DNA of 64,000 nt, from contig NZ_BDCO01000002.1 of the NCBI RefSeq assembly GCF_001613545.1, forward strand, positions 1,550,001 to 1,614,000, written 5' to 3'. How positions within the stretch are numbered: position 1 is the stretch's first letter; each line of letters starts with the position of its first letter. Shown here in pieces: positions 1 through 64,000 of the stretch. The translations under genes and the position numbers were made by a program. The notes under the pieces are model-generated. The model searched no databases and was not told the DNA's origin. It was given only the letters and a program-made list of their open reading frames with translations. The stretch comes from Terrimicrobium sacchariphilum (GTDB lineage: Bacteria; Verrucomicrobiota; Verrucomicrobiia; Chthoniobacterales; Terrimicrobiaceae).

Positions 1-1140
1 CTGCCCGAAGCCTTGAGCAATGGGATTTGCAGCCTCCGGCCCGATGAGGATCGTCTGACCTTTTCCGTCTTCGCCGAGATCGACCGGCGGGGGAAAATCC
101 TCTCGGCGCGATTCGCCCGGACGATCATTCGTAGCAAGGTGCGTCTCACCTACCGGCAGGCTTTTGCCCACCTCCAGAAGCCGGCGCACGACGACCTCAC
201 GCGCAAACTTCACACAGCTTGGGAGCTGTCTTCCCTTCTCCGCAAGAATCGTTTTGCCCATGGCTCGCTCGATCTCGATTTTCCCGAGGTCAAGGTCTGG
301 CTCGATGACCAGGGCCGTCCCGAGCGTCTCGAGAAGGTGGAGAATGATATCTCCCACCAACTCATCGAGGAGTTGATGCTCCTCGCAAATGAACTCGTCG
401 CTCGCGAGCTCAAGCGCCATCGGCAGGCCACCGTCTACCGTGTCCACGAGATGCCCGATGAGGACCGGTTGCTGGAATATCGCGAAACCGCCCTGGCCAA
501 TGGTTTCCGTATCGGAGACCTCTCGAAGCGAGACGAACTCCAGAAGCTCCTCCGGCTTGTCCGTGGGCGGCCGCAGGAGTACGCCATCAAGCTCGGGCTT
601 CTGAAAAGCCTGAAGCGCGCGCGGTATGCACCTGATCCCCTCGGGCACTATGGTTTGAACAAGGCCGATTACGCTCACTTCACCAGCCCGATCCGGCGCT
701 ATGCCGACCTTGTGGTACATCGCTCCCTGGAGCGGGTGCTGGGATTGACCAAGAAAGGGCCGGACTCCTCGGTGCTGGCTTCCGTCTCCGAGCATATTTC
801 CAACACCGAGCGCGTCGCGGCCGAGGCGGAAAAGGAATCCGTCAAGCTCAAGAAACTTGAGTATTTTCAGATGCAGGTCGCCAAGGGAAACGGCGAAGCC
901 TTCAAGGCTCGGATCATGGAGGTGCGAAACTTTGGAATTTTCGTCGAACTCCCCGACTTTCTCATCTCCGGACTCGTCCATGTTTCCTCGCTGGATGGAG
1001 ATTTTTATATGCTCGATGTCCCGCGGGGGCGTCTAGTTGGCAGAAAAACCAAAAAGGTCTTTCAGGTCGGAGACACGGTCGAGGTGATCGTTGCGCGAGT
1101 GGATACCTACAAACAACAAATCGATTTCAAAATCGTCTGA
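1..1140 (+). CDS. rnr: Ribonuclease R, C-terminal part (truncated by window edge)
   Basis: This is the 3' part of an RNase II/R family 3'-5' exoribonuclease, which degrades structured RNA in the cytoplasm. The reading frame is open from the first base, so the gene starts to the left; the TTG at 13 is internal. The visible part begins with the family stretch LPEALSNGICSL inside the catalytic RNB domain, continues through HFTSPIRRYADLVVHR, which is the conserved end of RNB, and finishes with an S1 RNA-binding domain (about residues 295-375, with GIFVEL and GLVHVSSL). There is no long basic tail after S1, unlike the Escherichia coli enzyme. Family assignment is very secure; the choice of R over II rests on the C-terminal S1 layout and overall similarity. 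Confidence 0.93.
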   Translation: MPEALSNGICSLRPDEDRLTFSVFAEIDRRGKILSARFARTIIRSKVRLTYRQAFAHLQKPAHDDLTRKLHTAWELSSLLRKNRFAHGSLDLDFPEVKVWLDDQGRPERLEKVENDISHQLIEELMLLANELVARELKRHRQATVYRVHEMPDEDRLLEYRETALANGFRIGDLSKRDELQKLLRLVRGRPQEYAIKLGLLKSLKRARYAPDPLGHYGLNKADYAHFTSPIRRYADLVVHRSLERVLGLTKKGPDSSVLASVSEHISNTERVAAEAEKESVKLKKLEYFQMQVAKGNGEAFKARIMEVRNFGIFVELPDFLISGLVHVSSLDGDFYMLDVPRGRLVGRKTKKVFQVGDTVEVIVARVDTYKQQIDFKIV

Positions 1141-1243
1141 TATCGCTAGATTTTCCCCCCTGCATGGGGTGCTAAAGGAAAAATAGGGTTGAGACTCGAG
1201 AGATCTTCTAACATAGTTAACGAATCCCCAAACGTGTAACTTA

Positions 1244-1441
1244 ATGGATACGATACTCGAGTCGCGCGAGCTTCAGGTAGAGCGCAAACATTTCTTCATA
1301 GAATTCCGTGAGAACGAACGTGGGCGCTTTCTTCGTATTACCGAAGAGGCCCATGGCCGCAGAAATACGGTGATCATCCCTAGCACAGGATTGGCAGACT
1401 TTGAGCGGCTCTTGAATGAGGTTCTCGCTGTAAACGCCTGA
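1244..1441 (+). CDS. Small PUR-alpha-like nucleic-acid-binding protein
   Basis: The product has 65 residues and looks like a single PUR repeat. The stretch KHFFIEFRENERGRFLRITE matches the beta-strand pattern of PUR domains (aromatic pair, then G-R/D-Y/F-L-x-I-T/S-E), and it ends in an amphipathic helix (ADFERLLNEVL). PUR proteins bind single-stranded DNA or RNA; bacterial forms of one repeat work as dimers in spirochaetes and Bacteroidetes (DUF3276-type). It lies 104 bp after rnr and 136 bp before ppdK on the same strand. No strong ribosome-binding site is visible before the ATG. The family is recognised from the motif only, and the cellular role is unknown. Confidence 0.75.
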   Translation: MDTILESRELQVERKHFFIEFRENERGRFLRITEEAHGRRNTVIIPSTGLADFERLLNEVLAVNA

Positions 1442-1524
1442 TCCTTAGAAAATTGTCTTCATTTGGCGTGGGCCGGTGAGTTCCGGTCACGCGAGGCGAA
1501 TTGCCTTGTTTCGAGGGTTCGTCT

Positions 1525-1552
1525 TTGACACTGCCGCCCGGTTTGTTAAATA
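1525..1552 (+). promoter_or_regulatory. Candidate sigma-70-type promoter for ppdK
   Basis: A perfect TTGACA (1525-1530) is followed after 16 bases by TAAATA (1547-1552), 26 bases before the ppdK ATG. The -35 is consensus and the -10 is weak, so this is a moderate prediction. Confidence 0.4.
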
Positions 1553-1577
1553 GGGCGGTTTTCCGCGCTCCCTTTAT

Positions 1578-4328
<2,751 letters not shown>

Positions 4329-4350
4329 CCCTTTCCCTCCCCAACCAACA

Positions 4351-4390
4351 AAAAGCGCCGTGTCCGCAAGGACCGGCGCTTTTTGCTTTT
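4351..4390 (+). terminator. Rho-independent terminator after ppdK
   Basis: The arms AAAAGCGCCGtGTCC and GGACCGGCGCTTTT pair over 14 base pairs with one bulged T and a GCAA loop, followed by TTTTGCTTTT. It begins 23 bases after the ppdK stop codon. Confidence 0.88.
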
Positions 4391-4424
4391 CCGGGAGCAA
4401 CGCCGTCCCGGCATGGAGAGAAGT

Positions 4425-4500
4425 AGCTGCGCCGCTCCAGTTGGAGTAGCCGCGGCGTGTGAGCGGGCTACGCGATTATGCAGCCCCGCAAAGCTGCGGA
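4425..4500. repeat. Cluster of short inverted repeats in a gene-free stretch
   Basis: Between the ppdK terminator and the end of the convergent gene lie several small dyads: CTCCA/TGGAG around 4435-4446, GTAGCC/GGCTAC at 4446-4451 and 4466-4471, and GCAGC/GCTGC at 4480-4484 and 4493-4497. It resembles a degenerate REP-type or structured intergenic element, but no second copy was noticed in this window. Confidence 0.25.
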
Positions 4501-4552
4501 CGCAATGCCGTGAGAGCGATTTACCGTCCCAGCACGGCCCTTGCCTGAGCCT

Positions 4553-6166
4553 TCAGGCCTCGAGGTTCCGCCAGTCCTTCACACGCCTCAGGAGCTCCGA
4601 GGTCGCATGGCGGAACGGAGCCCAGGCCACATAGAGAAACGCACCGGCCATGATGATCGAGAAAACGATATTGGCGAGTGACGCGTAGTGGTCGAGGAAA
4701 GCGACACTTGGCGGGAGGATTTCCTCATGAGCCTGCTTGAGCATGACTGTCAGGATCATCGCACAGGTGCCGAAAGAAAGGGTGAGATAGAGCAGGAAAA
4801 GAGAAGGGCGCAGAATGGCTGCCGCAGCGCTCATCAAGGCTCCCCAGAGCAGGTAACGCTCGTGCATCTGACCCAGCAGGGCAAACATCAGTATCCATGG
4901 ACATGCCATGGCCAGGAGTACTTCCGAGCGGTGCCGGCGAGCGTGGAAGGAGACGGAGTAGGCGGCGATCAGCAGCAGGGCGAGATAGACTACCATCAGC
5001 ATGATGCGGATGCTCGGCAGGGCGAGAGAGAAGTCCGGCGAGAGATGAAAGGTGTAGATGGGGTCTTTCAGGTTCCAGCCGAGATGGGCGAGGGCGGCCG
5101 GAACATTGTAGACCACTCCGCTGAACATTTCCGCGTAGCGGTTGGACCCATAGTGGAAGCCGATCTCCAGCCACGTAAAGGAGCCTTTGAAATTCCATCC
5201 GACCCAGGCCAGCATGCCGATCGCGGCGACCAAGGCCCAAGTCGCCTGGGCGATCCGACCTTTCCATGTGAGCCAGATGATCGGAGCGAGGAGCAATGCG
5301 TCGATGATGATCCACATATAAGGGCCGAAGCCCTTGAGCAGCCATGGACTGGCGACTCCAACGAAAGCGCCCACCCAGCCTGCCAGTACGCGCAGGCCGG
5401 CCATGCGTCCTTCGGAGAAAAATGCCCATAGCGGAAAGAAGGCGCTCACGATCAAAATCTGTCCCTTGAGAAACGCAGCCGTCCCGAGGAGCAATCCGCA
5501 AAGCATCCATCGGGAACACGAGGCCGAGAGAGCTGCGAAGATGAAGAACGGGACAATCCAGATGTCCCATTGCGGCCAGCCATGGGAGTTGAGCAGGCAG
5601 GCGGGATTGAACCACACCAGGAGGCCGGCTCCGAACGCGAATGCATCGGTCGAGATTTTCCACTGCTTGTCGGGGCGTTGCGCCCGGATGCGCATGATCC
5701 ACAGGCGGGCGAGGTAAAACATCGCCACGGCGGAGAGCAATTCCATCACGCCGTTGAAGATCAGGAGCGGGGCGACATCAGGCGACGAGGGTTTTTCCAG
5801 CCCCGGATTTTGTTCGCGGATGCTCTTGGTCCAGATCGACATGATCAGGAGACGGAGGGGTGGGTAGTCCAGCCAGTAGTCGTTCTCGCGATCAGCCGCC
5901 TCGTTGTAGACGCGATCGTAGATGTCGACGTAAGAGTCAAAAAAACGAATCCAACGCCCGAATCCTTGAGGTGCGTCCTCAGATCCCGGGCCAATGAGCC
6001 GGGCGTCTTTCATCACCTGGCTGCCCCAGAAATAGCCATTCTGGAAGTCTCGAGAAAACCGGATGCTATCGGTGCGGTCCCACGTCGCGATGCGGGCGAA
6101 AACACCGACGATCAGCGCTGCCACGATGGCGGCAGCGACTAGAATACCCTTGGTTTCCCTAAACAT
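4553..6166 (-). CDS. GT-C fold integral membrane glycosyltransferase-like protein
   Basis: The protein has 537 residues with an N-terminal membrane helix (about 8-25) and roughly ten more hydrophobic segments. The first external loop contains an acidic region and the stretch YWLDYPPLRLL, similar to the DYPPL motif of ALG6/ALG8-type and related GT-C enzymes that take sugars from polyprenyl phosphate. SHGWPQWDIW, in a later loop, is also typical of this group. It probably transfers a sugar on the outer face of the inner membrane to a lipid, glycan or protein. It stands alone, convergent with ppdK. The fold class is well supported, but donor and acceptor cannot be read from the sequence. Confidence 0.7.
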   Translation of the reverse strand: MFRETKGILVAAAIVAALIVGVFARIATWDRTDSIRFSRDFQNGYFWGSQVMKDARLIGPGSEDAPQGFGRWIRFFDSYVDIYDRVYNEAADRENDYWLDYPPLRLLIMSIWTKSIREQNPGLEKPSSPDVAPLLIFNGVMELLSAVAMFYLARLWIMRIRAQRPDKQWKISTDAFAFGAGLLVWFNPACLLNSHGWPQWDIWIVPFFIFAALSASCSRWMLCGLLLGTAAFLKGQILIVSAFFPLWAFFSEGRMAGLRVLAGWVGAFVGVASPWLLKGFGPYMWIIIDALLLAPIIWLTWKGRIAQATWALVAAIGMLAWVGWNFKGSFTWLEIGFHYGSNRYAEMFSGVVYNVPAALAHLGWNLKDPIYTFHLSPDFSLALPSIRIMLMVVYLALLLIAAYSVSFHARRHRSEVLLAMACPWILMFALLGQMHERYLLWGALMSAAAAILRPSLFLLYLTLSFGTCAMILTVMLKQAHEEILPPSVAFLDHYASLANIVFSIIMAGAFLYVAWAPFRHATSELLRRVKDWRNLEA

Positions 6167-6263
6167 GCGCTGCCCTGTAGCACATCCCGTACCCCTTCGC
6201 TAGTAGTTCAGCAGAAAAAGAACCACGAACTGCCCATAATATGCGTTTTTCAGAAAGTTCGCA

Positions 6264-6485
6264 CTACTCGATGATTCGACGATAGGGCAGCGGGGGATAT
6301 TTTTGAGAATCGAGAGACTGTATGAGGCCGAGGGAGGAAAAACTGGCCCCGCCGCTCAGGAGCTCCTTGAGCAATTTTTGAAGGCGACGGCGATTGCGCG
6401 CGGAACTCTCATCCTGGGACTTCTTGGTGGGTTTCGTGGCGGTCTTCATGGTGGTGTGGGAAGTGGTTGAGCGCAGCGATGCCAT
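6264..6485 (-). CDS. Small basic hypothetical protein
   Basis: This possible gene of 73 residues is rich in Ser, Thr, Lys and Arg in its first half (KPTKKSQDESSARNRRR) and ends in a short hydrophobic part. A good ribosome-binding site, GGGAGGA, lies 7 bases before the chosen ATG, which is the main support. It sits downstream of glcF on the same strand, 63 bases after its stop. I recognise no family. A shorter form could start at the ATG 12 codons later. It may not be a gene. Confidence 0.35.
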   Translation of the reverse strand: MASLRSTTSHTTMKTATKPTKKSQDESSARNRRRLQKLLKELLSGGASFSSLGLIQSLDSQKYPPLPYRRIIE

Positions 6486-6548
6486 TCATATTCCTCCCGG
6501 CGAAGACCCTCAATAGGGACTGTCCCTGAACACCCGATAGGGCCGCAC

Positions 6549-7847
6549 TCAGGGTGCTGCAGACCGATCCCTTTCCGTCCTGTAGGCTTGAGCGAGGAGG
6601 GAAATGGGATGGGCCACCGTGGCATCGCTGCCTGCCTCGCGGAGGCCGTTGGCGATTTGCAGATGGCAACCCGGATTGGCGGCGGCGACGACGTCGGCTC
6701 CGGTCTTCCCGATGTGATCGACCTTCCGTTTCAGGAGCTTGGCAGACATCTCGGGCTGGGTAATGTTGTAGATGCCCGCGCTGCCGCAGCACCACGTCGA
6801 TTCGCCGAGTTCGGTCAACTCCAGGCCTGGGATGGCTTTGAGGACGGAGCGAGGCTGTTTCGTGATTTTCTGGCCGTGGCAGAGGTGGCATGCCTCATGG
6901 TAGGTCACCTTGCAGGGATTCTCCGGCGACTGCGGTTTGCGCAGGCCGATGAGGTCGAGCCACTCGTGGACGTCCTTGAGCTTGGCGGACCAGGCCTCCG
7001 CGCGTTCCCGGTAGGCCGGGTCGTCCGCGAGCAGGCGGCCATAGGTCTTGAGGTGTGAACCGCAGCCCGCCGCGTTGGTTATGATTGCATCGTAGTCGGC
7101 GGGATTGATCAGGTCGAGCATTCGCCGGGCGAGAAGGCGAGCAGTATCGGGTTCGCCATTATGCGCGTGGAGGGAGCCGCAGCAGGGTTGCACAGGCGGG
7201 GTGTGAACCTCGCAGCCGTTGGCGGCCAGCACCTCGGCGGTGTCGCGATTCACGTCCGCGAGTACGATATCCTGCACACAGCCAGTGAGGAGGGCCACTT
7301 TGCGGCCCTGGCCCATCACTGGCGGGATCAGCTCGTGGGAAAACTTCGCCTGCGCGACGGGGGTCTGTGCCTCCAGTCCACGGAGTTTTTCGGGCAGGAG
7401 GCGGTTAAGCTTGAGTCCTCGAAAGATGGCTTGCGCGCCAGATGCCCGATAGAGCCACAAAAGACGACCCACAAAGCGAAGCAGACGGGGCCGGGTGAAA
7501 AGCCCTTTGAGAAGGGTGGAACGAATGGCGTTGCGTTTCGGGTTGGCGAGAACGGCTGAGTGCTCGATCTCGGCCCGGGCTGTCTCGAAAAGATGCCCAT
7601 ACTGCACTCCGGCGGGGCAGGCGGTTTCGCAGGCGAGGCAGCCGAGGCAAAAGTACATCTCCTCCCCGAAAGTCTTTGTCACATCGAGCCGTCCGTCCGC
7701 AATGGCGCGCATCAGCGAGATACGACCGCGGGGGCCATTGCGCTCATTCTGAGTCTCGGTGTAGGTCGGGCAGGTGGGAAGACACATGCCACAGTGCATA
7801 CACTGCTGCAGGTCGAGGTAATTGAGGGAGCGAAGCGAGTCCGACAT
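6549..7847 (-). CDS. glcF: Glycolate oxidase iron-sulfur subunit
   Basis: The 432-residue protein passes electrons from the flavin subunit to the quinone pool during glycolate (or lactate-type 2-hydroxyacid) oxidation. Two 4Fe-4S ferredoxin motifs lie near the N-terminus, CMHCGMCLPTCP and CLGCLACETACP, and two cysteine-rich CCG domains follow (QPCCGSLHAHN around 220 and STWCCGSAGIYN near 350). It starts 3 bases after the glcD stop, so the two are co-transcribed. The separate glcE gene of the three-subunit enterobacterial enzyme is not present nearby, so this may be a two-subunit form or another GlcDF-type 2-hydroxyacid dehydrogenase. Confidence 0.92.
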   Translation of the reverse strand: MSDSLRSLNYLDLQQCMHCGMCLPTCPTYTETQNERNGPRGRISLMRAIADGRLDVTKTFGEEMYFCLGCLACETACPAGVQYGHLFETARAEIEHSAVLANPKRNAIRSTLLKGLFTRPRLLRFVGRLLWLYRASGAQAIFRGLKLNRLLPEKLRGLEAQTPVAQAKFSHELIPPVMGQGRKVALLTGCVQDIVLADVNRDTAEVLAANGCEVHTPPVQPCCGSLHAHNGEPDTARLLARRMLDLINPADYDAIITNAAGCGSHLKTYGRLLADDPAYRERAEAWSAKLKDVHEWLDLIGLRKPQSPENPCKVTYHEACHLCHGQKITKQPRSVLKAIPGLELTELGESTWCCGSAGIYNITQPEMSAKLLKRKVDHIGKTGADVVAAANPGCHLQIANGLREAGSDATVAHPISLLAQAYRTERDRSAAP

Positions 7848-7850
7848 GGC

Positions 7851-9230
7851 CTAGAGATCGAAGATCTTTCCTGGATTCAGGATGCCCTTGGGATCGAAAG
7901 ACTTCTTTACCTGCCGCATGACGGAGATGTTGAGGTCTCCGAGCGCCTTGGCGAGGAAAGGCTTTTTGGCCACGCCCACGCCATGCTCGCCCGTGATGGT
8001 GCCGCCGAGACCCACGGCAAAGTCAAAAATGTCCTTCATCGCGCTCTCGACACGGTGCATCTCCTCCTCGTTTTTCTCATTGGTGAGGAAGGTGGGGTGC
8101 AGGTTGCCGTCGCCCATGTGGCCGAAGGTGCCGACCTTGAGACCGTACCGGTCGGCGGTTTCCTGGATAAATTTCACTGTGCGGGCGAGTTCGCTACGAG
8201 GCACCGTGGCATCCTCGAGGATAGTCGTTGGAGCCACCCTGGCGAGTGCGGAAAATGCGGCGCGGCGAGCCTCTGCGAGCTGGAATGACTCCTCGGCGGT
8301 CTGGGCGATCTTGACCTCACGGGCATGATGTTGCCGGGCGAGGTCGGCCATTTTAGCCGCCTCGTCCTCGACTGCTCCGGAGGGGCCATCGGTCTCCATG
8401 AGCAGAATGGCCGCCGCATCGCGGGGCAGGCCGACCTTGGCGTAATCCTCGACGCTGTTGATGGTCATGGCATCGAGGAACTCCAGGGTACACGGAATGA
8501 TCTTGGCCGCGATGATGGCCGAGACGGTTTCGGCTGCATCTTCCATCTTGTTGTAGATGGCGAGGAGGGTGCGCCTGGCTTGCGGCTTGGGGATAAGCTT
8601 TAGCACGACCTGGGTGACGATGCCGAGGGTGCCTTCGGAGCCGATAAAAAGGTCGCGGAGGCTGTAGCCGGCGACGTCCTTGACGCATTTGCTGCCAGTG
8701 AAGATCACCTCGCCCGAGGCGAGCACGACCTCGAGACCCATCACATAGTCGCGGGTCACACCGTATTTCAGCCCACGCAGTCCGCCGCTGTTCTCGGCGA
8801 TATTGCCACCGATGGTGGAGATCCGCATGGAGCCCGGATCGGGAGGGTAAAAGAGTCCTGCCGCGTCGGCGGCCTGGGCGATCTGGGCGGTGATGGCCCC
8901 GGCCTCGGCCCGGAGGCAGAGGTTTTTGGTGTCCACCTCGAGGATGCGGTCCATTTTGCTCAGGCAAACTATGAGGCCGCCAGGAATGGGAAGGCTTCCG
9001 CCGCTCAGGCCGCTGCCTGATCCCCTGGTGACGATCGGGACGCTCCGATCCGAGGCGAAACGGACCAGCCGTGAGACGTCTTCGGTGGTCTTCGGGAAGA
9101 CAACCAGCTCCGCCTGGCTGTAGTGGGCGGCCGTGCCGTCGAAGCTATAGGGAATAAGGTCTTCCTTCTCGTGAAGGAATTCCAGGTGAGGAAATTCGCG
9201 CTGCAGGCTTTCCCGCAAGTCGGTGTTCAT
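7851..9230 (-). CDS. glcD: Glycolate oxidase FAD-binding subunit
   Basis: This 459-residue flavoprotein of the FAD-binding type 4 (VAO) superfamily oxidises a 2-hydroxyacid, most likely glycolate. The N-terminal PP-loop region has TRGSGSGLSGGSLP (about 60-73), and GGNIAENSGGLRGLKYG and GSEGTLGIVTQV are the usual flavin-binding signatures. The C-terminal part has GTFGHMGDGNLHP and GGTITGEHGVG, which hold active-site histidines of the GlcD/D-lactate dehydrogenase group. It heads the glcD-glcF pair and follows a secreted cyclophilin gene on the same strand by about 107 bases. D-lactate dehydrogenase is the main alternative. Confidence 0.93.
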   Translation of the reverse strand: MNTDLRESLQREFPHLEFLHEKEDLIPYSFDGTAAHYSQAELVVFPKTTEDVSRLVRFASDRSVPIVTRGSGSGLSGGSLPIPGGLIVCLSKMDRILEVDTKNLCLRAEAGAITAQIAQAADAAGLFYPPDPGSMRISTIGGNIAENSGGLRGLKYGVTRDYVMGLEVVLASGEVIFTGSKCVKDVAGYSLRDLFIGSEGTLGIVTQVVLKLIPKPQARRTLLAIYNKMEDAAETVSAIIAAKIIPCTLEFLDAMTINSVEDYAKVGLPRDAAAILLMETDGPSGAVEDEAAKMADLARQHHAREVKIAQTAEESFQLAEARRAAFSALARVAPTTILEDATVPRSELARTVKFIQETADRYGLKVGTFGHMGDGNLHPTFLTNEKNEEEMHRVESAMKDIFDFAVGLGGTITGEHGVGVAKKPFLAKALGDLNISVMRQVKKSFDPKGILNPGKIFDL

Positions 9231-9337
9231 GGAACACCCACACTCACCGGCATTAGCCGATGATGCAAGATCGGGCTTTCCGAACTGTTCAAACAGGAGG
9301 CCTGAAGCGCGACTTCTTCAGAAAAGCGCGGTCGGGA

Positions 9338-9907
9338 TTAGCGGTCGAGCACCTTGTTCCAGGCGGAGATCTTGTCGGCCTGGCTCTGGAAGAGCTCGTC
9401 CGTCGGGTCGAGCACGACGATGCTCTCGATCTTGTCGCCCTGCTTGATGGCATTGACGATATCCTGTCCCTTGGTCACTTCACCAAACACGGTGTGCTTG
9501 CCGTCGAGCCAGGGAGTTGGGACATGGGTGATGAAAAACTGGCTGCCATTGGTGCCGGGACCGCGATTGGCCATTGAGAAGATGCCGGGCTTGTCATGCT
9601 TGAGGCCGGTTTTGACTTCGTCCTCAAAGGTGTACCCTGGGCCGCCTGCGCCGGTGCCCGACGGGTCTCCACCCTGGATCATGAAATCGGAGATCACGCG
9701 GTGAAAGGTAATGCCGTTGTAATAGCCCCGCTTGGCGAGGTTGAGGAAATTGGCGACGGTGATGGGGGTCTTGGAGGCAAAGAGAGTGCCTTCAATGTCA
9801 CCCTTGTTCGTTTTGACGATGATACGGATATCGGACATAGCGGAGGCGTTCGTGGCGAACGGTGACAGAATTGTCACGGCAAAAAGGGCGAAAAGCAGCT
9901 TTTTCAT
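9338..9907 (-). CDS. Secreted cyclophilin-type peptidyl-prolyl isomerase
   Basis: The 189-residue protein begins with a signal peptide ([17 protein letters not shown], likely cut after NASA) and carries one cyclophilin domain. The active-site stretch [15 protein letters not shown] contains the catalytic Arg, and [12 protein letters not shown] is the substrate-pocket motif. It should catalyse proline isomerisation during folding of exported proteins in the periplasm. Its start lies 26 bases from the divergent aguB start, so the two promoters must be very close together or overlap the opposite gene. Confidence 0.93.
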
Positions 9908-9933
9908 TCCGGGAATTGTGCCACTTTTGGCGG

Positions 9934-10818
9934 ATGTCGCAACAGAAGGTGAATATCGGACTCGTTCAGCATCGCTGTACGCTGAACCCGGATGAGAACG
10001 TCGCTGCCGCCATTCGCGGGGTGCGGGAGGCCGCCAGACAGGGCGCCCAGATCATTTGTCTCCAGGAGTTGTTTCGCTCCGTTTATTTCTGCCAGATCGA
10101 GGATCACAAGTATTTTGAGCTCGCGGAGGAGATCCCCGGGCCCACCACGCAGGTCTTTCAGGATCTGGCCAAGGAACTGGGCGTGGTGATCGTGGCCTCG
10201 CTGTTCGAGAAACGTGCTCCCGGCCTGTACCACAACACGGCCGCCATCATCGACGCGGACGGTACCTTCCTCGGCAAGTACCGCAAGATGCACATCCCGG
10301 ACGACCCGCTTTTTTACGAGAAGTTCTATTTCACCCCGGGCGATCTCGGGTTCAATGCCTGGCAGACGAAGTTTGGCCGCATCGGCGTGCTCGTGTGCTG
10401 GGACCAATGGTATCCCGAGGCGGCGCGCCTGACGGCGCTGCGCGGGGCGCAGATTCTCTTTTATCCGACCGCCATCGGCTGGCATCCCACCGAGAAGGAG
10501 AAGTATGGCGTGCGCCAGCATTCCTCGTGGGAAACCGTCCAGCGCGGTCACGCCGTGGCCAATGGCTGCTATGTCGCTGCGCCGAACCGCATCGGCCATG
10601 AGGCCCCGGATGGCGGGGATGGAATCGAGTTCTGGGGACAGAGCTTCATCGCCGATCCCTCAGGCCAGATCATCAAGAAGGCTTCTGTGGACCAGGAGGA
10701 GGTCATCGTGGCCGAGGTGGATCTCGATGTGGTCGACACCCAGCGGACGCACTGGCCGTTCCTGCGAGACCGCCGCATCGACGCCTACGGCGACATCACG
10801 AAGCGCTTCATCGACTGA
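9934..10818 (+). CDS. aguB: N-carbamoylputrescine amidase
   Basis: This 294-residue carbon-nitrogen hydrolase converts N-carbamoylputrescine to putrescine, CO2 and ammonia, the last step of the agmatine route. The Glu-Lys-Cys triad is visible as [21 protein letters not shown] and [12 protein letters not shown]; the YFCQ/DQWYPEA wording is characteristic of AguB. An open frame extends to 9862, but the ATG at 9934 gives the normal N-terminus ([12 protein letters not shown]). The usual partner aguA (agmatine deiminase) is not next to it; instead a metallopeptidase-like gene follows by 4 bases. Confidence 0.92.
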
Positions 10819-10822
10819 TCCG

Positions 10823-11614
10823 ATGCCGGTACGTCTCAGGCATACCCGGTCGCACGACTACGGGTACCTCGTGCGTCGCTGGCGCTCCGTGGCCCGGAGC
10901 ACCGGGCTGATCATGCGGAAATTTGCCGAGGCGGGGGGAAACGACCTGTATTTCCTCCGCTCCCGCAATATCCGCAATGACGTGCCGTCGATCTACATCT
11001 CAGCGGGCATCCATGGCGATGAATCGGCGGCTACCGAGGGGCTGCTGGCCTGGGCGGAGCGCAACCCGGGACTGCTCGAAAAGCTGAATTTCCTCCTCTT
11101 CCCGTGCCTGAACCCCTGGGGGCTGATTGCGAATTCCCGCTACGACTCCGAGGGGCGCGACCTGAACCGTTCCTACCACAGCAGCAAGGTCCCGCAGATC
11201 GCGCTCCAGATGGCGTTGTTTTCCGACCATGCCTTTGACCTCGCGCTCATGCTGCACGAGGATTACGACGGGCAGGGCGTCTACATTTACGAGGTGACGG
11301 GGAAAAAACCGTACTGGGCGGAGGACATGCTGAAGGCGGCCTCGAAGCATATCAACCCCGACCCACGCAGTAAAATCGAAGGCCGTTCGGCTCGCCACGG
11401 CGTTGTACGCCGCAAGATCACACCTGACCTGATGCCCGAGTGGCCCGAGGCGTTTGTCCTTTGTTTCCAGAATGTTGCGCGGGTTTTCACGGTGGAGACG
11501 CCGTCGGAATTTCACCTCGACGATCGCATCGAGGCTCAGGTCGCTTTGGTCGATCGGGCCGTAAAACTGGTTCAAAAAGAGTTTTCTTTGCCTAAAAGCC
11601 CGGTGGAGGCATGA
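10823..11614 (+). CDS. M14-family metallocarboxypeptidase-like protein
   Basis: The 263-residue product matches the M14 zinc peptidase fold (carboxypeptidase A/AstE-like). IHGDE supplies the HxxE zinc ligands, RDLNR is the substrate-binding Asn-Arg pair, the His in LMLHED is the probable third zinc ligand, and the Glu in VETPSEF is the catalytic base. It starts 4 bases after aguB and ends 7 bases before hisB, so it belongs to the same transcript. The substrate could be a peptide or an N-acyl amino acid or amine; its place beside aguB suggests small-molecule chemistry, but that is inference. Confidence 0.75.
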
Positions 11615-11621
11615 TGCGCGG

Positions 11622-12212
11622 ATGTCTCGCGAAGCAATAGTCGAACGCACGACAGGCGAAACCAGCATCCGCCTGCGGCTCGATCTGGATGGCACCGGCA
11701 AAAGCAAGGTCGCCACGGGTGTGCCATTCTTTGACCACATGCTCACCTTGTTTGCCCGCCACGGGCTGTTTGACCTCGACGTCGACGCCAAGGGAGACAT
11801 CGAGGTGGATTTTCACCACACAGTCGAGGACGTGGGTATCACGCTCGGTCAGGCCATCACCAAGGCGCTCGGCGACAAGGCGGGCATCCGCCGCTATGGC
11901 TTCTGGTATGTCCCGATGGACGAGGCGCTCGTTCGCGCTGTCATCGACCTGAGCGGGCGTCCCTACCTCGCGTACAATCCACCGAAAGCCGTCGAGGCCA
12001 TCGGGGGCAATTTTTCGTTCCAACTCGTCGAGGAGTTCCTGCGCGCCGTGTCTGTGACCGGAGGCATGAATCTCCACGTCGACATCCTGGCGGGACGCGA
12101 TGCGCACCACATGGCGGAGGGAGTCTTCAAGGCTCTCGCCCGCGCTCTGGACGTGGCTACACAGATCGATCCCCGCGTGCAGGGCATCCCCAGCACGAAG
12201 GGTGTGCTATAG
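11622..12212 (+). CDS. hisB: Imidazoleglycerol-phosphate dehydratase
   Basis: The 196-residue monofunctional enzyme removes water from imidazole glycerol phosphate in histidine synthesis. The duplicated fold shows both metal-binding halves: [13 protein letters not shown] with [11 protein letters not shown] in the first, and [20 protein letters not shown] in the second. It has no N-terminal phosphatase domain, as is usual outside enterobacteria. It is followed 7 bases later by hisH and then hisA; hisF, hisG, hisD, hisC and hisI are not in the window. Confidence 0.96.
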
Positions 12213-12219
12213 TCGATCC

Positions 12220-12840
12220 GTGGAGACACAGAAAAAGATCGGCGTCATCGACTACGGCAGCGGCAACCTCCGCAGCGTGACCAAATCGCTGGAGGCCGCC
12301 GGTTCCAGTCCCGACCTCGTGACCACCGTGGCCCAGCTCGAGGCTTGCGACGCCATCGTCGTGCCGGGGCAGGGGGCCTTTGGCGATTGCGCAAAGAATC
12401 TCAGCGCCAGTGGCATGTGGGACGCCATCATCGAGTGGATCAAAGCCGGTCGGCCCTACCTCGGCATCTGCCTGGGCTATCAACTGCTTTTTGAAACCAG
12501 CGAGGAATCGCCCGGGACCAAGGGTCTTGGCATTTTCCCCGGTAAGGTCGTGCGTTTCACCCCGGATGCCGGGAAGATCCCGCACATGGGCTGGAATGAG
12601 CTTAAGGACACGAAAGGCCCGCTCTTTGCCGGGATGGACGCAGATCCGTTTTTCTACTTCGTCCATTCGTATTACCCGATCCCGGCGGAGGCCGGGATGG
12701 TGAGCGCGTATTGCGAGTATGGCGGGCGCTTTGCCGCCAGCATCTCGTCAGGCGCGATCCACGCCACCCAATTTCACCCCGAGAAGAGTCAGGCATCCGG
12801 TCAGGCTCTCCTGAAGAATTTTCTCAAATCCCTGAATTAA
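12220..12840 (+). CDS. hisH: Imidazole glycerol phosphate synthase, glutaminase subunit
   Basis: This 206-residue class I glutamine amidotransferase supplies ammonia to HisF for building the imidazole ring. YLGICLGYQLLF holds the nucleophile Cys and HATQFHPEKSQ holds the His-Glu pair. The start is placed at GTG 12220, directly after hisB, because DYGSGNLRSV then sits at the normal distance from the N-terminus; longer upstream readings overlap hisB. The stop codon abuts the hisA start with no gap. Its partner hisF is not seen here. Confidence 0.95.
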   Translation: METQKKIGVIDYGSGNLRSVTKSLEAAGSSPDLVTTVAQLEACDAIVVPGQGAFGDCAKNLSASGMWDAIIEWIKAGRPYLGICLGYQLLFETSEESPGTKGLGIFPGKVVRFTPDAGKIPHMGWNELKDTKGPLFAGMDADPFFYFVHSYYPIPAEAGMVSAYCEYGGRFAASISSGAIHATQFHPEKSQASGQALLKNFLKSLN

Positions 12841-13551
12841 ATGCTGCTCCTGCCCGCGATCGACCTCATGGGTGGCGAAGTCGTCCGCCTCAAGCGCGGT
12901 CTCGCCACCGAGAAAACCGTCTACTCGAATGATCCCGTCGCTTTTGCGAAGAAGTGGGAGGATGCCGGGGCGGACTGGCTGCATATCGTCGATCTGGACG
13001 CTGCCTTCGGCGGCGTGCCGCGCAATCTCGAGTACGTGCAGAAGATTTGCGAGGCGGTGAACATTCCCTGCGAACTCGGCGGCGGCATGCGCAATGCCGA
13101 CAACGTGAGCGCGGCCTTCGCTGCTGGGGTGAGCCGGGTCATTCTCGGAACCCGCGCGAGCGAGTCCATCGATTACGTGCGCGAGATGTGCCAGGAGTTT
13201 GGCGGTGAGCGCATCGCCGTCGGCATCGACGCCAAGAACGGCCTCGTGGCCGTGAAAGGCTGGACGGAAACGACGACCCAGAAAGCCACGGATCTTGCTC
13301 TTTCCGCCCAGGCGGTCGGGGTGGGTACGATCATCTACACGGATATCGCCACCGACGGTATGTTGGTGGGGCCAAACTACGCCGAGTTGCAGGCCATGCT
13401 CGACACGTTGAAGTGCAACCTCATCGCGAGCGGAGGCGTCTCCGCCGTGGAGGATCTGCACAAGCTCGCCGAGATGAAGGGCCTTTACGGCGCAATCATC
13501 GGCAAGGCCCTCTACGACGGAAAGATCACGCCGCCCCTACCCAGACTTTGA
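12841..13551 (+). CDS. hisA: ProFAR isomerase
   Basis: This 236-residue beta/alpha-barrel isomerase converts ProFAR to PRFAR in histidine synthesis. LPAIDLMGGEVVRLKRG carries the first catalytic Asp, VGIDAKNGLVAVKGW carries the second, and TDIATDGMLVGPN and ASGGV are phosphate-binding motifs. The ATG follows the hisH stop directly, so translation is probably coupled. HisF is the close paralogue, but the LPAIDLMGG and WTE wording fits HisA. Confidence 0.95.
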   Translation: MLLLPAIDLMGGEVVRLKRGLATEKTVYSNDPVAFAKKWEDAGADWLHIVDLDAAFGGVPRNLEYVQKICEAVNIPCELGGGMRNADNVSAAFAAGVSRVILGTRASESIDYVREMCQEFGGERIAVGIDAKNGLVAVKGWTETTTQKATDLALSAQAVGVGTIIYTDIATDGMLVGPNYAELQAMLDTLKCNLIASGGVSAVEDLHKLAEMKGLYGAIIGKALYDGKITPPLPRL

Positions 13552-13559
13552 GGATTTTC

Positions 13560-13575
13560 TCAGGGTATTCCCTGA
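13560..13575. promoter_or_regulatory. Inverted repeat after hisA
   Basis: TCAGGG and CCCTGA form a perfect 6-bp dyad around TATT, 9 bases after the hisA stop and 51 bases before the next start. There is no T run, so it could be a weak terminator or an operator for the barrel-protein gene. Confidence 0.25.
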
Positions 13576-13626
13576 TACGAACTCTATTGACCACAAGGAC
13601 TTAGGGGAGGCATACCTCGGGGCGCA

Positions 13627-14160
13627 ATGAAAAGACTCCTACTCTCCCTTATTGGAAGCCTTGCTGTCGTAGCCGTATCCGCCCAGGCGGGAGACGGAAA
13701 GAGCTTCAAGGCCATCAAAGAAGTCGTACCCGAGGAAAGCTGCGTTTTCCGCGACACTGAGTTCCAGATCGACGGCTTCTTTGCCGGCGTGGTCGGGCAA
13801 GGTGCTGCGTTCCACGGCGGCGTGGGCGGTGGTACCGGTGCCAACTTCTACTTCCTCCGCTACTTCGGTATCGGCGCGGAAGCCTGGTGGTATGGCAACG
13901 ATGGTCGCGCCGAGCACAACTTCACCGGCACGTTCCAGATTCGCTACCCGATCTGCTCGCTGCGTCTGGCTCCTTACGCCCTCGTTGGCGGTGGTGCGCA
14001 TATCGACGGCGAAACCAAGGGCAGTGTCCAGGTGGGCGGCGGCATCGAATGGCGTCCGTTCTATCACGTCGGCTGGTTCGCTGATGGTCGCGGCGTAATC
14101 ACCGAAGCGAACAGCAATGCCTTCGGTCTCTTCCGCACGGGCGTTCGCTTCGTGTTCTAA
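13627..14160 (+). CDS. Small outer-membrane beta-barrel protein
   Basis: The 177-residue protein has a signal peptide (MKRLLLSLIGSLAVVAVSAQA) and then alternating hydrophobic/polar strands rich in Gly and aromatics, ending in Phe (GVRFVF), which is the classical outer-membrane insertion signal. About eight strands would fit, as in OmpW/OmpA-like small barrels. One Cys lies at about residue 39 and another near 110. I cannot name a specific family or cargo. It stands alone and has a strong terminator directly after it. Confidence 0.75.
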   Translation: MKRLLLSLIGSLAVVAVSAQAGDGKSFKAIKEVVPEESCVFRDTEFQIDGFFAGVVGQGAAFHGGVGGGTGANFYFLRYFGIGAEAWWYGNDGRAEHNFTGTFQIRYPICSLRLAPYALVGGGAHIDGETKGSVQVGGGIEWRPFYHVGWFADGRGVITEANSNAFGLFRTGVRFVF

Positions 14161-14183
14161 AAAGTTCGTTCTCCTTGTTTTGC

Positions 14184-14220
14184 AAAAGGCCGGGTTCCTC
14201 GCGGAGCCCGGCTTTTTTGT
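14184..14220 (+). terminator. Rho-independent terminator after the barrel-protein gene
   Basis: GCCGGGTTCC (14189-14198) pairs fully with GGAGCCCGGC (14203-14212, one G-T pair) around a TCGC loop, followed by TTTTTT. Confidence 0.92.
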
Positions 14221-14273
14221 TGTGCAGGAAACCTTGCTTCCAGCGTAAACGACTGGAACAGTAAATTCACCTT

Positions 14274-14891
14274 ATGGCGCAAACCCCCATCACCACGCTT
14301 TTTCTCGATATCGGCGGAGTTCTCCTCACCAACGGCTGGGATACGGAGCTTCGCAAGAAGACAGCCGCCCATTTCAACCTCGATTACGAGGAGATCTACC
14401 ACCGCCACCATGTCACTTACGACACATACGAGGAGGGCAAGATGTCCCTCGACGAGTATCTGTGGCAGATCATTTTCTACCAGAAGCGGGATTTCACGCC
14501 GGACGACGTGAAGAAATACATCCTCGAGGAAGCCAAGCCGCATCAGGACATGATCGACCTCGTGACCCGTCTCAAGGCGGTCTACGGCCTCCGCGTCGCC
14601 GTGGTGAGCAACGAAGGCCGTGAGGTGGCCGAGGACCGCATCGAGCGGTTCAACCTCAAGAATTTCGTCGATTTCTTCATCGTTTCGGCCTTCGTGCACT
14701 TCCGGAAACCCGACCTCGACATCTACCGCCTCGCCATCGACGTGGCGCAGGTGAAGCCGCAGCAGGTGGCCTATATCGAGGATCGCCCGCTGCTCTGCGA
14801 GGTGGCTTCGCGGCTGGGGATCAATTCCGTACTGAACCGCAACGCGACGGAAACGCGGGAAAAACTGGCAAAATTCGGCCTCGTTCTCTGA
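14274..14891 (+). CDS. HAD-superfamily hydrolase (YihX-like)
   Basis: The 205-residue product shows the HAD fold with a helical cap. Motif I is FLDIGGVLL, where the nucleophile Asp is present but the usual second Asp is Gly, as in the YihX/DLGGV subgroup. VVSNEG is motif II, the Lys of HFRKPD is motif III, and YIEDRPLL is motif IV. It may dephosphorylate a small metabolite or sugar phosphate. It stands alone between the barrel gene and a convergent gene; the substrate is unknown. Confidence 0.82.
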   Translation: MAQTPITTLFLDIGGVLLTNGWDTELRKKTAAHFNLDYEEIYHRHHVTYDTYEEGKMSLDEYLWQIIFYQKRDFTPDDVKKYILEEAKPHQDMIDLVTRLKAVYGLRVAVVSNEGREVAEDRIERFNLKNFVDFFIVSAFVHFRKPDLDIYRLAIDVAQVKPQQVAYIEDRPLLCEVASRLGINSVLNRNATETREKLAKFGLVL

Positions 14892-15527
14892 TCAGAGATT
14901 GAAGGCGAGATAAAAGGCGCGCGCGGAGAATCCGATTCCCGCCGCGCCGAGGATCAGCATGGCAGTGAAGAAGGCGTTCCGCCGGGCGGGCACCTTCATG
15001 ATGAGGCTGATCGCGCCCAGGACGAGGCAGAGCTGAAGGAAGAGCGTGGCGGTGTCGAAGATATCGCCTGCGCGGTCGAGCCGGTCGGATTCGGCATCCC
15101 ATTCTTTGGCCCCGCGGACGTTGCCGAGCTGGCCGTCGACGGCTTGAGCCCAGTTGTTTTTGCCGACGACGTCGGACCCGACGAGGATTTCCTGCTTTTC
15201 GCGGGAATAGCGGTCCATCTCGCCGTCGAGCCGGTCGAGAGTGCCCTGCACGGCAGAGACTTTTTCCGGAGCGATCGCCCCGGCCGCCCGGAGAGCCAGC
15301 AGAAGGTCGCGCTGACCTTCCGCCAGGTTCTCTTTCAAGCTCTTGGAACCATACCAGGAATAGGCCTTCGTCGCCTCGTTCCGGGCGGCGATTTCGTCAC
15401 CGCCGAATTTCCCGGACCCGAGTTCGTTGATGGCCAGAAGGGCGGCGAGGATGGCGATGGTGACACCGCACAGCAGCTCAAAGCGGGAGCCGGGCTGCTG
15501 CCCCGCCGCGTCCTTCGATTCGCTCAC
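14892..15527 (-). CDS. DUF4337-type membrane protein
   Basis: The 211-residue protein has one N-terminal membrane helix (about 19-35, CGVTIAILAALLAINELG), a long soluble helical part with the family pattern of KAYSWYGSKSLKENLAEGQ, and two C-terminal helices (about 160-180 and 185-205). This layout matches DUF4337, whose function is unknown. It starts 4 bases after the gpmA stop and is probably co-transcribed with it. Confidence 0.75.
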   Translation of the reverse strand: MSESKDAAGQQPGSRFELLCGVTIAILAALLAINELGSGKFGGDEIAARNEATKAYSWYGSKSLKENLAEGQRDLLLALRAAGAIAPEKVSAVQGTLDRLDGEMDRYSREKQEILVGSDVVGKNNWAQAVDGQLGNVRGAKEWDAESDRLDRAGDIFDTATLFLQLCLVLGAISLIMKVPARRNAFFTAMLILGAAGIGFSARAFYLAFNL

Positions 15528-15531
15528 CAGG

Positions 15532-16278
15532 TTACTTGGCTTTTCCCTGATTGGCGACCGCCTGCATGGCTGCCTCGATGGCGCTCTGGTCGCCGAGGTA
15601 GTAGTGGCGGATGGGCTTGAGCTCGTCGTCGAGCTCGTACACGAGCGGCACGCCAGTCGGGATGTTGAGGCTGATGATTTCCTCGTCCGAGACGTTGTCG
15701 AGGTACTTCACCAGGGCGCGAAGGCTGTTGCCATGGGCTGCGATGATGACCTTCTGGCCGGAGCGAACGACCGGGGCGATCGTCTCATGCCAGAGAGGCA
15801 GGAAGCGGGCGACGGTGTCCTTGAGGCACTCGGTGACGGGAAGCTCGGCCTCCGGGATATTCTTGTAGCGGGGATCGTGGCCGGGCCAGCGTTCGTCGGT
15901 CTTTTCCAGCACTGGCGGCGGGATGTCGTAGCTGCGGCGCCACACGAGCACCTGGTCGTCGCCGAACTTTGCTGCGGTCTCGGCCTTGTTCAGGCCCTGG
16001 AGCGCACCGTAGTGGCGCTCGTTGAGGCGCCAGGACTTCTCGACCGGAATCCAAAGCTCATCCATCTCATCAAGGGCGAGCCAGAGGGTGGTGAGAGCGC
16101 GGCGGAGCACAGACACGTAGGCGATATCGAACGAAAAACCTTCCGCCTTCATGAGACGGCCAGCCTCACGGGCTTCTTCCCGGCCTTTATCGGTGAGATC
16201 AACATCGGTCCAGCCGGTGAACCGATTTTCTTTATTCCAGGCGCTTTCGCCGTGACGGATGAGAACGAGTTTATGCAT
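15532..16278 (-). CDS. gpmA: 2,3-bisphosphoglycerate-dependent phosphoglycerate mutase
   Basis: This 248-residue glycolytic enzyme interconverts 3- and 2-phosphoglycerate. [18 protein letters not shown] carries the phosphohistidine, [14 protein letters not shown] is the substrate region, and [16 protein letters not shown] carries the second active-site His. It fits the canonical length and is followed by the DUF4337 gene. Confidence 0.97.
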
Positions 16279-16349
16279 GGTCAGATTTGCCTTGTCGGCG
16301 GATCGTGTTTATACAAACCCGCATCCCGCGGCAAGGCGCGGCCTCGACA

Positions 16350-17114
16350 ATGTTTAGTACGCTCACCTTTAACATGCAGAATGGGCAGCTCTGGGACGAC
16401 GCCTCGCCGGACGATACTCCGGTCGATCTCGACGCCTCGGTCGCCTTTATTCAAGAGCAGGATTGCGACATCGTCTTCCTCCAGGAAGTCGAGTGCGGCT
16501 TCGAGGGAGGCGGCCAGATCGAGCCTCCGCCGAACTACGAATTTCTTCGCTCCCGACTTCCCGAATACGATGCGGTCTTCGGATATCCGTTGAAAAACCC
16601 GCTCGAGTTGCCCTTCGGGCTCGGGCTGGCGATTTTCTCCAAGACACCGTTGCGGAGCTTTTCCCGTATCGACCTGCCCCCGGCGGACATCCGTTTTGAA
16701 TACGCGGGAATCGAGCGGAGGCCCTCTCATCGGCTTTTGATCTCCGCCGAAACCGAGATCGAGGGACGCGCCGTCCGGTTGATCAATACCCACCTCCAGG
16801 CGTTTTTCATGATCAAGGCCTCCAGCAACGACCATCGTGAGCAGCGGGATCTCGTGGAGGAGGAATTGCGGCGCTCCGGTGAGCCAACCCTGCTGGCGGG
16901 TGATTTCAACAGTTCCCCGGAGGAGACGCTGCTGGCTCAGTTTGGCGAAGCTGGCTTCCGTACCGCCCAGGCGGATCAGGTCACCTGGAAACGCATGCCT
17001 TTCGTGGTCGACCATATCTTTTACAATGCCCCGTTCCGGCTGGAATCATCCCGGGTGGTGCCGACCAAGGCATCGGACCATGATGCGGTACGGGCGGAAT
17101 TTTCCTTCGTATAA
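16350..17114 (+). CDS. Endonuclease/exonuclease/phosphatase family protein
   Basis: The 254-residue protein has the DNase I/EEP fold: TFNMQNG at the start, FLQEVE with the metal-binding Glu, [19 protein letters not shown] with the catalytic Asp-Asn pair, and VDHIFYN plus SDHDAV at the end. The ATG at 16350 gives the natural first strand. It lies one base before a second EEP-fold gene (exonuclease III), so the two are probably one transcript. Nuclease, phospholipid or phosphoinositide-type phosphatase activities are all possible for this subfamily. Confidence 0.82.
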
Positions 17115-17115
17115 A

Positions 17116-17868
17116 ATGAAACTCGTTTCGTGGAATGTGAACGGCATTCGCTCCGTTCTGGGCAAGGGATTGCATGACATGCTGGCGACAGCGCAGGCGG
17201 ATATCGTCTGTTTTCAAGAGACCAAGGCCCGGCAGGAGCAGGTCGGAGCGACTTTCGACGGGTACGAGATCTATTGGAATGCCGCTGAGAAGCCGGGATA
17301 TTCCGGCACGGCGATCTTTACCAAGACCACCCCGCTTTCCGTGCGCAACGGCATCGGGCATGATCACCATGACCGTGAGGGACGGGTGATCACGGCGGAA
17401 TTTGCCGATTACTATGTGGTCAACGTCTACGTCCCGAACTCCCAGCGCGAGCTCACCCGGCTGGATTATCGTGTGAACTCGTGGGGGCCGGATTTTCTGG
17501 CCTATCTCAAGGAACTGGAGAAAACGAAGCCGGTCATCTTCTGCGGCGACCTCAATGTGGCCCATAAGGAAATCGACCTCGCCCGGCCCAAGGGGAACAT
17601 CAACAACGCAGGGTTCACCCCGCAGGAACGCGCGAGCTTCGACACCTACATCGGCGGGGGCTTTATCGACACTTTCCGGGAATTTCAGCCTGCCACGGGG
17701 CACTACACCTGGTGGAGCTACCAAAGCAACGCCCGCGAGAGGAACATCGGGTGGCGCATTGACTACGTGTGCATCTCGCCCGCGCTGCGTCCGCGCTTGA
17801 AAGATGCCTTCATCTGGCCGCATGTGACGGGCAGCGACCATTGCCCGGTCGGCGTGGTGCTGGAGTAG
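17116..17868 (+). CDS. xth: Exodeoxyribonuclease III
   Basis: This 250-residue DNA-repair enzyme cleaves at abasic sites and has 3'-5' exonuclease activity. [13 protein letters not shown] is the family's first strand, FQETKA carries the metal-binding Glu, NVYVPNSQ and [14 protein letters not shown] the central active site, and RIDYVCIS and GSDHCPVGV the C-terminal Asp-His. It overlaps nothing but starts one base after the preceding EEP-fold gene, and rluE follows after 6 bases. Confidence 0.94.
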
Positions 17869-17874
17869 CGGCGG

Positions 17875-18441
17875 ATGCTGCTGGCGCTGCACAAGCCTTT
17901 CAACGTCCTCTCGCAGTTCACTCCCGATGTGGAGGGACAGCGGACGCTGGCGGAGTTCGGCTTTCCGAAAAACGTCTATCCGCTCGGACGGCTCGATTAT
18001 GATTCCGAGGGGCTGCTCCTGCTCAGTGATGAGGCCGGACTAAATACCCGGCTCCTCGATCCCCGCCGCAGCCATTGGCGGACGTACTGGGCGCAGGTGG
18101 AGGGGGAGATCACCGCCGAAGCTGCCCGCAAGCTGGAGCAGGGGGTGGTGATTCAAGGAAAGAAAACCCTTCCTGCGCGAGGGAGACCGATCGTCCCGAA
18201 TCCCGAGCCGCCTCCGCGTGATCCGCCCATCCGGTATAGGGCGAACATTCCGACATCCTGGCTGGAGTTGGAACTCCGCGAGGGAAGAAATCGACAGGTG
18301 CGCCGCATGACCGCCGCCGTGGGATTTCCCACACTGCGGCTCATCCGGATGAAAATAGGCGAATATCGTCTTCCTCCCGACCTTCAGCCCGGCCAATGGA
18401 CCGAGCTGACAGCAGGTGAGAGACGGCAGATATTCGGCTAG
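17875..18441 (+). CDS. rluE: Ribosomal large-subunit pseudouridine synthase E-like
   Basis: The 188-residue protein of the RsuA/RluB/E/F family isomerises a uridine in 23S rRNA. GRLDYDSEGLLLL contains the catalytic Asp, LHKPFNVLSQFT is the family's first motif, and LREGRNRQVRRM lies in the C-terminal active-site loop. It lacks the N-terminal S4 domain, as RluE does. The exact target position (2457 in E. coli) is assumed from the family. Confidence 0.9.
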   Translation: MLLALHKPFNVLSQFTPDVEGQRTLAEFGFPKNVYPLGRLDYDSEGLLLLSDEAGLNTRLLDPRRSHWRTYWAQVEGEITAEAARKLEQGVVIQGKKTLPARGRPIVPNPEPPPRDPPIRYRANIPTSWLELELREGRNRQVRRMTAAVGFPTLRLIRMKIGEYRLPPDLQPGQWTELTAGERRQIFG

Positions 18442-18980
18442 GACCCCGTACCGACGTACTCGGCCGTGTAGGTGTCAAACTTGGTCGTCTGGCCTACTTT
18501 GGGCGAAGATTTCAGATCGTAGACATTGTTGCCCACGAGTTCGTTGCTCTGAGTATCGAAGATCATGACCTGGGATTTCCCCTGGTTGGTGTCTTCCTTC
18601 ACGGTCTGCACCGCGATGTAGCGGGGTTTCTTTTGCTGTTTCGCCTTGGCGGCTGCGGCGGCTTGCTGCTCTTTCTGCTTCTGGGCCTGCTCGGCGAGAT
18701 AAACCCGGGCGCGCTGCTCGGCGATCTTGCGTTGGCGCTCGCTGGCCTGGTACTTGGCGATCACGTAGGCGCTTACTCCTGCCACGGCGACGGCCCCGGC
18801 GGTGACGGGAATGGTAATGGCCGGATCGACTCCAGCCGCTGCGAGAGGGATGCCCGTGGCCAGCCCGGCGGCGGCTCCGAAAAGACCGGCATTTTCGCCC
18901 GGAGAGAGGTTTTCGCAGGCGGAGGTGAGTAGACCGATGGAGACGACGATCGCGCTTGTTTGCAACAGTTGCGGACTCAT
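18438..18980 (-). CDS. Glycine-zipper lipoprotein of unknown function
   Basis: The 180-residue product has a lipoprotein signal peptide with the cleavage box LLTSAC (Cys at about 22), a glycine- and alanine-rich segment that could cross or attach to a membrane (about 34-72), a charged helical, probably coiled-coil part rich in Gln, Lys and Ala (about 80-118) and a small C-terminal domain. It is convergent with rluE, overlapping by 4 bases. No specific family was recognised. Confidence 0.65.
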   Translation of the reverse strand: MSPQLLQTSAIVVSIGLLTSACENLSPGENAGLFGAAAGLATGIPLAAAGVDPAITIPVTAGAVAVAGVSAYVIAKYQASERQRKIAEQRARVYLAEQAQKQKEQQAAAAAKAKQQKKPRYIAVQTVKEDTNQGKSQVMIFDTQSNELVGNNVYDLKSSPKVGQTTKFDTYTAEYVGTGS

Positions 18981-19075
18981 GTGTTTCGTTTAGACGAGCG
19001 GTAATCGATCCGACAAGCCCAAACGCGTCGCTTTTGACTTGCGGAAATTGCGCCTCAAGGCTCCTTTTGATCGCC

Positions 19076-19720
19076 ATGAAGCCGACGGAAACGATTCTGG
19101 CCGCCCTCCGGTGGCGCTATGCGACGAAACAGTTCGATCCCGCAAAGAAGATCGACGAGGCGACCTGGCAGGCGTTGGAAGAGGCGCTCGTGCTTTCGCC
19201 CTCCTCGTTCGGCCTGCAACCGTGGAAGTTTTTCGTGGTCAACAATCCCGAGGTGCGCCAGCAACTCGTTCCTCATTCCTGGGGCCAGACCCAGGTGGTC
19301 GATGCCTCGCATCTGGTGATTTTTGCGGTGAAGCACCCGGTGACCGCAGATGACGTGCGCAAGCATATCCTGCGCACCGCAGAGGTTCGCAGCCTTCCGG
19401 TCGAGCAGCTTTCCGGCTTCGAGGCGGTGGTTAATGGCTTCATCTCCAAGCCGGAGTCGGAGTTCGACGTGCGTTCCTGGGCGACGCGGCAGCTGTACAT
19501 CGCCTTCGGCAATTTCATGACGGCAGCGGCCTTGCTTGGCGTCGACACCTGCCCGATGGAGGGGCTCGATCCGGCCGGATATGACAAGGTGCTCGGTCTC
19601 GAAGGTTCCGGCTACTTCACCGTGGCGGCCTGCCCGGCGGGATACCGTGCGGAGACGGATAAATACGCCAAGCTTCCGAAGGTGCGCTTCGAGAAGAGCC
19701 AGGTCATCCAGTACATCTAG
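19076..19720 (+). CDS. NAD(P)H-dependent nitroreductase family flavoprotein
   Basis: The 214-residue product matches the FMN-binding nitroreductase fold (NfsB/dihydropteridine reductase-like). RRYATKQF-type wording is present as LRWRYATKQFDP, SPSSFGLQPWKFFVV binds FMN phosphate, and CPMEGLDP and LVIFAVK fit the NfsB group. An open frame runs to 18956, but the ATG at 19076 gives the normal N-terminus. The antiporter gene follows directly. Confidence 0.88.
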   Translation: MKPTETILAALRWRYATKQFDPAKKIDEATWQALEEALVLSPSSFGLQPWKFFVVNNPEVRQQLVPHSWGQTQVVDASHLVIFAVKHPVTADDVRKHILRTAEVRSLPVEQLSGFEAVVNGFISKPESEFDVRSWATRQLYIAFGNFMTAAALLGVDTCPMEGLDPAGYDKVLGLEGSGYFTVAACPAGYRAETDKYAKLPKVRFEKSQVIQYI

Positions 19721-19721
19721 G

Positions 19722-21230
19722 GTGGCAGCGCGAGCGCTCCTTTTCCTGATCCTGGCCTGTTTGCTGGCCGGGATCGGGGTCGCTGATGCGGCTTCCGGTG
19801 AGGGGAGCGGAACCTTCCCGCTTCCGCTCGAGAGCTATCACGACGACAATGTCCCGTCGCTGGAAGCCAAGCTGGCGGGACGGATCACGACCGACCCGTT
19901 TAACCTCATCGCGACAGGCATCTTCCTTCTCGCGATCGTGCATACCTTTTTTGCGTCGAAGTTCCTCAAGATAGCCCACGATTACCGACATCGGTACGAC
20001 GTGCTGGAGGACCGTGACGAGCGCGCAGATGGCTACCGGGTGGCGAGGCAGCGCGACAGCCTGCAATTCCGCGCGACCTTGTTTCACTTCCTCGGCGAAA
20101 TCGAGGCGATCTTCGGCATCTGGCTGATTCCTCTCGGCATCGCCATCGTGGTCTTCAAGGGGTGGGGCTCCATGGTGCATTACGTGGATGGGGTGAACTT
20201 CACGGAGCCGATCTTCGTCTTTGTCATCATGGCGATCGCGAGCTCCCGGCCCATCCTCTTCGTGGCCGAGAAGTGCCTAGCCATGGTCGCTGCCGTGGGG
20301 AAGGGGACTCCCGCCGCATGGTGGCTGTCGATTTTGACCCTCGGGCCGATCCTTGGCTCCTTCATCACCGAGCCAGCGGCCATGACGATCAGCGCCATGC
20401 TGCTGGGAGAGCGGTTTTACAAGCTCAAGCCCGGTAAAGCACTCGCCTATGCGACACTCGGCCTCCTCTTTGTCAATGTGTCCATCGGCGGGACGTTCAC
20501 GCACTTTGCCGCGCCCCCCGTGGTGATGGTGGCAACGAAATGGCAGTGGGGCTTGGAGTTCATGATGAGCCATTTCGGCTGGAAGGCGGCGATTTCCATT
20601 CTCGGCTCCAATCTCCTCGTGCTGGCAATCTTCTCGCGCGAGTTGCTCGCGATGAAGGCGAATCCTGAACCTCGCCATGAGTCGAACGACATCCCGATCC
20701 CCTGGACGGTCACGGTCGTGCATCTGCTCGCCGTGACCTGGACGGTGCTGGTGGCGCATCATCCGGCGCTGGTTCTGCTCGGTCTGCTCTTCTTCCTGGC
20801 CTATGTGAAGGCGACGGAGCGGCATCAGTTTACGATCAGCCTGCGCGGTCCGATGCTGGTGGGTTTTTTCCTCGCCTCCCTGGTCATTCACGGCGGCTGC
20901 CAGCAGTGGTGGATCGCCCCGGTGCTGGGCGGGCTGGGCGAGTGGCCGCTCTTTGGCGGGGCGGTGCTGCTGACGGCGTTTAACGACAATGCCGCCATCA
21001 CCTACCTGGCGACGCTGGTGCCGAACTTCAGCGATGCCCTCGAGTATGCTGTCGTGGCCGGCGCTGTGGTCGGTGGCGGCTTGACGGTGATCGCCAATGC
21101 CCCGAATCCGGCGGGCCAGTCGCTCCTGCAAAAGCATTTTGGACCCGGAGGGGTCAATCCGCTGGGATTGCTGGCCGGTGCGCTCGGGCCGACGCTCATT
21201 GCGGCGGCGGCCTTTATGCTTCTGCGATAG
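19722..21230 (+). CDS. Putative Na+/H+ antiporter
   Basis: The 502-residue membrane protein begins with a signal-like helix (about 4-22) and has about eleven further hydrophobic segments. FITEPAAMTISAMLL, GGTFTHFAAPPVVMV and TAFNDNAAITYLATL match the putative Na+/H+ antiporter family of Pfam PF07399. The start is placed at GTG 19722 because the signal sequence begins there, one base after the nitroreductase stop. Ion specificity is not established by the sequence. Confidence 0.8.
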   Translation: MAARALLFLILACLLAGIGVADAASGEGSGTFPLPLESYHDDNVPSLEAKLAGRITTDPFNLIATGIFLLAIVHTFFASKFLKIAHDYRHRYDVLEDRDERADGYRVARQRDSLQFRATLFHFLGEIEAIFGIWLIPLGIAIVVFKGWGSMVHYVDGVNFTEPIFVFVIMAIASSRPILFVAEKCLAMVAAVGKGTPAAWWLSILTLGPILGSFITEPAAMTISAMLLGERFYKLKPGKALAYATLGLLFVNVSIGGTFTHFAAPPVVMVATKWQWGLEFMMSHFGWKAAISILGSNLLVLAIFSRELLAMKANPEPRHESNDIPIPWTVTVVHLLAVTWTVLVAHHPALVLLGLLFFLAYVKATERHQFTISLRGPMLVGFFLASLVIHGGCQQWWIAPVLGGLGEWPLFGGAVLLTAFNDNAAITYLATLVPNFSDALEYAVVAGAVVGGGLTVIANAPNPAGQSLLQKHFGPGGVNPLGLLAGALGPTLIAAAAFMLLR

Positions 21231-21236
21231 GCTTGA

Positions 21237-21683
21237 TTAACGGGGAGCTGCGGGGAGGCCGATGATCCGGTCTCCCGGGAGGATGCCCTTTTTCTCGAAC
21301 CATCCCTTATCCATCTCGAGGGCATAGGCGACATAGGGAAACTTGCTCCGGATCGGGGTCTCGTCCCGGGGTTTCATCTCGTGAATCTCGAGGATGGTAC
21401 CGGTGGGATCGATGTAGGCGACGGAGAGGGGGATGAGGGTGTTGCGCATCCAGAACGTAGCCTCATCCACCTGGGGCATGACGAAGAGCATCCCGCTGTC
21501 CTCGGCCAGCTTTTCGCGGAACATCAGGCCGGTGGCGCGTTCGGTATTGTCATCGGCGACCTCGGCGGTGAGCGCCTTGCCGTTGATCGTGAGCTTTACG
21601 GTCGGGAGAGTCGGCTGGGCGGCCGTTTGAGCCCAAAGCGCGCCCGCTGAGAACAGGGCGCAAATCCACACGGAGAATCTCAT
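21237..21683 (-). CDS. DUF192-family exported protein
   Basis: The mature part of this 148-residue protein is a DUF192 domain: TVKLTINGKALTAEVADD, then ERATGLMFRE, GMLFVMP and the hallmark FWMRNTLIPLSVAYID. The ATG at 21683 gives a signal peptide (MRFSVWICALFSAGALWAQ); an upstream start at 21731 would add a non-signal extension. Function of the family is unknown, although it is widespread in exported proteins. It is divergent from the complex III operon. Confidence 0.85.
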   Translation of the reverse strand: MRFSVWICALFSAGALWAQTAAQPTLPTVKLTINGKALTAEVADDNTERATGLMFREKLAEDSGMLFVMPQVDEATFWMRNTLIPLSVAYIDPTGTILEIHEMKPRDETPIRSKFPYVAYALEMDKGWFEKKGILPGDRIIGLPAAPR

Positions 21684-21852
21684 GGCGTTAGTCATATTGA
21701 GGACGCCGATTACTGCCATGAATTTCCGCAATCCGCCCGAAAAAGTTTGCCAACGGGGTATTCATTTTTAGGCTCTTGCGAGCAATTGTCGGCACCCCAC
21801 GTCCGGCAGGGGGATATGTGAGTCTCGCCCCCCGAAAGGAGACTCGACCGAA

Positions 21853-22518
21853 ATGGCCAACTTCTTCCCGAAATGGACAAATCAGCTTCCGTGGAAAGTG
21901 GTTGTCTGCCTGAGCGTTCTGACTCTCTCGATCGCTGCGGCGGTCACCTATTATTTTACCCCGAAATATACAAAAGTGGGTTACCAGCCGACGCAGCCGG
22001 TTCCCTTTTCCCACGCCCTGCACGTTGACCAGCTCGGCATGGACTGCCGGACGTGCCACAGCTTTGTCGAGGTGGCCTCGCACTCGAATGTGCCCTCCGT
22101 GCAAACGTGCATGAGCTGCCACACGCAGATCAAGCCTGACAGCCCGAAACTCGCTCCCGTACGAGCCGCCTGGAACGAGGGCAAAATGGATGGTCCCCCG
22201 GTGAACTGGGTGCGCATCCACCGGCTGCCGGATTACGTCTATTTCAACCACGCGGCGCACGTGAATCGCGGGGTAAGCTGCTTTTCCTGTCATGGAAATG
22301 TCAATACGATGGAGGTGGTCTATCAGCACGAGCCGCAGAGCATGAGTTGGTGCCTGGACTGCCATCGCCAGCCGGAGAACGCGCTGCGGCCTCCCTCGGA
22401 AGTGTTTAACCTGAACTGGAAGGCCACGTCGGCGCACGAGCAGTACCAACTCGGCAGCAAGTTCAAGGCAGAGTGGGGGGTGAATCCGCCCACGGATTGC
22501 GGAGGGTGCCACCGATGA
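21853..22518 (+). CDS. actA: Alternative complex III subunit ActA, pentaheme cytochrome c
   Basis: This 221-residue protein has one N-terminal membrane helix (about 15-35) and five CxxCH heme-binding motifs at residues 65-69, 86-90, 143-147, 167-171 and 216-220, exactly the heme count of ActA. In alternative complex III, a quinol:electron-acceptor oxidoreductase that replaces the bc1 complex, ActA carries electrons on the outer face of the membrane. A ribosome-binding site AGGAGA lies before the ATG. The last codons overlap the start of actB (ATGA). Confidence 0.95.
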   Translation: MANFFPKWTNQLPWKVVVCLSVLTLSIAAAVTYYFTPKYTKVGYQPTQPVPFSHALHVDQLGMDCRTCHSFVEVASHSNVPSVQTCMSCHTQIKPDSPKLAPVRAAWNEGKMDGPPVNWVRIHRLPDYVYFNHAAHVNRGVSCFSCHGNVNTMEVVYQHEPQSMSWCLDCHRQPENALRPPSEVFNLNWKATSAHEQYQLGSKFKAEWGVNPPTDCGGCHR

Positions 22519-25500
22519 AGCGGAAATTGCCTCATCCCCCGCGTGAAAGCCGCCCGGCGCTGTGGCGAAGCTTTGCCGAGCTGGAGAATACACCGGAGTT
22601 TGCGCAGGTCATTGAGCGGGAGTTTCCGGGCGGTATCGAGAAAAATGGCTCCGGGCTGACCAAACGGGATTTCGTGAAACTGATGGGCGCGTCTGTCGCC
22701 CTTACCGCGCTGACGGGATGCCGACGCCCCGAGGCGCAACTCGTGCCGTTTACCAAGGGTGTCGAGTGGAGTGTACCGGGCAAGTTTCTCTATTACGCCA
22801 CGGCGATGCCGACTCGTGGAGGGGCGATGCCGCTGGTGGCGAGCACGGTCGACGGGCGTCCCACCAAGCTGGAGGGCAATCCCCTGCACCCTGCCAGCAA
22901 TGGGGCGACAGATTCCTTTGCCCAGGCCAGCGTCCTGGATTTGTACGATCCGCACCGGTCGCGGGCAGTGAAGCGCGGCGGGCGCGAGGTACTGGCCGGG
23001 GAGTTTGAGGCTTTTCTCGCCCAACTCAGCGAGAAGCGCCCGCAGGGGCTGGCCTTTTTGGTCGAGCGGAAAAACTCGCCTACGCGTGACCGACTGCGGG
23101 GCGAGATCGAGCAGCGCTTCCCCGGTCTGATCTGGAGCGAATACGAGCCGCTCGGCGATGATCACGAAGCGGTGGCGGCGGTCTTTGGGCCGGGAGTGCG
23201 TCTCGTGCCGAAGTTTGAACGCGCGGACGTGATCCTCGCGCTCGATAGCGATTTTCTTTCCTCCGCCAGCGAGTACGGACCTGCCTATGCGGCGGGCTTC
23301 TATCCCCGCCGGAATCCCGACCAGCCCGGCGCTCCGATGAACCGGCTCTATGTGGTGGAGAATCACTTCACCTGTACGGGCGGCATGGCGGATCATCGCC
23401 ATCGCTGCAAGGCCTCGCTCATCGGGGAGTTTACCCGAAGGCTGGCGACGCGGATCGTTGAGTTGACCAATCATTCCGGACTCGCGACGGTGCTGGGCGC
23501 GGCCCCCCAGACCAAGGCGGACTTTGATGAAAAGTGGATCGCGGAATGCGGGGCGGATCTGGCGAGAAATCCCGGACGAAGTCTCGTACTCGCCGGAGGT
23601 CAACAGCCGGCGTGGGTGCAGGCGCTCGTCTTTGGCATCAATGAGGCGCTGGGCAACCATGGCATGACGATTCTCGGCGTGGCCGATGAGGCCCCGCCGA
23701 CAGCGCCGCTCGGGAAGCTCGTGGAGGCGATGCGTGCGGGTGCGGTGAAGACGCTTTTCATCCTCGGAGGAAACCCCGCCTACAATGCCCCGGCGAATTT
23801 CGTTTTTCGCGACTTGCTGGCTCGTGTGCCTGAGGTGGTGCGGGTCGGGATGTTTGAGGACGAGACCTCGACGGTTTCCGAGTGGCATGTTCCCGCAGCG
23901 CATTATCTGGAAGCCTGGGGCGACGCGCGGACGTTCGAAGGAACTTATACCGCGATCCAGCCCATGATCTTGCCGCTCTGGGGTGGGGTGTCGGAATTGG
24001 AAATACTCGCGAGATTGGCGGGAAATGCCCAGCCATCGGGTCTCGATCTGGTCCGGCAAACATATGGACTCCTTTCCGGAGCGACGTCCGTTGAGGGATG
24101 GAGTGAATTTTTACGCGATGGCTTTCTGCCCGGCTCGCAGGCGGCAGCCAGGGAACTCGCGTTTCGAGCGAATGAGGCGGTGAGGCTTGCTGGGGACGCC
24201 GTTCCGGTTGAGGGGGGGATCGAACTGGTCTTCCTTCAAAGCTCAAGCGTCGATGACGGGCGGTATGCTAATAACAGCTGGCTGCAGGAGACGCCGGACT
24301 TTGAGACAAAGGTGACATGGGATAATGTCGCGCTGGTCAGCCCGGCGACGGCGGCGCGGTTGGGGATTCGCGCCAATAACTTTGGCCTGTTGCAAAAGGT
24401 GACCGCGATCAATCACGAGGTCGATTTCGACATGGTGGCCGACCTGATCACCCTGAAGGCGGGTGACGTCGCCATCGAGGCGGCGGCGATTGTTGCCCCG
24501 GGCCATGCGGATGATTCGATTTCGCTCGCGCTTGGATATGGACGCAAAGGCGTGTCGGCGCTGTTTGAAAATGTCGGCTTCGATGCCTATCCGATGCGGA
24601 CGAGCGACGGCCCGCGCTTCCGCACGCCAATCTCGGTGAGTGTAACGGGGAGAACCTATCCGCTCGCGCGCACGCAGGAGCACAAAAGCATGGAAGGCCG
24701 CGACCTGTTCCGCGAGGGAACGCGGGAGCGATACAAGACGGACCCAAAGTTCGTGCAGTCGATGGGCCTCGTGGATGCGCACAACCCGCCCACGACATCA
24801 CTTTACGAGCATCCCAGGCTGACCGCCCCGGAGCAGTGGGGCATGGCGATCGACCTGAATACCTGCATCGGGTGCAGCGCGTGCGCCGTGGCCTGCCAGG
24901 CGGAGAACAATGTACCCGTGGTCGGCAAGGCGGAGGTGCGACGCAATCGCGACATGGCGTGGATGCGTATTGACCGCTACTTTGCCGGAAGCCCGGAAAA
25001 TCCCGAGATGCTGGCGCAGGCGATGCTGTGCCAGCACTGCGAGAACGCGCCATGCGAGTCCGTCTGCCCGGTCAACGCCACCGTGCACAGCGAGGAGGGG
25101 TTGAATCTCATGGCCTACAATCGCTGTATCGGCACTCGATATTGCGCTAACAACTGCCCGTGGAAGGTTCGGCGGTTCAACTATTTTGACTACAACCAGC
25201 GTCCGCTGGAGGAGCTTTACTGGGGACCGCTCGCGCCGAAGGGCATGGCAGACAGCCTCAAGATGGTGAAGAACCCCAACGTCACCGTGCGCATGCGTGG
25301 CGTGATGGAGAAGTGCACCTTCTGCATTCAGCGGATCGAGGAGGCAAAAATCTCTCGCATGGTGCAGGCCGGACCTCGGAACAAGTACGACGTGCCGGTG
25401 CCGAAGTTCCAGACGGCCTGCCAGCAGGCGTGCCCGAGCGACGCGATTGTTTTTGGCAATATTGCGGACCCGAAGGATCGCGTGACGCGTTTGCGCCAGA

Positions 25501-25643
25501 GCGATCGCGGGTACGTGACGCTGAAGTACCTGAACACGCAGCCACGCGTGACCTATCTCGCCCGCATCAAGAATCCCAACCCCGCCATGCCGGACGCTGG
25601 CAGCGTGGGAATGGCGAACGGACCGGAGGGAGTTCATCACTAG
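22515..25643 (+). CDS. actB: Alternative complex III subunit ActB, molybdopterin-like and Fe-S fusion
   Basis: This 1042-residue protein fuses the two ActB parts. The first 750 residues resemble a molybdopterin oxidoreductase that in this complex is known to lack the cofactor; the last 290 form a ferredoxin-like domain. Near residue 55 a Tat-type signal [20 protein letters not shown] carries a possible lipobox Cys. The cluster-binding motifs are [11 protein letters not shown] (from about 784), [24 protein letters not shown] and CTFCIQR with CQQACPSDA, enough for three 4Fe-4S and one 3Fe-4S cluster. The ATG at 22515 overlaps the actA stop. Confidence 0.95.
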
Positions 25644-25645
25644 CC

Positions 25646-27049
25646 ATGGCGGAAGGAACACTCAATCCTGCCGAGGAAAGTGCCCGCATTGCGGTGGAGC
25701 GTCCGCCGCTCGTTGCGCCTGGACGCACGATGGGGTGGATTTCGGACTATGTCAGCTCCATCGTCGAGGCCCAAACGCCGCGTTGGTGGTGGGTGGCGAT
25801 ATCCATCACGGGAACCCTGCTGCTTGTGCTGATCGCCTGCACCACCTATCTCGTCGCCACGGGGGTGGGCGTGTGGGGTAACAACCACCCCGTCGGCTGG
25901 GCGTGGGATATTACGAACTTCGTCTTCTGGATCGGCATCGGCCATGCGGGCACGCTGATCTCGGCCATTCTCTTCCTTACCCGCCAGAAATGGCGCACCT
26001 CGATCAATCGCGCTGCCGAAGCCATGACCCTCTTTGCCGTGATCTGCGCGGCGATCTATCCGACAATGCATGTGGGGCGTGTCTGGATGTCGTGGTTCCT
26101 CATTCCTGTGCCGAATGCCAACGGGATCTGGCAAAATTTCCGCAGTCCGCTGATGTGGGATGCCTTTGCGGTCCTCACGTATTTCCTCGTCTCGGTTCTC
26201 TTCTGGTACACCGGGCTGATTCCCGACCTCGCCACGCTGCGCGACCGTGCGACGACGAGGGTTCGCAAGTTCTTCTACGGCATTCTCGCGCTGGGATGGC
26301 GAGGGGGGAATCGGCAATGGAGGCACTATGAAATGGCGTACCTGCTGCTCGCAGGGCTCTCCACACCGCTTGTGCTTTCGGTTCACTCGGTGGTTTCGTT
26401 CGACTTTGCGGCCTCGGTGATTCCCGGATGGCACACAACGATCTTCCCGCCGTATTTCGTCGCCGGGGCGATTTTTGGCGGGTTTGCGATGGTATTGACG
26501 ATCCTTATTCCGGCACGTGCGGTTTATCGTCCGCTGGGCGATCTGATCACCGTTTCGCACATCGACAAGATGTGCAAGGTCCTGCTCTTTACCGGATCCA
26601 TCGTCGGATACGCGTACCTCATGGAGCTGTTCATGGCGTGGTACAGCGGCAATCCCTTTGAGCGCGCCACCTTCTGGTACCGGGCGACGGGGCCGTACTG
26701 GTGGGCCTATGCGCTGATGGTCCTCTGCAATGTCGCCGTGCCGCAGTTGCTCTGGTTCCGCTTTTTCCGGACGCATGTGATCTGGGTCTTTGTCATCGCG
26801 ATGTTTGCCAATGTCGGGATGTGGTTTGAGCGCTTCGTCATCGTGGCGACCTCGCTGACCCGTGATTTCCTCCCGTCGTCATGGGGCATGTTTCACCCGA
26901 CCTGGGTGGATGTCGCGATGTTTGCCGGGACGTTTGGGCTCTTTGGTACGCTGTTCCTGCTTTTCATCCGGTTCCTGCCCATGATCTGCATGTTTGAAGT
27001 CAAGGCGGTGGCGCCGTCAGCCAATTCTCATCAAGGAGGAAACCCCTGA
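25646..27049 (+). CDS. actC: Alternative complex III subunit ActC, NrfD-like
   Basis: The 467-residue integral membrane protein belongs to the NrfD/polysulfide-reductase membrane subunit family, with about ten helices. It forms one of two quinol-facing subunits in complex [19 protein letters not shown] and the HSVVSFDFA region are typical of ActC. The ATG at 25646 comes 2 bases after the actB stop. Its final TGA overlaps the actD start by one base. Confidence 0.93.
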
Positions 27050-27609
27050 TGGACACCGCCGGTAACACCGCCTCGCCCATGTATGGAGTGGGCGCCGAGT
27101 TTGCGTCGGCCGCCGACCTCCTGCGGGTCGCGAAGGAGATTCGCGCGGCGGGATATGAGAGCTTTGATGTTTTTTCGCCCTTTCCGATTCATGGAATGGA
27201 CAAAGCTGTCCAATTCCGCCGTTCACCGCTGGGGCGGATCGTCTTCATCGGCGGTCTGACGGGTTTTCTCACGGCAATGGCGCTGCAATACATCCCGTCG
27301 GCAGTCATTTATCCGCTCATCCTCCATGGAAAGCCGTTCGGTTTTTTTGCCATCCCGGCCTACTTCCCGATTCTCTTTGAAACGACGGTGCTTTTCTCGG
27401 CATTCACCGCTTTCATCGGTTTGCTGATGATAATCGGGCTCCCCCGGTTCAATCATCCGCTTTTCAACTGGGAGCGTTTCAAGGGTGTGAGCGCTGATGG
27501 ATTCTTCGCGGTGATCGAATCACGCGATCCGAAATTCGCTCCAGCCGAGGCCGCGGAATTCCTCGCCTCACTCGGTGGCAGCAACGTAACCATAATCCAC
27601 GAGGACTGA
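27049..27609 (+). CDS. actD: Alternative complex III subunit ActD (DUF3341)
   Basis: The 186-residue protein has a soluble N-terminal part (ADLLRVAKEIRAAGYESFDVFSPFPIHGMD, key features only: the FSPFPIHGMD motif), two membrane helices (about 62-80 and 100-125) and a short soluble tail. This matches DUF3341/ActD, a heme-free complex III subunit. It overlaps actC by one base, and a good site AGGAGG lies about 8 bases upstream. Confidence 0.93.
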   Translation: MDTAGNTASPMYGVGAEFASAADLLRVAKEIRAAGYESFDVFSPFPIHGMDKAVQFRRSPLGRIVFIGGLTGFLTAMALQYIPSAVIYPLILHGKPFGFFAIPAYFPILFETTVLFSAFTAFIGLLMIIGLPRFNHPLFNWERFKGVSADGFFAVIESRDPKFAPAEAAEFLASLGGSNVTIIHED

Positions 27610-27613
27610 CCGG

Positions 27614-28306
27614 ATGCTGCGCACCTTTTTCATCCTGCTGGCCTTCGTCGCGATCCTGGTGGTCGTGATGCTCGGCGTGCGCGGGCAAAAGTCCCCGGCT
27701 CCGCCCTTTGAGATTTTCCCCGACATGGATCGCCAGCCGAAGGTGAAGGCCCAGGACCCGAGTACATTTTATGCAGACGGGCGCGCGGCGCGTCCGCCCG
27801 TGCCTGGAACAGTGCCGCTCGGATACGACCAGCCGCAGGAGCGTCCAATCAAGGGGGTCGTGACGGAATCCACCAGTCCGTACGATCGCGTGAACTTCGG
27901 GACGGGCACGGATTATTTCAATACCGGACGCATCGGCGCCCAATGGGGAACCGGCATTCCTTTTGAGGTGACGATGGAGACCATGCGGCGCGGGCAGGAA
28001 CGCTATACGATCAACTGCGCCATCTGCCATGGCGCCACTGGGGCGGGGGATGGCATGGCCAAGCAATTCGGACTAAACACCGTGCAAAGCCTCCATCAGG
28101 AGCGGCTGCGCACGATGTCGGATGGCGAGATTTTCAACACGATCACGAACGGCAAGAACACAATGTTCGGCCTCGGCGATCGCGTGCAGGTGCCGGATCG
28201 CTGGGCCATCATTGCCTATCTGCGTGCGCTGCAAAAATCCCAGGGCGGCGCGACGGCCAGCGAACTGCCACCGGAGGAGCGGGCAAAACTGCTTTCCACG
28301 CCATGA
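27614..28306 (+). CDS. actE: Alternative complex III subunit ActE, monoheme cytochrome c
   Basis: The 230-residue protein has one N-terminal membrane helix (about 4-22) and one class I cytochrome c domain with CAICH at residues 135-139. The N-terminal region EIFPDMDRQPKVKAQ is typical of ActE. It is the likely electron exit from complex III. Its last bases overlap the actF start. Confidence 0.93.
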   Translation: MLRTFFILLAFVAILVVVMLGVRGQKSPAPPFEIFPDMDRQPKVKAQDPSTFYADGRAARPPVPGTVPLGYDQPQERPIKGVVTESTSPYDRVNFGTGTDYFNTGRIGAQWGTGIPFEVTMETMRRGQERYTINCAICHGATGAGDGMAKQFGLNTVQSLHQERLRTMSDGEIFNTITNGKNTMFGLGDRVQVPDRWAIIAYLRALQKSQGGATASELPPEERAKLLSTP

Positions 28307-29484
28307 GCCTGCGACCTGATCAGAAATTCGATTACCGCCATGTGGGCTACGGCTTCCTTGCCGCATGCGCGCTCGCGGTGCTGGCGTTTCTCGGCTTGCT
28401 CATCGGCGCGTTCCTCGACGTGCGGCAGTTTGCGTTCTCGTATCTCTTTGCCTTCGTGTTCTTTTTCACGATCTCGCTGGGGGCGTTGTTCTGGGTGGTC
28501 GTGCATCATGCGGTGGATGCCGAATGGAGCGTGGGGATGCGGCGGCAGTTGGAAAATATCGCCTGCCTCTTTTCGGCGCTGGCGGTTTTGTTTATTCCGC
28601 TGGTCTTCGTTGCACCCGTCTTGTGGGCGTGGATGGATTCGGCGAATGCGGGCAATGCGGTGTTGCAGGAAAAGGCGGCGTATCTGAATCGCCCGTTCTT
28701 CTGGGGGCGTACGCTGGTTTATTTCGCGGTTTTCATCGGCTCGGCGTATCTGCTGCGTGCGTATTCGGTGGCGCAGGATGCGAGCGGGTCAGCGCGGTGC
28801 ACGGTTTATAATCGGCGTGTGGCCTTTGCCTCGATCGTGCCGGTGGTCCTGTGTGTCACCTTTGCGGCGGTCGACTGGCTGATGAGCCTCGACTGGCATT
28901 GGTTCTCCACGATGTGGGGCGTCTATCTTTTCGCCGGGGCTGCGTTGAGTTCGCTTTGCGTGCTGGTGCTCGTGGTGACGGCTTTGCGCTCCGTGGGCTA
29001 TTTCCAGGGGGTTATCACGGAGGAGCATTATCATATCCTGGGCAAGCTCCTCCTCGCTTTCACGATCTTCTGGGCCTACATTGGGTTTAGCCAATACATG
29101 CTGATCTGGTATGCCAACATCCCGGAGGAAACGAGCTACTTTATCCTGCGCAATACCGGGAGTTGGAATGTCCTTAGCATCCTGCTGGTGGTGGGGCATT
29201 TCATCGTGCCGTTCCTGCTTTTGCTGCCGAGCTTTGGCAAACGTCGTCCCGGCTTTCTCTGCGGAGTGGCATGGTGGATTCTCGCGATGCATTTGCTGGA
29301 TGTCTATCTGATGGTGTTGCCGGAACTGCATCGCGGCGGGTTCCGCCCGAGCCTCATGGATTTGCTTTCCGTGGTTGCGATTGGCGCGGCGCTCGTCGCG
29401 GCGTACCTGAAAGCGCTCGGCGACTCTGCGATTTACCCGGTACGCGACCCGAGGCTGCAACAATCCATCGATCTGCAAAACTGA
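28303..29484 (+). CDS. actF: Alternative complex III subunit ActF, NrfD-like
   Basis: The 393-residue protein has about ten membrane helices and is the second NrfD-like subunit of complex III. The stretches AAVDWLMSLDWHWFSTMWG and AYIGFSQYMLIWYANIPEE are typical of ActF. It overlaps actE by 4 bases and the next small gene by one base, so translation is coupled along the operon. Confidence 0.93.
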   Translation: MSLRPDQKFDYRHVGYGFLAACALAVLAFLGLLIGAFLDVRQFAFSYLFAFVFFFTISLGALFWVVVHHAVDAEWSVGMRRQLENIACLFSALAVLFIPLVFVAPVLWAWMDSANAGNAVLQEKAAYLNRPFFWGRTLVYFAVFIGSAYLLRAYSVAQDASGSARCTVYNRRVAFASIVPVVLCVTFAAVDWLMSLDWHWFSTMWGVYLFAGAALSSLCVLVLVVTALRSVGYFQGVITEEHYHILGKLLLAFTIFWAYIGFSQYMLIWYANIPEETSYFILRNTGSWNVLSILLVVGHFIVPFLLLLPSFGKRRPGFLCGVAWWILAMHLLDVYLMVLPELHRGGFRPSLMDLLSVVAIGAALVAAYLKALGDSAIYPVRDPRLQQSIDLQN

Positions 29485-29843
29485 TGTCCGTATCCCCACA
29501 GCCTCGCCATTTTCCGCTCCGGTTGATCGCCGGGGGCTTGGGCGTATTCGCGCTCTTTGCGGCGGCGGTGTTCGTCGTGCGCACGGGTGATCCGGGGCCG
29601 GCTCCGATGGATGCGGCTCGTGCGGAGGAACGACGTGCAGCCTTGGCGGAGCTCCGAAAGAGGGACACCGAGAGGCTGAATACCTATGCCGTGATCGACC
29701 GGGCAGGGGACTCGTTTCAAATGCCCATCGAGCGCGCGATGGAACTCGTCGTCAGGGAATATGCAGGGACATCGCCGCGTGCCGTCCCGCTCCCGCCAGT
29801 GCCGGAGGCGTCGCCTTCGGCCAGCCCAGTTGCCACGCCATGA
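29484..29843 (+). CDS. Small membrane-anchored protein between complex III and the oxidase-like module
   Basis: The 119-residue product has one membrane helix near the N-terminus (about 13-28), a charged helical part (AARAEERRAALAELRKRD), then a compact motif TYAVIDRAGDSFQMPIERAMELVV and a Pro/Ala-rich tail. The motif pattern, tyrosine-x-x-I/V-D ... G ... P-I-x-R-A-M-E, resembles small proteins I recall from oxidase operons with SCO genes, but I cannot name a family. Its start overlaps the actF stop and its end overlaps the next gene, so it is a true part of the operon and may help assemble it. Confidence 0.7.
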   Translation: MSVSPQPRHFPLRLIAGGLGVFALFAAAVFVVRTGDPGPAPMDAARAEERRAALAELRKRDTERLNTYAVIDRAGDSFQMPIERAMELVVREYAGTSPRAVPLPPVPEASPSASPVATP

Positions 29844-31234
29844 GCTCCGGTTTGTCAGACTCCGTGAAAAATGCGGGACGCTGGCCGCAGGGCTGGACTG
29901 ATCCGCTGCCGCGCTTGCTGCTGTGGTTTTCCGCCTCAGCCGCAAGCTGGCTGGTGGTCGGCCTGGCCTTGCTGATCATTGCCGGGGTCCAGGTCGTGAA
30001 TCCCGCCTTTCTCAGAGGCATTTCCGTGCTTGCCTTTGGGCGGCTGGTTCCGGCGGGGATCAATGCTCTTGTCTTTGGCTGGGGGTCGCTCTCTGCGATC
30101 GTGGCGATCCTGTATCTCCTGTCCCGCCTCGGCGGCGTCACCATTTCCTCGGCGCGGCTGCCTTACTGCGCCCTTGCTGCGTGGAATCTCGCCCTGCTGC
30201 TCGGTCTTTGCTCCATCGCGGCTCGCGGGGGAAATGGGCTGCTGCTGTTGGAACTTCCGCCCTTCGCCATCGTAACGATCCTGCTCGCCTATGCGGCCAC
30301 GGCGATCTGGGGGTATGCGCTTTTCCGCGGGCGGCGAATCTCGGGAACTTTTGCCTCCTCGTGGTATCTCGTGGCGGGGATGCTGTGCTTCCCCTGGCTC
30401 GTCGTAACAGGCAATGTCCTGCTGGTCTGGCTGCCTATCCCGGGTCCAGCCCAGGCTCCGGTGGCCGCGTGGTTTGCCGGGGGGATGATGAACCTCTGGC
30501 TCGCGCCGGTTTCGCTGGCGGCGATCTTTTACATCGTGCCTCAGGTGCTCGGGCGCAGGCTCGCTGCGTACAATCTCAGCCTGCTGGGTTTCTGGAGCTT
30601 TATGGTCTTTGCCGCATGGTGCGGATTGGGCCGAATGGTCGGCGGCCCCGTCCCGGCGTGGATGGCGAGCGTGGGCTTTGTCAGCTCGTTCCTCATGGTG
30701 GTCCCGGTGTTGATCGCCGGGGTGAATGTCTTCGGCGTGCTGAAAGGCACCTCCGAGTGGACTCTCCCGCTGCGCCACGCGGCTGCCGGTATCGGGGCAT
30801 TCGCTGGCACGTACCTGCTGGCAGCCATCCTCGCGATTCCTCCGGTGGCGGGAGTTTTTAACTTCACCGACATTGCCGTCGCTGTCGGGTTGCTCGGGCT
30901 CGGTGGCTTTGTGACCTTGTCGCTGGGCGGGCTGATCCAATTCGTCCTGCCGCAATTTGAGCGGCGCGATCCGCTGGCGGAGAGGCTCGGGTCATGGCAC
31001 CTGTGGCTTACCGTCATCGGCGTCGGGGCGGCGTCGGTATGTCTTGTGCTGGGGGGAATCCTGCAAGGGTTCGCCCAATCCGACCCGGGAATCGTTTTCA
31101 GCCACTCAGTGGATTACGTGATGCCTTTCCGCTTCCTGGCGCTGCTGGGATTACTGATCTTTCTCGCTGGGGCGGTGTGTCTTTTTCTCCGAGTTCACCG
31201 GGCTTTGGTCCGTCACCTGATTACGCCGCCATGA
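29840..31234 (+). CDS. CcoN-like oxidase subunit I without metal ligands
   Basis: This 464-residue, roughly 12-helix protein aligns along its length with cbb3 oxidase subunit I: LAFGRLVPAGINALVFGWG, YNLSLLGFWSF, GGPVPAW, NFTDIAVAVGLLGLGG and GSWHLWLTVIG all match CcoN landmarks. Yet every ligand is gone. By alignment the low-spin heme His is Gly73, the CuB His are Gly215, Gly264 and Arg265, the helix X His pair is Val349 and Leu351, and the active-site Tyr is Ala258. It cannot hold hemes or copper in the usual way. The frame is intact and overlaps both neighbours by 4 bases. I infer a structural subunit for the CcoO-like cytochrome next to it. Confidence 0.85.
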   Translation: MSSGLSDSVKNAGRWPQGWTDPLPRLLLWFSASAASWLVVGLALLIIAGVQVVNPAFLRGISVLAFGRLVPAGINALVFGWGSLSAIVAILYLLSRLGGVTISSARLPYCALAAWNLALLLGLCSIAARGGNGLLLLELPPFAIVTILLAYAATAIWGYALFRGRRISGTFASSWYLVAGMLCFPWLVVTGNVLLVWLPIPGPAQAPVAAWFAGGMMNLWLAPVSLAAIFYIVPQVLGRRLAAYNLSLLGFWSFMVFAAWCGLGRMVGGPVPAWMASVGFVSSFLMVVPVLIAGVNVFGVLKGTSEWTLPLRHAAAGIGAFAGTYLLAAILAIPPVAGVFNFTDIAVAVGLLGLGGFVTLSLGGLIQFVLPQFERRDPLAERLGSWHLWLTVIGVGAASVCLVLGGILQGFAQSDPGIVFSHSVDYVMPFRFLALLGLLIFLAGAVCLFLRVHRALVRHLITPP

Positions 31235-31845
31235 ACCGGACGCCTGCGATCATCGTCGGAGTGGTGCTGGTCTTTGCCTCGGCATGGCTGGGCGTCGCGA
31301 TGTATTCGTACATGACGCTTGGGTATCTCGCTCCTGTCGCGGATAAGGTCAGTGGCTCGACTCTGCCGCCTGCGCTATCGGGGCTGGCTGAGGCCGGGCA
31401 GAGAGTCTATGCCGCCGAGGGATGCGCCTACTGTCACACCCAGCAGGTGCGGCCCGCCGCGATCAGCGGGGACATCGAGAAAAAGCTCGGTTCCCGGCGC
31501 ACCGTGGCGAGGGACTTTCTTTACCAGCAACCCGCCGCCTTCGGGTATTTGCGCATCGGACCGGATCTGGCGAATTTCGGTCTGCGAGCTAGAGACGAGG
31601 CGGAGGTTCATCGCCTGCTGTACCAAACCGGCTCCGCCATGCCGTCTTATCAGTATCTTTATATCGTAAGGCCGATCTCCGGGCAGCAATCTGCCGAGGC
31701 GCTGGTGGGATTGCGAGGATCGTATGTTCCGCCGACAGGGTACGAAGTGGTTCCCACTCCCGAGGCGCGAGCTCTCGCAGCCTATCTGCTTTCGCTCAGG
31801 CAAGACTACGCCCTGCCGGAGGCGCCGCTGGAGAAGGTGAAATGA
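31231..31845 (+). CDS. CcoO-like membrane-anchored monoheme cytochrome c
   Basis: The 204-residue protein has one N-terminal membrane helix (about 7-28) and a cytochrome domain of the CcoO type: EGCAYCHTQQVRP with heme at 65-69, VARDFLYQQP, RIGPDLANFG, and Met137 in SAMPSY as the probable sixth ligand. In cbb3 oxidases CcoO feeds electrons to CcoN. Here the neighbouring CcoN-like protein lacks hemes, but this cytochrome keeps all its ligands. It overlaps its neighbours by 4 bases on each side. Confidence 0.88.
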   Translation: MNRTPAIIVGVVLVFASAWLGVAMYSYMTLGYLAPVADKVSGSTLPPALSGLAEAGQRVYAAEGCAYCHTQQVRPAAISGDIEKKLGSRRTVARDFLYQQPAAFGYLRIGPDLANFGLRARDEAEVHRLLYQTGSAMPSYQYLYIVRPISGQQSAEALVGLRGSYVPPTGYEVVPTPEARALAAYLLSLRQDYALPEAPLEKVK

Positions 31846-32546
31846 GCGATCCGCAGCGCGATTCCACTTCACCGCAGGAGGCGATCGACCTCGTCGAACT
31901 CCATGCCTCGGCCGCCCGCGAGCCGGTCAAGCTGTGGCTGGTCGGGGTAATCATGGGCGTGATGTTCGTGGGAGGCATGTTCCTTTGGGCAAATAGCGGA
32001 GGATTCAGCGCCTCGGTTTACGACCCCGCTCGTTCGGTCGCGGGAAAGGGCAGCGGCTCGCCCGCTCCGCCACCAGACCCGCGAATGATGAGTCGACGGC
32101 TTTATATGCAAAATTGCGGAGCCTGCCATCAGCCGAATGGCATGGGCATACCGGGAACCTACCCGCCACTGGCTGGCAGCGAATGGGTGCTCGGACAGGA
32201 ATGGCATGGCGATAACCATCTCGTACGGGTCGTGCTTCACGGTCTTCAGGGACCGATCACGGTGGAAGGTCGGGATTTCAACAATGTGATGACTCCATGG
32301 GGAGGGGTGCTCAAAGACGAGCAAATCGCCGCAATTCTCACCTACATACGATCGGAATGGGGGAATTCCGCCCCACCCATTTCGAAGGAATTCGTCGCCA
32401 TGATCCGGGAGGAAACCAGGGGACGGCAGGCTGCATGGACGCAAAAGGAACTGCAGGAGATTCCCCGGCAGGTTTCGCCTCCGCCGGTGGTCGAGCCTGC
32501 TCCTACCCCGGTGGCCAACCTCGATCAGACTCCCCGGGTTCCCTGA
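31842..32546 (+). CDS. Membrane-anchored monoheme cytochrome c (CcoP-position)
   Basis: The 234-residue protein has a cytoplasmic N-terminus, one membrane helix (about 32-50), a Pro/Ser linker and one class I cytochrome domain with CGACH at 92-96 and Met150 (NNVMTPWG) as likely sixth ligand, followed by a Pro-rich tail. It occupies the place of CcoP after CcoO, but has a single heme rather than two. It may relay electrons from the complex III and CcoO-like partners to a terminal oxidase. Confidence 0.87.
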   Translation: MSDPQRDSTSPQEAIDLVELHASAAREPVKLWLVGVIMGVMFVGGMFLWANSGGFSASVYDPARSVAGKGSGSPAPPPDPRMMSRRLYMQNCGACHQPNGMGIPGTYPPLAGSEWVLGQEWHGDNHLVRVVLHGLQGPITVEGRDFNNVMTPWGGVLKDEQIAAILTYIRSEWGNSAPPISKEFVAMIREETRGRQAAWTQKELQEIPRQVSPPPVVEPAPTPVANLDQTPRVP

Positions 32547-32680
32547 AATATCCGCGTGTTCGCCATCCGGCGCCGCATGTCTGACGTATATCTTTCGCGT
32601 GCCGGGATTGACCGGCGGGCGACTTCTGCCGAAAGTTCCACCTCCTGCACGCGTGCGTAACGTGAGCGAACGAAGTTGAT

Positions 32681-33862
32681 ATGAAGAAGAACACCTGGAC
32701 TTTTAGCGATTCATTCATCCACGGCTGGGCCATCCTGACGGCCTTCGTCACGCTCATCCTGATCTGGAGTGGGGGATTGGTGACATCCAAGGGAGTGGGA
32801 ATGTCCGTGCCCGACTGGCCGAATACTTACGGGTACAACATGTTTGCCTTCCCGATCTCGCGCTGGGTGGGGGGAATCTTTTACGAGCACGGACATCGGC
32901 TCATTGCCACTGGGGTCGGCGTGTTGACCACCGTCCTCGCGGCCTGCCTTTGGGGCCGGGAGACCACGGGAAAGATCAAGGCATTCGGTATTTCCGCCAT
33001 CATCTTCATCGTTCTGCTTCTCGGAGTTCGAGAGATGCCGGTGTACCTGACCTGCGCGGTTCTGGCCCTGCCGATGATCGCCTTCGGCATCGTCAAGTTC
33101 TGTCGGAATCCTCGCCAGCTTCGCTGGCTGGGCGTGGCAGTCTTCTCAGCAGTCATCCTTCAGGGAGTGCTCGGAGGACTCCGTGTCGTGTGGTTTAAGG
33201 ACCAGATCGGAATTTTCCATGGTCTTCTCGCCCAGGCTTTTCTGCTGACTCTGGCGATCCTGGCTGTGCTCACCAGCCGCGCTTTCCGGGAAGGGCGCTG
33301 GGTCGCGTATATGCCTGATCGCACGCTGGCGTACATCACATTGGCAACGACGGTTTTGATCTACTTTCAGCTAGGCCTCGGCGCCACGATGCGCCACGAG
33401 CACATCGGGCTCTCGATCCCGGATTTCCCGCTGGCCTACGGACGTGTGATTCCAGATACCTCGGCCGAAGCGATGGCGCAGATCAATGCCGGCCGCGTTC
33501 AGGCGGGACAGCCGCAGACCACGGCTTTTCAGGTGTGGGTACAAATGGTGCATCGTCTGACGGCGGTATGCATCCTGGTGGGGATCACGATGGTTTTCTC
33601 CCGGGCATGGCGGACGCGGCAGGCAGCGCCGATTCGTCGCTGGTCAGCGGTGTGGCTGACGTTGGTTGTCGTGCAGGTCTGCCTGGGGGCCTGGACCATC
33701 TGGTCGAATAAGGCGGCGGACATCGCCACGGGGCACGTCGCGGTTGGAGCCTTGATTTTGGTCGTCGGGGGGCTACTTTCCCTGCGAATGTTTTGCGGTT
33801 TGCGGACGGGAAATTTCGCTTGGCCGGACGCTCCAAAACACCCATTGATGAACGCCGCATGA
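32681..33862 (+). CDS. ctaA: Heme A synthase (Cox15/CtaA)
   Basis: The 393-residue, eight-helix membrane protein oxidises heme O to heme A. It shows the four family histidines in EHGHR, IFHGLLAQ, VHRLTAV and GHVAVGA, split into two homologous halves. GMSVPDWPNTYG and its counterpart IGLSIPDFPLAYG are the external-loop signatures. It begins 134 bases after the last cytochrome gene. Its presence implies a heme A oxidase in the cell, but no coxA is in the window. Confidence 0.94.
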   Translation: MKKNTWTFSDSFIHGWAILTAFVTLILIWSGGLVTSKGVGMSVPDWPNTYGYNMFAFPISRWVGGIFYEHGHRLIATGVGVLTTVLAACLWGRETTGKIKAFGISAIIFIVLLLGVREMPVYLTCAVLALPMIAFGIVKFCRNPRQLRWLGVAVFSAVILQGVLGGLRVVWFKDQIGIFHGLLAQAFLLTLAILAVLTSRAFREGRWVAYMPDRTLAYITLATTVLIYFQLGLGATMRHEHIGLSIPDFPLAYGRVIPDTSAEAMAQINAGRVQAGQPQTTAFQVWVQMVHRLTAVCILVGITMVFSRAWRTRQAAPIRRWSAVWLTLVVVQVCLGAWTIWSNKAADIATGHVAVGALILVVGGLLSLRMFCGLRTGNFAWPDAPKHPLMNAA

Positions 33863-34749
33863 TGAAGACAGCCGCACCCGCCCTCTCCCGACTCGAGTCC
33901 CTGTTCGGGGATTTGCTCGAGCTCTCGAAGGCGCGGCTCTCATTTCTCGTCCTGGTCACCACCTTTGTGGGGTTCATGGTGGGGTGGCAGGGGCCGATGG
34001 ATTACGTTCTGCTCTCGGCCACGCTGCTCGGCACGGCTCTTTGCGCTGCCGGGGCTGCCGCCCTGAACCAGTGGTGGGAGCGCGACCTCGACAGCCTGAT
34101 GAAGCGCACACGGAACCGTCCGTTGCCTGGACGCCGCATGCACCCGCAGGATGCGCTTCTCTTTGGACTCTTCTTTTCCCTGGCCGGACTGCTCGTTTTG
34201 GCCCTCTTTACGAATTACCGAGCTGCCTTTCTCGCCTTTGCGACCATCGCGATCTATGTGCTGGTATACACTCCGATGAAGCGCATGAGTTCGCTCAATA
34301 CGCTCGTCGGCGCCATCCCCGGCGCTCTGCCCCCGCTCATCGGCTGGATCGCAGCCCGCGGGGTATACGATCTCGAGGGCAGCCTGCTCTTCGCGATTCT
34401 CTGGTTCTGGCAAATGCCGCATTTCCTCGCCATCGCCTGGATGTACCGGGAAGACTATGCGAATGCGGGCTGTGTGATGCTCTCTGGTAGCGATGAAAGC
34501 GGCGAAATGACCAGCCGCCAGGCCTTCCTTTACGCGTTGTGTCTGCTCATGGTGAGCCTCCTTCCGGCGATCCTGTTTTTCAATACGGCGGTTTATTTCT
34601 TTGGGGCGTTGATCCTCGGGGCGGCGTTTGCCGGTTGCGCCCTGCACTTTATGCTGCGCCGGGATCGTCCATCCGCCCGGTTGCTGTTCCTTGCCTCGAT
34701 AGCCTATCTTCCCCTGTTGCTCGGGTTGCTGCTGGTCACCCAGCGCTGA
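33859..34749 (+). CDS. ctaB: Protoheme IX farnesyltransferase
   Basis: This 296-residue UbiA-family membrane enzyme makes heme O from heme B. NQWWERDLDSLMKRTRNRPLP, shown by the N-x-x-x-D-x-x-x-D core, binds the diphosphate, and YTPMKRMSSLNT and WFWQMPHFLAIAW are CtaB landmarks. The start at 33859 overlaps the ctaA stop (ATGA), so the two heme A enzymes are translationally coupled. Confidence 0.94.
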   Translation: MMKTAAPALSRLESLFGDLLELSKARLSFLVLVTTFVGFMVGWQGPMDYVLLSATLLGTALCAAGAAALNQWWERDLDSLMKRTRNRPLPGRRMHPQDALLFGLFFSLAGLLVLALFTNYRAAFLAFATIAIYVLVYTPMKRMSSLNTLVGAIPGALPPLIGWIAARGVYDLEGSLLFAILWFWQMPHFLAIAWMYREDYANAGCVMLSGSDESGEMTSRQAFLYALCLLMVSLLPAILFFNTAVYFFGALILGAAFAGCALHFMLRRDRPSARLLFLASIAYLPLLLGLLLVTQR

Positions 34750-34843
34750 CCGGAAGAGGTGCCATGAGGCGGCTTCTGCTGTTTGCTGCTCGCCAGTATG
34801 GGCGGAGCCGGGGAAAATGACCTGCTTCACTGACTTTTAGTTA

Positions 34844-35518
34844 ATGTCGACCGATTCCACTCCTTCCTCAGCCGCTCCCACTGAAAATCCCGCGCCCAAG
34901 CGCATTCCGCGTCTGGGCTGGGTGATTGTTTTTGTCGTTCTGGTGGGCCTTGTGGCTTTTGCCTACGTGAGCCTGCAAAAGATGCGCCCGGTCGCCTCGG
35001 CGTTGCCCAGGCTTGAGCAAGCCCCCGCCTTTTCTCTCACCTCGCAGGACGGCAAGACTGTGACCGAGGCCGTGTTGAAGGGGAAGGTGACGGTGTTGAA
35101 TTTCATTTTTACACGTTGCATGGGGCCCTGTCCCCGGATGAGTGCCCAGATGGGACATCTCAATCAGGCGCTCGGGCCGAAGCTCGAGGATGTCCAGCTC
35201 ATCAGTGTCTCCGTCGATCCTGAGCACGACACCCCAGCCGTGCTGGCGGAATATGGCCAGCGATTTGGCGCAGAACCCGGTCGATGGAAACTCCTCACCG
35301 GCCCGACCGACCAGATCCATAATGTCATGGTCAAGGGCTTCCTCCTGCCGCTCGGGACAGACAAGGATGGGATGCCTGCGCACTCCACCCGGTTCGTGAT
35401 TGTTGACCAGCAGGGGGTGATCCGAGGGTACGAGGATGGTGAAAGTCCGGAAGTGGTGCAAAAACTTCTGATGGACATCGGCGACCTCCTGCGAGAGGGG
35501 AAGAGCGGCTCCCGATGA
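34844..35518 (+). CDS. SCO1/SenC copper-delivery protein
   Basis: The 224-residue protein has one N-terminal membrane helix (about 26-42) and a thioredoxin-like domain facing outward. CMGPC is the copper-binding CxxxC, and HSTRFVIVD carries the third copper ligand. SCO proteins deliver copper to the CuA or CuB site of oxidases. It follows ctaB by 94 bases in the same direction. Confidence 0.92.
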   Translation: MSTDSTPSSAAPTENPAPKRIPRLGWVIVFVVLVGLVAFAYVSLQKMRPVASALPRLEQAPAFSLTSQDGKTVTEAVLKGKVTVLNFIFTRCMGPCPRMSAQMGHLNQALGPKLEDVQLISVSVDPEHDTPAVLAEYGQRFGAEPGRWKLLTGPTDQIHNVMVKGFLLPLGTDKDGMPAHSTRFVIVDQQGVIRGYEDGESPEVVQKLLMDIGDLLREGKSGSR

Positions 35519-35681
35519 ATGACTGGAGGGCTTGCTTTTTCGCACATCGGGCGACCTTTCCCTGCGCACATCGTATCCGGGGCATCCGGCGGCAAGCTCG
35601 GCTCGTAGACCGCACCGTGAATAGAAACTCCTTTTCCGTCTGGATCACCACCCATGCTCTCGGGCATGCTCCTCGCGCCCG

Positions 35682-36119
35682 ATGAGTGTCAGCGACCTAC
35701 CCGCCATCAACGCCAGTCTCAACGGCATCGCCACGGTGCTGCTGACAGCTGGTTTTATCCTGATTAAGACGAACCGCCCTGCAGCCCATCGCGTAGCGAT
35801 GCTCTCGGCATTTGGCGTTTCGATGGTGTTTCTGGTCACCTATGTGATTCACAAGATCCTCGTCCGCGGCGTACACACGCCCTTTGGCGGTGAGGGTGCG
35901 ATCCGGGGGATTTACTACGGGATGCTCATCTCTCACATCCTGCTGGCCATTGCCATCGTGCCGCTCGTGATCATCACCCTGCGTCATGCTTTCAAGGGCA
36001 ATCTCGACCGTCATCGGGCCTGGGCACGCTGGACATTCCCTCTCTGGTACTACGTCTCCGTCACCGGAGTGCTCGTGTATTTCTTCCTTTATCAATGGTG
36101 GCCGGCCGTCCGGCACTAA
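35682..36119 (+). CDS. DUF420-type membrane protein (CtaM-like)
   Basis: The 145-residue, four-helix protein matches DUF420: ASLNGIATVLLTAGF, AHRVAMLSAF, HKILVRGVHTPFGG, ILLAIAIVPL and HRAWARWTFPLWYYVSVTG. CtaM, a relative in Firmicutes, is needed for making aa3-type oxidases, so it belongs with ctaA, ctaB and SCO. It stands 163 bases after the SCO gene. Confidence 0.88.
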   Translation: MSVSDLPAINASLNGIATVLLTAGFILIKTNRPAAHRVAMLSAFGVSMVFLVTYVIHKILVRGVHTPFGGEGAIRGIYYGMLISHILLAIAIVPLVIITLRHAFKGNLDRHRAWARWTFPLWYYVSVTGVLVYFFLYQWWPAVRH

Positions 36120-36146
36120 ATCCTCAACATCCTATCCTGCAAATTT

Positions 36147-36674
36147 ATGTCCGGACTTGAAAATCCCACCGTTCTCGACGCCATGGCCCTTGATTCCGCC
36201 ACGGACAAGGTCATACTCGCCATGTACGAAACTCGAGAGTGGACGGGCGGCGAAGAGCAACTGGCCCAGCTCGAGAACAAGGTGAATGCCTACCTTTCCT
36301 TCATCCTCGATGGGGAAATGACTGAAGCCTTTCCTCAGCTCCGCGACAAGGCGGTGGAGATTCAGCTCCGCACGACCCACCTGCCGGATGACAGCGCGGC
36401 GAATCTCATCGTGCGCATTCGCGAGCAGCTCGCTTTTCAGAAAATCGAGTTCGCCGTCTACCAGGCGGAGCCGGAAGGCTGCTGCGGCGGTCACGGCCAT
36501 GATCACGAGGGCGGCGGATGTTGTGGCGGCCATGGGCACAGTCACGATCATGCTCATGAGGGCGAAGGCTGCTGTGGAGGTCACGGGCATGTTCATGACC
36601 ACGATCATCACGATCACGCACATGGCGAGGGGGAGTGCCGTGGTGGTGGAGGCGGCTGCGGCTGCCGCCACTAA
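36147..36674 (+). CDS. DUF6572-like protein with His/Cys-rich metal-binding tail
   Basis: The first 105 residues form a compact domain (ALDSATDKVILAMYETREW, AYLSFILDGEM) resembling DUF6572-type proteins. The last 65 residues hold 17 His and 9 Cys, including three repeats of GCCGGHGH at 111, 124 and 141 joined by His-Asp-His runs, and end in CGCRH. Such tails bind Cu, Zn, Ni or Co. It lies 28 bases after the DUF420 gene and close to SCO, so a copper store or chaperone for oxidase assembly is a reasonable guess. No signal peptide is present, so it is cytoplasmic. Confidence 0.8.
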   Translation: MSGLENPTVLDAMALDSATDKVILAMYETREWTGGEEQLAQLENKVNAYLSFILDGEMTEAFPQLRDKAVEIQLRTTHLPDDSAANLIVRIREQLAFQKIEFAVYQAEPEGCCGGHGHDHEGGGCCGGHGHSHDHAHEGEGCCGGHGHVHDHDHHDHAHGEGECRGGGGGCGCRH

Positions 36675-36700
36675 GGTTCGTTCGAGTCAAGTATCCTTGT

Positions 36701-36749
36701 ATGGCTTAGCGGATTTCTGCTAAGCCATTTCCTGGCGGTTTTGCCGCCA
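36701..36749 (+). promoter_or_regulatory. Two tandem hairpins between the His-rich gene and the nuclease gene
   Basis: ATGGCTTAGC (36701-36710) pairs perfectly with GCTAAGCCAT (36719-36728) around an 8-base loop. TGGCGG (36733-36738) pairs with CCGCCA (36744-36749) around TTTTG, ending 3 bases before the next ATG. The first may be a terminator with a weak T run; the second covers the ribosome-binding region of the next gene. Confidence 0.5.
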
Positions 36750-36752
36750 GAT

Positions 36753-37631
36753 ATGGCGCGACGTCGTAAAGGTAGTGATTTTGATTTGGTCCGGGGCATC
36801 TTGGCCTTGGTGTTGCTGGGGGCGTTTGCTTTCGTCGGGTTCGATTTGAAGAAGCTTGCTTCCTTCGGCGTGCTGTTGGCAGCGGGCGCGGTTGTGTTGG
36901 CGCTGATTGCAGGGGTCTTCGTTCTGGGCCTTGTGATCTTGCGATCTTCGGGATCTCGGCAGCCCGCGCCGGGCAAGGCGGCGTTTGATGCGTATCCTCT
37001 CCGGGTGGATAGTTCGAGATCTGCTCATCCACATGATTTTCAACCCCCGGTTCCGGCTTCACAGCCCGATCTTTTCACCCTGGAGCTGGTGAAAAGCCTG
37101 GAGTGGCGGCATTTCGAACTGCTGGCCCAAGGGCTTTTCCGGGCACTTGGTCTGCATGCTCAGCGGATCAAGGCCGGAGGGGATGGCGGCATTGATCTCG
37201 TGCTTCGCGAAGGGGAGTACGGCCCGGTCGTCGCCATCGTTCAGTGCAAGGCGTGGACCAACTGGCAAATTCCGCCGAAAACCGTGCGCGAGTTGTATGG
37301 GGCGATGGCGGCGGAGAGCGCTCCGCATGGATACTTCATCTGTTCCGGAAAATTCTCCGGTGCGGCTCGCGAGTGGGCGCAGGGCAAGGCTTTGACATTG
37401 GTGGACGGAGAGGAACTGGTCGTGTGGTTGAATTCTCTCGATTTCCAGACCCGGGGGGATCTGATTCGCGAGATCACCTCCGGCGACTACAAGACCCCAA
37501 CCTGCCCCCAGTGTGAGATAACACTTGTGAGACGGAGCGGGCAATACGGAGACTTTTGGGGCTGCCCAAACTATGGGAACCGGGTGCGCCGTTGCCGGTA
37601 CAAGATGCCCGTGGCCCGGCGCGCGGTCTGA
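36753..37631 (+). CDS. Membrane-anchored Mrr-type endonuclease with zinc-finger tail
   Basis: The 292-residue protein (from the ATG at 36753) has two membrane helices at about 11-28 and 35-62, an Mrr_cat nuclease domain at about 100-215, and a C-terminal topoisomerase-type zinc ribbon (CPQCEITLV ... WGCPNYGNRVRRC). The PD-(D/E)xK core shows as GGDGGIDL and IVQCKAW, with EWRHFELLAQGLF as the usual first helix. Mrr_cat proteins cut DNA, often modified or foreign. It is not next to a methylase. It converges with the ABC exporter with 2 bases between the stops. Confidence 0.85.
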   Translation: MARRRKGSDFDLVRGILALVLLGAFAFVGFDLKKLASFGVLLAAGAVVLALIAGVFVLGLVILRSSGSRQPAPGKAAFDAYPLRVDSSRSAHPHDFQPPVPASQPDLFTLELVKSLEWRHFELLAQGLFRALGLHAQRIKAGGDGGIDLVLREGEYGPVVAIVQCKAWTNWQIPPKTVRELYGAMAAESAPHGYFICSGKFSGAAREWAQGKALTLVDGEELVVWLNSLDFQTRGDLIREITSGDYKTPTCPQCEITLVRRSGQYGDFWGCPNYGNRVRRCRYKMPVARRAV

Positions 37632-37633
37632 TT

Positions 37634-39379
37634 TCAGTCGCGCGTCGCTTCGTTCAGCGAGGCGTCGTCTTCCATCAGGCGGCTGAGCCGGGCGTAGATG
37701 CCGCCGAGGTCGATCAGTTCGGCGTGCTTGCCGCGCTCGACGATCTGGCCCCGGTCGAGAACGAGGATCTGGTCCGCGTGGCGAACGGTCGAGAGGCGGT
37801 GTGCGATGACGAAGCTTGTGCGGTTGGTCATCAGGCGGTCCAGGGCTTCCTGGATGAGTCGCTCGGTCGCCGTGTCGACGCTGGCGGTTGCCTCGTCGAG
37901 GATGAGAATGGGCGGGTTTTTGAGCAGGGCGCGGGCGATGGAAACGCGCTGCTTTTCGCCGACGCTGAGTTTGATGCCACGCTCGCCGACGGCGGAGTGC
38001 AGACCCTCGGGCATCCGGCGGATGAATTCCGCCGCATTGGCCGCCTCCAGCGCCTGCCACATCTCGTCTTCTGTCGCATCGGGTTTTCCCATGCGGAGGT
38101 TCTCCGCAGTGGTGCCGTTGAAGAGAAAGCTTTCCTGCGTCACCATGGCGATGCTTTTGCGGAGATCGTGGCGTGAGAAGTCCCGGATGGATCGCCCGTC
38201 GATGAGGATATCGCCTTCCCCGTATTCGTAAAAGCGGGTGAGCAGGTTGATGACGGTGGATTTGCCCGCGCCCGTGGTGCCGACGAGGGCGATCATCTCA
38301 CCAGCTCGGGCATGAAGGCTGATGTTCTTTAAAATCTGGCGCTCCTCTGTGTAGCTGAAGGAAACGTGGCGGTACTCCACCTCTCCCTTGACGAGAGCGG
38401 AGGAATTCCCCGCTCCCTCGTCGGTCTCGGCTGGTTCGTCCAGGATCTCAAACACGCGTTCTCCTGCCGCGCGACCGGACTGGAAGAGCTGATTGAGCTG
38501 ATGCAGGCGGCCGACCGGGTCGTAGAGGAGCTTGGCAAAGACGATGAACATCACCAGTACGCCGAGTTCCATGCCAGAGTGCAGGACGCGATAGGCTCCG
38601 TAGCCGGTGATGAGAAGCATGCCCACCGACGAGAGGAAATTCATCGACGGGTTGTAGATCGCCCAGGCTCGCATGACGATGAGGGAGGCTTGGCGGAGTG
38701 CTTCACTGGCAGAGTCAAAGCGCGCGTGCTCGCGCTGCTCGCTGGTGTAGGTCTTGATCTGGCGGATACCAGCGATGTTGTCGTGCAGCAGTGCGTTGAG
38801 CGCGGAGGCTGCCTTGCGATGCTGGCGATACCGGCTACGAGCCGTGAGCGTGTAGGCGAGGGCACCAGCCGCGAGGAGCGGAATGGGTAATAGGGCGACC
38901 AGGGTGAGTTCCCAGCTATAGGCAAGCATCACGCTCGACACGATGAGAATCTGGAGGATGGAAACCGATCCCTGCTCGATGCCGTCGATGAGCACGCGCT
39001 CGACCGAGGTTACGTCCTCGATCAGGCGGGTCATGATGTCGCCGGTGGCGCGGTTGTCGAACCACTTCAGCGGGAGTAACTGAATGTGAGCGTAGAGTTC
39101 GCTGCGCAGGTCGAAGATGACTCGCTGCTCGAAGCTGTTGTTGAGAATGATGCGGATGCCGTTCAGTCCATCCTGGGCGACAAAGGAGGCGAGCCCGATG
39201 GCGACGAGGGGGAGAAGCATCTGCGGCTGATTTTTACGGATGACCTCGTCGATGATGTATTGGGTGACGGTCGGGAAGACGATCACCATGAGCGTACCGA
39301 CTACCGCACAGGCGAGGGTGCCGAAAGCGAGAGCCGGATAACGACGGACGTAGGGAAGGACTCGGAGAAAGACGTTCAT
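37634..39379 (-). CDS. MsbA-like ABC exporter (fused membrane and ATPase domains)
   Basis: The 581-residue half-transporter has six membrane helices in the first 320 residues and an ATPase domain with Walker A GTTGAGKST, signature LSVGEKQR and Walker B ILILDEATASVD. It resembles lipid, lipid A or multidrug exporters that work as dimers. The ATG at 39379 overlaps the stop of the upstream exoD gene (ATGA); an earlier start at 39412 is possible but less likely. The substrate is not known. Confidence 0.9.
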   Translation of the reverse strand: MNVFLRVLPYVRRYPALAFGTLACAVVGTLMVIVFPTVTQYIIDEVIRKNQPQMLLPLVAIGLASFVAQDGLNGIRIILNNSFEQRVIFDLRSELYAHIQLLPLKWFDNRATGDIMTRLIEDVTSVERVLIDGIEQGSVSILQILIVSSVMLAYSWELTLVALLPIPLLAAGALAYTLTARSRYRQHRKAASALNALLHDNIAGIRQIKTYTSEQREHARFDSASEALRQASLIVMRAWAIYNPSMNFLSSVGMLLITGYGAYRVLHSGMELGVLVMFIVFAKLLYDPVGRLHQLNQLFQSGRAAGERVFEILDEPAETDEGAGNSSALVKGEVEYRHVSFSYTEERQILKNISLHARAGEMIALVGTTGAGKSTVINLLTRFYEYGEGDILIDGRSIRDFSRHDLRKSIAMVTQESFLFNGTTAENLRMGKPDATEDEMWQALEAANAAEFIRRMPEGLHSAVGERGIKLSVGEKQRVSIARALLKNPPILILDEATASVDTATERLIQEALDRLMTNRTSFVIAHRLSTVRHADQILVLDRGQIVERGKHAELIDLGGIYARLSRLMEDDASLNEATRD

Positions 39380-40044
39380 TTCCAGAAATGCCCCCAAAAG
39401 GAATGCATCCACGTAGCGACCTGCTCACCGAAGAACCAGAGGGCCAGTCCGACGATGAGAAAGTAGAGCAGGGTGAGCACGCCCCAGGCGAGCGAGATAA
39501 AAATCATCAGCCCGTCCTTCTCCAGCCAGGCGATGGCAGCGAAGAGGACCATGAGAGCGGGAAGGGTGTTGTTGAGCGGCAGGTTGGCCGCCGGGATGGC
39601 GACGAGGAAACCGCCGATGAGAATGAGCCAGCCGATGAATTGCTCGCCCCGGTCTCCGCTCACCCAATGTTGCAGCCGGGGGCGGGTGAATTTCCGGCAA
39701 AAGCGGAGGGTTTTCTGGCAGAAGGCGATCACCATTTTCCACCCCTTGCCATGGAGGCGCGCGTCCCTCATGCGCTTGGGCAGCTTCGGGTACTGTGCCC
39801 TTCGCACCATCTGCCAGCCTGCTGCCATGAAGGTCAGGGCGCTGGCCATGGTCAGGGGACCGAGGGAAAAGGGCTGGATGAACAGCACGCTCAGCAGCAG
39901 CGAGACAAAGCAGAAACTGGCCGGACCGAGGCGTTCCAGAGCGGTCTGAAGGAGCACGCCCTCGCCATCTGCCTGCGCCAGGCAATCCTCCAGCGCTGCG
40001 TCGATGCTGAAAGGCTCCTGCGGAACAGGTTCAGCGGACATCAT
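39376..40044 (-). CDS. ExoD-family membrane protein
   Basis: The 222-residue protein has a soluble N-terminal helix region and about four to five membrane helices. LGPASFCFVSLLLSVLFIQP, the PAANLPLNNTLPAL motif and ALMVLFAAIAWLEKDG match ExoD, first found as an exopolysaccharide and stress gene in rhizobia. It overlaps the ABC exporter start by 4 bases, so the two are likely one unit. Its exact job is unknown in the family. Confidence 0.85.
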   Translation of the reverse strand: MMSAEPVPQEPFSIDAALEDCLAQADGEGVLLQTALERLGPASFCFVSLLLSVLFIQPFSLGPLTMASALTFMAAGWQMVRRAQYPKLPKRMRDARLHGKGWKMVIAFCQKTLRFCRKFTRPRLQHWVSGDRGEQFIGWLILIGGFLVAIPAANLPLNNTLPALMVLFAAIAWLEKDGLMIFISLAWGVLTLLYFLIVGLALWFFGEQVATWMHSFWGHFWK

Positions 40045-40171
40045 GGGCGGAGCAGACGACAGGGATCATGGACAAGGGTTGTTTAGCAGCGGATATACGG
40101 CTGTGCAACCGTGAGGGGGTGCTGAATTTCCTTCCCAAGATGTACGCGGTCGCGTTTGGTAACCGCTCGCC

Positions 40172-40834
40172 ATGGAGATCCTGAAGCAGTTCATCGAGTT
40201 TCTTTTGCACGCCGAAAATCACCTCAAATGGGTGATTGAGAACTATGGGGTCTGGATTTACGTCCTGTTGTTTCTCATCATCTTCTGCGAAACGGGCCTC
40301 GTGGTGACTCCCTTCCTGCCGGGAGACTCGCTTCTTTTTGCCGTTGGCGCGCTCGCCGCTCAAAAGCTTATCGCAATGGAGGTCGTACTGCCCTTGCTGC
40401 TCATCGCGGCGATCCTGGGCGACTCCGTGAACTATGGAATCGGAAAGTGGTTTGGCCCAAGGGTCTTCCATTTCGAGAAAAGCCGGTTCTTCAATCCCGA
40501 GCATCTGCACAAGGCGCACGCGTTTTACCAGAAGTACGGAGGTCGTGCGATCATCCTGGCCCGATTCGTCCCGATCGTGCGTACCTTCGCCCCTTTCGTG
40601 GCGGGCGTGGGTACGATGGAGTATCGCAAGTTCTTCTCCTACAACGTTATCGGAGCGATTCTTTGGGTGGGTCTTTTCCTTGGTGGCGGCTATTTCTTCG
40701 GCCTTCATCCCATCGTACAGAAGAACATGAAGCTCGTCATCCTGGGCATTATCGTCGTCTCGGTGCTCCCGATTGCCTGGGAGTTCTTTGCCGCCTGGCT
40801 GGAAAAGCGCAAGGCGGCAAAGGGCGTCAAATAG
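40172..40834 (+). CDS. DedA-family (VTT domain) membrane protein
   Basis: The 220-residue protein has about five membrane segments. CETGLVVTPFLPGDSLLF, GDSVNYGIGKWFG, KYGGRAIILARFVPIVRTFAPF and GVGTMEYRKF are classic DedA motifs; the Glu and the Arg-Phe-x-P-x-x-R stretch are needed for activity in E. coli members. DedA proteins act in lipid carrier (undecaprenyl phosphate) or phospholipid flipping. It is divergent from exoD. Confidence 0.92.
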   Translation: MEILKQFIEFLLHAENHLKWVIENYGVWIYVLLFLIIFCETGLVVTPFLPGDSLLFAVGALAAQKLIAMEVVLPLLLIAAILGDSVNYGIGKWFGPRVFHFEKSRFFNPEHLHKAHAFYQKYGGRAIILARFVPIVRTFAPFVAGVGTMEYRKFFSYNVIGAILWVGLFLGGGYFFGLHPIVQKNMKLVILGIIVVSVLPIAWEFFAAWLEKRKAAKGVK

Positions 40835-40948
40835 GGATTTGTTCCGATTTGTTCACGGCCCTGCGGGCTGTGGAAAATTAAGCACCATTGCGGCGGTCTG
40901 GACGGTGACCGCCTCGGTTCGGGCAAGGAGGGATCGGTCTGAAAATCT

Positions 40949-40963
40949 TGGCATGGGGCTTGC
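40949..40963 (+). promoter_or_regulatory. Sigma-54 promoter for amtB-glnB
   Basis: TGGCATGGGGCTTGC has the GG (40950-40951) and GC (40962-40963) pairs exactly 10 bases apart, as in the -24/-12 consensus TGGCAY-N5-TTGC. It is 64 bases before the amtB ATG, a normal place for a nitrogen-controlled gene. A GCACCA element at 40882-40887 could be half of an NtrC site, but I see no convincing full dyad. Confidence 0.7.
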
Positions 40964-41027
40964 TAACCTCTGAATCACGACCTGCGTTGCGGGTTGTAAT
41001 CACCATTAGCAACAACCACTTAACACC

Positions 41028-42413
41028 ATGCTCAAACGAAACCTCCTACTGTCAACCCTGACGGCGGCCGTGATGGCCCTCAGCTGGGTTGCACTTCCAA
41101 CCAAGACGTACGCCCAAGAAGCGGCACCGGCAGCGACGCCCGCTGCGGAAGCCGCTGCTGCCGCTCCCGCGGCGGAGGAGGCACCCGCCAAAGTCATTAA
41201 CTCGGGTGACAATGCGTGGATGCTGACCAGCTCGGCGCTGGTTCTCTTCATGTCGCTCCCCGGCCTGGCTTTGTTCTACGGCGGTATCGTTCGCAAGAAG
41301 AACGTGCTTTCCGTGTTTGCCCAGATCTTCGCGATCGCGGGTATCGCCAGCATCATCTGGTGGGCGGTTGGCTTCAGTCTCTCCTTTACGGAGGGCAACG
41401 CGTTTATCGGTGGCACCAGCGCCGCATTCTTTGCGGGTGTGGGTGGTGAGCCGGGCACGCTGGCTACGGTGTCTCAGAATGTCTTTGCGATGTTCCAGCT
41501 CACCTTTGCGATCATCACTCCGGCTCTCATCATCGGCGCCATCGCCGAGCGCATGAAGTTCTCGGCTGTGGTCGTTTTCGTGGTGCTCTGGCTCTTCGCC
41601 GTTTACTTCCCGTTTGCCCACATGGTGTGGGGCGGCGGCTTCCTGGCCACGTCGATCAAAGCTATCGACTTCGCCGGTGGCACGGTCGTTCACATGACCT
41701 CGGGCTTTTCCGCTCTGGTGCTTTGCATCATCCTCGGTCGCCGCAAAGGCTATGGCAAGGAGCCGATCGCTCCGCATAGCGTCGTGCTGACCGCCACGGG
41801 TGCAGGCATCCTCTGGGTTGGCTGGTACGGTTTCAATGCGGGATCCGCTGGCGCCGCTGACGGCATCGCGGGCAACGCCTTCGCGACCACGACGTTTGCC
41901 GCCGCTATCGCCGGTATCACGTGGGGTCTCGCTGAGTGGATCTTCAAGGGTAAGCCGAGCGTCCTCGGTATCGCCTCGGGTGTCATCGGTGGCCTGGTTG
42001 CCATCACTCCGGCTGCGGGCTTCGTCTCCGTCGGTTCGTCGATCATCTTCGGCGTGCTCGGTGGCTTCATCCCGTTCCTCGCGGTGGTCTACCTCAAGAA
42101 GCTCATCGGATATGATGACGCTCTCGACACCTTCGGCGTTCACGGTGTGGGCGGTACCCTCGGTGCCATCCTGACCGGTGTCTTTGCCGACGGTTCCATC
42201 AACCCGCTCGTCGCAACGCTCAAGGCCGACGGAGTCAACATCCTCGCCGAGCAGCTCAAGGCGGTCTGCGTGACTGCGGTATGGAGCGTGGTCGCCACGA
42301 TCATCATCGCCTTCATCATCAAGTTCACCATCGGCCTCCGTGTGACGGCTGAAGAGGAAGATCAGGGTCTGGATACGACCGACCACGGCGAAGAAGGATA
42401 TATCCTCGACTAA
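41028..42413 (+). CDS. amtB: Ammonium transporter
   Basis: The 461-residue protein has a cleavable signal peptide, an Ala/Pro/Glu-rich spacer (about 28-60), and eleven membrane helices. It carries the twin channel histidines in HMTSGFSALVL and DTFGVHGVGG and the FYGGIVRKKNVLS entry region. It brings in ammonium when nitrogen is scarce and is regulated by the PII protein encoded just after it. The gene is driven by a sigma-54-type promoter. Order amtB then glnB is the reverse of the common glnK-amtB order. Confidence 0.96.
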   Translation: MLKRNLLLSTLTAAVMALSWVALPTKTYAQEAAPAATPAAEAAAAAPAAEEAPAKVINSGDNAWMLTSSALVLFMSLPGLALFYGGIVRKKNVLSVFAQIFAIAGIASIIWWAVGFSLSFTEGNAFIGGTSAAFFAGVGGEPGTLATVSQNVFAMFQLTFAIITPALIIGAIAERMKFSAVVVFVVLWLFAVYFPFAHMVWGGGFLATSIKAIDFAGGTVVHMTSGFSALVLCIILGRRKGYGKEPIAPHSVVLTATGAGILWVGWYGFNAGSAGAADGIAGNAFATTTFAAAIAGITWGLAEWIFKGKPSVLGIASGVIGGLVAITPAAGFVSVGSSIIFGVLGGFIPFLAVVYLKKLIGYDDALDTFGVHGVGGTLGAILTGVFADGSINPLVATLKADGVNILAEQLKAVCVTAVWSVVATIIIAFIIKFTIGLRVTAEEEDQGLDTTDHGEEGYILD

Positions 42414-42446
42414 GCAACCGTATCGGATACGTAACCAAACACTTAA

Positions 42447-42791
<345 letters not shown>

Positions 42792-42830
42792 TAAGTCAGA
42801 CTCATAAGGGTACTACAGGGGAGACAGCGA

Positions 42831-42875
42831 GCCGGCGGAGTAGGGAGAGACTCCGCCGGCTTCGCATTTCCCGGG
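42831..42875 (+). terminator. Hairpin after glnB
   Basis: GCCGGCGGAGT (42831-42841) and ACTCCGCCGGC (42850-42860) form a perfect 11-bp stem with an 8-base loop. Only TTC and a later ATTTC follow, so it is an imperfect Rho-independent terminator or an RNA-stabilising stem. Confidence 0.65.
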
Positions 42876-42999
42876 AAAATGCAGATTGTTCCCCTCCCGG
42901 CGTTGCCATGAGCGGCGGCTTTGACTTTAATAGCGCGCGACTTCTGGCCGCCGCGGTTGCCACCGGGCACATGGAGCGGCGAGCAGGGCTTCCAGAATT

Positions 43000-44478
43000 A
43001 TGAAATCCGTTCTCCGTTCGTTCCTCCGCTGCAAATCCATCGAGGTACTCCAACAGGAGTTGACCGGCGAGGGAACGGACAAGGTCAAACTCCACCGGGC
43101 GCTCGGACCGACGAACCTCGTGCTCTTCGGCATCGGGGTCATCATTGGAGCCGGTATTTTTTCGGTCACCGGCTCGGCGGCTGGTTCTTACGCCGGCCCG
43201 GCCATCGTTCTGTCTTTTGTGATCGCGGGCATCGGCTGCGCCCTGGCAGGTTTGTGCTATTCCGAGTTTGCCTCGATGGTCCCTGCGGCTGGCAGCGCGT
43301 ACACCTACTCCTATCTCACCCTCGGTGAGTTTTTCGCCTGGGTCATTGGCTGGGATCTCGTGCTCGAGTACGCCGTCGGTGCGGCGACTGTGGCGAGCGC
43401 CTGGTCGGTCTATCTCATCAAGTTTCTCGGTCACATCGGTATTGCCTTTCCTGCGCAATTGGCGGCTTCGCCCTTTAGCGTTCTGACCTTGCAGGATGGC
43501 TCCAAGGTGCACGGCATCATCAATATCCCGGCAATCTTCATCGTCATCCTCATGTCGGGGCTGCTGATCAAGGGCATCCGCGAGTCCGCAGTCTTCAATG
43601 CCGTCATGGTGGCGGTGAAGGTGACCGTGGTATTGGCGTTTATTGCGGTCGGGTGGTCATTTATCAACCCATCGAATCATGTGCCGTTCATCCCGCCGAA
43701 CGAAGGGCAGTTTGGCCATTTTGGCTGGAGTGGAGTGCTTCGCGGTGCGGCGATCGTTTTCTTTGCCTACATCGGCTTTGACGCTGTATCCACCGCGGCC
43801 CAGGAGGCGAGAAACCCGAGGCGTGACATGCCGATCGGCATCCTGGTCTCGCTGCTGGTCTGTACGGTTCTCTACTGCCTGTTTTCCTACGTGCTGACGG
43901 GCATGGTAAGCTACAAGCAATTCATCGGCCTGGAAGGGTTGGCGCCTGTCACTGTGGCCATTGAGCAGACTCCCTACAAGGTCTTCTCCCTGCTGGTCGA
44001 GGTCGCGATCCTGGCGGGTTTCTCATCGGTCATCATGATTCTCCTCCTCGGACAATCCCGGGTGTTTTACTCAATGTCTCGGGATGGACTGCTGCCTGGA
44101 CTCTTCAGTGAGATCCATCCGAAGTTCCGTACGCCGTGGAAATCCAACATTCTCTTTGCGCTGTTTGTCAGCGCCTTTGCCGGATTCGTGCCGGGTGATG
44201 TGGTCGGCCACATGTGCAGCATCGGTACACTCCTGGCCTTTGTGATGGTCTGCCTTGCGGTGATCGTGCTGCGAGTGACCAAACCTGATGTTCCTCGTCA
44301 GTTCCGGGTCCCGTGGGTGCCTGTGGTGCCGATCCTCGGTGCGCTGATGTGTCTGGCCATGATGCTGGCGCTGCCGATTGACACGTGGATCCGGCTGGCT
44401 GTGTGGCTGGCGATCGGGCTGGCCATCTACTTTTTCTACGGACGCAAGAGCAGCAAGCTCCAGAGGGTCTCACGATAA
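43000..44478 (+). CDS. APC-superfamily amino acid permease
   Basis: The 492-residue protein has about twelve to thirteen membrane helices and is of the cationic amino acid/YfnA type. GIGVIIGAGIFSVTG is the first-helix substrate motif, CYSEFASMVPAAGSAYTYSY and FFAYIGFDAVSTAAQEARNP are consensus stretches. It probably imports amino acids with protons. It is read after the amtB-glnB unit, with its own small upstream region. Confidence 0.9.
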   Translation: MKSVLRSFLRCKSIEVLQQELTGEGTDKVKLHRALGPTNLVLFGIGVIIGAGIFSVTGSAAGSYAGPAIVLSFVIAGIGCALAGLCYSEFASMVPAAGSAYTYSYLTLGEFFAWVIGWDLVLEYAVGAATVASAWSVYLIKFLGHIGIAFPAQLAASPFSVLTLQDGSKVHGIINIPAIFIVILMSGLLIKGIRESAVFNAVMVAVKVTVVLAFIAVGWSFINPSNHVPFIPPNEGQFGHFGWSGVLRGAAIVFFAYIGFDAVSTAAQEARNPRRDMPIGILVSLLVCTVLYCLFSYVLTGMVSYKQFIGLEGLAPVTVAIEQTPYKVFSLLVEVAILAGFSSVIMILLLGQSRVFYSMSRDGLLPGLFSEIHPKFRTPWKSNILFALFVSAFAGFVPGDVVGHMCSIGTLLAFVMVCLAVIVLRVTKPDVPRQFRVPWVPVVPILGALMCLAMMLALPIDTWIRLAVWLAIGLAIYFFYGRKSSKLQRVSR

Positions 44479-44499
44479 GGCACCTTTAGCCTGGTCCGG

Positions 44500-44518
44500 G
44501 GTGCTTTCTGCAAGCACC
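44500..44518. terminator. Small hairpin between convergent genes
   Basis: GGTGCTT and AAGCACC form a perfect 7-bp stem around TCTGC, 21 bases after the permease stop and 19 bases before the end of the convergent channel gene. It has no T run, so bidirectional termination is only possible. Confidence 0.35.
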
Positions 44519-44537
44519 GTCGGCTGCTTGTCGGGGG

Positions 44538-45623
44538 CTACGGTTGGAAGACCGATCCGAAATATTTGAGTCCGAGATCAAGGAGAGTTCCGCGCTCCTG
44601 CAACTCAAGGATGGCGCTGTTCATCGGCACCCGGAGCGGGCTGCCTAGTGGAAGGCCAAATCCATAGTTGTAAGGAGAAAAAACGGGTCCTACCTCGGTA
44701 ATTGGCAGATCGGGATGGGTGTTGTCGTAGTACTGGAGCTCTGGTGCCGCGCCGACGAGTGCCGGCACCTGTCCCGAAATCAGCCCTTTCCTTACCGCAG
44801 TATCGAGGTCGGGATACACTATGGTGTCGATCTGCTTTTCTCGCAGATAAAGGATGGCGGCAGTTTCCTTGACTGCTCCCACGGTATGGCCATGCAAATC
44901 GCCGGGACCCTGAATGTGCCCTCGCAGACTTTCCACGGTCATGACGCTGGTGATGCTGGAGGTCACGTAGGCGACGATGACCACACTCAGTATCGTCCAT
45001 ACACACATGACGACACGTCCAAACCATCCGCCAAAACCTTTGTAGGCGCTTTTCCCAAGGGAGAGAGAAATAACGTAATAAAAAGCTTCAGCCAGGGCGT
45101 CGCGATGTCCCTTGGGGAAATCGGGATTATGCTTCCGCTCAAACCACGCAACGAAAAGCGTGCCGATGACTATGGCTCCCAGGAGATACCAAAAGGGCTT
45201 CAGGTGCCCCCAGTTGTAAATATCGGACAAGATTCGGGCAAAGGTGTGCGGTCGCGCATTGGTCACCATGATGTGCAGGCCCGATCGATAGTATGGCTGG
45301 GAAAACTCCACTTTCCCCTGGAGCATGCTCAGGATACCCAGGTCGCCGACGATGACATCGACCTCTTTGCGATCCATGGCGGCCAGCGCCTCCAGTTTGG
45401 TGGGGTATTTCTTGTAGACGAACGTCCACCCATTGTGCGCGGCAACGTCCTCCCAGACTTCAATGGAGTATCCTGTGAACGTATTGTCATCATTGCTGAT
45501 GACGAAGGGGACTGCTCCGGATACAGCGACTCGCAGTGGAGGCTTGTCCGGTACGGCTTCCTGTGACCAGACCACGGGGGCGGCGCTCCACAGGAGAAAC
45601 GCCAATAGCAATGTCCTCACCAC
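44538..45623 (-). CDS. Prokaryotic glutamate-receptor-like ligand-gated ion channel
   Basis: The 361-residue protein has a signal peptide and a periplasmic solute-binding domain split by a channel. The first lobe is about 28-135, the channel 142-232 and the second lobe 233-355, the GluR0 arrangement. Helix one is about 143-160, the pore about 178-200 and the last helix 203-230, which reads VIVAYVTSSITSVMTVESL, close to the SYTANLAAFLTVE motif of eukaryotic receptors. No K+ filter TVGYGD is present. The Arg that holds amino-acid ligands aligns with Leu101. It overlaps the CorA-like gene by 7 bases; the start is GTG. Confidence 0.82.
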   Translation of the reverse strand: MVRTLLLAFLLWSAAPVVWSQEAVPDKPPLRVAVSGAVPFVISNDDNTFTGYSIEVWEDVAAHNGWTFVYKKYPTKLEALAAMDRKEVDVIVGDLGILSMLQGKVEFSQPYYRSGLHIMVTNARPHTFARILSDIYNWGHLKPFWYLLGAIVIGTLFVAWFERKHNPDFPKGHRDALAEAFYYVISLSLGKSAYKGFGGWFGRVVMCVWTILSVVIVAYVTSSITSVMTVESLRGHIQGPGDLHGHTVGAVKETAAILYLREKQIDTIVYPDLDTAVRKGLISGQVPALVGAAPELQYYDNTHPDLPITEVGPVFSPYNYGFGLPLGSPLRVPMNSAILELQERGTLLDLGLKYFGSVFQP

Positions 45624-46639
45624 TTTTTAACGCGCCAAATCCAGAAAACGAGTCCCGCCGTGCCCAGAGCGAGCATATTGATCAGCAGGAAAGGCCACCA
45701 CGAATGATCCTCGGGCAGCGGGAGATCGACGTTCATCGAGAAGATGCCGATGACGAGATTGGCCAGCATGATCGCCACCGTCCAGATGGTGAATTTTTTG
45801 ATCAGCTGGTTCAGATTGTGACTGACGATCGAGGCCCGGGCATCCATGAGGCCGCCGATGACCTGGGTGTGAATCTCCGCACGGCGATAGCACTGCTTGT
45901 TCTCGATGATCATGTCCTCGATGATGCCGGTCTGGTCGCGGTCAAAACCGAGACGCTCGGCCGAGGAGCGCAGGCGCTCCAGCAGGGCGCCGTTGGAGCT
46001 GATCGAGTTGACGATGTATACGAGACTTTTCTCCAGCGCGAACATGTTGAGGAGATACCTGTTCTCCAGGGAGGTGCTGATGCGTCGCTCGAGGGAGTCG
46101 GAGAGCATGTTGATCGCCTTCAGGTGCCCTTCAAAGTGGAGGGTGGATTGATATAGCAGGCGGAGAATGACGTCGTGGATGGACTGGACCTGAAAGGGTA
46201 CTCGACCTTCGAAAAGCGGTGCATCGTCGGGCATGACGATCACCAGTTGCTCCTCGTAAAGGAAGACGCCGGTGGAGGTAAGCTTGAGCAGGAAGTTGTC
46301 GTCTGCGCAAAAGCTCTTCGGGCGTTTGAAAATCAGCGCAGCATGGTCGGTCTCAAACTCGAGACGGGACAACTCATCGGGGTCGAGCGACGACTGGAGC
46401 GTATGATAATCGATGTTGTAGAGTTCCTGCAGCTCGGATTCATCATCAATGGTCGGCGCGATGTAGACAAATATTTGAGCCTCCTCGTCCGGACAGTCGA
46501 CAAGGCGGTTGTTCTCAATGCGATAAAAGTACCGCGCGCTGCGGACGGGACGCGACGGCTTCGTATCCACCGCGAGTGGGATTTCCACATCCTCGGGTGG
46601 TAGAACGATTTCCGCGTCGTCTCCGGCAGCCGTCGCCAT
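45617..46639 (-). CDS. CorA-family metal ion transporter with altered signature
   Basis: The 340-residue protein has a large cytoplasmic helical N-terminal part and two C-terminal membrane helices (about 285-303 and 318-335). RSSAERLGFDRDQ, then VSHNLNQLIKKFTIWTVAIMLANLVIGIFSMNV, place it in the CorA/Mrs2/ZntB family. The invariant GMN signature reads SMN, which is unusual, and the external loop is short (DLPLPEDHSWW). It is presumably a divalent cation channel or exporter. It is translated just upstream of, and overlapping, the receptor-like channel. Confidence 0.82.
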   Translation of the reverse strand: MATAAGDDAEIVLPPEDVEIPLAVDTKPSRPVRSARYFYRIENNRLVDCPDEEAQIFVYIAPTIDDESELQELYNIDYHTLQSSLDPDELSRLEFETDHAALIFKRPKSFCADDNFLLKLTSTGVFLYEEQLVIVMPDDAPLFEGRVPFQVQSIHDVILRLLYQSTLHFEGHLKAINMLSDSLERRISTSLENRYLLNMFALEKSLVYIVNSISSNGALLERLRSSAERLGFDRDQTGIIEDMIIENKQCYRRAEIHTQVIGGLMDARASIVSHNLNQLIKKFTIWTVAIMLANLVIGIFSMNVDLPLPEDHSWWPFLLINMLALGTAGLVFWIWRVKKW

Positions 46640-46717
46640 AGCGGCAACTTGCCTCGCTTCTTCGCGTTCGACAAGTCCCGCGAGCAGGCGAATGGAAGAT
46701 TTTTTACGTAGCCGACC

Positions 46718-48070
46718 CTAATCCCAGAGCTTGTCCAAGCCCCGCTCGACACTGGCAAAAAGGCTGTCGATCTGCTCTCGCGAAATAACGAGCGGCGGAG
46801 AGATGGCGATAAGGTCACGGATGCCGCGAACCATCGCGCCCTCGGCGCGGACAAGATTCGACGCTTTCGCTCCGAGGAGCGACGTCGGGGTGAGTGCGTC
46901 GCGGCCACCTTTGGGAACCAGCTCTGCCGCGCCGATGAGGCCCATGCCGCGGACTTCGGATACGGCAGGGTGTGCTGCAAGGTTCGCGAGCTTGGCTTCG
47001 AAATAAGGGCCGAGATCGTCCTTCACCTTGGTGACGAGACCGTGATCCTCGATATAGCGCAGATTTGCCAATGCAGCCGCGCAGCAGGAGGGGTGACCCG
47101 AGTAGGTAAATCCATGAGCAAAGTAGCCGCCCTTAAGCAGAGGCTCCGCGATTTCGTCGCTGACCATGGTACCCCCCAGAGGCAGATAGCCGCTGGTGAT
47201 ACCCTTGGCGACACAGATGATATCGGGATCGAGCTCCCACATCTCGCTGGCATACCAGGCACCGATGCGACCGAAGGCAGTGATCACTTCATCGGAGACA
47301 TAGAGTATGCCGAATTCCCGACAGATCTCTCGCAAACCGCTCAGATAACCTTTTGGCGGGATGATCACTCCACCCGCGCCCTGGATTGGCTCGGCAAAGA
47401 GCGCAGCGATCGTCTCCGGACCCTCGGCAAGGATGATGCGGCGGGTTTCTTCCAGGCACCAGCGGCCGTAATCCTCGGGGGTCAACTCGCTGCGGGCTCC
47501 ATAGTGGTACGGCCCCGGGATGCGAACGAAGCCCTCCAGCGGAAGGTCGAACGGTTCCTGGCAGTTCACCAGTCCCGTCAGGCTGGTGGTGGCGAGCGTC
47601 ACGCCATGGTAGGCATAGGTGCGGCAGAGAATCTTTCGGCGCTGGGACTGGCCTTTGAGCTTCCAATATCCCCGAATCACCTTGAGCGCTGTTTCATTGG
47701 CCTCCGAGCCGGAGTTGGAAAAGATCGTATGGTTCAGGCGAGCGGGGGCGTGCTTCGCGAGAAACTCGGCGACCCGGATGGGTGCCTCGGTGGTGGAGTT
47801 GAAGAATGACGGGTAATAGGGGAGTTGCGTCATCTGGGCTGTCACGGCCTCGACGATCTCGCGGCAGTTGTACCCCACATTTACGCACCACAGGCCAGCG
47901 AGCCCATCGAGGATCGGCGTGCCTGTTTCGTCGATGAAATAACACCCATCTCCCCTCTGGACGATGTGCGTACCCGTCCCGTGCATGTCGGAATGATTGG
48001 TGAAGGGATGGATCTGATACTGCCGGTCGAGGGACTGCAGTTCCGCTGTGATGGAATCCACGGAAGGCAT
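46718..48070 (-). CDS. Class III (omega) aminotransferase
   Basis: The 450-residue PLP enzyme resembles putrescine/beta-alanine/taurine:pyruvate aminotransferases. SNSGSEANETALK is the phosphate-binding stretch, FAEPIQGAGG and YVSDEVITAFGR hold the PLP ring, and CVAKGITSGYLPLGG contains the Schiff-base Lys. The open frame extends far upstream, but the ATG at 48070 gives the normal N-terminus (MPSVDSI). It heads a unit with the CorA-like and receptor-like genes, 78 bases after it. The amino donor is not certain. Confidence 0.9.
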   Translation of the reverse strand: MPSVDSITAELQSLDRQYQIHPFTNHSDMHGTGTHIVQRGDGCYFIDETGTPILDGLAGLWCVNVGYNCREIVEAVTAQMTQLPYYPSFFNSTTEAPIRVAEFLAKHAPARLNHTIFSNSGSEANETALKVIRGYWKLKGQSQRRKILCRTYAYHGVTLATTSLTGLVNCQEPFDLPLEGFVRIPGPYHYGARSELTPEDYGRWCLEETRRIILAEGPETIAALFAEPIQGAGGVIIPPKGYLSGLREICREFGILYVSDEVITAFGRIGAWYASEMWELDPDIICVAKGITSGYLPLGGTMVSDEIAEPLLKGGYFAHGFTYSGHPSCCAAALANLRYIEDHGLVTKVKDDLGPYFEAKLANLAAHPAVSEVRGMGLIGAAELVPKGGRDALTPTSLLGAKASNLVRAEGAMVRGIRDLIAISPPLVISREQIDSLFASVERGLDKLWD

Positions 48071-48196
48071 GCAAATACTGTACCAGATTCTCGGGAGGAA
48101 CTCCAGCAAGCCGTTTGCCGGAGAGGGTTTTTGCGCTTGACCGTTCCCGCTGGTTTGGGTTGATAGCCCGGCACTTATAATGGGGGGATTTAATCG

Positions 48197-49705
48197 ATGA
48201 GTGGATCGCTTGACGCGATGTTCCAAAGCGTCATCTGGACAGTTTGCTATGTCAGTGTGCTCGTGGGCCTTTCGGCCTATGGCATTCATCGGTATTGCAT
48301 TATCTACCTGTTTCTCAAGAACCGGAAGCGCCCGGCACAACCCGTCTCCGCCTTTAAGGAGCTGCCGGCGGTGACCGTACAACTCCCGGTTTTCAATGAA
48401 TTCTACGTGATTCGTCGCCTGATCGAGTCCGTACGGCAGCTCGATTACCCGAAGAATCTTCTCCAGATTCAAATCCTCGACGACTCGACGGACGAGACCT
48501 GCCAGATCGCGGAGGCGGAGACGGCAAAGCTGCTGGAGGAGGGGTTTGATGTCGAGTATCTCCATCGCGACAACCGCGAAGGATTCAAAGCTGGAGCCCT
48601 GGCCGCAGGCATGGAGAAAGCCAAGGGCGAGTATATCTTCATCCTCGACGCGGATTTCGTCCCCGCCCCGGATGTGCTGAAGAAGTGCATCGATTTCTTC
48701 ACGGATGAGAAAGTGGGTATGGTGCAAATGCGGTGGGGCCACCTGAACCGCAACTACTCCCTCCTTACCAAAGTCCAGGCCATGTTTCTCGATGGCCACC
48801 TCTTGCTGGAGCAGACTGCACGCAGTCGCAGCGGCAGGTTCTTTAATTTCAATGGCACCGCCGGGATATGGCGCAAGTCTTGCATCGAGGACGCCGATGG
48901 CTGGCACTACGACACCCTCACCGAGGATCTCGATCTCAGCTACCGTGCCCAGATGCGGGGATGGAAATTTGTGTATCTGCCCGATGTGATCGTCCCCGCC
49001 GAACTCCCGGTCGATATGAATGGATTCAAGTCTCAGCAGCATCGCTGGACAAAGGGTTCGATCCAGACCTGCAAAAAGCTCCTTCCCGAGGTCTGGAAAG
49101 CCAAGCTGCCTCTCCTCATCAAGCTCGAGGCGACCGCGCATCTCACCTCAAACTTTGGTTATCTCCTCCTCGTCATGCTCTGCGTGCTCATCCTGCCCCA
49201 GTCATTTGCGGCCAAGCATGGAGCCATGTATTCGCTACTCGTGGATCTGCCGATCTTCTTTGCCACATCGGTATCCATCGCGCTCTTTTATCTCGTGGGG
49301 CAAATGCATCAGAACCCCCGGGGTTGGTGGCGTGACATCTGGCTCATGCCCTTTACGCTCGCCCTGGCCACCGGCATGTCGGTCAACAACGCCCGCGGCG
49401 TGATCGAGGCTGTTCTCAATCGCCAATCGGAGTTCACCCGCACGCCGAAATACGGCATCGAAATGAAGCCTGTGAACGTTCGGCGCGTGCGCTACATGCC
49501 GATCAAGTCGCTCCTGCCATTCATCGAGCTGCTCTTTGCCCTCTACTTTGGATACTGCGTCTGGAACTCCGCCGCCCTTGGGCAGTGGATCTCCGTGCCG
49601 TTTTTGCTGATGTTCTTTGGCGGCTTCACCTATGTTGCTTGGAAATCCGTCTCCTTCTGGCTTCAGCAGGCGGGGTTTGGATTCATGACTCGTAGCAACG
49701 CGTGA
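48197..49705 (+). CDS. Processive GT2 membrane glycosyltransferase (cellulose synthase-like)
   Basis: The 502-residue protein has an N-terminal helix, a cytoplasmic GT2 domain and about four C-terminal helices. VQLPVFNEFYVIRRLIESV starts the domain, DDSTDET and DADF bind nucleotide sugar and metal, TEDLDLSYRAQMRG has the catalytic Asp, and QQHRWTKG is the QxxRW motif of processive enzymes. It should polymerise a beta-linked polysaccharide or glucan using a nucleotide sugar. It overlaps the following L,D-transpeptidase gene by 4 bases. Confidence 0.9.
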   Translation: MSGSLDAMFQSVIWTVCYVSVLVGLSAYGIHRYCIIYLFLKNRKRPAQPVSAFKELPAVTVQLPVFNEFYVIRRLIESVRQLDYPKNLLQIQILDDSTDETCQIAEAETAKLLEEGFDVEYLHRDNREGFKAGALAAGMEKAKGEYIFILDADFVPAPDVLKKCIDFFTDEKVGMVQMRWGHLNRNYSLLTKVQAMFLDGHLLLEQTARSRSGRFFNFNGTAGIWRKSCIEDADGWHYDTLTEDLDLSYRAQMRGWKFVYLPDVIVPAELPVDMNGFKSQQHRWTKGSIQTCKKLLPEVWKAKLPLLIKLEATAHLTSNFGYLLLVMLCVLILPQSFAAKHGAMYSLLVDLPIFFATSVSIALFYLVGQMHQNPRGWWRDIWLMPFTLALATGMSVNNARGVIEAVLNRQSEFTRTPKYGIEMKPVNVRRVRYMPIKSLLPFIELLFALYFGYCVWNSAALGQWISVPFLLMFFGGFTYVAWKSVSFWLQQAGFGFMTRSNA

Positions 49706-50259
49706 AGGCGAGGACGTTTCTCACGGCAGCGCTTCTCGCCCTCCTGGCGGGATGCGCGGGCGATACGCACCACCGCATCCTGATCAGTGCGGCCGATCAG
49801 CGCATGGTGGTCTTCCGCGATGACGAAAAAATCGCCGAGTACCCGGTGTCGACCTCCAAGTATGGCCTCGGCAGTCGACCGAACAGCAATGCGACCCCGG
49901 TAGGGCTTTTCCGCATCAAGAAGAAGATCGGCGAGGGAGCGCCCGCTGGAGCGGTCTTCAAATCGCGACGCGCGACAGGGGAGATCATTGCGATCGATGC
50001 TCCTGGGCGCGACCCCATCGTCACGCGTATCCTGTGGCTTGATGGGTTGGAACCCGGCAATAGAAACTCCTTCGACAGGCTCATCTACATTCATGGAACG
50101 CCGGAGGAACGCAACATCGGCTTCCCGGCCAGCTATGGCTGTATTCGGATGAAGTCCGTCGACGTAATCTCCCTGTACGAGACGGTCGGCACCGGGGCAA
50201 AAGTCCTGATTATCCCGGGATCGATTCCCCCGCAGTTCCGCTCGCAAACAAATCTGTAA
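49702..50259 (+). CDS. L,D-transpeptidase (YkuD) lipoprotein
   Basis: The 185-residue protein starts with a lipoprotein signal (LLALLAGC, Cys at about 18), followed by one YkuD domain. YIHGTPEERNIGFPASYGCIRM is centred on the catalytic HGTxE...SxGCIRM signature, with the nucleophile Cys at about 152. It makes 3-3 peptidoglycan cross-links or attaches proteins to the wall. It overlaps the GT2 gene (GTGA), so the start codon is GTG and the two products may act in one envelope process. Confidence 0.9.
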   Translation: MKARTFLTAALLALLAGCAGDTHHRILISAADQRMVVFRDDEKIAEYPVSTSKYGLGSRPNSNATPVGLFRIKKKIGEGAPAGAVFKSRRATGEIIAIDAPGRDPIVTRILWLDGLEPGNRNSFDRLIYIHGTPEERNIGFPASYGCIRMKSVDVISLYETVGTGAKVLIIPGSIPPQFRSQTNL

Positions 50260-50266
50260 ATAATTC

Positions 50267-50294
50267 TTGCGGATTTCGGGGCGGCCTGTACCTT
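50267..50294 (+). promoter_or_regulatory. Candidate promoter for the initiator tRNA
   Basis: TTGCGG (50267-50272) is followed after 16 bases by TACCTT (50289-50294), about 14 bases before the tRNA 5' end. The match is moderate. Confidence 0.35.
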
Positions 50295-50307
50295 GAAACA
50301 TCCTTAC

Positions 50308-50384
<77 letters not shown>

Positions 50385-50390
50385 ATTTCA

Positions 50391-50431
50391 ACGCCTTGCG
50401 AGTCAATGACTCGCAAGGCGTTTTTGTTTTT
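50391..50431 (+). terminator. Rho-independent terminator after tRNA-fMet
   Basis: ACGCCTTGCGAGT and ACTCGCAAGGCGT form a perfect 13-bp stem with a CAATG loop, followed by TTTTTGTTTTT. Confidence 0.95.
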
Positions 50432-50818
50432 GGTGGAAAAATGGGTTGGGGGCCAACGTGAACAGAAAGCCCGAAAAACGTGAATAAAACACGGTCCTGG
50501 CGGAGTCGGGTTATTCGATCATGGGCATTGCGCGGCATGTCGGGTCGGCGTGTCAGAGTGCCGATGAGCACCACGGGTAATACGCCAACGTGGTGAGAAA
50601 TCCGGAGGGGGGCGCTTCAGTCCTGTTGTGGAACTCTGCGTTCCGAAGGCGAGAATCTCGGAAACTCCAACTATTTGGGCGGCGGAATAGTAACCACGCG
50701 CCTCCTTCCCAACATATCACCGCATCCGCGGTCGCCAGGATCTGGACTCGGCCGGCTTTCCAGGGCCGTGACCGAGTCTGCCGGTTGGGGCATTTATCTG
50801 GCGCGCGACAGGGCTGGG
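50432..50818. other. Gene-free stretch of about 390 bases with a dyad
   Basis: Nothing with coding character stands out here. The only structure noticed is an interrupted hairpin at 50745-50778, GACTCGG...CCGAGTC with CGGC/GCCG nested inside, and two copies of CCAACGTG (near 50454 and 50588). The stretch lies between the tRNA terminator and the 3' end of the next, opposite-strand gene. tRNA genes are common integration sites, but no integrase or direct repeat of the tRNA end is seen. Confidence 0.3.
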
Positions 50819-51535
50819 CTACGCGGTTTCTTCCGTCACTTCACCCATATCGTTGACCTTGGCGTTCTGTTCGGACGCGGCGGCCGGGATCAGACGGAGG
50901 ACGGTGATCGTCTCGGGTGTTTTGTAGACGCGCTTCATCCCGCTTTCAGCGAGTGCTGCGGCCGGGACGTTGGCAATGAAGTCGGCGAAGGTTCGCTCAC
51001 CGGCATCCTTGAGCACCTTGTATCCGGCCTTGGTGGCCCAGAATTCCTCCTCGATCGAGGATAGCGAGCGTGCAGCCTCCGTGGCGGCAAAGTCTTCGCG
51101 GCGGGCGAGGAACCACACATTCTCGGGATCTTCCGGCAGCGAAACGGGGAAGGGTACCATTGGCACCTTGGCTTCTTCTTCCTCGAGTTGGTCGGCGGGG
51201 ATGATGCGCACCTTGTTGCTCAGCACCTGCTCGGGCAATTGGATCTCGACTGCCACGGCCTTGCCGTCCTCCTCGGGGATGATCTCGATGCTGGCCTCGG
51301 TGAAGTTCGTCGCGAGCTGGCTCTTCAACTCTTCCACAGTCGCGGGTTCCGTGTCGGGAATCGATCCCTCCTCGCAGAAATTCTCAAACGACTGGACGTG
51401 ATTGCGCAACTGGACCTCCCGCGAGATGCGGTTGTAGATCGCATCCGCCAGTTTCGAGTCCTTCGTCTCCTGCGGAAGCACCTTCAGCAGCAGGGACAAG
51501 AACTCCTTTTCGGACATGCTTTTCACTTTTTTCAT
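50819..51535 (-). CDS. Acidic hypothetical protein
   Basis: The 238-residue protein is rich in Glu, Ala and Pro and begins with a helical part (SEKEFLSLLLKVLPQETKDSKLADAIYNRISREV), shown by its Leu/Lys pattern, then a beta-rich middle (KAVAVEIQLPEQ, NKVRIIPADQ) and ends in an acidic tail. No signal peptide or membrane helix is visible, so it is likely cytoplasmic. No family was recognised. A second start 6 codons in (MSEKEF) is possible; AAAGTG-type purines precede the first. Confidence 0.6.
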   Translation of the reverse strand: MKKVKSMSEKEFLSLLLKVLPQETKDSKLADAIYNRISREVQLRNHVQSFENFCEEGSIPDTEPATVEELKSQLATNFTEASIEIIPEEDGKAVAVEIQLPEQVLSNKVRIIPADQLEEEEAKVPMVPFPVSLPEDPENVWFLARREDFAATEAARSLSSIEEEFWATKAGYKVLKDAGERTFADFIANVPAAALAESGMKRVYKTPETITVLRLIPAAASEQNAKVNDMGEVTEETA

Positions 51536-51743
51536 ACGGCAAAAAAACGGGCGGTTCTTTTCGCCGTTTTCGCCTGCTTCTGCCAGCGCATTTTCCGTTT
51601 TCTTTTTGATGCTTTGGCTTGAGGGGGCCTCGTGTGGCCTGGCGGCGGTTCACCAAAAATCCGGAGCTTCGGTACGATAGTTAGAGCATTTCGGAATTGG
51701 GGATTTCTGCTTCTCTGTGGTTTCCATTCAGAACTTCCGAAAC

Positions 51744-52568
51744 ATGAGGATTTTCCACATTTGCAGATTCGTCATTCATGCTGCGATGGTCGGCTCTTGC
51801 GTATTCTTCCCTGCTCAGGCTGGGGCCGAGTTGAGTTCGCCTGAGTACCTTTCTCTCGATGGTACGGCGGTAGCCTCGGGAAACGTTTTGGATGGTGAGA
51901 GTATCAAGACCATTGCCTCGCCTGTCTTGCGGATATATCGCACACAGAGCACGCCGCCCCGGGGGACCGTGCTCTTGTTCCCGGGAGGTGGATACCGGTT
52001 ACTTGCCATGAAATGGGAGGGCGAGAAGACTGCAGACGCATTAATGCAAAAGGGCTTCGATGTTGTCATCCTCGAGTATCATGTACTGGACAATCCAGAT
52101 GTCGCTGCCCTCCCGGAAAGCGGCCGGATGGAGAAGACCCGGGAACTGGCTTTGGAGGATGCCTTGAAGGCCTATCGATTGCTCCGCACTCGTGGCCCAG
52201 AATGGAACCTCCATATGGATCGCCTCGCGGTGATGGGATATTCTGCAGGCGGGCATCTTGCCGCTCGCCTGGCTCAGCATTTGACTCCGGCGGAGTTGCC
52301 ATCGGACCTCGTCCTGATTTATCCCGCCTACCTCGACAAACCGCTACGGAGTGGAGGCGGTCGCGAGGTAGTTCCTCCCGAGAAGACGGGGCGGCTGTAT
52401 GTATTGTTTGGCGATCAGGACAACGCGGGTTGGATCAGGGGTTGTCAGGATTATGTTGCGGATTGGGAGCGTGCGGGTGGCAAGGCGACCGTGGTTTTCC
52501 TTCCCGGTCTTGGGCACGGATTTGGTGCCTCCAAAATCGAGGCTCTGAACGATTTCTTCCGCCCTTGA
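51744..52568 (+). CDS. Secreted alpha/beta hydrolase, esterase-like
   Basis: The 274-residue protein has a signal peptide (MRIFHICRFVIHAAMVG ... QAGA) and an alpha/beta hydrolase domain. LLFPGGGYRLLA forms the oxyanion region, GYSAGGHLAA holds the nucleophile Ser, FGDQDNAG the acid and LGHGFGAS the catalytic His. This combination fits the BD-FAE/acetyl xylan or feruloyl-type esterases of polysaccharide degradation. It precedes GH35 and GH78 genes on the same strand. Confidence 0.83.
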   Translation: MRIFHICRFVIHAAMVGSCVFFPAQAGAELSSPEYLSLDGTAVASGNVLDGESIKTIASPVLRIYRTQSTPPRGTVLLFPGGGYRLLAMKWEGEKTADALMQKGFDVVILEYHVLDNPDVAALPESGRMEKTRELALEDALKAYRLLRTRGPEWNLHMDRLAVMGYSAGGHLAARLAQHLTPAELPSDLVLIYPAYLDKPLRSGGGREVVPPEKTGRLYVLFGDQDNAGWIRGCQDYVADWERAGGKATVVFLPGLGHGFGASKIEALNDFFRP

Positions 52569-52632
52569 TCGCAGTTTTGCTGTGTTCTTGCGACTGGGTT
52601 GGGAAAAGTAGAGTTGTGTTGTTTTGTTTGTT

Positions 52633-52663
52633 ATATCGATATTTTCTCTTTACCTAAAGAGAA
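52633..52663. promoter_or_regulatory. Pair of perfect palindromes upstream of GH35
   Basis: ATATCGATAT (52633-52642) is a 10-bp palindrome and TTCTCTTTA (52644-52652) with TAAAGAGAA (52655-52663) is a perfect 9-bp inverted repeat around CC. They sit in an AT-rich spot in an otherwise GC-rich 304-base gap, 75 bases after the hydrolase stop and 210 before the GH35 start. Either could be an operator or, for the second, a terminator without a strong T run. Confidence 0.45.
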
Positions 52664-52872
52664 TTTCAGCGACATTGCAGACGCCCGGCAGTCATCGACT
52701 GAACCCGGGAATCTCCCTCTGGTATGAACCTGTGCAATGTCTTGAGCGCCATTGATGATCGGATGATCTCCGGTGTCTGCCCAGTCGCAGGGGTTCTCTC
52801 ATCTGCAAGCAGTCGTGGCCGGTTCGCCAGATGCCGACCCGGCTTGAGCCTTCTTTTTTTCGTCCTGCGTCC

Positions 52873-55197
52873 ATGAAATCGAAAATCCTCAGTCTTTTTC
52901 TCGCCTTGAGCCTGAACCAAGCTTCCGCTGCAGAGGCAAAGCACACGTTCGAAATCGGGAAGGACGCCTTCCTGCTTGATGGGAATCCAATCGTGATTCG
53001 CTGCGGCGAGCTTCACTCTGCGCGAGTGCCGAGAGAGTATTGGCAGGATCGCCTTCGTCGCATGCGGGCCATGGGCATGAATGCCGTCTGCGCCTATCTG
53101 TTTTGGAATTTCCACGAATGGGAGGAGGGTAAATACGACTGGAAAGGGCAGGCGGACGTTGCGGAGTTTTGCCGTCTCGCCCAGGCGGAAGGGCTGCTGG
53201 TTGTTCTGCGTCCGGGGCCGTATGCCTGCGCGGAGTGGGAGATGGGAGGGCTGCCGTGGTGGCTGCTGAAGGACAAGGATATCGAACTCCGGACACGTGA
53301 TCCGAAATTCCTGGAAGCCAGCAAGTCGTGGATTAAGGAAGTGGGCCGTGAACTCGGGCCGCTTCAGGTGACGAAAGGCGGCCCCATCGTCATGGTGCAG
53401 GTGGAGAACGAATATGGCTTCTACGGAGACGACAAGGAGTACATGACGGAACTGGCCCGGGCGACTCGGGAGGCGGGCTTTGATGTGCCTCTTTTTGCCT
53501 GCAACCCCCGGGTAAAAATCGATGTCGCTCGCATCCCCGAGCTGTTTCCGGTGGTTAATTTTGGAAGTGACCCGGAAGGAGCATTCAAGGCCCTGCGCGA
53601 GGTGCTGCCCGAGGGACCGTTGATGTGTGGGGAGTTTTATCCCGGGTGGTTCGACACATGGGGTTACCCGCATCATCTCGGCAACACCAAGGGATACCTC
53701 TCCGATCTGGAGTACATGCTGAAAAACAAGGGCTCGTTCAGCATCTACATGGCCCACGGCGGAACAAGCTTCGGCCTGTGGGCCGGGGCCGATGGGCCGT
53801 TCAAGCCCGATACGAGCAGCTACGACTACGATGCTCCGATCAGCGAGGCGGGATGGATCGGCGAAAAGTTCCAGAAGACGCGCGAGCTTATGTCGCGATA
53901 CCTGGAGGCAGGCGAGAAATTGCCTGATGCACCGGCGAATCTCCCGGTGATGTCCGTGCCTGAGTTTTCGCTCGAGCAGAGCGCCGCGATTTTTGAGAAC
54001 CTGCCCACGCCTGTGGCCGATCGGCAGGTGCAAAACATGGAGATGTACGACCAGGGACGGGGAATGATCCTTTATCGCACGACGATTCCGGCCGGTCCCG
54101 AGGCTATGTTGAATACCAGTCCCGTGCATGACTTTGGCTGGGTCTTCGTGGATGGCCGGCAGATCGGCATCCTCGACCGCCGCCGGGCCAGCAGCAAGGT
54201 GACCATCCCCGCCCGCACCGAACCCCAGACGCTCGACCTTCTGGTCGAGGCGATGGGAAGGGTGAATTTCGGCCGTGGCGTCCACGATCGCAAGGGACTC
54301 AATGGAGAGATTTCGCTCGTCCCCAAAAAGGGCGACAAGGTGGTGCTCGAAAACTGGCAGGTCTTCAATATGGATCTCGGTGAGAAAATGCTCGCTGGAC
54401 TCCAGTGGAAAAAGGGCAAGGCGATGGGGCCGGCCTTTTGGCGGGGAACTTTTCAGGTCGGAAAAACGGACGACACTTTCCTCGATGTGTCCTCCTGGGG
54501 CAAAGGTGTGGTCTGGATTAACGGGCATTGCCTTGGGCGATTCTGGGCCATCGGACCGACGCAAACCATGTACGTCCCCGGGCCCTGGCTAAAAAAGGGC
54601 GAGAACGAAGTAATCGTGCTCGACCTGATCGGGCCGGAGAGGCCCGTGCTGTCGGGCCTGGAGAAGCCGATCCTCGACAAGCTGCATCCCGAAAAGGACT
54701 TCAACAAACCGTCGCTCCTGTCCAAGGGCAAACTGCTGCTCGACGGGCTGACGCCCCAGTGGGAAGCCACCTTTGAGAACAAGGACGAGGCGCAAACAGT
54801 GCGTTTTGGCAAGACGCTGGAGGGGCGGCAACTCGCCCTGGAGATGCTGAACTCCCAGGATGGCGGGCCATTTGCCGTGATATCGGAACTCGATCTGCTC
54901 GATGAGCATGGCAAACCGCTGCCGCAAGCGAACTGGCGCATTGTTTACGCAGACAGCGAGGAGCTTTCTGCCGAGGACGGTTCAGCCGCCAATACCATCA
55001 ATGGCCAGGTATCCGACTTTTGGCACACGGCATGGAGCGCCACCAAGGCGCCCTATCCCCATCGGCTGATTCTCGACCTCGGGGTGCAAACGCGCATTGG
55101 AGGCATCCGCTACACTCCCCGCCCCGGAATGAAGCAGGTCGGCCGTCTCAAGGACTATCGTATTTATGTCGGCGACACGCTTGTCGAAACTCCCTAG
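52873..55197 (+). CDS. GH35 beta-galactosidase with F5/8-type domain
   Basis: The 774-residue secreted enzyme has a signal peptide (MKSKILSLFLALSLNQASA), a GH35 TIM barrel (about 25-340), beta-sandwich domains, and a C-terminal discoidin/F5/8-type binding domain (about 650-770). MVQVENEYGFYG contains the acid/base Glu and CGEFYPGWFDTWG the nucleophile Glu. It removes terminal galactose from plant or other glycans. The start at 52873 gives the signal peptide. The GH78-like gene follows 3 bases later. Confidence 0.93.
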   Translation: MKSKILSLFLALSLNQASAAEAKHTFEIGKDAFLLDGNPIVIRCGELHSARVPREYWQDRLRRMRAMGMNAVCAYLFWNFHEWEEGKYDWKGQADVAEFCRLAQAEGLLVVLRPGPYACAEWEMGGLPWWLLKDKDIELRTRDPKFLEASKSWIKEVGRELGPLQVTKGGPIVMVQVENEYGFYGDDKEYMTELARATREAGFDVPLFACNPRVKIDVARIPELFPVVNFGSDPEGAFKALREVLPEGPLMCGEFYPGWFDTWGYPHHLGNTKGYLSDLEYMLKNKGSFSIYMAHGGTSFGLWAGADGPFKPDTSSYDYDAPISEAGWIGEKFQKTRELMSRYLEAGEKLPDAPANLPVMSVPEFSLEQSAAIFENLPTPVADRQVQNMEMYDQGRGMILYRTTIPAGPEAMLNTSPVHDFGWVFVDGRQIGILDRRRASSKVTIPARTEPQTLDLLVEAMGRVNFGRGVHDRKGLNGEISLVPKKGDKVVLENWQVFNMDLGEKMLAGLQWKKGKAMGPAFWRGTFQVGKTDDTFLDVSSWGKGVVWINGHCLGRFWAIGPTQTMYVPGPWLKKGENEVIVLDLIGPERPVLSGLEKPILDKLHPEKDFNKPSLLSKGKLLLDGLTPQWEATFENKDEAQTVRFGKTLEGRQLALEMLNSQDGGPFAVISELDLLDEHGKPLPQANWRIVYADSEELSAEDGSAANTINGQVSDFWHTAWSATKAPYPHRLILDLGVQTRIGGIRYTPRPGMKQVGRLKDYRIYVGDTLVETP

Positions 55198-55200
55198 CCG

Positions 55201-57420
55201 GTGAAGGGTGGTCTACTGCGGAAAATACGAGCGTCTGTGCTCGTGGGGATCCTCGCAGCCTTTGTGCCGGTCCTCTTTGCCACTCCGGCTGCGCAGTGGA
55301 TCTGGGCGGATGGCGGCCCGGGGGTGAATGAATGGCTGATCTTCCGGCGAAAGTTCAGCCTGCCTCAGGTATCCCCTGGTGCCACTCTACGCATCGCTGC
55401 CGCCGACAAATACTGGCTGTGGCTCAATGGCCGTCTCATCATTCGTGAGGGTGGCTTGAAAAGTGGCCCGACCCCGACGGGTTGGTATGTCGACGAAGTG
55501 GATGTCTCCAGAGCGTTGCAAAAGGGGGACAATCAGATCGCCATTCTAGTCTGGCACTATGGACGTCCCGGTGCATCGCATCGCAATACGCCTCAGGGTG
55601 CTCTGTACGTTTCTCTTGAGGATGGGACAGCCAAGGTCATTTCGGATGCCGGTTGGAAGGTAATACGCCATCCGGCGTTTGGACAGGCGGGTGGGGGATT
55701 TTCGGTGACTCTTCCCGAGCAGGCGGTGGAGTTTGACGCCCGCAGAGATCCTGAAGGTTGGACCGACCCACAGTTCGACGACAGAAGCTGGAATGCCGCG
55801 ACTTTGCTCGGGCCTCCTCCCGTACAGCCCTGGGGGCGGCTGGTGTCCCGGCCCATCCCGCAATGGCGCGACGGCGAGATCTCGCCGTACATTAATCCTG
55901 GCGAGCTGTCCCTCCCGAGGACAGGGCCGGCTGAACTGATCGGTCGACTTCCCTTCAACATGCAGGTCCATCCATGGATCGAGCTTGATGCCCAGCCGGG
56001 ACGCGAGGTCTTGATCCAGGTCGAGCGAGACAAGAAGGAGACCCGCTACGTCACCAGGGCAGGAAGACAGGAATTTGAGGTGCCGACATGGGGTAACGGC
56101 CATTTCGTCAAGTACACCATTCCCGAAGGAGTCCAGGTTCTGCGCATTGGCTATCGTCCGACGGGTTATGATAGCGAGATCGTCGGGAGGTTTTCTTCCT
56201 CGGATGCTGGTCTCGATCTCCTCTGGTCCAAGGCCGTTCGCACAGCCTATCTGTGCATGCGCGATACCTTCATGGACTGCCCGGATCGTGAGCGCTCTTC
56301 CTGGCCTGGAGATGCCGCGAATATCATGGAGATCACCTTGCGCGGCCTGGATCGCAAGAGTGACCTGATGATTGCCAAAACATTCAGGGAATTCGCCGGC
56401 TGGGCTTCACCGAAAGGGAATCTCTGGGGCGCGGTGCCGACGAGTCGCTTCCCCGGCAGTTTCCGGGAGTTCCCTTCCCAGTCGCTTTTGCTCATCGGGT
56501 TCGGTCTGCCCGCATACTGGAACTCATCTGCCGATAGAGAGTTCCTAAAGTCCTTCTATCCCGCGATGAGGCGATATCTGCTCGATCTCTACGCTGTTAA
56601 GGATGGCATCGTGCAGCATCGTGGGCCGATGGACACTCAATGGGGACCGGGCGTACAAAGTTGGTACGATTGGGGGGACAACGTGGATATCGAACCTCTC
56701 GATCAAGTGCTTTATTACAAGGCCCTGGAAGCACTGAGAGACAGCGCGGCAGCTCTCGGGTATTCCGAGGATGTGCTATCCTGCGACAGGCTGCGAGCGC
56801 AAATGCGTGACGCCTTCGATCGCCGATATTGGTCCGACGCGCAGAAGGCTTACATGACCCCTCAACGTGCCGGTGCACCTGATGATCGCGTCCAGGCCCT
56901 CGCCATTGTCACCGGTATCGCACCCCCGGAGCGTTGGGGGAGCCTTGCCGACTTCCTGGAGAACAATGCCCGCTGCAGTATCTACATGGAGCGGTTTCCG
57001 TTGCAGGCTCTGGTCGAGGCTGGTCGACCGGATAGTGCATTGACCCGTCTGAAAAGGCGCTGGTCGGCGGAGATTGCCTCCGACTATTCGACACTTCCGG
57101 AGAAATTCGGTGAGCGTTCCAATCATGCCTGGGGAGGGGCCGCGATCGTCGTGCTGGCAGAGCGAGCGATGGGCATTTCCATCTTGGAACCTGGATACCG
57201 GCGTGTGAGATTTGACCCGCCTCCGACCGGTCTTGAGTTTGCCGATTATTCCCTTCCCACGATCCATGGGATATTGAAACTCGCCTTTCGTCGAGGGACG
57301 GAAAGCGTCTCCATTCAACTTGAGATTCCCGAGGGAATCATCGTCGAGGTTCCTGATGGGAATTCCATCCGGCGTTTTGGAAAGGGTTCTTGGAAAGAGA
57401 CTCTCCCCATGGCGCGTTAA
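55201..57420 (+). CDS. GH78 alpha-L-rhamnosidase-like glycoside hydrolase
   Basis: The 739-residue protein has a signal peptide (hydrophobic 10-28, cut near ATPA), N-terminal beta-sandwich domains (AQWIWADGG, YWLWLNGRLI) and an (alpha/alpha)6 barrel with MDCPDRERSSWPGDA, the hallmark stretch with acidic catalytic residues. The end, GYRRVRFDPPPTGLEFA, is typical of the C-terminal sandwich domain. It should release L-rhamnose or a related sugar from plant polysaccharide. The start is GTG, 3 bases after the GH35 stop, so the two genes form one unit. Confidence 0.85.
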   Translation: MKGGLLRKIRASVLVGILAAFVPVLFATPAAQWIWADGGPGVNEWLIFRRKFSLPQVSPGATLRIAAADKYWLWLNGRLIIREGGLKSGPTPTGWYVDEVDVSRALQKGDNQIAILVWHYGRPGASHRNTPQGALYVSLEDGTAKVISDAGWKVIRHPAFGQAGGGFSVTLPEQAVEFDARRDPEGWTDPQFDDRSWNAATLLGPPPVQPWGRLVSRPIPQWRDGEISPYINPGELSLPRTGPAELIGRLPFNMQVHPWIELDAQPGREVLIQVERDKKETRYVTRAGRQEFEVPTWGNGHFVKYTIPEGVQVLRIGYRPTGYDSEIVGRFSSSDAGLDLLWSKAVRTAYLCMRDTFMDCPDRERSSWPGDAANIMEITLRGLDRKSDLMIAKTFREFAGWASPKGNLWGAVPTSRFPGSFREFPSQSLLLIGFGLPAYWNSSADREFLKSFYPAMRRYLLDLYAVKDGIVQHRGPMDTQWGPGVQSWYDWGDNVDIEPLDQVLYYKALEALRDSAAALGYSEDVLSCDRLRAQMRDAFDRRYWSDAQKAYMTPQRAGAPDDRVQALAIVTGIAPPERWGSLADFLENNARCSIYMERFPLQALVEAGRPDSALTRLKRRWSAEIASDYSTLPEKFGERSNHAWGGAAIVVLAERAMGISILEPGYRRVRFDPPPTGLEFADYSLPTIHGILKLAFRRGTESVSIQLEIPEGIIVEVPDGNSIRRFGKGSWKETLPMAR

Positions 57421-57449
57421 GCTCCAGGGAAGGGCTCCCTACAGGAGGT

Positions 57450-57477
57450 TTGACTCCCGAAAACGAGGGTCTATGCT
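57450..57477 (+). promoter_or_regulatory. Candidate promoter for the alg44/alg8-like pair
   Basis: TTGACT (57450-57455) and TATGCT (57472-57477) are 16 bases apart, both 5 and 4 of 6 consensus positions respectively, and lie 59 bases before the PilZ gene start. Confidence 0.5.
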
Positions 57478-57535
57478 ATCGGTTGCCTGGGGCGAGGGGA
57501 TCTGCTAGTGGCTCTTCGTCGCGGCAAAGCGACCA

Positions 57536-58807
57536 ATGAACATCCAGGCGGAACCCAACTGTGCACGCAAGTATCGGCGTCTGACCTCGCCGATGACGGT
57601 GAGTATCGGTGGGAAAGTTCTGCCCGTGAAGAACTGGTCACCAGGCGGCATGCTGGTGGAGGCCGATCCGGATATCCTGCGCCGCGATGTGATCGAGGCG
57701 GGCGAGCTTCTTGTTCCCTGCACGGATGGCATTTACATGCTGCCGGTGCAGATCCAGCCCGTTCGCTGGCAGGGCAAGGACTGCGGTTGCCAGTTCGTGG
57801 ATATGCCGCCGAGAGAGCGGGGGATCCTTCATTTTTTCGCCGATACGGTAATGAGAGGCGAGCCGGCTTCTGTCGACGATCTCGAAAAAGCGGGCAAAAT
57901 CACCGTCGCGACTGATCCTCCGCCGGAGTCGATTTTGGAACCCGATGCGCCAGCGAAAAATCGCTTTCGGCTGACTCCCTGGATGCGCCGGGGTCTCGTG
58001 GTGGCAGGCCTGCTGCTGGTGATGCTGGCGGTGTTGCTGATCTGGATGCCCGGTCTCTTTGAGGGATTGAAAGCGCGCGCTCTCTCTCGCTCGGACTTCG
58101 TTCTTGAAGCTCGCACCCGTCTTCTCACGGAGAAGGCAACCTTGAGCTCATTGGAAGAGCGAATCAGCAATGTCAATGAAGTGCTAGGCAGCGGAATGCG
58201 GGATGGCCAACGTCTGGCGAACCAGCAGATCCGTCTCCTCCAGGGCGGTCTCAAGCGTCTTGAGCAGGAGCGCGACGTGGTGGAAAAGCGCGTCGCCTTC
58301 ATGGAGGATGAAATCGGAAATGCCACCGCCAGCCGGTTTTTCCTGCCCAAGGCTTTTACAAATCCGAACTGGCTGCAACGTCCCGATCCGGCGCCGTTTC
58401 TGACGAAAATGCTGCAGGATCTCGGTTTTATCGACCAGTTGGGCAAGGAGAAGCCTGCGGAACTCGATAAGTACCTCATCGTCGCAGAGGCCCGCGTGAA
58501 GCAGGCCGAGACCTCGCTGGAATCCACTCGTGTCCGGCGGGAGACGCTGGAAAAAATGCTCAAACGCGTCGACGAAGCCGGCCCGAAGGCAGGCTTCCCT
58601 CAGAATCAGATCGATCTGATGCGCCGCGATGTCGCTCTGATGAAGTTGGAGGAGGACCGCCTGACAGAGACGCTGAAGGTTCTCAATGACAATGTGAACG
58701 CGGTTAAGAGCGGCAATCTGATTTACGAGTCCAAGCTGCTTCAGCGTTTCGACGCGGAGCCGACGCGTTCCCTCGGCACGACTCCAGAGAGCACGCTGCT
58801 CGACTGA
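57536..58807 (+). CDS. PilZ-domain membrane protein with periplasmic coiled coil (Alg44-like)
   Basis: The 423-residue protein has a cytoplasmic PilZ domain at about 8-105 with the two c-di-GMP motifs, RKYRR (11-15) and NWSPGG (33-38), a membrane helix at about 153-171, and a long periplasmic helical, probably coiled-coil region at 185-400. This is the Alg44 plan, but the HlyD-like beta domain of Pseudomonas Alg44 is not obvious. It likely activates the adjacent synthase when c-di-GMP is high. The synthase begins 3 bases after its stop. Confidence 0.82.
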   Translation: MNIQAEPNCARKYRRLTSPMTVSIGGKVLPVKNWSPGGMLVEADPDILRRDVIEAGELLVPCTDGIYMLPVQIQPVRWQGKDCGCQFVDMPPRERGILHFFADTVMRGEPASVDDLEKAGKITVATDPPPESILEPDAPAKNRFRLTPWMRRGLVVAGLLLVMLAVLLIWMPGLFEGLKARALSRSDFVLEARTRLLTEKATLSSLEERISNVNEVLGSGMRDGQRLANQQIRLLQGGLKRLEQERDVVEKRVAFMEDEIGNATASRFFLPKAFTNPNWLQRPDPAPFLTKMLQDLGFIDQLGKEKPAELDKYLIVAEARVKQAETSLESTRVRRETLEKMLKRVDEAGPKAGFPQNQIDLMRRDVALMKLEEDRLTETLKVLNDNVNAVKSGNLIYESKLLQRFDAEPTRSLGTTPESTLLD

Positions 58808-58810
58808 CAA

Positions 58811-60295
58811 ATGCGGAGCGAGATCGTTCTGCCCGAGCCGGGAGCCGAGCGAGTGCCTTGGCGATCGGTCCTGATGCCACTGCTTGTCTACGGCTTCTTC
58901 ATCGTCGTGCTCTGGTTTCTTTTTCAGCAGGTCGAGCATCAGAAGGGAAGCCGGGGCGGCATCCTGGCTCTCGGCGCCCTCGGATTATTTCGCTACGGCT
59001 GGCTCACGGTGAATCTCGTCCGCTCGTATATCTATCGTTTCGTTGCCTTTCCCAGAATGAGGCGCGCGGCGGATGCGATCCAGCAGCCCTATCCCGAGCA
59101 GGTCCATTTCATCATTCCGACCTTCAAGGAAAAGCCATGGGTGACGAAGGAGATGCTCATCTCGGTCACGAGAGAAGCCGCCTCGATTCCCTCGCTCGTC
59201 AGGCTCTACATCACCACGGGCGGCCCGGACGAAGACGTGATCGTGCGCGACGTGTTGGCAAAATGTCCGCCGAATCCCCGCCTCAGCGTTTACATGATGC
59301 GGCAGGCCGGCAAGCGCTACGGTATGGCCTATGCCTTGAGGGCGGCCGCCCGAACGAATCTCGGCGAACCCAGCAGCGTGGTCATTCTCATGGACGGCGA
59401 CACGTTGCTCGGCAACGGCATCCTGCGCAAGTCGCTCCCCTTTTTCGCCCTTCGGCCCAAAGTTGGAGGCATCACCACCAATAACATTGCTGTAACCAAC
59501 GGCCCGCAGTGGTATCGCGACTGGTACACACTCCGCTTCTCCCTGCGTAACCGCTATATGTGCTCCACGAGTTTGTCGGGCAAGGTGCTCACGCTCACCG
59601 GGCGGTTTTCGTTCATTCGGTCCGAGATCGCGCTTTCGGATGAGTTCATTGAGCGCGTGGAGAAAGACTCGATTGATGACTGGGTCTATGGCCGCATTGA
59701 ATTCAAGACCGGTGACGACAAAAGCACCTGGTTCACGCTTTTAAAGAACGGCTGGGAGATGCTTTATCTCCCCGACACCTACATTTACTGCCTCGAGAAC
59801 GCTGGGGATAAACCCTTCCGCGAGAGCGTGGGCAAGATGCGGAGATGGTTCGGCAACATGCTGAGAAACAATGGGCGTGCCCTGGCTCTCGGGTGGAACA
59901 AGGTCGGCTTCTTTGCGTGGTTTTCGCTGCTCGATCAGCGTATCTCCATGTGGACGAGCCTCGTGCTGCCGACAGGCGTGCTCATCCTCATCTTTACCGA
60001 GTCCCCCTTTGTGGTGGTTTACTTCGCTCTTTGGGTGCTCTACACACGGTTGATCTACCTTTGTGCTCTGGTCGTCGAGGGACATCGCATGAGCAATTGG
60101 GATCTGCCGCTCCTTCTTTATCAGCAGTGGGTCGGCTCGTTTATCAAGATCCAGACCTTTAGCGACTTGAGGCGTCAAAAATGGGGCGCTGCTCGCGGTG
60201 ATGCCCGCAATATGCGGGACCGGTTTGGAGCGCTGCAGACAACGCTGTGGTTTGGAATATTCGGCCTGATCGTCGCCCTGCTCGTGCTGAGCTAG
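58811..60295 (+). CDS. Alg8-like polysaccharide synthase (GT2)
   Basis: The 494-residue protein has the same length and layout as Pseudomonas Alg8: two N-terminal helices (about 22-75), a cytoplasmic GT2 domain with HFIIPTFKEKPW, the DGDT metal site and a DDW acceptor motif, and three to four C-terminal helices. The RRWFGNMLRNNGRAL stretch matches the Alg8 QxxRW region in place. It most likely polymerises a uronic-acid or related glycan, controlled by the PilZ protein encoded just before it. Other alginate genes (algD, epimerase, AlgK/E) are not in the window. Confidence 0.82.
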   Translation: MRSEIVLPEPGAERVPWRSVLMPLLVYGFFIVVLWFLFQQVEHQKGSRGGILALGALGLFRYGWLTVNLVRSYIYRFVAFPRMRRAADAIQQPYPEQVHFIIPTFKEKPWVTKEMLISVTREAASIPSLVRLYITTGGPDEDVIVRDVLAKCPPNPRLSVYMMRQAGKRYGMAYALRAAARTNLGEPSSVVILMDGDTLLGNGILRKSLPFFALRPKVGGITTNNIAVTNGPQWYRDWYTLRFSLRNRYMCSTSLSGKVLTLTGRFSFIRSEIALSDEFIERVEKDSIDDWVYGRIEFKTGDDKSTWFTLLKNGWEMLYLPDTYIYCLENAGDKPFRESVGKMRRWFGNMLRNNGRALALGWNKVGFFAWFSLLDQRISMWTSLVLPTGVLILIFTESPFVVVYFALWVLYTRLIYLCALVVEGHRMSNWDLPLLLYQQWVGSFIKIQTFSDLRRQKWGAARGDARNMRDRFGALQTTLWFGIFGLIVALLVLS

Positions 60296-60310
60296 TGGCA
60301 AGGACGGGAG

Positions 60311-62098
60311 CTAGGCCGAGGCGTCGCGCAGGCTGGCCACCAGGGTGCGAAGCAGCTCCGTCAGCGTATCGGCGCGCTGCTTCATATCATTGCGAAAGGC
60401 GGCCTGGCTGTGGAGTTCCTCCTCGGCCGTTCGGGCCTCGATGGAACGAGGCCTGGCTGTTTCCAGACGGGAACGGAGGGCGATTTCGCGGCTGGCTAGA
60501 GAGGCATTGGCTTTGCGCTGTTTTTCCAGTTCGATCTCGACCACCTCGACAAGGATGCGCTTGAGATCGCCCGACTCGGCAACAGCCGGAAGGGTCGGGA
60601 CTGTTGTGGCAACCGATAGCTCCACGGCTGGCTCGGCAACGACCGGAGCCTTTTGGGAGACGGCCAGTGCATCGCGCAGGGCGGCAAACTCGGATTCGCA
60701 GCAGGCCGCTGCGGCATTGACTGCTTCCAGAGTGACGGCGAGAGATTCGACCGTATCCAGTTGGGACTCCACCGACCGGGGCAGGCTCACCGGAGCGATG
60801 CGGGAAAGCGTGGACCGGGCGGCTTGTGCCGATTTCTGAAGGGCCGGAAGGCGTTCCAGTCGTGCGGAAAGCTGGGTATGGCGTTGATAAAGCTCCTCGT
60901 AGGCTGAAACGGTGGGAAGGAGTTCGTCAATACGCGCCTCCAGAGTGAGGCAACGGGCGTCCTTATCCGCGAGATCCTGACGGGCGGCAGTCAGCTCGCC
61001 GGCCAGACGTTCCGACTCGCCATCGGGTGAGATGGTCGGAGGCGCGGCATGTAGCTCGGCCAGGCGGGACTGGAGTTCTGCCTCGCGATGCTGGGCATCG
61101 GCCACAGCCAACTGGGCCTGCTCGAGATCGTGGCGCAGTGACTCGAGAGTTTCTTGAGTGCGGGCGGCATCCTGCTCGCGTTCCTCCACCCAGGAGGCTT
61201 CACGGTTGCGGAGTTCGGCGATCAGGGCCTCGTTCTCGATCAGGCGCGATGTGAGCTCCTCAAGAGAGTGGGAACTGCCGTGGGATTCCCCGAGACGGGC
61301 GGTCAATTCCTGCTCGCGAATACGGGCTTCCTCCAGCCTGGAGGAAAGCGAGGAAATCTCGGCTTCCAGGACGGCCATGCACTCCACGTCGCCAGATACC
61401 TGTTCCCACTGCTGACGGAAAAACTCTTCCATCGCGAGCACCTCATCAAGGGCCTCACGGAGGCGGGTGATTTCGCGATGCAATGCCTCGGTCTCCACGG
61501 GGAGGGAAACCGATGTCGAACGACCACGGACAAATTCAAAGTCCGTCCGGGCATCCCGGTTGGAGATAAGGGTCTTGAGCCGGTTCAGCTCCTGCTGGAG
61601 AAACGCTTCCTGCCCGGACTTGGCTTCGGCGGCGCGGAGGGCCGTCGTGAGTTCGCTTTCCCTGCGAGACGCAGCAGCCAGTTCGCTGCGCAAATCCTCA
61701 ATCTCGGCGCGGAGATTATTGGCGGCCTCGACCTGTCGGGTGGCTTCCTCCAGGTCGGATTCATACTGGTGCACGCGTCTGGCGAGATTTTCGCCATCCG
61801 GTGTTTCATGAGCGGTGAGATGGACGATCTTGCTGTCGCGATTCTCATTGCGCTTGCGGCGGGATTCCCGGCCCTCGGTGGAGGCCAGTTCCCGCAGGCC
61901 CTGGCTGATGGCGACGGTATCAGGCCGTCGTCCAGAGCGGCGGAGGTCGCTGATGACCGCCATGTAGTCCGCAAAGGAAACCTGTTGGGTTTGAAAGTAT
62001 CCCGAGATCTCCTCGCTGGCACGTTGAAAGGCCTCATGCTCATCGACTTCGACGGGCGGAGGTGTCGGTACGACCTGCTGGATTGAGTTCATCGACAT
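60311..62098 (-). CDS. Large coiled-coil protein of unknown function
   Basis: The 595-residue protein has a helical N-terminal region (about 15-95), then a nearly uninterrupted coiled coil rich in Glu, Ala, Leu, Arg and Ser from about 100 to 570. There is no signal peptide or membrane segment. The N-terminal helix set followed by a coil is vaguely like KfrA-type DNA-binding proteins, but this is a weak resemblance. The start at 62098 has an AGGAAG site 7 bases upstream. It follows the efflux-factor gene by 70 bases and converges with the Alg8-like gene. Confidence 0.68.
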   Translation of the reverse strand: MSMNSIQQVVPTPPPVEVDEHEAFQRASEEISGYFQTQQVSFADYMAVISDLRRSGRRPDTVAISQGLRELASTEGRESRRKRNENRDSKIVHLTAHETPDGENLARRVHQYESDLEEATRQVEAANNLRAEIEDLRSELAAASRRESELTTALRAAEAKSGQEAFLQQELNRLKTLISNRDARTDFEFVRGRSTSVSLPVETEALHREITRLREALDEVLAMEEFFRQQWEQVSGDVECMAVLEAEISSLSSRLEEARIREQELTARLGESHGSSHSLEELTSRLIENEALIAELRNREASWVEEREQDAARTQETLESLRHDLEQAQLAVADAQHREAELQSRLAELHAAPPTISPDGESERLAGELTAARQDLADKDARCLTLEARIDELLPTVSAYEELYQRHTQLSARLERLPALQKSAQAARSTLSRIAPVSLPRSVESQLDTVESLAVTLEAVNAAAACCESEFAALRDALAVSQKAPVVAEPAVELSVATTVPTLPAVAESGDLKRILVEVVEIELEKQRKANASLASREIALRSRLETARPRSIEARTAEEELHSQAAFRNDMKQRADTLTELLRTLVASLRDASA

Positions 62099-62167
62099 GG
62101 TCAAACTTCCTGCATCCGGTTGCGTGAGGCGATTTGTAGCGCAATTCGCCGGTTTTCGCCAAGCGAT

Positions 62168-63754
62168 TTATCGGGCAGGCTGGGTCGCTGCTCCCGGGGT
62201 GGGTGCAGATGCCGCATCAGGGGGAAGGTGCTGGTTGATTTCCAGCAGGTTACCCCAGTTTGTACGGCTGGCCATCTGGGCGCGTGTTGCCGGGGAGATC
62301 ACCCCGGCCTCATTGCGCAGTTCCCAGCCTCCGCCCATGGCCCGGTACGCGGCGATAAGGCTGTTGGCGTATTGGCCTTTTGCCTGCGCCAGCGCATCTT
62401 CTGCGGCAAGTCGCTGGCTCTGGGCGGTGAGCACGCGGGCATAATCGGCTGTGCCGAGTTCATATTGGAGGTTGGCAATCTCGACGGCGCTTGATGCCGC
62501 TTTGACGGCGGCCTGCAACTGGGCCACGCGGCGGGAGCTGTTTACATAATCGGCCAGGGCATCCTGCACCTCGCGCTGGGCGTTGAGCACGGCGTGCTGG
62601 TAGTTGAGTAACCCCTCTTGGAACGAAGCGTCGGCCACCCGGACCTGATTGACGAGCCGTCCGTAGTTGAAGATGGGAACGACGAGGGAACCTGCCGAGT
62701 TTGCCGCGGCCTGCTGCCAGTTGAAGAAGTTGGAGAAAGAGACGTTCTCGCTTCCCCCGGTGTAGCCGAAGGTGCCGTTTAGCGAGAAAGAAGGCAGGAT
62801 CTTTGCAAACTCGACGCCGATGCGGGCGGATCGGGAGGCGGCTTCCAGGCCAGCCTGACGAACGTCGGGGCGGCGGCGGAGGAGATCGGCGGGGACTCCT
62901 GCGGCAAGGTTCGATGGTGGAGTGGGAATCGATCCGGAACTGCCGACTCTGCGCTCGGTTTCGACGGGCGTCTCACCGAGAAGGACAGCCAGGCTGTCGA
63001 TGGCCCGCTGCAAGGCGGTTTGAATGGACGGCCCTTCGGCTTCGGTCGTGGCGAGTTGAGCCTTGGCCTGTTCGACATCGAGATCGCCCACTCGGCCAGC
63101 GGTACGGCGGGCGACTGCGACCTCAACACTCTTTTTCTGCTGGGCGATATTGGCGCGATTGACTGCAAGACGGGCCTGGAGAGTGCGGATGTTGACGTAG
63201 GTCGACGCGACATCCGCGACAAGCGTCACGAGTATCGAGTCGTAGGCGGCGATGGTCGCCAGATAGCCTGCGCGATCACTCTGAATCTGGCGGCGATACT
63301 TGCCCCAGAAATCGATCTCCCACGAAACTGATACCAGCGCCTGGGTGGAGAGATAATTCTCGTTCAGTCCGGAGGGAGTCCAGATGCTATTGGGATCGGA
63401 GGCGACATTGCCGCGCCCTTGGAGGATCAGATCCTGCTTCTGTGGGAAGAGGTTGCCGACGCTCTGGTTGAGCTCAGCCCGGGCGCCGAGGATGCGTGTG
63501 CCTGCCGCTTGCAGGCTGGGGTTGTTGCGGTAGGCCGTGTCAATGAGGCTATCCAGGCGAGAATCGTGGAATTGCTTCCACCACGACCGGTCAATATCCA
63601 CCGGCGGCCTGTCGGAAATCCCGTCATATTTTTTCCACTTTCCTTGAATCCGCGCTTCGGGCGTAGAAAAATTGGGACCCACCATGCAGGAGGTCATCAT
63701 GAGACTGGTTGCAAGAGCGAGGCGGTATGGATGCAGGAAACGGAGTGCTTTCAC
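62168..63754 (-). CDS. OprM/NodT-family outer membrane factor lipoprotein
   Basis: The protein has a lipoprotein signal with the box MMTSC and then MVGPNFSTPEA, as in NodT-type factors, and two homologous OEP halves (about 80-275 and 310-480) with SWEIDFWGKYRRQI, RRPDVRQAGLEAASR and GGRLVNQVRVADASF-like helix starts. It forms a trimeric channel through the outer membrane and periplasm for efflux or export. The start is uncertain: GTG 63754 gives a proper signal peptide, while ATG 63868 would add about 38 residues. No RND or adaptor gene is adjacent. Confidence 0.88.
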   Translation of the reverse strand: MKALRFLHPYRLALATSLMMTSCMVGPNFSTPEARIQGKWKKYDGISDRPPVDIDRSWWKQFHDSRLDSLIDTAYRNNPSLQAAGTRILGARAELNQSVGNLFPQKQDLILQGRGNVASDPNSIWTPSGLNENYLSTQALVSVSWEIDFWGKYRRQIQSDRAGYLATIAAYDSILVTLVADVASTYVNIRTLQARLAVNRANIAQQKKSVEVAVARRTAGRVGDLDVEQAKAQLATTEAEGPSIQTALQRAIDSLAVLLGETPVETERRVGSSGSIPTPPSNLAAGVPADLLRRRPDVRQAGLEAASRSARIGVEFAKILPSFSLNGTFGYTGGSENVSFSNFFNWQQAAANSAGSLVVPIFNYGRLVNQVRVADASFQEGLLNYQHAVLNAQREVQDALADYVNSSRRVAQLQAAVKAASSAVEIANLQYELGTADYARVLTAQSQRLAAEDALAQAKGQYANSLIAAYRAMGGGWELRNEAGVISPATRAQMASRTNWGNLLEINQHLPPDAASAPTPGAATQPAR

Positions 63755-63839
63755 GGAGTGCAACGGTTCAGCGCCGCGCGAGACGGGATTTCGGCGATGT
63801 ATCCCCGGTCGGCTTGCTTGGCGAGTCATTTTTACTCGC

Positions 63840-64000
63840 GTGGCAAGTCTGGTGGCAGTTGTCGCCATGGCCGGGGGAGCTTGGGGGGACGAGGCCAGCC
63901 GGTATGTCTGGGCGGGAGTCGATGGGCGGCTGCAATATGCGGCGGACGACCGGGGTAATCACATCCCCGATTTTTCCATGTGCGGATACCGTCGAGGAGA
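63840..64000 (+). CDS. Probable secreted pectate-lyase-like beta-helix protein, N-terminus only
   Basis: An open frame runs off the right edge. It begins with a hydrophobic signal-like stretch (SLVAVVAMAGGAWG) and continues with YVWAGVDGRLQYAADDRGN followed by HIPDFSMCGYRRG, a pattern that I know from pectate-lyase-superfamily right-handed beta-helix proteins (DGRLxY...RGNRIPDFSxAGY). Only 53 codons are visible. The GTG at 63840 is the most plausible start but lacks a clear ribosome-binding site or basic n-region. It is divergent from the outer membrane factor gene and fits the GH35/GH78 neighbourhood. Confidence 0.6.
   Translation, partial: MASLVAVVAMAGGAWGDEASRYVWAGVDGRLQYAADDRGNHIPDFSMCGYRRG

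Follow-up and report, generated by a model that had tools for sequence, protein, structure and literature searches.

The window, by which we mean the whole stretch of 64,000 nucleotides of Terrimicrobium sacchariphilum DNA that was analysed, carries on its + strand a homologue of CcoN without heme or copper ligands (29840..31234), which we call N. Judging from its sequence and its structural model, N is a real and unusual case of a protein with the heme-copper oxidase fold but no cofactors. It can be described neither as a copy that decayed locally nor as the representative of a uniform new family.

The N protein and its ligand columns

The reading frame of N (P0001) is undamaged, encodes 464 residues and overlaps each of its neighbours by the sequence ATGA (29840-29843 and 31231-31234). 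The only PDB sequences that match N are those of solved cbb3 subunits (3mk7, E 7e-20, residues 29-451), and its top NCBIfam match is the ccoN family TIGR00780 (E 1.7e-23). The model of N, which was built by AlphaFold2 with 57 orthologues as input, has a pLDDT of 91.8 and a pTM of 0.91. Nearly the whole chain was matched to solved CcoN by Foldseek (TM 0.88), and 441 residues were superposed on 3mk7 by VIA-align at 2.0 Å with a Z of 48. The claim of a preliminary description of this DNA that the homology to CcoN extends over the full length is therefore borne out, and the structural model that it had suggested as a check yields a predicted fold of 12 transmembrane helices. The next-best fold match after CcoN is NorB (Z 43 and 41), which shares the heme-copper oxidase fold with N; however, NorB keeps six histidines and has Fe in place of Cu, whereas N keeps none of the six.

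The ligands are what define a heme-copper oxidase. The ligand columns of N were set by alignment with 3mk7 and by bridging alignments through canonical CcoN and live orthologues (those that keep the ligands), and the two procedures agree. The first low-spin-heme His column is occupied by Gly73 (codon 30056..30058, + strand, as are all codons given here), the first CuB His column, in helix VI, by Gly214 (30479..30481), and the columns of the CuB His pair by Gly264 and Arg265 (30629..30634). The codons of Val349, Gly350 and Leu351 (30884..30892) include the high-spin-heme His column, now Val349, and the second low-spin-heme His column, now Leu351. In helix VII, the column of the active-site Tyr holds Ala258 (30611..30613). 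The preliminary description had stated that all six histidines are replaced, and so they are, although the residue that it gave for the helix VI CuB column was Gly215, which occupies the adjacent Asn column; its placement of Ala258 agrees with the bridging alignments. It had also proposed that the ligand columns be inspected in a CcoN alignment, and no His stands at the heme or CuB positions of N, nor was one found in an alternative register near these columns in the alignments. The residues at the seven sites, GGAGRVL, are common to N of the window's two sister species.

Alignment and model together demonstrate that N of the window lacks the residues required for the hemes and CuB and hence should be incapable of O2 reduction, and we regard this loss of catalysis as nearly certain. 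The PF00115 match of N (118.8 bits) exceeds the cut-off of 34.8, whereas its score of 83.3 bits for the CcoN equivalog is far below the cut-off of 583.15 bits. On the features tested, N lies outside both the CcoN equivalog and the functional heme-copper oxidases, while homology and fold are shared. A further likeness to the cbb3 (C-type) oxidases is that the operons of both contain a CcoO-like subunit and a c-type cytochrome as partners; in contrast, N lies in an operon of alternative complex III (ACIII), and its partner P has one heme c where CcoP has two.

The ACIII operon and its orthologues

All of the genes described here lie on the + strand. The block that is conserved throughout the class starts with the pentaheme cytochrome of ACIII, which from homology and gene order we take to be ActA (21853..22518, five CxxCH). 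It is followed by ActB, the Mo-enzyme-like and Fe-S subunit of ACIII that was used in the operon tree (22515..25643, start approximate); ActC, an NrfD-like membrane subunit (25646..27049); ActD (27049..27609); ActE, a monoheme cytochrome c of ACIII with a CAICH motif and the domains Cytochrome_CBB3 and Cytochrom_C (27614..28306); and the membrane subunit ActF (28303..29484). Between ActF and N lies a small, poorly conserved protein with a single transmembrane segment (29484..29843), for which no Pfam or NCBIfam family was found. N is followed by its partner O, a CcoO/FixO-like membrane-anchored monoheme cytochrome c with a CAYCH motif (31231..31845; PF02433, E 4.5e-14), and by P, a membrane-anchored monoheme cytochrome c (31842..32546; PF00034, E 7.7e-13). 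Further downstream, in conserved order, are heme A synthase CtaA (32681..33862; PF02628), heme O synthase CtaB (33859..34749, start approximate), an SCO-type copper chaperone (34844..35518) and a DUF420 membrane protein (35682..36119; PF04238). No coxA is found between P and ctaA in the window (32546-32681), where the sister genus g2 (L043) has one; ctaA, ctaB, SCO and DUF420 stayed beside the ACIII operon, and the only A-type oxidase of the genome sits at 3.29 Mb. That oxidase is canonical, with six histidines present, and a bd oxidase is located nearby. A search of the same genome found no second CcoO-like gene.

Related loci were sought in genome contigs, where two close relatives were found (Spartobacteria bacterium LR76 and a MAG), and in a broader genome search that provided a wider sample of 127 N proteins. 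The N gene occurs throughout the class Verrucomicrobiae. Wherever a locus is long enough to show it, the genes share the order ActABCDEF, small protein, N, O, P, and coxA, ctaA, ctaB, SCO and DUF420 often come next. The window's N has the position typical of an ACIII-linked clade, between ActF with the small protein and the O-P pair, and it groups with that clade, from which canonical CcoN of the same family splits off with a support of 100.

The ligands, counted as kept when five or more of the seven residues are present, are kept in 46 of the 127 N proteins and lost in 81. Forty-four of the live proteins keep all seven residues. The other two, L050 (HHCSHHH) and L052 (HRYHHHH), both of genus g4 in family f1, show partial ligand loss in an otherwise live N, which may mark the beginning of conversion or stem from errors in the draft sequences. 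In the lost group, all seven residues are gone in 34/81, the three CuB histidines are all kept in none (0/81), and the low-spin-heme His pair alone is kept in 11/81 (HN[AS]QRYH, family f11). The last state is seen at loci such as L080, L084, L087 and L088, and it is possible that an N of this type is a one-heme b-type cytochrome with an oxidase fold. The suggestion in the preliminary description that N is a heme-free member of the superfamily therefore suits N of the window but cannot be extended to every lost N. Live and lost N occur together within single families (f1, f10, f11, f21, f24 and f36), and even within one genus code (g5).

An ACIII operon surrounds every lost N for which upstream DNA is readable (77/77, that is, 76 loci and the window), whereas 6 of 44 live N lie outside ACIII, in families f7, f14, f85 and f118, and all six keep the ligands (Fisher p 0.002, uncorrected for kinship). 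In f85, the live N-O pairs of L150 and L152 lack ACIII and lie just downstream of a Rieske protein, a cytochrome b and a cytochrome with seven CxxCH, an arrangement in which the same oxidase type is tied to a bc complex. Two further variants were observed: ActC of L073 (G085), from a family with live N, is interrupted by an in-frame TAG, and in five operons of f4 with lost N (L064, L065, L069, L070 and L132) a longer P with two CxxCH is followed by a second P-like cytochrome.

Possible roles of an N without cofactors

We believe that cbb3-like cores linked to ACIII have been converted repeatedly and that N has probably been kept as a non-redox membrane scaffold for O and P, a role that we infer from synteny and sequence conservation. 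The ancestor of N would be the catalytic subunit of a cbb3-like oxidase with its N-O-P genes inside an ACIII operon; the 12-helix protein would keep the two cytochrome c subunits, O and P, attached to ACIII; and electrons from quinol would pass out of ACIII by way of the c hemes of P and O, to be taken up by either a soluble cytochrome c or a separate A-type oxidase. We favour a scaffold because the partners keep their hemes, because the lost N all lie in ACIII operons, because the columns of the fold are conserved, and because the organism's own genome has a canonical A-type oxidase elsewhere and a bd oxidase. In the account of Flavobacterium johnsoniae given in PMC8361435 (citing Sun 2018), ACIII and aa3 form a supercomplex in which ACIII is physically joined to a working A-type oxidase; in contrast, the adjacent protein of oxidase fold described here is non-catalytic.

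The CxxCH of O survives in every live operon (46/46) and in all but one of the lost ones (78/79), and P retains both its CxxCH and Met150 throughout (live 41/41, lost 77/77). The probable axial ligand of O, Met137, is kept in 46/46 live operons and in 64/79 lost ones; where it is gone (15/79), the heme of O may change its role. Forty-five columns of N are conserved in live and lost proteins alike, including W37, P55, G67-R68, W81, R165, W175, P185-W186, W211, P270/P272-W274, N296, F342 and H387, and most of these shared residues are Trp, Gly, Pro or Arg that belong to the fold or the surface. On the question of whether bulkier side chains fill the core of lost N, the summed side-chain volume is not raised, and only two positions, G218 and G438, are frequently occupied by large residues.

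An alternative is that N has gained a new active role: it might conduct protons or ions, bind quinone, or hold another cofactor in the heme cavities. Such a role would be consistent with the predicted fold, which is fully kept, with the 11 lost members whose only remaining ligands are the low-spin His pair and which might be b-type cytochromes with one heme, and with the Arg or Lys found at column 265 in 46/81 lost N. However, the replacements at the seven sites are scattered, and a conserved replacement ligand set was sought and rejected. Moreover, the polar residues that are invariant in live N, such as Y245, S247, Y321, T322 and S325, are mostly lost, which argues against a kept proton path and against the handling of protons or quinone by N that the preliminary description had entertained. 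We therefore consider a new active role unlikely, and a structural role as scaffold remains our preferred reading.

History of the ligand loss and the published cbb3 assignments

We also consider it rather likely, from the operon trees and the intermediates, that some 16 or more independent conversions across Verrucomicrobiae have each turned the catalytic subunit of an ACIII-linked oxidase into a structural, cofactor-free part of a quinol:cytochrome c supercomplex, with intermediates that keep a single b heme. The ActB+ActC tree tracks taxonomy. It requires 14 state changes on 67 rows, 12 of them forced, and 17 on 99 rows, 16 of them forced by supported branches; on the assumptions that loss cannot be reversed and that N and its operon are inherited together, the tree implies 21 losses. 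The tree of O agrees with it (11 changes, 4 forced). We infer many independent losses of the ligands, the exact number of which assumes that N alone has not been exchanged between operons. The change from core to scaffold would accordingly have occurred many times, and the intermediates suggest a likely route in which the O2 site was lost first and the low-spin heme, retained for a while as in f11, was lost later. An A-type coxA within the operon was rejected as a driver of ligand loss: a coxA within 8 kb is present in 36/64 lost versus 10/41 live operons before pairing by kinship, but no association is left among 13 kinship-independent pairs (median p 1).

A single origin, in which all lost N stem from one ancient non-catalytic paralogue that was passed between operons, is suggested by the first, quick N tree, from which only the seven ligand columns had been removed and in which 55 lost rows form one clade (SH-aLRT 96). 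However, when the columns within eight residues of the ligands are also removed, the N tree (44 rows) has 6 changes, at least 4 of which are forced, and the AU test rejects the grouping of lost N in one clade (p-AU 2.7e-7, lnL 171 worse). A clade that unites live and lost N of the window's family is compatible with the data (p 0.137), and the trees of ActB/ActC and of O follow taxonomy. The single lost clade is best read as the product of long-branch attraction and convergence, and we assign little probability to one ancient paralogue.

It could also be argued that N is a decaying former oxidase subunit held only by the inertia of its operon, because ligand loss is common and lost N evolves faster than ActB and ActC, as its long branches indicate. 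Pairwise averages of dN/dS (Nei-Gojobori, dS 0.2 to 1.2) are 0.10-0.11 for N in the window's genus, 0.05-0.06 for ActB, and 0.17-0.22 for the small protein, which is the fastest-evolving gene of the block in that genus and is nevertheless present in most operons. In other pairs of lost or heme-only N the ratio is 0.04-0.12, close to the 0.08-0.13 of live pairs with usable dS. These pairwise values show that dead N is under purifying selection and rule out neutral decay, while local relaxation is compatible with them. Neither relaxed selection nor broken frames, the marks of a pseudogene, are found in N, the lost orthologues listed have no internal stops, their overlapping starts and stops are retained, and the ligand loss is family-wide in several families and so is old. 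The preliminary description had argued against decay from the intact frame, the overlaps and the heme-competent partners, and had proposed a search for orthologues with the same losses and a measure of their dN/dS; such orthologues exist, their pairs give values of about 0.1, and the conserved operon points in the same direction. It had further held that orthologues with kept ligands would make N a local degenerate copy. Orthologues of this kind were found, even in the same family and operon slot, but they do not carry that implication, because the loss happened many times and persists long. Decay of N is thus already disfavoured, and we regard it as very improbable. That N-O-P still works as an oxidase through other residues, as the labels CcoN or "cbb3" in databases and reviews might suggest, can practically be dismissed, since the heme and CuB columns of lost N hold no His, Met or Cys set, quite apart from the complete loss of the seven residues in many of these proteins and of an intact CuB triad in all of them.

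An ACIII-linked C-type oxidase has been reported for verrucomicrobial methanotrophs and Opitutaceae, with the same order of ACIII followed by N-O-P as in the window, and is treated as a working cbb3 in the accounts consulted (PMC8498564, citing Refojo 2010; PMC6688271). For methanotrophs of the Methylacidiphilum type, a cbb3 oxidase beside ACIII is listed in genome papers and in a review (PMC6688271, PMC8498564), and one genome paper links it to high oxygen affinity (PMC6688271). In our sample, family f20 comprises eight genomes that each measure 2.2-2.5 Mb and contain PmoA-family genes, and would fit Methylacidiphilum and Methylacidimicrobium. In contrast to the literature, the N of both f20 operons that were read lacks the ligands, as does that of the window, whereas some N elsewhere in the class keep them. 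The residues at the seven sites are SESSHFV in L148 (G257) and ADAAHQT in L149 (G264), and these alignments indicate a dead N beside ACIII, with neither a heme nor a CuB site. The other PF00115 genes of f20 fall in higher-scoring groups; those inspected were A-type (L189), B-type-like (L196) and NorB-like (L205 and L206), and none was a canonical CcoN. The dead N of f20 is at odds with the published cbb3 assignments. As for ligand-less or non-catalytic homologues of heme-copper oxidases, the preliminary description knew of no such family, and our literature search, which had subscription papers and preprints outside its scope, likewise found no paper on one.

These observations indicate that the "cbb3 oxidases" published for the class Verrucomicrobiae may not be oxidases, and that the annotation "cbb3" from ccoN-like genes in this class requires a check of the ligands. 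Furthermore, repeated and selected loss provides many natural replicates for the non-catalytic roles of an oxidase core, and it lets one ask how a respiratory complex retains a subunit after its chemistry has gone.
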